DNA from: a virus
Strand: one strand, 5' to 3'
Virus record (IMG/VR): IMGVR_UViG_3300028115_000121
Span: 1-23,347 of that record
Length of the DNA stretch: 23,347 nt
This document shows positions 1 through 23,347 of the stretch, piece by piece (position 1 is the stretch's first letter; every line of letters starts with the position of its first letter). The notes under the pieces were generated by a model that did not search any database, was not told where the DNA came from, and saw nothing but the letters and a program-made list of their open reading frames with translations. Both the position numbers and the translations under genes were made by a program.

Positions 1-506
1 AGTCTTCATTAGAGTTAGAAAAGTATATTGATGAAAAATATAATAGGATTGCTATTACCTCTGAGTCAAAAGCTGGTGTTGATGCAAATACGCATCTACT
101 TTGGAGATATGATTTAGTAATCGGTGAGACAGTACAAGGATTGAGTTCAGGAGCAACTGGAACACTTGCTGAGATAGACTATAATACAAATACATTCTAT
201 CTTGAAAATGTTACCGGAAACTTTATTGATGAAAGCTTAGCGTTTACTACATCGCTTATCGGTCTGGCATCGAATTCGTCATTTAAGAATAACGTTGTCA
301 GCGAAGTAAATGCTGTACATCATTATATAAACTCTGATGGTGTCACTGTTGATCGTTTGAATTTTAATGTAAATGATTCAATGCTGCCTGTAACGAACTA
401 TGAATACGAAACAGATTTAAATGATTCGCGTATGTCGATACGTGTAATTAATCCTGCTGCGATTGACGAATTTGCTACTAAATATCGTACGCTCATTAAT
501 CAATAG
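1..506 (+). CDS. 53: Baseplate wedge protein, gp53-like (5' truncated by window edge)
   Basis: The reading frame is open from base 3 to the TAG at 504-506, so the gene begins before the window. About 167 C-terminal residues are visible. A TTG at 141 could be read as a start, but the frame continues unbroken upstream with sensible protein (ELEKYIDEKYNRIAI, then LLWRYDLVIGETV), so it is internal. The end has the pattern I associate with gp53 of marine T4-like phages: a region with HHYINSDG, then NYEYETDLNDSRMSIRVINP and a final helix ending in KYRTLINQ. In T4, gp53 joins neighbouring wedges in the baseplate. A position directly before hub, spike and gp25 genes fits. The N-terminal part, which could carry a LysM-like domain, is outside the window. 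The family call rests on remembered motifs and context. Confidence 0.65.
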   Translation, partial: SSLELEKYIDEKYNRIAITSESKAGVDANTHLLWRYDLVIGETVQGLSSGATGTLAEIDYNTNTFYLENVTGNFIDESLAFTTSLIGLASNSSFKNNVVSEVNAVHHYINSDGVTVDRLNFNVNDSMLPVTNYEYETDLNDSRMSIRVINPAAIDEFATKYRTLINQ

Positions 507-516
507 ATAATATAAT

Positions 517-1821
517 ATGGCTATACAAAAAGGTTTAAATCCAACTGATTTAACTGCGATTAGTCCAGATTCGTACAGACTAACCGTGAATATTGAATCA
601 GCAAATGGTAAAGAGCGTGACATTACACAGTTAATACAGAGTATGACCGTGTTTGAATCAGTCTTTCAACAGACGCTTATTGCTGAATTTGAATTAGCTG
701 ATGCTGTTTCTTTGTTTGAAGATCTTAATATTACTGGCAATGAAAAGATATCATCAGTAGTGCGTAAACAAAACGATAAGAGTTCACCTCCAATCGATAT
801 ACAAAATGACTGGTACGTCTTAGACATTCCTGTATTTGGTCGACCAAAGCCTGATCTACAGGTTTCAAAGATTCGTTGCGTCAACTCATTTGGCTTAGTC
901 TCTAAGATGAGACGTATTGCAGCAACTCTTTCGGGCACGCCCGTGGAGATCTTAACCGAGCTTTATCGCCAGGTTGGTGTGGACATTGAAGTGCAAGATG
1001 ATCAGTCTCTTGGTACATTTAAATTTGTTCCTCCACGTCTCACATACTCTGACGCAATTCAAAACGTTTTACAGAAAACTATGTCACCGAATGGTGCACC
1101 GTTCTTTGCGTTTCAAACGTTTCATGAATCTAAATACATACTCGCATCGTATAACTCGATGATACTTGAACCAATATTAGATTACTATAATCAAGGTTAT
1201 TTCTATAGAGAGGAGTCACAGACTGATGCATCGTTTGAAGAGAAGCGACATAGGATATTAGAAGCATCATCAAATCTAGGCTTTTCTCCATATAAATCCA
1301 TGAAGAATGGTTCATACGTTACACGTACGCATGCGCTCGACTGGTCGAATAAGACATATGAGACAATTGACTTTAATGCGTTTAACGATAAAGTTCCTCT
1401 TATTGATGGAAGCAAGTCTGATTTAGTATGGAACAAAGACTTTGATGTGTCTGGTGTTGGACCGAACACGTTAACCGATACGTACAACATTTATACATCA
1501 CTTAATTCTTTGGCGATGATCGATACTGATGAAGCAAACTATCATCAGTTCACTCCATATAAGATGTCGACTAAACACTCTATCTACTCTAACCTAGAAC
1601 AGATGGAGCATTCGATTAAATTAAATGGAGACTCACGCTTGAGTGCTGGTAAGACAGTAGAACTTAAGTTTCCAAAGGTTGGCCAGGTTGATGGTCAAGG
1701 CCGTGAAGACGATCCGTTTATATCTGGCAAATACTTGATTGTTTCTTCTACACATACATTCAACTCTGAAGGTTATTATACGCGAATTAAAGTTCGTAGG
1801 GATTCGGTGCACAAGCGATGA
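517..1821 (+). CDS. 27: Baseplate central hub protein, gp27-like
   Basis: This 434-residue protein is close in size to T4 gp27 (391). The N-terminal part (about residues 15-85) has the hub-type pattern: an extended strand YRLTVNIESANG, the element ITQLIQSMTVFESVFQQ, and an acidic EFELADAVSLFEDL. The C-terminus (about 395-430) ends in a beta-rich segment, SGKYLIVSSTHTFNSEGYY followed by TRIKVRRDS, typical of hub proteins of the gp27/Mu gp44/P2 gpD group. In T4, trimeric gp27 is the adaptor between the hexameric tail tube and the trimeric spike gp5. The next gene is the spike and overlaps this one by ATGA (1818-1821), suggesting coupled translation of the two partners. gp48 (tube cap) was considered, but the terminal motif and pairing with gp5 favour the hub. 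Confidence 0.68.
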   Translation: MAIQKGLNPTDLTAISPDSYRLTVNIESANGKERDITQLIQSMTVFESVFQQTLIAEFELADAVSLFEDLNITGNEKISSVVRKQNDKSSPPIDIQNDWYVLDIPVFGRPKPDLQVSKIRCVNSFGLVSKMRRIAATLSGTPVEILTELYRQVGVDIEVQDDQSLGTFKFVPPRLTYSDAIQNVLQKTMSPNGAPFFAFQTFHESKYILASYNSMILEPILDYYNQGYFYREESQTDASFEEKRHRILEASSNLGFSPYKSMKNGSYVTRTHALDWSNKTYETIDFNAFNDKVPLIDGSKSDLVWNKDFDVSGVGPNTLTDTYNIYTSLNSLAMIDTDEANYHQFTPYKMSTKHSIYSNLEQMEHSIKLNGDSRLSAGKTVELKFPKVGQVDGQGREDDPFISGKYLIVSSTHTFNSEGYYTRIKVRRDSVHKR

Positions 1822-3083
1822 ATAATGGTTTTATGACAGATAAGTTTGTTTGGTTTTCTGGTGTTGTAGAAGATCGTGCTGACCCTTTATATTTAAATCG
1901 TGTTAGGGTAAGAGCTTTTGGCTATCATACGCCAGATAAGGTGTTAGTTAAAACAGAAGATCTACCATGGGCTACAGTCATGTTACCTGCAACAGAGTCT
2001 GGTACATCTGGCGTTGGTCGTTCACCTCATGGATTAGTCGAGGGATCATGGGTTATTGGATTCTTTCGTGATGGCACTGACGCACAGGATCCGGTTATCC
2101 TTGGATCTATTGCTGCATTAAATACGCAAGCAGCTGATCCATCGATAGGTTTCTTTGATCCGCTTGGTAATTATCCAAAGTCAACTGATGATATTACTAC
2201 TAACTATTTAAACGAATCGGATGTCAATAAGGCAGCTCGTGGATTAGCTACTCAGGCAAACATCAACCAAGAAACAATTCGTACGGCGAATGTAGCTAAT
2301 TCAGATGCAGTCGAAAAGCTTGGATACGTTGAAGCCAAATCAAAGGCTGATCCATTTAAATTGAGCGGTGATACACCAAACATCTTTGCCTTTGATGAGC
2401 CTCCTTCACCAGCTAAACCACAATATCCATTTAACAAAGTAATGGAATCAGAGTCTGGTCACGTTTTTGAAGTAGATGATACTGCTGACTATCAACGGAT
2501 TAAAGAACATCATCGATCAGGCACATTCTATGAGATACATCCTGATGGATCACGCGTGCTTAAAGTTGTTAAGGATAACTATGAAGTAACGCTTGGCGAT
2601 GAGTACGTGAATGTTAAAGGTACATCACGTGTAACTGTAGAAGGTGACTGTAATCTCTTTGTTGTCGGTAACTGCAATACTGAGATACAGGGTAACAAAG
2701 AAGAACACATCTATGGTAACTCAACGCAGGTTATTCATGGCTCTGAGTTTAAAACGGTTAAGCAAAATGCTATACACCAGATTGATGGTTATATGACACA
2801 CAGCGTCGGCCAATACTTTGAACAAACAATTGGTTCTTATATGAGTTTAAATGTTGGATCGAATCTTACCGAAACAATTGGCGGTGCGCAATCTACAACA
2901 GCATCGAACCATACTACAATTAATAACAACGTTAACATTACTGGTAACCTTAATATTCAGGGTACAACGCACTCTGTCGGTGATGTGTCTACTTCTGCTG
3001 GAGCAAATCCAACATTAGCGACTCACTTCCACTTTGGACATGATCCATCAGGAAGATCAACAGCTCCAGGCGGAAATAGATAA
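1818..3083 (+). CDS. 5: Baseplate central spike, gp5-like, no lysozyme domain
   Basis: This 421-residue protein forms the membrane-puncturing needle. The N-terminal OB-fold (about 8-115) is visible as YLNRVRVRAFGYHT, DLPWATVMLP and GSWVIGFFRDG, ending QDPVILGSI. A linker of about 90 residues replaces the lysozyme domain that T4 gp5 carries at this point, so the spike probably does not digest peptidoglycan. The VgrG-like signature SGHVFEVDDT, then RIKEHHRSGTFYEIHPDGS, lies near 212-247. From residue 264 to about 375 there are roughly 14 octapeptide repeats of the VxGxxxxx type (VTVEGDCN, LFVVGNCN, TEIQGNKE), the triple beta-helix signature of gp5C. The tip carries H403-F-H405 plus H408, like the metal-binding HxH tips of other spikes. 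The start overlaps the hub stop (ATGA). M6 at 1833 is an alternative start. Confidence 0.92.
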   Translation: MNNGFMTDKFVWFSGVVEDRADPLYLNRVRVRAFGYHTPDKVLVKTEDLPWATVMLPATESGTSGVGRSPHGLVEGSWVIGFFRDGTDAQDPVILGSIAALNTQAADPSIGFFDPLGNYPKSTDDITTNYLNESDVNKAARGLATQANINQETIRTANVANSDAVEKLGYVEAKSKADPFKLSGDTPNIFAFDEPPSPAKPQYPFNKVMESESGHVFEVDDTADYQRIKEHHRSGTFYEIHPDGSRVLKVVKDNYEVTLGDEYVNVKGTSRVTVEGDCNLFVVGNCNTEIQGNKEEHIYGNSTQVIHGSEFKTVKQNAIHQIDGYMTHSVGQYFEQTIGSYMSLNVGSNLTETIGGAQSTTASNHTTINNNVNITGNLNIQGTTHSVGDVSTSAGANPTLATHFHFGHDPSGRSTAPGGNR

Positions 3084-3089
3084 AATAGG

Positions 3090-3097
3090 TATAAATA
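3090..3097 (+). promoter_or_regulatory. T4-type late promoter (TATAAATA) before gp25
   Basis: An exact TATAAATA lies between the spike stop codon and the gp25 start. In T4 this octamer is the late promoter -10 element read by gp55 with gp33 and gp45. Its end is only 6 bases before the ATG at 3104, so transcription would begin at or beside the start codon. No Shine-Dalgarno sequence would be in such a transcript. Confidence 0.72.
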
Positions 3098-3103
3098 GAT
3101 ACT

Positions 3104-3547
3104 ATGAGCACACAAATTCTATCAGATAAAAACTATGCTGAGGTCAAGGCAACAGTAGTTGCGCGTACGCGTGACTATTCGGATCTTGATCTAGGGCTTA
3201 AGCCTCATCCGAATCTCGGTGATGTTATACCGTTAAGAGATATCGGAGCAATTAAAGCATCTGTCAAGAATTTGATTTTAACGTCTTATGGTGAAAGGCC
3301 TTTTCAACCGAACATAGGCTGTAATATTACTAATCAGCTCTTTGAAAACTTTAATCCGATTACAGTTGCAGCAATGCGTGAATCGATTAAACGAACATTG
3401 AAATACCACGAGAAACGTGTTGCGATTGCAAGTTTAGATATACAAGATCGATCTGATCAAAATTCTATCTTCATATCATTAACAGTAAAAATATTAAACG
3501 TACCAGATTTAGTTGATATAGAACTTTATCTAGAGAGAACCCGATAA
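3104..3547 (+). CDS. 25: Baseplate wedge protein gp25
   Basis: This 147-residue protein is slightly longer than T4 gp25 (132). The conserved core is clear: DYSDLDLGLKPHP near residues 24-36, then GAIKASVKNLILTSYGERPF with the ERP variant of the family's EPR motif, then QPNIGCNITNQLFENFNP and a final beta strand ending in DIELYLERTR. gp25 sits in the inner wedge core with gp6, gp7 and gp53, is related to type VI secretion TssE, and contacts the first sheath ring. The only ATG that keeps the DYSDLDL region is 3104, and it has no evident ribosome-binding site; the late promoter is immediately upstream. The stop TAA shares its last A with the gp6 ATG (3545-3549), which suggests translational coupling. 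In T4, gene 25 lies in a different cluster from 53/5/6/8, whereas here they are merged. Confidence 0.95.
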   Translation: MSTQILSDKNYAEVKATVVARTRDYSDLDLGLKPHPNLGDVIPLRDIGAIKASVKNLILTSYGERPFQPNIGCNITNQLFENFNPITVAAMRESIKRTLKYHEKRVAIASLDIQDRSDQNSIFISLTVKILNVPDLVDIELYLERTR

Positions 3548-5391
3548 TGGCAAACATTAAGAATGTAACTGAATTAGATTTTGACCAGATTAAAGTCAAT
3601 CTGAAAGCATATCTGTCAAGCCAAGATAAGTTTTCAGACTATGACTTTGATGGTGCTGGTATTAATATCTTATTGGATATCCTTGCGTACAATACGCAGT
3701 ACAATGCACTCTTAGCTCACTCAAATGCAAATGAAGCTTTCTTAGATACTGCACAGATGAGAGCAAATGTAGTATCGCATGCAAAGAGCTTAGGCTATAT
3801 TCCATCATCAGCTACTGCTGCTCAAGCTACTGTAGATGTAGTAGTACGAGGTCTCTCAACTTCTCCAACAAATATTACTTTACCACGCGGTACTACATTC
3901 CAAGGCTTGATCGGAACTAAGCAGTACACGTTTGTAACAAACACTTCGTATACTGCTGTAAAGGATGCTGACTTCTTCTATACATTCCCTGATGTTATTT
4001 TATATGAAGGATCGATTGAATCCTTTACATATCGAATAAACAAAAAAATACCGAATCAGAAATTTAAAATACCTACTGATTTGGTTGATACATCTACTCT
4101 TGTCGTAGGCGTGCGTGCTTCATTGACAAGCGAAGAGACTGCAGTCTATACACACTATAATAATATCCTAGATATTAATGCTGCTTCAAGAATATATTAC
4201 TTACAAGAAAGCTATGATGGCCAATATGAAATCTATTTTGGCGATGGTATTCTTGGCGTTGCTCCAGAAACCGGAAGTGTAGTTGATATTGCTTATATTA
4301 AAACGTCTGGTGCTGAAGCAAATGGCGCATCAACGTTTACTACTAATGCATCAATCGGTGGACTTACTACTGTCACAGTAACTCCAGCAGATGGATTCAC
4401 TAAAACAGAAACAGGATCAGATAGGGAATCAATTGATTCAATTCGATTTAACGCTCCTCGTGCATTCTCTTCGCAGAATCGTGCTGTTACATCAGTCGAC
4501 TATCGTGCAATACTTAAAGCTGAATACGATTTTATTGAAGACATTTCAGTTTGGGGCGGTGAAGTAAACGAACCTCCTGTTTACGGTAAGGTGTTTATTT
4601 CAGTTAAACCTTTGTCAGGCGACTATCTATCGAATACAACAAAGGAAATTATTAATCGATTCTTGTCTACTAAGAACGTTGGATCGATTACTACTGAGAT
4701 AACAAACCCCGACTATACGTTTGTTACTATGGATGTATTCTTTAAATATAATCCTGATAATACCGTAAGAACGCGTGCTCAATTAGAAGCAGCTGTTAGG
4801 GATTCTATCCTTGAATATAATGACGCATACTTAGAAAAATTTGATGGTGTACTTCGCTATTCAAAACTACTAAAAGCGATTGATGATACTGATGACGGTA
4901 TTTTGAACTCATCAATCAGATTAAAAATGCATAAGCACGTTGCTCCTATCACTGGAGTAAGGACTGATTATACGATTAAGTTCTCTTCGCCAATCTATAT
5001 TACTGATACCACTGAGCAAACTCTGTCATCAAATACGTTTACTTATGCTGGACAAACTTGTGAATTGACTGATATTGTATCTAGTGTCTTTCCAAATAGA
5101 ACAGTGCAAATTCGTAACGCATCAACAAAAGCAATTATAAATTCAAACGCAGGAACTATTACTCCTACTACTGGAACAATTACGCTTAATCAAATACAAA
5201 TTGATTCGATTACTCCATTGCTTATTTTTGCTGATCCAAATTCATACGATATTGCTCCTAAATTTAATCAATTAGTTTCTATAGAATCAGACGAGACTCC
5301 AGGCATTACAGTAACTGGTGAAGAGGATACTATTTCTACTCTTGGCTCTGTCGGAGCTGCTACATACACCACATTCAGTAGACACGAATAA
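3547..5391 (+). CDS. 6: Baseplate wedge protein gp6 (Baseplate_J family)
   Basis: This 614-residue protein is close to T4 gp6 (660). The N-terminus carries the family hallmark: DFDQIKVNLKAYLSSQD, then DFDGAGINILLDILAYNTQY and NEAFLDTAQMRANVVSHAKS, followed by LGYIPSSATAA (about residues 8-95). A central segment with YEIYFGDGILGVAPETGS (about 228-245) and ESIDSIRFNAPRAFSSQNRAV then VDYRAIL (about 298-325) matches the Baseplate_J/gp6 core. In T4, gp6 dimers clamp the wedges and form the inner baseplate ring that opens when the sheath contracts. The gene overlaps gp25 upstream by one base and the next wedge gene downstream by one base (TAATG at 5389-5393), so gp25, gp6 and the gp7-like protein are probably produced from one coupled transcript. 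Confidence 0.95.
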   Translation: MANIKNVTELDFDQIKVNLKAYLSSQDKFSDYDFDGAGINILLDILAYNTQYNALLAHSNANEAFLDTAQMRANVVSHAKSLGYIPSSATAAQATVDVVVRGLSTSPTNITLPRGTTFQGLIGTKQYTFVTNTSYTAVKDADFFYTFPDVILYEGSIESFTYRINKKIPNQKFKIPTDLVDTSTLVVGVRASLTSEETAVYTHYNNILDINAASRIYYLQESYDGQYEIYFGDGILGVAPETGSVVDIAYIKTSGAEANGASTFTTNASIGGLTTVTVTPADGFTKTETGSDRESIDSIRFNAPRAFSSQNRAVTSVDYRAILKAEYDFIEDISVWGGEVNEPPVYGKVFISVKPLSGDYLSNTTKEIINRFLSTKNVGSITTEITNPDYTFVTMDVFFKYNPDNTVRTRAQLEAAVRDSILEYNDAYLEKFDGVLRYSKLLKAIDDTDDGILNSSIRLKMHKHVAPITGVRTDYTIKFSSPIYITDTTEQTLSSNTFTYAGQTCELTDIVSSVFPNRTVQIRNASTKAIINSNAGTITPTTGTITLNQIQIDSITPLLIFADPNSYDIAPKFNQLVSIESDETPGITVTGEEDTISTLGSVGAATYTTFSRHE

Positions 5392-6959
5392 TGCGCGATA
5401 ATATTGAATCAAGTAAAATAGAATCGTTAATCCCGCGTCAGCTCATTGCTGATGCTGGTGGATTAATTGAGTTTCTAAAAGAGTATTATAAGTTCCTTAA
5501 TCAAGACGAAGGTCCTTCGCATATATTAAATAATATTCTTGCGAATAGAGATTTAGACACAGTAGTCGATGCATTCCTAGGCTTGGTTGAGAAAGAACTA
5601 GGTGGTGGATTTACTACAAAGCTTGTAGCTAACAAAACGAACCTATATAAAAACATAGTACAATTCTATCAAGCAAAAGGTTCAACAGAATCGTTTAAGC
5701 TTCTTTTCCGTTTGCTCTACGATACTGAGATTGATATCTCTTTCCCTAAAGAAAAGATCCTTATTGCATCTGATGGACGATGGGTACAACAAACGTCCAT
5801 CTTTATTGAGATTACCGAAGGTGATCCGTTTGATCTTTTTGCAAACATTATTGAAATCTCTACACCGACGCGAGTTATTGAAGTTGAAGTAGAGCGAATC
5901 AAGCGTGTTGACGAAACGATGTATTATGAGATATTCATTACTCGTGATAACAATACTGGTGCAATTGTTACCGGTGCGACAATCGATGCATACGGTGTAA
6001 AAGCAACTGTTGTAAACTCATTGAATATCGGTGAGATCATTTCAAAAGGTTCAGGGTTTGAAACTGCACAATACGTTGATATTGTTGAAGGCTCTGGTAC
6101 AGGTACTAAACTAAAAGTATCTGTTGTAGGAGACGGCGGGACACTCGAATCATTTAAATTTATATCTTTCGGTGTAGATTATTCTTCCGAATTCTATGGG
6201 ATGATTATCCCACGCGCAGAAGTATCTGGCGGAGTTGATTTTGTTATATCAACGGATCCTGAAGCTGATGCTATTACTTATCCGACACGAGCAATTATAA
6301 AGTTCACGGAGTCGGTATTAGCACAGTATCAAGGTGAGTATTCTGCAAATAATGGATTCTTATCTGACGATATATACTTGCAAGACAATAGATTCTATCA
6401 GCAGTTCTCATATCTTATTCGTTCGTCACAACAGTTTGACAGCTATAAGAATATATTAGATCAAACTATACATCCAGCCGGTATGGCAGCATTTGGTGCA
6501 TTTGAGATTAACAACACGTTTGATCTTTCTAGAAACCTTGATGCTCTTCGTAGATACTTTGTTAACCGCTTGGAAGATGTTGTTGATACTACAGATGTTA
6601 ATAATTGGTTATTAAATAAGCCTGTTTCAGATACTGCAATAACTTCCGAAAATAACGTATATCATTTAACTAAACCAAGGTCAGATATTGCTTCTATTAC
6701 AGAAGCTGAAATAAAAGAATTTACAAAATCTTTATCTGATAATACTACAATATCTGATGAAATAGCCATACAATTATTTATTATGCGTTTCTTATCAGAT
6801 ACTACATCATTGTCTGATCTTGCTGTATTTAGTTACTCAAAGCGTTCAACAGAAGTTATAAATAGTAATGATTCCGGCGTAATTGAAATGTTAAATGACA
6901 TTTATGCTGAAAACTATTTTGCTGAAGATTATTCCGAAGGATTAACTTCATTTACCTAG
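5391..6959 (+). CDS. Baseplate wedge protein, gp7/P2 gpI-like
   Basis: This 522-residue protein directly follows gp6. The N-terminal 130 residues contain LIEFLKEYYKFLNQDEGPS, NRDLDTVVDAFLGLVEKEL, then NIVQFYQAKGSTESFKLLFRL and ISFPKEKILIASDGRWVQQ. I recognise this as a widespread phage wedge domain of the gpI/gp7 type, the usual partner of a gp6/J protein. Residues about 211-277 hold a GxGYxxAxxVxIxGxGxGA-like beta repeat (KGSGFETAQYVDIVEGSGTG) that is also found in gp8 below. Residues about 355-395 (QTIHPAGMAAFGAFEIN) end the folded part. From 410 to about 497 there are degenerate SD-type repeats, and the last residues are AENYFAEDYSEGLTSF, a common end of marine phage tail proteins. It is much shorter than T4 gp7 (1032), so the T4 name is not assigned. 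Confidence 0.62.
   Translation: MRDNIESSKIESLIPRQLIADAGGLIEFLKEYYKFLNQDEGPSHILNNILANRDLDTVVDAFLGLVEKELGGGFTTKLVANKTNLYKNIVQFYQAKGSTESFKLLFRLLYDTEIDISFPKEKILIASDGRWVQQTSIFIEITEGDPFDLFANIIEISTPTRVIEVEVERIKRVDETMYYEIFITRDNNTGAIVTGATIDAYGVKATVVNSLNIGEIISKGSGFETAQYVDIVEGSGTGTKLKVSVVGDGGTLESFKFISFGVDYSSEFYGMIIPRAEVSGGVDFVISTDPEADAITYPTRAIIKFTESVLAQYQGEYSANNGFLSDDIYLQDNRFYQQFSYLIRSSQQFDSYKNILDQTIHPAGMAAFGAFEINNTFDLSRNLDALRRYFVNRLEDVVDTTDVNNWLLNKPVSDTAITSENNVYHLTKPRSDIASITEAEIKEFTKSLSDNTTISDEIAIQLFIMRFLSDTTSLSDLAVFSYSKRSTEVINSNDSGVIEMLNDIYAENYFAEDYSEGLTSFT
6618..6882 (+). repeat. Degenerate SD-containing peptide repeats at the 3' end of the gp7-like gene
   Basis: Residues about 410-497 of the protein repeat a unit of roughly 13-24 residues with the core K/R-x-x-SD followed by I/L-(S/T)-(D/E): KPVSDTAITSEN, KPRSDIASITEAE, KSLSDNTTISDE and RFLSDTTSLSDL. 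The spacing is irregular and the DNA is diverged, so this is a protein-level repeat. It looks like an extended, flexible or beta-structured arm outside the wedge core. Confidence 0.55.
6857..6864 (+). promoter_or_regulatory. Possible late promoter (TATAAATA) inside the gp7-like gene
   Basis: An exact TATAAATA occurs 109 bases before the ATG at 6973, inside the 3' end of the preceding gene. It could serve the small tail protein and gp8. In AT-rich coding DNA a chance match is possible, so confidence is low. Confidence 0.35.
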
Positions 6960-6972
6960 GAGAAAGACGATA

Positions 6973-7425
6973 ATGTTAATGAATGAAACCGTAAGCCCTA
7001 AGGGTCAGGTCTCGATTGAGATCTTTAACTCTAAAGGTAATTTAAAGGAAAAGGTACATGTACCTAATCTTGTAGTAACTACTGGTAGGAACTATATTAC
7101 TTCGCGTATGAATGACACTGCACAAACTGATGTCATGACACATATGGCGGTTGGTTCTGGTACAGATGCTGCAACATTAGCTGACGTTGTGCTTGGTACT
7201 GAAATTACTCGTGTTGCTTTGGATTCAGATAATATTGTAGATAACGTAATTACATATGTTGCTACATATGACGCAGGTGTTGGTACTGGAGCAATCACTG
7301 AAGCTGGCATCTTTAATGATGCAGGAGCAAACCTTGGTGATTTACTTTGCCGTACAGTATTCCCTGTAGTGAATAAAGCTGTTGATGACTCAATGGTTAT
7401 TACCTGGACCGTTACAATATCTTAA
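6973..7425 (+). CDS. Small conserved phage tail/fibre-associated protein
   Basis: This 150-residue, mostly beta protein has a pattern I recognise from many phage tail modules: LVVTTGRNYITSRM (about 33-46), MTHMAVGSGTDA (about 56-67), then GTGAITEAGIFNDAGANLG, LLCRTVFPVVNKAVDDSM and a final VITWTVTIS. Its exact role is unknown to me. Proteins of this type usually sit among baseplate or fibre genes and are annotated as virion structural. The start at 6973 is supported by AGGAG at 6958-6962 with normal spacing; the second ATG at 6979 is further from it. The gene lies between two wedge genes, so it may decorate the wedge or act as a fibre adaptor. Confidence 0.6.
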   Translation: MLMNETVSPKGQVSIEIFNSKGNLKEKVHVPNLVVTTGRNYITSRMNDTAQTDVMTHMAVGSGTDAATLADVVLGTEITRVALDSDNIVDNVITYVATYDAGVGTGAITEAGIFNDAGANLGDLLCRTVFPVVNKAVDDSMVITWTVTIS

Positions 7426-7438
7426 GAGAATATAATTA

Positions 7439-9004
7439 ATGGCTGCCGTAGTTAGACCAAACTTTCATCATACGATGGCTGAATCGATTTACGAAAAGAT
7501 TCAGAATAAGTCTGCAAACTATCACTACTATCTTGGTAAAGTTTTGCCTTGGATTGGTGAAGGTTCTATTGCTGATGCACCAACTATTACTAATCACTTT
7601 CTAAGTGAAAGCGATTCACGTAGAAATATCGTTGGTATAAAGCAACTGTCAATTAATGATGTTGCTTTTATTACTAGACGTATTGATTGGGAATCTGGTA
7701 GCATCTACGATTTATTCGATGACACGTATACTAATCCACAGTCTAGAAACTTTTATGTCATGACTGATGATTTTAATGTGTACAAGTGCATTGAAAATAA
7801 TAATGGAGGTCCTTCTACGGTAAAGCCTATCGGTACTGATGTTGGTTATACCGGACCATCTGCCGATGGATATGTTTGGAAGTTTATGTACTTCATTCCG
7901 CTTTCATTACGGAATAAGTTTTTAACTCCAGCATATATGCCAGTAATTAAAAAAGTTAAGAACCAATACTATTCTGCTGGCACAATTTCAGGATACGTAA
8001 TTAATGATTCTGGTCAAGATTATGATGAGAATGAAACGTATGCTGTAGTTCAGGGTGATGGTGTCGATGCTGATATTGATTTAGTTATCGAAGACGGTCA
8101 AATCACTGGACTTGTTATTAATAATCCCGGTATTGGATATACTACTGCAACACTATCAGTTACAAAAGGTGCTTTGGATCCAGGTGAGGGAGCAGAAATT
8201 TCTTTGACGCTTTCTTCTCCTGGCGATTTAGATTCTTTACAGGCAGACGTTGAGTCTCTTACTGTTGATGGAGAAATATCTTCTATTGTCGTTACAGCAT
8301 CAAATAACGGATATACTTCTGCGCCTGTGGTTACAATTACTGGTGACGGTACTGGTGCTGCAGCTACTGCAGTTATAGACGTTAATGGTAGAGTCACTTC
8401 AATTACGATGACAAACCGTGGATCTGATTATACTTACGCTAACGCAACAGTGGCGGCCGAGGGTAATATTACTACTACTGCAAGAGCGATCATTTCTCCA
8501 CAGGGTGGACATGGATTTAATGCACCACGTGAATTGATTGCAGATACATTGGCGTTCTATTCTACATTTGAAAATGAATTAAACCAAGGTATGACTGTCA
8601 ATAATCAATTTAGACAGTTCGGAATCATAAAAGATATTAATCAGTATGGAGCAAATAGGAAGCATATTAACCTAACTGGTACCGCATGCTTTGCTGTTAC
8701 TGGAACGTTAGTAGGTGATTCTTTTCCAGAAGATGCTAATGTCCATACTACAGGTGATGCAAAATCTTTACGTATTATATCGTCTGAAGATAACAAACTA
8801 CTTTTACAATCGACAAATAAAAGTATTCCGGAAGTTGGTGACGTTTTCTATAACGAAGCAGAATCTGCAAACTTTACCGTTGATACGGTACTAGCTCCAA
8901 CTATCAATAAGTATTCAGGTGAGATATTGTTTATTGATAATCGTTTAGCATTTACGTCTTCTGATGAACAAAGTGTAGTATTTAGAACATTTATAAAATT
9001 CTAA
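7439..9004 (+). CDS. 8: Baseplate wedge protein gp8
   Basis: This 521-residue protein is longer than T4 gp8 (334). The N-terminal region shows RRNIVGIKQLSINDVAFITRR and RIDWESGSIYDLFDD (about 62-98), NFYVMTDDFNVYKCIENNNG (about 102-122), and the hallmark GYVWKFMYFIPLSLRNKFL (about 143-161). It ends in YSGEILFIDNRLAF then VVFRTFIKF, like other gp8 proteins. Residues about 185-342 are an insertion of GxxYTSAPxVxIxG-type beta repeats. Removing them leaves about 363 residues, close to the T4 length. In T4, gp8 is a dimer on the wedge, contacting gp7, gp10 and gp6. The next gene is preceded by its own late promoter, so gp8 appears to close the baseplate transcription unit. Confidence 0.87.
   Translation: MAAVVRPNFHHTMAESIYEKIQNKSANYHYYLGKVLPWIGEGSIADAPTITNHFLSESDSRRNIVGIKQLSINDVAFITRRIDWESGSIYDLFDDTYTNPQSRNFYVMTDDFNVYKCIENNNGGPSTVKPIGTDVGYTGPSADGYVWKFMYFIPLSLRNKFLTPAYMPVIKKVKNQYYSAGTISGYVINDSGQDYDENETYAVVQGDGVDADIDLVIEDGQITGLVINNPGIGYTTATLSVTKGALDPGEGAEISLTLSSPGDLDSLQADVESLTVDGEISSIVVTASNNGYTSAPVVTITGDGTGAAATAVIDVNGRVTSITMTNRGSDYTYANATVAAEGNITTTARAIISPQGGHGFNAPRELIADTLAFYSTFENELNQGMTVNNQFRQFGIIKDINQYGANRKHINLTGTACFAVTGTLVGDSFPEDANVHTTGDAKSLRIISSEDNKLLLQSTNKSIPEVGDVFYNEAESANFTVDTVLAPTINKYSGEILFIDNRLAFTSSDEQSVVFRTFIKF
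7991..8464 (+). repeat. GxGYTSAPxVxIxG-type beta-repeat insertion in gp8
   Basis: Residues about 185-342 of gp8 contain successive units with GYVINDSGQDYDENETYAVV, VINNPGIGYTTATLSV, VTASNNGYTSAPVVTITG and ITMTNRGSDYTYANATV. Each alternates a gap-rich turn with short beta strands and a 'DGxIxxI/L' strand (EDGQITGLVI, DGEISSIVV, NGRVTSITM). The units are diverged in DNA and obvious only in protein. A single related unit occurs in the gp7-like protein. Confidence 0.7.
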
Positions 9005-9005
9005 T

Positions 9006-9013
9006 TATAAATA
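9006..9013 (+). promoter_or_regulatory. T4-type late promoter (TATAAATA) before the DUF4815 protein
   Basis: An exact TATAAATA begins just after the gp8 stop. It lies 34 bases before the ATG at 9048, leaving room for a leader that contains the Shine-Dalgarno AGGAA near 9033. This is the classical geometry of a T4 late promoter. Confidence 0.8.
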
Positions 9014-9047
9014 TTTGGTATAGAGATTTCTTTAGGAATAAGATCAA

Positions 9048-12000
9048 ATGGCAATAAACTTAAACACACCTCCGTATTACGATGACTTTGATAGGACTAA
9101 AGGGTTTCATCAGATCTTATTTAAGCCAGGTGTTGCTGTTCAAGCAAGGGAACTAACCCAGCTACAGTCTATCCTGCAAAATCAGATTAAGTCATTTGGC
9201 GATAATGTATTCAAGAATGGTGCTTTGATCACAGGTGGTGATCAGTCATTTGACCGGCAATATTGCGCTGTAAAGCTAGCTGCTTCAGCAAATGATTCTG
9301 TGTTAGGATTGGTTGACCAAGAAATATACGGCACAGAATCCGGCATGAAAGCTTTAGTTGTAAACGCAACTCAAGCAACAGACGGTGGTGATCCTCCTAC
9401 TCTATTTGTAAAATATCTAAACTCTGGTAAAAACAAAGAAAGCGGCGGCTTTTTAGCTAATGAAGTTGTTTACAACAAAAATAAAAGTACACGTGTTACT
9501 ACAGCTGCATCGGCAGTTAATGCAATCGGTAATGCATATACGATTACTTCTGGAATCATTTATAACAATGGTGACTTTGTTTACTTTGAAGACCAAACGG
9601 CTATTCTATCTAAATATACTAAAATCGGTTCAGCTATTGTCGGGTTTGATGTAACTGAATCAATTGTTACTTTTACAGAAGATTCATCTTTGCTTGATCC
9701 TGCAGACGGATCATATAACTTCGCTGCACCTGGTGCAGATCGACGTACAGTAACGTTAAATTTAACAAGTCGTCCGTATACTACTTTGGACATTGATGAT
9801 CCTAACTTTATTGAGGTTGCTAGAATTCAAGCTGGTAAAGTTATCTCTTCAAAGAAAACTACTGAGTATAATATACTTGGAGATGAGCTTGCTCGCCGTA
9901 CATACGACGAATCTGGCGATTATGTAGTTCGTCCATATGATATTAAAATTAGCGAACACTTACGCACATCATTAAGCGTTAATGATGGTTACTACCTTAC
10001 AACTGAAGGCGGTGATACAAATAAGTTTATAGCTAAAATTTCTGCAGGTAAAGCTTATGTAAAAGGTTACGAAATAGATAACCTAAAGAATTCTATTATC
10101 CCAATGGATAAGGCAAGAGATTCAGCTGCAGTAACATCTGGATCGGTTTATGTTCCATTTGGAAATTATGTAACTGTTACAAATCTTTCCGGTATTCCTG
10201 AAAACATTCAAGCATTACCGATTATTGAGCTTCGAGATCAATTTACTGCAACCCCAGGAAGTCCTGCTGGTTCAGTAGTTGGTACTGCTCGTATACGTCA
10301 TATAGAATTTTTATCTGGAGATCCAGGAACTACTACTGCGCAATATAACATATTCCTCTTTGATATTAAGATGAATTCTGGTTATTCATTTACGAATAAT
10401 GTCAAGCAGTTCTATTATAACAATGCAACCTATGCTGGTGACTTTACTGTCGATGTTAAACAAACGTTATCACTTTTAAGTGGTACTGTTTCAACTACTA
10501 ATGCTTCTTCAGCGCTAGTAGGTTCTGGTACTCGCTTTGAAACACAATTAACTCTTGGTGATTACATTAACATTGCTGGTAATACGCATCGAATTACTGA
10601 TATTATAGATGACTTCTCTGCAACAATCAGTCCTGTTGCATCGGCCGATCTTGCTGGTCAAACTTTTAATATTGTAAAAACAGTAATTAATGATACCGAT
10701 AAAAACTCATATATCTTTAATATGCCAGTCGATATCGTAAAGACTATCGATCCTACTGGAGCTGCAACAAACTATTCAACGCGTAGATACTATGAAAGAT
10801 CGTTGACTGCAGGTATTGTTGAGGTAAATGCTGGAGTAAACGAGACATTCTCTTCATACTCTACTGATAATTATCAAATGTATGATGCAGCTGGTAATGC
10901 AATCGATTTGACCGGTGCTGTTTCGGCTTCAGTTGGAAATACCGTATTAACTGTAGATATTTCTAGTCAAGGCTATAGCAATGAGACTGTAATCCTTGTT
11001 GCTACTATTTCAAAAAATAGTTCCGCAGCAGATAAGAAAAACAAAACTCTAGTTACAAATTCAACTGTAACATTCTTGAACGAAGCTCAAGCGATTGCAC
11101 AAATACTGTCATTAAGCAAGGCAGATATTTATCGTATAGTTTCTATTAAGATGACAACAGCTGGTGCGTTTGGTGATCCTTCATATAACAGTGATTCTGA
11201 AATTGATATCACGAACCGATACACTTTAGATAATGGACAGAAAGCAACATACTATGGCTTAGGATCTTTACGTCTTAAAAATAATTCGGCAGCTCCTACT
11301 GCACCAATCAAAATCACATTTGATTACTTTACTCATGGTGCTGGAGACTACTTCTCAGTTGATTCATATGGCGATATCGATTATAAAGATATTCCTACGC
11401 TCATCCTTGGTGGTACTGAGTATGTACTACGAGATTGCTTAGACTTCCGTCCACGCATTAATGATGCTGGTACTGGTTTCTCTGGTACTGGTTCTAGCGT
11501 TGGCGAATTCCCTGATTTCGAAAACGATATTATCACTTCATACGAATATTACTTACCTCGTATTGATAAGATTGTTCTCAACTCAGAAGGTAGAATTAAA
11601 GTTGTAAAAGGTAAGAGTGAATATAATCCTAAAGAGCCTAAGACACCAACTGATTCAATGCCTCTTTATACGTTGAAGCAACAGCCATACGTATTTGACT
11701 TATCAAAAGACATTGAAGTACTTAAGATTGATAATCGTAGATTTACAATGCGCCAGATTGGTAAGTTGGAATCACGAATCAAGAATCTAGAATACTATAC
11801 AAGCCTTAATCAGTTAGAAGTCGATACACAAAATTATCAAATTAAAGATATCGACGGACTAGATCGGTTCAAGAATGGCTTTGTTGTAGACGCATTCCGC
11901 GGTCATGGTATCGGTGATGTTTATAATCCAGATTATGGTTGCTCTATTGATTATAATAAGAGCGAGCTTCGACCAATTTGTGCTACACATCCTCTTAAAT

Positions 12001-14285
12001 TAAAAGAAGTTGCACAAACACGCGCAGAGCGGATATCAGCTGGCTATCAATTAACTGGCGATCTATATACTCTTCCTTATACTGAAGAGCGCTTTATTAC
12101 AAATAACAAAGCAAGTAAAGCCGTTAATGTAAACCCATATAACATTGTATCATTCAAAGGTATTATGACTGGTACACAGTCTGATATATGGTTTGATGAG
12201 CGACGCGTTCCAGATGTTTATAGAAACGAAGAAGGTAACTATGATATAGTATTGGCTGAATCACAAGCCAAAGGAACATTTGGTTGTGTCTTTGGTTCTT
12301 GGGAAACTATACAATTTGGAATAGAAGGTGGAACTGTAACTGAAAAAACCCGTTCTGGAACAGAATATACAATTCGTGAACAGGTTTCTACTGAAACGCG
12401 TAATGACGTAGTTGTATCTAGTTCTGTTATTCCTAAGATGCGAGATGTAAGTATTAACTTTAAAGCATCAGGCTTGATGCCAGATACTAGACTATACGTA
12501 TTCTTTAGTAATATTAACGTTACTGCTGATTGTAAAATGACAACTAACTTCGTTGATTATTTAGATGAAGATAATCCAAATTTAGCAAACGTATACGATC
12601 TATATGGTGAAGTTGGTCGAATGATTGTTAGTAATTCAGAAGGTGTATGTGACGTCACATTTAATTATGTTGCATCTAAACATGACCTTAATACTGGATC
12701 ACACGTTCTAAGACTATCTGATGACCCTGATGGTAATCCATTATTTGAATTTACTTCAGCTCAAATGACATTCACTTCATCGGGCGAGCTAAGAAATGTT
12801 GCGAATGAAATTGTTTCAACGCGAAATGCTGTGTGTGATATACGCGCAATTGAAGAAACTTCTAACAATACTAATTGGTATGAAGCTGGTAAAGTAGCAG
12901 ATCAACAGTGTAATGGATTTGATTTACAACGCAAATTCTATGATGGTGCTGGTGGAACAACTGACTGGGTTACCGAAGAATTAAATTCAACTATATGTGG
13001 ATATAGCGCTGGTAGCGGTAGTACTGGTGGTGGTGTAATTGCAAATCCGGATCCACCTACATGTCCGGCTGCTGGCACTGAACTTGATACGTTCTGTGAT
13101 GATGTAACTGGCAACTTAATGAGAATTGTTGCTGATGGTTCATGCGGTACCAGTACTTCTATTAAAGAAGCTGGTGCATGCGTACCTGATAATCCATGTT
13201 CACCTGCCGGAACATTGAAGAGTACGTATTGCCAAGGCGGTACTGATCCTGTGGATATATACTATGACGGAACATTTAACGCAGTTACACAAACATGTGG
13301 AACATATGAACAAGCTGTCACTGGACTAACACAAGCTCAAATTGAAGCACAATGTCCTCCTGCTACGGTTCATCCACCAAAAGGTACGTACTTAGGATAT
13401 GAGTGTAATCAACCTGGATTTATAAAGGTTAATTATTATGCTGATGGTAACGGTGGCCAATATGAGGTTACTGAAGGTGTTGGCCATGTTGATTGTGGAT
13501 ATGTGCCACTGGAAGATTTACAAACCCAAATTGACGCTGGCGATACAACAATTACGCAAGCTGAATTAGATCTAGCAGAAACATATGATCCAAACGATGC
13601 GCCTGCTGCAGGTACTCATATTCGATATGGTTGTCAGGGATATGATTACTATGAATATATTGCTGATGGTAGCTGGGGAGAGACTGACTCACTTATTGAA
13701 AGCGACGCAGAATTCTATTGCGGTAAGCCTGTATTAAATGACGTACTTATATACACGTTTAATGATTTAGATGCTGATGATGACGATGATGGCGATTTAG
13801 ATCCACCACGTGCGCAAATAGTAGATAGTATTGGAATTGTTGGTGGTATCTTTAACTATGCTACAGGTCGTAATATGACAGCTGCCGAGCGTGAAGAAGC
13901 AGCTGCATATCTAGATGCTGTCGGAGTAACTAACGCAGATTTTGAAGCGGCGCTCTCAGATGGAAACAACATCTTTGCAGATGGTGGAATAGACGCTTTT
14001 TCAAATCCAACCGGAATGAACGATTCAGCTAAAAAGGTTTACGAAGTAATTAAAGTGCTAGGAAATACTGTAACGGCAAGAGGCATTGGTGCAGATTCTG
14101 ACGCATCAATAACCAACTATATAGAAGAGGTTGGAACTGGTCAGTCAGGACTCTCTGCAGGTGATATATTAGCAAACCAAGCGATTGGTGCATTAACTGC
14201 AGTAAATACTAATGATGTACGCGTTGAGGGTTCATGGGGCGCGAATGCAATTGAGCAGCTGTTGCTTAAAGATAGTTTGATTTAA
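9048..14285 (+). CDS. Giant virion structural protein (DUF4815-type) with cysteine repeats
   Basis: At 1745 residues this is the largest gene here. The N-terminus (LNTPPYYDDFDRTKGFHQIL, FKPGVAVQARELTQLQSILQ, GDNVFKNGALITGGD) is the recognisable start of DUF4815 phage structural proteins, found beside baseplate genes in marine T4-like phages and probably peripheral baseplate or fibre-anchor components. Middle parts include VLRDCLDFRPRIND (about 795-808) and a helical stretch with MRQIGKLESRIKNLEYYTSL (about 901-920). Residues about 1340-1561 carry four cysteine-containing repeats. They are followed by an acidic run DLDADDDDDGDLDPP and then an alanine-rich, probably helical C-terminus. The start at 9048 has AGGAA upstream and a late promoter. 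The function is inferred from family and position. The C-terminal modules look acquired relative to the core. Confidence 0.8.
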   Translation: MAINLNTPPYYDDFDRTKGFHQILFKPGVAVQARELTQLQSILQNQIKSFGDNVFKNGALITGGDQSFDRQYCAVKLAASANDSVLGLVDQEIYGTESGMKALVVNATQATDGGDPPTLFVKYLNSGKNKESGGFLANEVVYNKNKSTRVTTAASAVNAIGNAYTITSGIIYNNGDFVYFEDQTAILSKYTKIGSAIVGFDVTESIVTFTEDSSLLDPADGSYNFAAPGADRRTVTLNLTSRPYTTLDIDDPNFIEVARIQAGKVISSKKTTEYNILGDELARRTYDESGDYVVRPYDIKISEHLRTSLSVNDGYYLTTEGGDTNKFIAKISAGKAYVKGYEIDNLKNSIIPMDKARDSAAVTSGSVYVPFGNYVTVTNLSGIPENIQALPIIELRDQFTATPGSPAGSVVGTARIRHIEFLSGDPGTTTAQYNIFLFDIKMNSGYSFTNNVKQFYYNNATYAGDFTVDVKQTLSLLSGTVSTTNASSALVGSGTRFETQLTLGDYINIAGNTHRITDIIDDFSATISPVASADLAGQTFNIVKTVINDTDKNSYIFNMPVDIVKTIDPTGAATNYSTRRYYERSLTAGIVEVNAGVNETFSSYSTDNYQMYDAAGNAIDLTGAVSASVGNTVLTVDISSQGYSNETVILVATISKNSSAADKKNKTLVTNSTVTFLNEAQAIAQILSLSKADIYRIVSIKMTTAGAFGDPSYNSDSEIDITNRYTLDNGQKATYYGLGSLRLKNNSAAPTAPIKITFDYFTHGAGDYFSVDSYGDIDYKDIPTLILGGTEYVLRDCLDFRPRINDAGTGFSGTGSSVGEFPDFENDIITSYEYYLPRIDKIVLNSEGRIKVVKGKSEYNPKEPKTPTDSMPLYTLKQQPYVFDLSKDIEVLKIDNRRFTMRQIGKLESRIKNLEYYTSLNQLEVDTQNYQIKDIDGLDRFKNGFVVDAFRGHGIGDVYNPDYGCSIDYNKSELRPICATHPLKLKEVAQTRAERISAGYQLTGDLYTLPYTEERFITNNKASKAVNVNPYNIVSFKGIMTGTQSDIWFDERRVPDVYRNEEGNYDIVLAESQAKGTFGCVFGSWETIQFGIEGGTVTEKTRSGTEYTIREQVSTETRNDVVVSSSVIPKMRDVSINFKASGLMPDTRLYVFFSNINVTADCKMTTNFVDYLDEDNPNLANVYDLYGEVGRMIVSNSEGVCDVTFNYVASKHDLNTGSHVLRLSDDPDGNPLFEFTSAQMTFTSSGELRNVANEIVSTRNAVCDIRAIEETSNNTNWYEAGKVADQQCNGFDLQRKFYDGAGGTTDWVTEELNSTICGYSAGSGSTGGGVIANPDPPTCPAAGTELDTFCDDVTGNLMRIVADGSCGTSTSIKEAGACVPDNPCSPAGTLKSTYCQGGTDPVDIYYDGTFNAVTQTCGTYEQAVTGLTQAQIEAQCPPATVHPPKGTYLGYECNQPGFIKVNYYADGNGGQYEVTEGVGHVDCGYVPLEDLQTQIDAGDTTITQAELDLAETYDPNDAPAAGTHIRYGCQGYDYYEYIADGSWGETDSLIESDAEFYCGKPVLNDVLIYTFNDLDADDDDDGDLDPPRAQIVDSIGIVGGIFNYATGRNMTAAEREEAAAYLDAVGVTNADFEAALSDGNNIFADGGIDAFSNPTGMNDSAKKVYEVIKVLGNTVTARGIGADSDASITNYIEEVGTGQSGLSAGDILANQAIGALTAVNTNDVRVEGSWGANAIEQLLLKDSLI
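13065..13730 (+). repeat. Four cysteine-containing repeats (PxxGTxxxxxC...DG...C)
   Basis: Units begin near 13065, 13203, 13374 and 13602 with PAAGTELDTFC, SPAGTLKSTYC, PPKGTYLGYEC and PAAGTHIRYGC. Each continues with an aromatic/beta segment and an ADG or YDG motif (RIVADGSCG, DIYYDGTFN, NYYADGNGGQY, EYIADGSWG), and closes with a second cysteine (GACV, TCG, DCGY, FYCG). Loop lengths differ, so units range from about 43 to 76 residues. I recall similar units in fibres and peripheral proteins of other marine phages. Paired cysteines suggest disulfides or metal sites in each unit. Confidence 0.75.
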
Positions 14286-14299
14286 TAGAGGTTAAATAA

Positions 14300-16087
14300 A
14301 TGGCTTATAGATTAGTAGATCCATTGGCACAATCGTTCTTTATCGAAGAGCCGTGTATCGTGACAAAAGTTGATATCTTTTTTAGGACGAAGGATTCTTC
14401 TTTGCCTTTACTATGTCAGATTCGTAAAAATGAAGGTGGATTTCCTGGCAAATACATTATTCCTTTATCTGAAAAAATTATTCAGCCAAAAAATATTCCA
14501 ACTTCAGCTGATGGATCTTTGCCAACAACAGTCATATTCGATTCACCAATCTATTTAGATGCAGGTGAATACTCGCTATGTCTAGGATCAGATTCAAAGA
14601 GATACACGGCGTACGTATCTGAACTTGACAATACCGATTTGCTAACTGGCAATCGTATTGTTTCACAGCCATATATGGGATCGCTCTTTAAATCACAGAA
14701 TGCTACTACTTGGACTGCTGTTCAATTAGAAGATCTTAAGTTTAACTTATATCGTGCAGTGTTTGATACTTCAGTACAAGGTTCAATCGATTTTACTCCA
14801 GATATCAAAAGCTTCAGATCTAAAGTATTACCTGAAAATCCATTACAAGTATTTAATGGATCTGATATTATGCGCATACAGCATTTCAATCATGGTATGC
14901 CAGAGGGTTCATATGTAAGATTAGATAATCTTGTTGAAGATCCAATAAACGGCACAACCTTGTTTGGTATAGACCTTACTGCAATTGCAAATACTCCTCT
15001 ATTGATTGATAATATTACATTAGATGGGTATACTGTGACTTTACCAAATGCGGCAACTCAAGATGCTACCTTTGGCGGAATCTTTGTTGTAGCTACGCAA
15101 AACATAAATGCTGATATAATGTATCCGATTGAAGCAAAAATACTTGATTCAACTACTAATATTACGCATCAAATTAAGGGAACATTCACAGACTATACTC
15201 AAGACAGCGACTGGGTTACTTTGAATGAGGGCACTACTGAATTAGATTCTCCGCGTGTAATTACAAATGATACAGTAAAAGCAGAAAATTTGAATGGTGC
15301 AGACTCACTTCAATACAGAATTAATCTTGGTACTACTACAAGATATATTTCTCCGGTAATTGATAAAGGTCAGTTAGGATTACTTGTTGCACAGAATCTA
15401 ATTAATAATCCAACGTATGATACTGAAAACACGTTAGACGCTGATATATTAGATTTTATGACAAGTGTTGCTGGAGTGACGTTTACTGCTACTAGCGAGA
15501 CTTCTGGGGTTCTTTCAGTTCCAGTCGCATATCAAGATGCAGCCTTAACTTTGACTCCAGGTACTATCGCTAATATTACTGATGAATTAAATGTTCAAAA
15601 TACCGGGCAATACCGTATCGCGAATATTTCTACGTCAGGTGATGAGATCTCTTTAGTAAACTTGTCTGGCTTCGTAGAAACAAATACTGGCACATATTCG
15701 GTTACTATTGGTAAGAACTATATTGCTGAAGAAGCTGCAGCGAACGGATCTATATACTCCAAGTATATTACTCGTAAGATCGATTTTGCTAATCCTTCAA
15801 CTGGGCTTAACTTTAGAATTGATGTTAATCGACCTGCTGGCACAAACATTCTTGTGTACTATAAGACAAGTCTAGTTGGTGAAGCTGATGAGATTGCAGA
15901 AAAAGAGTTTACACTTATTGATAATTTAACATTGCCAGTATCGCTTGATGATAAGTTTACTGAGGTAGAAGCCTCTATTGAAGATCTTTCTCCATATGAG
16001 AGCATTATATTCAAGATTGCATTTACTTCAATTGAATCATCACGTGTACCTAAATGTAAAAACTTAAGGGCCATTGCGTTAGCTTAA
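14300..16087 (+). CDS. Virion structural protein, 'DPLAQSF' family
   Basis: This 595-residue protein begins with RLVDPLAQSFFIEEPCIVTK, continues VDIFFRTKDSSLPLLCQIRK and IPTSADGSLPTTVIFDSPIY, and reaches QPYMGSLFKSQNATTWTAVQ then EDLKFNLYRAVF (about 128-155). This block is familiar to me as the C-terminal portion of very large structural proteins in marine T4-like phages, where it follows a DUF4815-like part in one chain. Here it is a separate gene 14 bases downstream of the DUF4815 gene, with its own AGAGG ribosome-binding site. The remainder is beta-rich; a late segment SKYITRKIDFANPSTGLNFR, then IDVNRPAGTNILVYYKTS, resembles a jelly-roll strand pattern. It is probably a peripheral baseplate or fibre-attachment component acting with the upstream protein. 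Confidence 0.65.
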   Translation: MAYRLVDPLAQSFFIEEPCIVTKVDIFFRTKDSSLPLLCQIRKNEGGFPGKYIIPLSEKIIQPKNIPTSADGSLPTTVIFDSPIYLDAGEYSLCLGSDSKRYTAYVSELDNTDLLTGNRIVSQPYMGSLFKSQNATTWTAVQLEDLKFNLYRAVFDTSVQGSIDFTPDIKSFRSKVLPENPLQVFNGSDIMRIQHFNHGMPEGSYVRLDNLVEDPINGTTLFGIDLTAIANTPLLIDNITLDGYTVTLPNAATQDATFGGIFVVATQNINADIMYPIEAKILDSTTNITHQIKGTFTDYTQDSDWVTLNEGTTELDSPRVITNDTVKAENLNGADSLQYRINLGTTTRYISPVIDKGQLGLLVAQNLINNPTYDTENTLDADILDFMTSVAGVTFTATSETSGVLSVPVAYQDAALTLTPGTIANITDELNVQNTGQYRIANISTSGDEISLVNLSGFVETNTGTYSVTIGKNYIAEEAAANGSIYSKYITRKIDFANPSTGLNFRIDVNRPAGTNILVYYKTSLVGEADEIAEKEFTLIDNLTLPVSLDDKFTEVEASIEDLSPYESIIFKIAFTSIESSRVPKCKNLRAIALA

Positions 16088-16088
16088 T

Positions 16089-16343
16089 ATGTCATTAGTA
16101 AAAGTAAAACCATTTGATGGTAATGAATATCTTCTAAAAGATACGCGTAACAAAGCTGTTATCAATACCGATAATAAGGCATATAGCAGCTATGTTGCAA
16201 AGAGAACACGTTCTTTAGAAAATGAAGCTTTTAAATATAATATTGATAATAAAATACAGGATATGGAATCAGATATAAATAATATAAAGACTGATTTATC
16301 TGATATTAAGAATTTGCTTACTGCTTTAGTAAATAAAGAATAG
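16089..16343 (+). CDS. Small coiled-coil tail-module protein
   Basis: This 84-residue protein has an N-terminal part MSLVKVKPFDGNEYLLKDTR then KAVINTDNKAYSSYVAKR, a pattern I have seen in small proteins of other phage tail modules. The C-terminal half is a heptad-like helix, IQDMESDINNIKTDLSDIKN followed by LLTALVNKE, consistent with a coiled coil. No function is known to me. The ATG follows the previous stop by one base with no gap for a separate promoter, so it is probably translated from the same message as the 595-residue protein. A role as a trimeric connector or assembly factor for the following fibre is possible but unproven. Confidence 0.7.
   Translation: MSLVKVKPFDGNEYLLKDTRNKAVINTDNKAYSSYVAKRTRSLENEAFKYNIDNKIQDMESDINNIKTDLSDIKNLLTALVNKE
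16274..16281 (+). promoter_or_regulatory. Possible late promoter (TATAAATA) before the S74 fibre gene
   Basis: An exact TATAAATA lies inside the small coiled-coil gene, 71 bases before the fibre ATG at 16352. It would give a late transcript starting with the fibre. The position is plausible, but the surrounding DNA is very AT-rich, so a chance match is possible. Confidence 0.4.
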
Positions 16344-16351
16344 GAATCACA

Positions 16352-17320
16352 ATGTCTGTAGCATTAACACTTCGCAGTGTAAAAGGTACCCGGCTATTAA
16401 ATAGCGAGGTAGATACCAACTTTACTAACATTAGTACAGAGCTTGATCTAAAAGCTCCTATCAATAATCCGGTATTTACTGGTTCAGGCCAGTTTACTGG
16501 TGCTTTGACTGTTGATGGTGACCTAGAAGTATCTGGTACAACTACGTTTGTTAATGTACAAAATCTTGGTGTTGCTGATACCATGATTTACGTGAATCAA
16601 CGCACCCAGGGTACTCTCACTGGAGCGGTTGGCGATGGAACAAATGTCGTTTATACTGTCGATAATAACTATGTAGTTGGCGATTTCCTTGTTGTTCAAG
16701 GAGTAACTCCTGCATCTTTTAATGTCTCTGGTGCAGAGATTATTGCATCTGATGCTACTTCAGTTACTATTGCATCTACTAATACAGATACGTATGTTTC
16801 TGGTGGTATTACGTATGCAAAGACTTACGTTAATCTAGACTTAGGATTAGCTGGTGGTTATAACACTGATGGTACTGCTGCTGGATATGCCCACACGGGC
16901 GTGTTCCGTGACGCTACAGACGATGGTACGTGGAAGTTTTATCAAGGATATACTCCTGAGCCTTCTGCAGGTATCGACATTGATACAAGTCACGTTAGCT
17001 TTGCATTAGCTCCAATTGCTGCATCAACAGTATCAGCAACTGACTTTAATTCTACATCAGACGTATCATTAAAAACAAATATTTCTATTATAGAAAATGC
17101 ACTTTACCTTATTAAAAATATAGAAGGTGTTTCATTCCAATGGAAAGATTCTGGTAAAGAATCCATTGGTGTTATTGCACAACAAGTTGAAGCTGTTGTT
17201 CCTGAGATCGTTAATACCGGATCTGATGGAATTAAGCGTGTATCTTATGATTCATTAATTCCAATTCTAATCGAGGCAGTTAAAGAGCTATCAGATAAAA
17301 TAGATAATCTTAATAAATAA
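16352..17320 (+). CDS. Tail fibre with C-terminal self-cleaving S74 chaperone domain
   Basis: This 322-residue protein starts with a fibre-type head (LTLRSVKGTRLLNSEVDTNF) followed by APINNPVFTGSGQFTGALTV, a repeat unit common in phage fibres. The last ~90 residues are an intramolecular chaperone (Peptidase_S74/endosialidase type): TSDVSLKTNISIIENALYLI, VSFQWKDSGKESIGVIAQQV, EAVVPEIVNTG and a final helix with ILIEAVKELSDKIDNLNK. By analogy with endosialidase (Ser911/Lys916) the dyad is S236 and K241, with the same +5 spacing. The domain would trimerise the fibre and then cut itself off before S236, leaving a mature chain of about 235 residues. TAGGA precedes the ATG. It is short for a receptor-binding fibre, so it may be a tip or adaptor. 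Confidence 0.9.
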   Translation: MSVALTLRSVKGTRLLNSEVDTNFTNISTELDLKAPINNPVFTGSGQFTGALTVDGDLEVSGTTTFVNVQNLGVADTMIYVNQRTQGTLTGAVGDGTNVVYTVDNNYVVGDFLVVQGVTPASFNVSGAEIIASDATSVTIASTNTDTYVSGGITYAKTYVNLDLGLAGGYNTDGTAAGYAHTGVFRDATDDGTWKFYQGYTPEPSAGIDIDTSHVSFALAPIAASTVSATDFNSTSDVSLKTNISIIENALYLIKNIEGVSFQWKDSGKESIGVIAQQVEAVVPEIVNTGSDGIKRVSYDSLIPILIEAVKELSDKIDNLNK

Positions 17321-17355
17321 CTGTCCTTAAGCCGAGTATTTGAAGGAGTACGAAG

Positions 17356-17736
17356 ATGGCAATAAAGGTATCAGGCGTAACGATTATTGATGATAATCGT
17401 AATGTCGTTAATGCTAACGTCAAAAGCAAACAGCAAGATTTAGGTTCAATTTCTGGAGTTAACGCTGTTAATATCAATAATGGCGAAACTATCATTGCAA
17501 CCATAACTGGAAATACTACATTTACAGTATCAAATCTAGTTAGTGGATCCGTTAATACACTTTTCTTTTTGCTAACAAATCCTGGTGCTGGATCAATTAC
17601 CTGGCCGCCTACTACTACTTGGGATAAGGGAAACTATCCAGTTCTCAATACTTCTGGTAAGACTCTCATCATATTAGAAACCTACGATAACGGTGCTAAC
17701 TGGATCGGAGTACAGGCCTGGCGGCAAAACGCATAG
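17356..17736 (+). CDS. Small fibre-associated beta protein
   Basis: This 126-residue protein begins MAIKVSGVTIIDDNRNVVNA, the fibre N-terminal pattern 'xVSGxxVIDxxRxxxN' common in phage tail modules. It continues with ITGNTTFTVSNLVSGSVNT, LTNPGAGSITWPPTTTWDKG and TYDNGANWIGVQAW. The second part matches a recurrent phage fibre domain with the strand order GNTTFT, FxLxLTNxG, ITWP and DxGxxWxG. Function is inferred only as virion structural. A strong ribosome-binding site (GAAGGAG near 17341) fixes the start. The 35-base gap after the S74 fibre holds no clear terminator. Confidence 0.65.
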   Translation: MAIKVSGVTIIDDNRNVVNANVKSKQQDLGSISGVNAVNINNGETIIATITGNTTFTVSNLVSGSVNTLFFLLTNPGAGSITWPPTTTWDKGNYPVLNTSGKTLIILETYDNGANWIGVQAWRQNA

Positions 17737-17745
17737 GATAATATC

Positions 17746-19224
17746 ATGTCACGTAGATTTTGGATTGGCACTCCTAAGGGCCAAAACACAACAGCTGATA
17801 CCTTTTTTGATACGTCGAGACAAACGATTTATCAGGTAAATACTTCAGCACCTACAACATACCCATCATTTTTTGATACATTTTATAATACAGCTGTACC
17901 AACTGGCTATATTATTTCGACTACATACGATGCTATTACTAATTATGTTACAAATTACTTTTATGGCGTAATTACATCACATCCTACTGCTGATATTCGT
18001 GATACTTTATATTACTATCCAGGTGAACAAACATCTTATATTGTATCAACGACTGTTACTCGGCCGACGTATATAGGATACTATGTTCCTACTGGATATT
18101 CTGTGACAGAGGATGTGTATAGGCCGACATCTATTGATGCTCCGTACAGTGGTATAACTCTGTATACTGACATTAGAATTACTCAGTATTCTAATCCGAC
18201 AAACTATCCTGGATTTTTTTATCCAGCAACTACTACCTTTCCGACTGACTATACCTATAGCTCTAACGCGTATGGGTGTTATTATTTTAATGCTGATGGA
18301 AGTCCAGCTGGTCAAGATGGAGTTCCTCCTGGATGCTCAATTGTAGGATGCGACCCGCCGTCATACAACTATGCGAATGGAAGTGCTCCTACATATTTTG
18401 ATACTTGTCTAACCACGGCTGGCTCTACTACATATCTAACACATATATATGTGGGTCAAAATACTACTTCAACAGTTATTTTTAACGGTCAAAGCGCACC
18501 AGATATTGGTGTTTTTGATTGCTATCCTGATGATTCTCCAGACGTAATAGCGTTCTGTCAAGATCCACAAAATAGGTGCGAGCCATGTCAAGGATATTAT
18601 CAGACGACATATGAGACAGATGTCGGCTATGATCAAGTTACATCGTATCCAGCTCCTATTACAACATGCTATGCTACATCATCACTTACCTCTGTGTCTT
18701 ATTTACAGAGTGAATGCTATAACTGTAGTGTTGATTGTGTCGCTAGTGTAAATACAACATCATCATATCAGGCATATCAAGCACCTTATTCAGGTATTAC
18801 TTACTATGATGTTGCAACAATTGTAGGATACACGCCGGTGTCAACAATATATCCGTATATTTCGTATTATGATACGTATATAGGTACTACGACATATACT
18901 GCATTTAGGGATACGATATATGTAACAAGTCCACCTACAACATATCAGCAGGATACTGAATATACTCGACCAACGAATGATTACTTTTATCCCGTTCCGA
19001 CAGAATATACTCGTGTTACAACGTATGAAACAGCTTATCCGACTAGTAATCCAACATCGAAAATCACGCAATATCCAACTGATGTTGCAACAACAATTGA
19101 TACTGCTACACCAACGAGCAATCAAACAAGTGTAGACACTACTGTTATTACTTCATGGTTAACTGATAATGACGTAACTACAACATATCAAACTAGTAGA
19201 TCGACTACTTGGTTTACACAGTAA
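17746..19224 (+). CDS. Thr/Tyr-rich putative fibre or adhesin protein
   Basis: This 492-residue protein is not assigned to any family. Its composition is extreme: threonine and tyrosine dominate, mostly as TTY, TxYP and YxT alternations (for example PTTYPSFFDTFYNTAVPTGY), with very few Lys or Glu. The alternation suggests a long, exposed beta fibre. Three zones can be seen: a T/Y-rich N-terminal part (about 30-170), a middle part with more than ten cysteines (about 176-335, such as CQDPQNRCEPCQGYY and CYNCSVDCVAS), and a T/Y-rich C-terminal part (about 340-492). The segment APYSGIT occurs at residues 132 and 346, suggesting duplication of the flanking zones. The first residues MSRRFWIGTPKG weakly recall 'RYWVGG' fibre N-termini. 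AGGAT precedes the ATG, and the next gene looks like a fibre assembly chaperone. Confidence 0.6.
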   Translation: MSRRFWIGTPKGQNTTADTFFDTSRQTIYQVNTSAPTTYPSFFDTFYNTAVPTGYIISTTYDAITNYVTNYFYGVITSHPTADIRDTLYYYPGEQTSYIVSTTVTRPTYIGYYVPTGYSVTEDVYRPTSIDAPYSGITLYTDIRITQYSNPTNYPGFFYPATTTFPTDYTYSSNAYGCYYFNADGSPAGQDGVPPGCSIVGCDPPSYNYANGSAPTYFDTCLTTAGSTTYLTHIYVGQNTTSTVIFNGQSAPDIGVFDCYPDDSPDVIAFCQDPQNRCEPCQGYYQTTYETDVGYDQVTSYPAPITTCYATSSLTSVSYLQSECYNCSVDCVASVNTTSSYQAYQAPYSGITYYDVATIVGYTPVSTIYPYISYYDTYIGTTTYTAFRDTIYVTSPPTTYQQDTEYTRPTNDYFYPVPTEYTRVTTYETAYPTSNPTSKITQYPTDVATTIDTATPTSNQTSVDTTVITSWLTDNDVTTTYQTSRSTTWFTQ

Positions 19225-19239
19225 ATAAAGGAGCATGTA

Positions 19240-19746
19240 ATGCTATACGCAAGAATTAATAAAGAAACAGATGAAGTTTTAGAATTCCCTATAACAGAAG
19301 GTCAACTTAGAAATGCTTTAGTTGGTACAACATTGCCAACTAAAATTACTGAGATTGCATTGGTTGGTACAGACTATGTTCAAGTACCTCCGCTTGTGTC
19401 TAGTGAGATTCCAGTTAAGTCGAGTATGACGCACACAGCAACACCGACGACTGTAACAAAAGATCCAGAAACTGGCAAATGGGTAAGACAATACGAGTTA
19501 GTAGAAGTAGATGAAAAAATACAATTGGATCGTGTTGCCCTTAAATGGAAATCTATCCGCGAGCGCCGTGACGAAGTATTGAAGGAAATCGATTGGAGAA
19601 TTCTGCGAAATGCCCGTGAAGTTCGCCTTGGACTTACTCCAACAGATGACATTGCAGTACTTGATGCTAAGGCACAAGAGCTTGCAGATCTGACTGATAC
19701 TTATGTTGATCCATATGAAATAGATATTAGCATAATTAAGATATAA
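19240..19746 (+). CDS. Tail fibre assembly chaperone-like protein
   Basis: This 168-residue protein starts MLYARINKETDEVLEFPITE. Its C-terminal half has the chaperone signature ALKWKSIRERRDEVLKEIDW then RILRNAREVRLGL and a helical ELADLTDTYVDPYEID (about 105-160). A W..IR..RD..L...DW core is typical of phage tail assembly chaperones (Phage_tail_APC group), which help fibres trimerise or attach and are not found in the virion. A strong AAGGAG lies just before the ATG. It follows the Thr/Tyr-rich protein by 15 bases, so that protein is the natural client. Its similarity to fibre-gene partners is at motif level only. Confidence 0.65.
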   Translation: MLYARINKETDEVLEFPITEGQLRNALVGTTLPTKITEIALVGTDYVQVPPLVSSEIPVKSSMTHTATPTTVTKDPETGKWVRQYELVEVDEKIQLDRVALKWKSIRERRDEVLKEIDWRILRNAREVRLGLTPTDDIAVLDAKAQELADLTDTYVDPYEIDISIIKI

Positions 19747-19784
19747 TATATAATACAGTTTTGTTATTTTGATAAGGTAATACT

Positions 19785-20852
19785 ATGGCTACTGAAGTAA
19801 AACGCAATAAGGATTTCTCTCCATACGAAATTTATACTGGTGCTGATCCTGAGAAAAAAGAAAAGACATTAAAGAAAGAAGAGGAAGTAGCTCAACCGCG
19901 CCTTGCTTCTCAATTGATGTCTGAAGAACAAACCTTTAATGAGACTAAAATTGGTCCTTATGCAAAAAGGTCTGCACGGAATGATTGGGCTACTTCACAG
20001 GAAGGTCTTTTAAGAAGTAAATGCCCTCCGTTTTATTATACTAGTTATGATGTATCAGCAAATCAAAATAATAATTTCTCTGAGTTTACTTACACTGAAT
20101 TTCCTGGTGCTGGCTTATATACGTCAACGCAGTCTAGGGAAATTAACTGTAGATTAATTGATTTTGCATCTAAACAAAAGTCTGGTAAAGCCGGTAAAGA
20201 TGCACTAGAAAAGTTTATTGCTGCGTTTTCAGACAAATATGTTATGGATGAAGTCGATGAACAATATCAAAACTTAGATAATATTATTTTTATGCCTGGA
20301 CATAACTTACTCGACTTGGCTGACATTGATCAAGTGCTCAGAGTAATCAATGAAACGGACGATGCATATATTAAGCCACATCCATTAACAAGTAATGAAG
20401 CTATTCATGGTATTGCTGGACGTGTTGGATGGAATAAGATAATACCTAAATACGTATCTGGTGCTAAGCTGCTTGAGAATTGTAAAAATGTTTATACTAC
20501 CACGGCTTCAGAATTTTCTATTACTGGAGCTGCTCTTGGTAAAAACATACACAATATTTCTAAATATCAGTCAGAGGGTGCAGGCGTATATCAACCATTT
20601 AGTAGAGTGACTACTATTGCGCAAAGGAAGCATGGTATACAAGAAGCAAAAACTTTACTTGGTAATATCTTAGCATGCAAATGGTCCGGAGTTTTCTTTG
20701 AGTTTCAAGACGATGTTCCAGAACGAATGGACGCGTATTATGCTAAAGCTTTAGAGTTGAGAGAACTTTATAGACCGCTTTCATGTGGTCGTGGCGATCT
20801 AGATAAGGCCGTTAAAAAAGTTCCAGTTAATCAAGTTCCAGTAAAGAAATAG
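19785..20852 (+). CDS. Uncharacterised protein with capsule-synthesis/GT-B-like motifs
   Basis: This 355-residue protein begins with a charged, probably disordered segment (DPEKKEKTLKKEEEVAQPR, about 21-39). The central part reads LDNIIFMPGHNLLDLADIDQ, then a strand and K197-P-H-P200, and later NVYTTTASEFSITGAALGKN with S242-E243. A KPHP motif followed some 40 residues on by a (T/S)-SE-F/A...LGK motif is the pattern of capsule polysaccharide proteins of the KpsC/KpsS type and related GT-B folds that use nucleotide sugars. The C-terminus has ACKWSGVFFEFQDDVPERMD then AYYAKALELRELYRPLS. I recall no characterised phage homologue. It may glycosylate or otherwise modify virion or host surface, or be a degenerate structural version. 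AAGG precedes the ATG; no TATAAATA was found, only an AT-rich leader. Confidence 0.5.
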   Translation: MATEVKRNKDFSPYEIYTGADPEKKEKTLKKEEEVAQPRLASQLMSEEQTFNETKIGPYAKRSARNDWATSQEGLLRSKCPPFYYTSYDVSANQNNNFSEFTYTEFPGAGLYTSTQSREINCRLIDFASKQKSGKAGKDALEKFIAAFSDKYVMDEVDEQYQNLDNIIFMPGHNLLDLADIDQVLRVINETDDAYIKPHPLTSNEAIHGIAGRVGWNKIIPKYVSGAKLLENCKNVYTTTASEFSITGAALGKNIHNISKYQSEGAGVYQPFSRVTTIAQRKHGIQEAKTLLGNILACKWSGVFFEFQDDVPERMDAYYAKALELRELYRPLSCGRGDLDKAVKKVPVNQVPVKK

Positions 20853-20854
20853 AT

Positions 20855-20862
20855 TATAAATA
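20855..20862 (+). promoter_or_regulatory. T4-type late promoter (TATAAATA) before the zinc-ribbon gene
   Basis: An exact TATAAATA sits just after the stop of the 355-residue gene and 18 bases before the ATG at 20881. A GGTGG at about 20870 is the only ribosome-binding candidate in the short leader. Confidence 0.75.
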
Positions 20863-20880
20863 TAGGTATGGTGGTCTATT

Positions 20881-21072
20881 ATGATAGAAGGTAAATCTAA
20901 TCCTGAAATAGCAAAGAGAATTGCTCTTTGTGGTAGATGTGTACATCTTGTACCAAAGATAAACGTCTGCAAAAAATGTGGCTGTTTTATGCCAGCCAAA
21001 ACTAGATTAACCGGAGCAAAATGTCCGATTGGAAAATGGGATGTTATCGTCACAGATAAAAAAGAAGAATAA
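20881..21072 (+). CDS. Small zinc-ribbon protein (CGRC...CKKC type)
   Basis: This 63-residue protein contains C17-G-R-C20, C30-K-K-C33 and further C35 and C48, with CGCFMPAKTRLTGAKCPIGK near the end. Two CxxC knuckles separated by nine residues imply a zinc ribbon. The 'CGCFMxxKTRxxxAKCPxGKW' tail is a pattern I recognise from small hypothetical proteins of phages, often near fibre genes; it resembles DUF6171 but this is from memory. Function is unknown; nucleic acid or protein binding are both possible. It has its own late promoter and is followed 11 bases later by a fibre-type gene. Confidence 0.7.
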   Translation: MIEGKSNPEIAKRIALCGRCVHLVPKINVCKKCGCFMPAKTRLTGAKCPIGKWDVIVTDKKEE

Positions 21073-21083
21073 CGGAGCAGAAA

Positions 21084-21611
21084 ATGGCTACAAAGCTATT
21101 ACTTAAAAAATCAGGTGTGGCCACGAAACAGCCGCTTGCAAGTGACCTTGATTTTGGCGAGCTAGCTATCAACTATGACGACGGCATACTATACTATAAA
21201 AACAACACGGGCGCTATCGATATTCTTGCACGCAAAACGACTGGTGGTGCATCTGGTATTTCTATTACTCGTATTGGAACTGCATATACTGCATCCGATG
21301 GCGATTTTCTTTTAGCCGATACTTCTAACGGATCGTTTATACTTACACTTCCTACTCCCACAACAGGCTCTTTTGTGACTGTATTTGACGGTGGGTCATG
21401 GACAGAAGATCCTCTTATAATTGATTCTGGTACATATACTATTGACGGAGACGGAAGCACGATTGATTTAGACGTAGGTAATGTAAGAGTCGATTTTATC
21501 TATAATGGTACAACTTGGAAAACTCATATCCCAGTAGACAAAAACTGGGTAGAAAATAGATTAGCTCAATTCGAGGACGATGTTATTACATATGCTATTG
21601 CTTTGGGTTAA
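21084..21611 (+). CDS. Short fibre-type virion protein
   Basis: This 175-residue protein has the fibre N-terminal signature LASDLDFGELAINYDDGILY followed by YKNNTGAIDILA (about 18-49), which in other phages introduces long fibres or host-range proteins. Here a small beta domain follows (DGDFLLADTSNGSFILTLPT, then FVTVFDGGSWTEDPLIID and WKTHIPVDKNWVENRLAQFE), like the 'xDGTFLADTSxGxxTLTLP' domains common in fibres. The protein then stops, so it is an N-terminal adaptor without a visible receptor-binding tip. GGAG near 21074 supports the start. It may trimerise as a small fibre or decorate another fibre. Confidence 0.7.
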   Translation: MATKLLLKKSGVATKQPLASDLDFGELAINYDDGILYYKNNTGAIDILARKTTGGASGISITRIGTAYTASDGDFLLADTSNGSFILTLPTPTTGSFVTVFDGGSWTEDPLIIDSGTYTIDGDGSTIDLDVGNVRVDFIYNGTTWKTHIPVDKNWVENRLAQFEDDVITYAIALG

Positions 21612-21618
21612 CATTTTG

Positions 21619-21626
21619 TATAAATA
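21619..21626 (+). promoter_or_regulatory. Late promoter (TATAAATA), first of a tandem pair
   Basis: An exact TATAAATA lies 8 bases after the stop of the preceding gene. It is one of two identical octamers in a 47-base gap, 12 bases apart start to start, upstream of the ATG at 21659. Confidence 0.75.
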
Positions 21627-21630
21627 GTCT

Positions 21631-21638
21631 TATAAATA
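21631..21638 (+). promoter_or_regulatory. Late promoter (TATAAATA), second of a tandem pair
   Basis: This is the second exact TATAAATA of the pair, 20 bases before the ATG at 21659. Either copy would give a leader with little room. The doubled site may raise output of the downstream fibre genes, or only one may be used. Confidence 0.75.
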
Positions 21639-21658
21639 TATTAGCGAAGTAGATCAAT

Positions 21659-21976
21659 ATGTCATCATTTTCTAACGTATCAGCTACAGGTATTAGTACT
21701 ACTCCAAGTACAATATACACTGCTACAGAAAAAACAGTGTTAATTGGCTGTAATTTAGCAAATACGATCAATCAGGTTGTACCTGTAGATCTTATATTTA
21801 ATGACGGTTCTACAGACGTATACATTAAAAAAAATCTTAGAATAGAAAATGGTTTTAGTGACGAAATTATGAAAGGCAATAAAATTGTCTTAGAAGTAGG
21901 AGATTCGATTAAAGCCGTCGCTGCAATTGATTCCTCGGTTGATATTGTATTATCCCTATTAACAGGAGTTAATTAA
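21659..21976 (+). CDS. Small virion-type protein
   Basis: This 105-residue beta-rich protein reads SSFSNVSATGISTTPSTIYT, AATEKTVLIGCNLANTI-like strands and ENGFSDEIMKGNKIVLEVGD, ending AIDSSVDIVLSLLTGV. The pattern 'ITTTxxTVYTAxxxTVxIGxxxAN...VxVxVxxxDxS' with a terminal 'DxxLSxLEGV' is common among small phage fibre-associated or decoration proteins. No experimental function is known to me. It has no Shine-Dalgarno sequence that I can define beyond the AT-rich leader after the tandem promoters. Its stop shares an A with the next ATG (TAATG, 21974-21978), so the two genes are translated together. Confidence 0.6.
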   Translation: MSSFSNVSATGISTTPSTIYTATEKTVLIGCNLANTINQVVPVDLIFNDGSTDVYIKKNLRIENGFSDEIMKGNKIVLEVGDSIKAVAAIDSSVDIVLSLLTGVN

Positions 21977-22233
21977 TGGCTGGTATCGAAGGCGCGGATG
22001 GTTATCCTGAAGGATTAGACCTTGCAGATAAGACATTTTATGGATTTAGATTGAATCCTGATGATGGTGGCTTAGAAGTTAACATCATCGATGATGATTC
22101 AGAGGCGGTTGAATTACCAAACTTACAAGATGGAATCATTGATAAATATGCATATAAGCATTGGGTGTGGTCACAAAATGCACTTCAATTCCAATGGAGC
22201 TCTAACGGACACTTACAGGTTAAAATCGTATGA
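21976..22233 (+). CDS. Small hypothetical protein between virion genes
   Basis: This 85-residue acidic protein runs GYPEGLDLADKTFYGFRLNP, DDGGLEVNIIDDDSEAVELP and YAYKHWVWSQNALQFQWSSN, ending GHLQVKIV. I do not recognise a family with certainty. The ending 'FxWxxNGHLxVxI' and the short length suggest an adaptor or the first piece of a fibre. It overlaps the previous gene by one base and the next gene by four (ATGA, 22230-22233). This lock-step arrangement suggests the three products are needed in similar amounts, probably as parts of one fibre complex. Confidence 0.6.
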   Translation: MAGIEGADGYPEGLDLADKTFYGFRLNPDDGGLEVNIIDDDSEAVELPNLQDGIIDKYAYKHWVWSQNALQFQWSSNGHLQVKIV

Positions 22234-23347
22234 CACAACTAATAGATTTAGGTAAATTAAGATTTCACTTTGCTGGTGACTGGGCTTCTGGAACCACATA
22301 TGAATCAAATGATATTGTTAAGTATGGTGGTAATGTATATGTCTATACCTATGCATTAAAATCAGCTGGAGTTCTTCCTACCGACGAATCACGCTGGGCG
22401 TTGATGATCGAAGGATTTAATTTCGAAGGTGAGTTTGATACAGCTGTAAACTATAAGATTGGTGATACAGTAGCACACGGTGGTGTTGTTTATGTGTCGA
22501 TCAAAGATTCTTTCAATATTACTCCTCCAAATGCAACATATTGGAGCCGCTTCTTAGACGGTATTCAATACGAAGGCGAATACGATGCGAACACATTCTA
22601 TCAAAAGAATGATGTTGTTGCTTACGGTGGTTCAGTCTTTGTTGCAAAACAAGATACTACAAACAATCTTCCAACTGATACAGTTTTCTGGGACAAGTTT
22701 GTTGAAGGTGTAAGCCCATCTGGTGTCTATAACGAAGCAACCGATTATGTACCAAATGACCTTGTAGCTTACGGCGCAAACATTTACCGTGCTAAAGTAG
22801 AGACTACAGGCAATCCTCCTTCTGATACTGCATATTGGGAACTTTATGTTGGCGGTATTAAGTTCTTAGGACAATACGACAACGTAACAGAATATTACGT
22901 AAACGACGTTGTTGCTTATGGTAATACAATATACCGTGCACGTGAAACACAAACATCAGTTCTTCCAACAGACACAAATGGTTGGGAAAAATTAACTGGT
23001 GGTATTGCTTTCCAAGGTTCATGGGATGTTGGAACTACTTACTATGATGGCGATGTCGTTGCTTATGGTAATGAATCATATCGTTCTATTACAACACAAA
23101 CTGGCGTAAATCCAACTGGTTCTGCTGATTGGATTCTTTACGGTGCTGGTACTTCTTACAAAGGTAATTACTCAAACGCTACCACATATTACATTGGTGA
23201 TATTGTTAGTTATGGTGGTAATACCTATATTGCTACTATTGAGACTGCAGGAAACGTTCCTACAGATACCAATAGCTGGAATCCTTTTGCTGCTGGCTTC
23301 TCATACGAAGGAGTCTATGCTAGTACTACACAATATTACATCGGTCA
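22230..23347 (+). CDS. Fibre with tandem chitin/carbohydrate-binding-like repeats (3' truncated by window edge)
   Basis: The frame opens at an ATG that overlaps the preceding stop and is still open at the right edge (372 complete codons). After MTQLIDLGKLR the protein is a string of 49-residue units, the first with two extra residues. The consensus is (Y/F)xGxYDxxTxYxxNDVVAYG, then xxYxAxxxT, a PTDT or PPxxT, and W near the end. Aromatic and Trp positions with an ND/GD-V-V-xYG-G core resemble CBM5/12-type chitin-binding modules, which bind polysaccharides through exposed aromatics. This would make the protein a glycan-binding tail fibre or an extended shaft. Seven complete units and the start of an eighth are visible. 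The C-terminal tip, which may determine host range, is outside the window. Confidence 0.75.
   Translation, partial: MTQLIDLGKLRFHFAGDWASGTTYESNDIVKYGGNVYVYTYALKSAGVLPTDESRWALMIEGFNFEGEFDTAVNYKIGDTVAHGGVVYVSIKDSFNITPPNATYWSRFLDGIQYEGEYDANTFYQKNDVVAYGGSVFVAKQDTTNNLPTDTVFWDKFVEGVSPSGVYNEATDYVPNDLVAYGANIYRAKVETTGNPPSDTAYWELYVGGIKFLGQYDNVTEYYVNDVVAYGNTIYRARETQTSVLPTDTNGWEKLTGGIAFQGSWDVGTTYYDGDVVAYGNESYRSITTQTGVNPTGSADWILYGAGTSYKGNYSNATTYYIGDIVSYGGNTYIATIETAGNVPTDTNSWNPFAAGFSYEGVYASTTQYYIG
22263..23347 (+). repeat. Array of 49-residue (147-base) CBM5/12-like repeats
   Basis: Unit boundaries by protein alignment are 22263-22415 (51 residues), 22416-22562, 22563-22709, 22710-22856, 22857-23003, 23004-23150, 23151-23297 and a partial unit from 23298. 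The period of 147 bases is exact over six units. At DNA level, similarity is highest around the DVVAYG codons (near 22615, 22762, 22909 and 23056), while flanks are diverged. Confidence 0.88.

Follow-up and report, generated by a model that had tools for sequence, protein, structure and literature searches.

What is the Thr- and Tyr-rich protein encoded at positions 17746-19224 of this viral DNA, and is it the acceptor of the glycosyltransferase-like enzyme encoded a short distance downstream? The analysed window comprises 23,347 nucleotides (positions 1 to 23,347 of IMG/VR record IMGVR_UViG_3300028115_000121) and is part of the baseplate and tail-fibre region of a T4-like myovirus. The genes relevant to this question are:

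16352-17320, plus strand: tail fibre protein with a Peptidase_S74 (endosialidase-type) intramolecular chaperone domain, giving the context for a tail location
17356-17736, plus strand: fibre-tip-domain protein, ending 10 bp before the tetrad gene begins
17746-19224, plus strand: tetrad-repeat, Thr/Tyr-rich, Cys-centred protein of 492 aa, candidate virion glycoprotein and acceptor
19240-19746, plus strand: small tail-fibre-assembly-like protein of 168 aa, between candidate acceptor and candidate transferase
19785-20852, plus strand: GT-B glycosyltransferase-like protein of 355 aa, candidate dedicated transferase
20881-21072, plus strand: Cys4 (zinc-ribbon-like) mini-protein, PHROG 13558

The ORF at 17746-19224 is intact from ATG to TAA, and its 492-aa product consists of 19.9% Thr and 12.8% Tyr. 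In agreement with the original prediction, Lys and Glu are scarce (2 and 8 residues, respectively) and a Cys-rich centre is enclosed by two T/Y-rich flanks, with all 12 Cys residing within residues 178-331 and both arms being Cys-free. The centre is 97% conserved among close relatives and may form a folded hub that is stabilised by disulphides or metal. The AlphaFold2 monomer (pLDDT 34) gives no fold, does not resolve the Cys centre and is uninformative. Elsewhere in the window, the C-terminal region (about 12.9-13.9 kb) of the large tail protein encoded at 9048-14285 (PHROG 358) is likewise rich in Cys and contains repeated 'GT....C.G' modules.

The arms had been described as alternating Thr and Tyr. 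The autocorrelation of Thr peaks at lags 4, 8, 12 and 16, and the lag-4 value (z 4.7) was matched in none of 1000 composition-preserving block shuffles. The regularity of Thr is thus beyond chance, but a strict T/Y alternation is not what is found; the unit is a four-residue tetrad with the consensus T-[S/T]-[R/Y/F/W/V]-[P/T/S/N]. Among relatives the lag-4 z reaches 10.5, and it is not significant in some of them (L041, L052 and Cr30 among others). Thirteen aligned relatives, each 22-40% identical to the protein of the window, share invariant columns that are mainly Thr, many of them four residues apart (T15, T19, T23, T27 and T479, T483, T487, T491), together with two Cys, one Arg and one Trp. 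The N-terminal motif reads SRRFWIGTPKG and the C-terminus is conserved as T..TTTYQTSRSTTWFTQ. Between close relatives Thr is 82% conserved and is most often replaced by Ser (125 of about 290 changes), an exchange that is common in any protein. The third slot of the tetrad, which is that of Tyr, may be occupied by Arg, Tyr, Phe, Trp or Val. This pattern favours Thr over Tyr as the essential residue, although the conservation would also suit a beta-structured fibre. Since the constant residue of the family is Thr and the slot of Tyr accepts Arg, Phe, Trp or Val, Tyr is not favoured as a modified residue. Of the suggestion that the adjacent glycosyltransferase modifies Thr or Tyr, the second target thereby loses favour, while O-modification as such is strongly backed by genetic linkage and by the fold and motif of the enzyme, as discussed below.

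The heptapeptide APYSGIT does occur at residues 132 and 346, in different codons and 642 bases apart, and had been taken as the trace of an old internal duplication. However, such a repeated 7-mer arises in 3% of Markov shuffles, and the alignment of the N-terminal with the C-terminal arm (score 104) is no better than that of tetrad-shuffled sequence (95 +/- 12; score reached by 107 of 500 shuffles). An ancient duplication is therefore not needed and was rejected.

The expectation that the protein belongs to no described family held up: the profile libraries of Pfam, PHROGs and NCBIfam contain no match for it, and thus none to known tail fibre families. Of ten tetrad relatives scanned, only that of KVP40 matches a PHROG (PHROG 30374, 'unknown function'), whose member KVP40.0254 is likewise a tetrad-type protein. 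A tblastn search of 50,697 phage records yielded no match, and locus searches with the single protein returned as true match only the identical contig IMGVR_UViG_3300024301_000133. N-terminal matches to L004-L008 were false, and a match to a Providencia straight fibre (E 1) concerned a different protein. The failure of homology search and the blindness of BLAST are explained by the low complexity of the tetrad sequence. In the open-access literature searched, no description was found of the family or of its pairing with the transferase.

The tetrads could by themselves constitute a regular, beta-rich shaft, perhaps trimeric and intertwined, with Thr and aromatic or Arg residues alternating on one face and with the transferase acting elsewhere or only sparsely on this protein. 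Such a bare structural fibre agrees with the lag-4 and lag-8 regularity, with the placement of T and R/Y/F/W at i, i+2 and i+4, with the conservation of the Cys residues (97%) and with the location of the gene directly after a fibre-tip gene. Moreover, Thr is a beta-prone residue. The absence of a fold in the AlphaFold2 model weighs against it weakly. The stronger objection is that a bare fibre leaves unexplained why, in podoviruses and myoviruses alike, a transferase is found with tetrad proteins while other Thr-rich ORFs are without one. We regard this explanation as doubtful, yet as the best of the alternatives.

Because the tetrad protein itself cannot be traced by BLAST, the family was entered through the gene at 19785-20852. 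In cultivated phages, relatives of this gene adjoin Thr-rich ORFs, namely Lullwater gp41 (MTVSRRLRIGGKRWTSFDTAYDTVFPTSQPTTRNTTK...), KVP40.0254 and the corresponding ORF of Cr30. A search with the transferase alignment identified 34 viral contigs, and a T/S/Y-rich ORF lies within 1 kb upstream of the transferase homologue in all 30 with usable upstream sequence, a set that includes near-duplicates and thus represents fewer than 30 independent lineages. Among the other same-strand ORFs in the transferase loci, 0 of 237 are comparably T/S/Y-rich.

Two reciprocal tests retrieved tetrad ORFs without use of the transferase. With a DNA pattern for the C-terminus of the family, the transferase was found 414-561 bp downstream in 24 of 25 evaluable members (own count). 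With the pattern TSRNT(xxxT)4, 45 different ORFs of 100 aa or more were obtained. Of the aromatic/basic tetrad ORFs in this set, 11 of 15 evaluable have the transferase within 2 kb, or 13 of 15 if distances of 3.1 and 5.4 kb are allowed, compared to 0 of 20 Thr-rich ORFs without tetrads ([PN]T dipeptides and other repeats; Fisher p = 3.3e-6 against 11/15). The [PN]T-dipeptide phage proteins (L111, L147, L153) resemble the tetrad proteins in being very Thr-rich repeats, but carry Thr at every second residue, have no aromatic/Arg slot and lack the transferase in all 13 evaluable cases (0/13). Extremely Thr-rich [PNQ]T dipeptides (TPTQTPTNT...) occur in L111, L112, L135, L147, L153 and L173, in ORFs of up to 4595 aa and without a transferase.

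The pair of tetrad protein and transferase recurs in unrelated phages, i.e. myoviruses of the window type, Caulobacter podoviruses (Lullwater, Quill_5.2, BL198), Cr30 and Vibrio phages of the KVP40 type. In the Vibrio phages D484, F86 and D479 (L020:3925-4476, L176:2029-2634 and L177:1906-2448), the tetrad ORF upstream of the transferase is un-annotated and tiny genes have been called instead. Exceptions are found in both directions. For the tetrad proteins of L077 and L140/L146, the 4-8 kb that follow downstream contain no transferase. Conversely, the neighbour of the transferase in the Stenotrophomonas phage DLP_6 is a long, S/T-rich fibre that lacks tetrads. The ORF of this fibre (L097:4394-6988, continuing in L019:3-1655) is un-annotated, spans well over 1300 aa and is located directly upstream of the transferase homologue. 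The tail regions of the T4-like phages HTVC008M, Mosig, pf16, P-HM2 and BUCT-ZZ01, which are not listed as transferase carriers, contain no comparable ORF. A scan of genome contigs gave one match, on a contig assigned to a Bacteroidetes assembly, where the transferase is followed by a gene that by eye reads like a 2-oxoglutarate/Fe(II) oxygenase (L098:1841-3091); this gene could hint at hydroxylation coupled to modification.

In cassettes of the myovirus type the order of genes is fibre-tip domain, tetrad protein, assembly-like protein, transferase and Cys4 mini-protein. Outside the Vibrio phages, the fibre-tip domain ends 0-13 bp before the tetrad gene at nearly every locus; this was established for 22 loci with a sequence search, and for Cr30 and the Lullwater type by inspection. 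The gene that follows in the window, at 19240-19746, had been called chaperone-like, which is borne out to the extent of a weak tail-fibre-assembly match (PHROG 4912, E 5e-5), Pfam Phage_tail_APC reaching just E 0.16. This gene of about 165 aa is kept in the myovirus-type cassettes and is absent from the Lullwater podoviruses, in which a tail fibre gene is followed by the tetrad gene, which in turn abuts the transferase. In phages of the KVP40 type, the pair is found outside this tail context, beside queuosine-type genes, and the N-terminal domain of the tetrad protein differs from that of other members. In KVP40.0254 and its Vibrio relatives (L017:4079-4672), this domain reads 'TGAIS...YYRGGG.VP...IPTSG.I' and is fused to the tetrad array. 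The Cys4 mini-protein of the window follows the pattern C..C...CxxCGCFMPAK.RL..A.CPIGKW, is near DUF6171 and is encoded next to or near the transferase in most cassettes. Judged from these sequences, the tetrad proteins are a widespread unnamed family within a conserved tail-gene cassette.

The enzyme encoded at 19785-20852 matches PHROG 26179 (E 5e-54), recorded as 'unknown function'. Its earlier designation as glycosyltransferase-like is confirmed by the AlphaFold2 model (23 aligned sequences), which predicts a GT-B fold with a pLDDT of 82, most of residues 61-330 exceeding 85 and the core exceeding 90. Structural re-alignment ranks KpsC first (6mgc; Z 11.3, rmsd 3.9, 225 residues), followed by WbbB (Z 10.2), KrkA (Z 9.3) and the polysialyltransferase 5wcn (Z 9.3). 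Values of Z 8-11 for a predicted model show a shared fold and not a shared function. Among viral predicted structures, the close matches are uncharacterised phage proteins. Sequence profiles match weakly, with KpsC as the best PDB entry (E 0.059), Capsule_synth at E 0.006 and Pfam A-2_8-polyST (PF07388, GT38 type) in 3 of 23 members (best E 0.034).

The enzyme carries the motifs PGxN (171-174), K-x-H-P (197-200) and S-E (242-243), and K197, H199 and P200 are invariant in all 42 sequences of the family, in agreement with (K/R)XHP. The latter is a CMP-binding motif common to CMP-using sialyl- and Kdo-transferases, which is conserved in GT99 and GT107 and has Ser as its first residue in KrkA, GT140 (PMC12887879). 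Kdo transferases furthermore have a QXXXD motif with a nucleophilic Asp (PMC10148158, PMC12887879). Across the 42 sequences, neither a conserved Q nor an invariant D of this motif is present, the end of the equivalent strand being PGxNLL(D). For this reason we do not assign the enzyme to GT99, GT107 or GT140, but regard it as a separate GT-B family with a CMP-activated sugar as its probable donor. A search of 12 phage records, of which five are deposited genomes of isolates, revealed no CMP-sugar synthetase encoded by the phage, and the donor would therefore be host-made.

Thus, the phage enzyme resembles the retaining beta-Kdo transferases KpsC (GT107), WbbB (GT99) and KrkA (GT140) in its predicted GT-B fold (Z 9-11 over 209-229 residues), and shares the K-x-H-P motif with KpsC and WbbB. 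It differs from the Kdo transferases in the absence of QXXXD, in a negligible sequence similarity and in its linkage to a virion-type protein instead of a polysaccharide locus. The bacterial sialyl- and polysialyltransferases (GT38 and others) likewise have K-x-H-P, as do the CMP-sialyltransferase families (GT29, 38, 42, 52, 80) in the form (K/R)XHP, and 5wcn matches in fold, but all sequence matches are very weak and the acceptor context is different.

KpsC and WbbB, the nearest structural matches, have polysaccharides as their substrates, which together with the weak Capsule_synth match would suit an enzyme directed at a host surface glycan (LPS or capsule, for receptor masking or superinfection exclusion) or at another phage component, merely travelling with the fibre gene. 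This is improbable, given that the transferase sits in a late tail-gene cluster in most phages and that the linkage tracks tetrad composition across unrelated phages and not a given fibre. Highly improbable is a nucleotide-sugar enzyme of the 2-epimerase-type GT-B, no transferase at all, beside a tetrad protein that is a simple low-complexity linker: UDP-GlcNAc 2-epimerase has the top Foldseek E-value (8.5e-5), but was demoted upon re-alignment (Z at most 8.4 over 120-205 residues, the Kdo transferases coming first), and the cytidine-type K-x-H-P is invariant in the family.

The occurrence of the transferase beside tetrad proteins in dozens of phages suggests that these phages decorate a part of their own particle with sugar. 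We consider it somewhat probable that the tetrad protein is a mucin-like, tail-associated virion protein of this T4-like myovirus, O-glycosylated by a phage-encoded transferase that probably depends on a CMP-sugar. Its arms, arrays of T-[ST]-[aromatic/Arg]-[P/N/S/T] about a Cys-stabilised centre, would be modified at their regularly spaced Thr and Ser residues, before or during assembly, by the cytosolic GT-B enzyme that the phage supplies from one gene further downstream. The donor would be a cytidine-activated acidic sugar of the host, CMP-Kdo or a CMP-nonulosonate being the likeliest. The arms would thereby become a mucin-like brush that is stiff and charged, is located close to the tail fibres and may serve solubility, protease protection, shielding or adhesion. 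This O-glycosylation model is supported by the linkage from three directions, the recurrence of the pair, its position, the fold and K-x-H-P motif of the enzyme and the conservation of Thr. Against it count the tetrad proteins without a transferase (L077, L140/L146), the DLP_6 transferase without tetrads, the absence of QXXXD, the lack of a phage CMP-sugar synthetase in the 12 records and the commonness of Thr-to-Ser exchange.

A comparable arrangement exists in the serine-rich-repeat adhesins, in which an S/T-rich, low-complexity acceptor is encoded beside a dedicated Gtf transferase. The tetrad pair has such an acceptor beside its own transferase, but is phage-encoded, has a strict four-residue repeat and employs another type of transferase. 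A reading of the sequence reveals no export signal or cell-wall anchor in the tetrad protein, the N-terminus (MSRRFWIGTPKGQ) being without a hydrophobic segment and the C-terminus being TSRSTTWFTQ.

Taken together, a family of proteins not described before and a transferase family without assignment appear to form the phage counterpart of a dedicated system for protein glycosylation. PHROG 30374 and PHROG 26179, which comprise the same tetrad type and enzyme family and have no function, linkage or mechanism on record, would thereby gain named partners. The proposal that the neighbouring transferase modifies the tetrad protein has become specific and testable, and is strongly supported by the comparison of sequences; virion glycosylation would be testable in laboratory strains. 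Should the proposal hold, glycoprotein appendages overlooked by annotation would be carried by many phages from the environment and by some in culture (KVP40 and Caulobacter phages among them), as the tetrad ORFs are of low complexity, hidden by the BLAST low-complexity filter and sometimes un-annotated, and the enzymes would form an additional family of transferases that act on peptides and probably draw on a CMP-sugar. More tentatively, the system may be a self-contained phage O-glycosylation, in which a new GT-B family adds a host cytidine-activated ulosonic acid (Kdo or nonulosonate) to a mucin-like tail protein; myo- and podoviruses of aquatic bacteria would then bear a sugar brush made from their host's own surface sugar.
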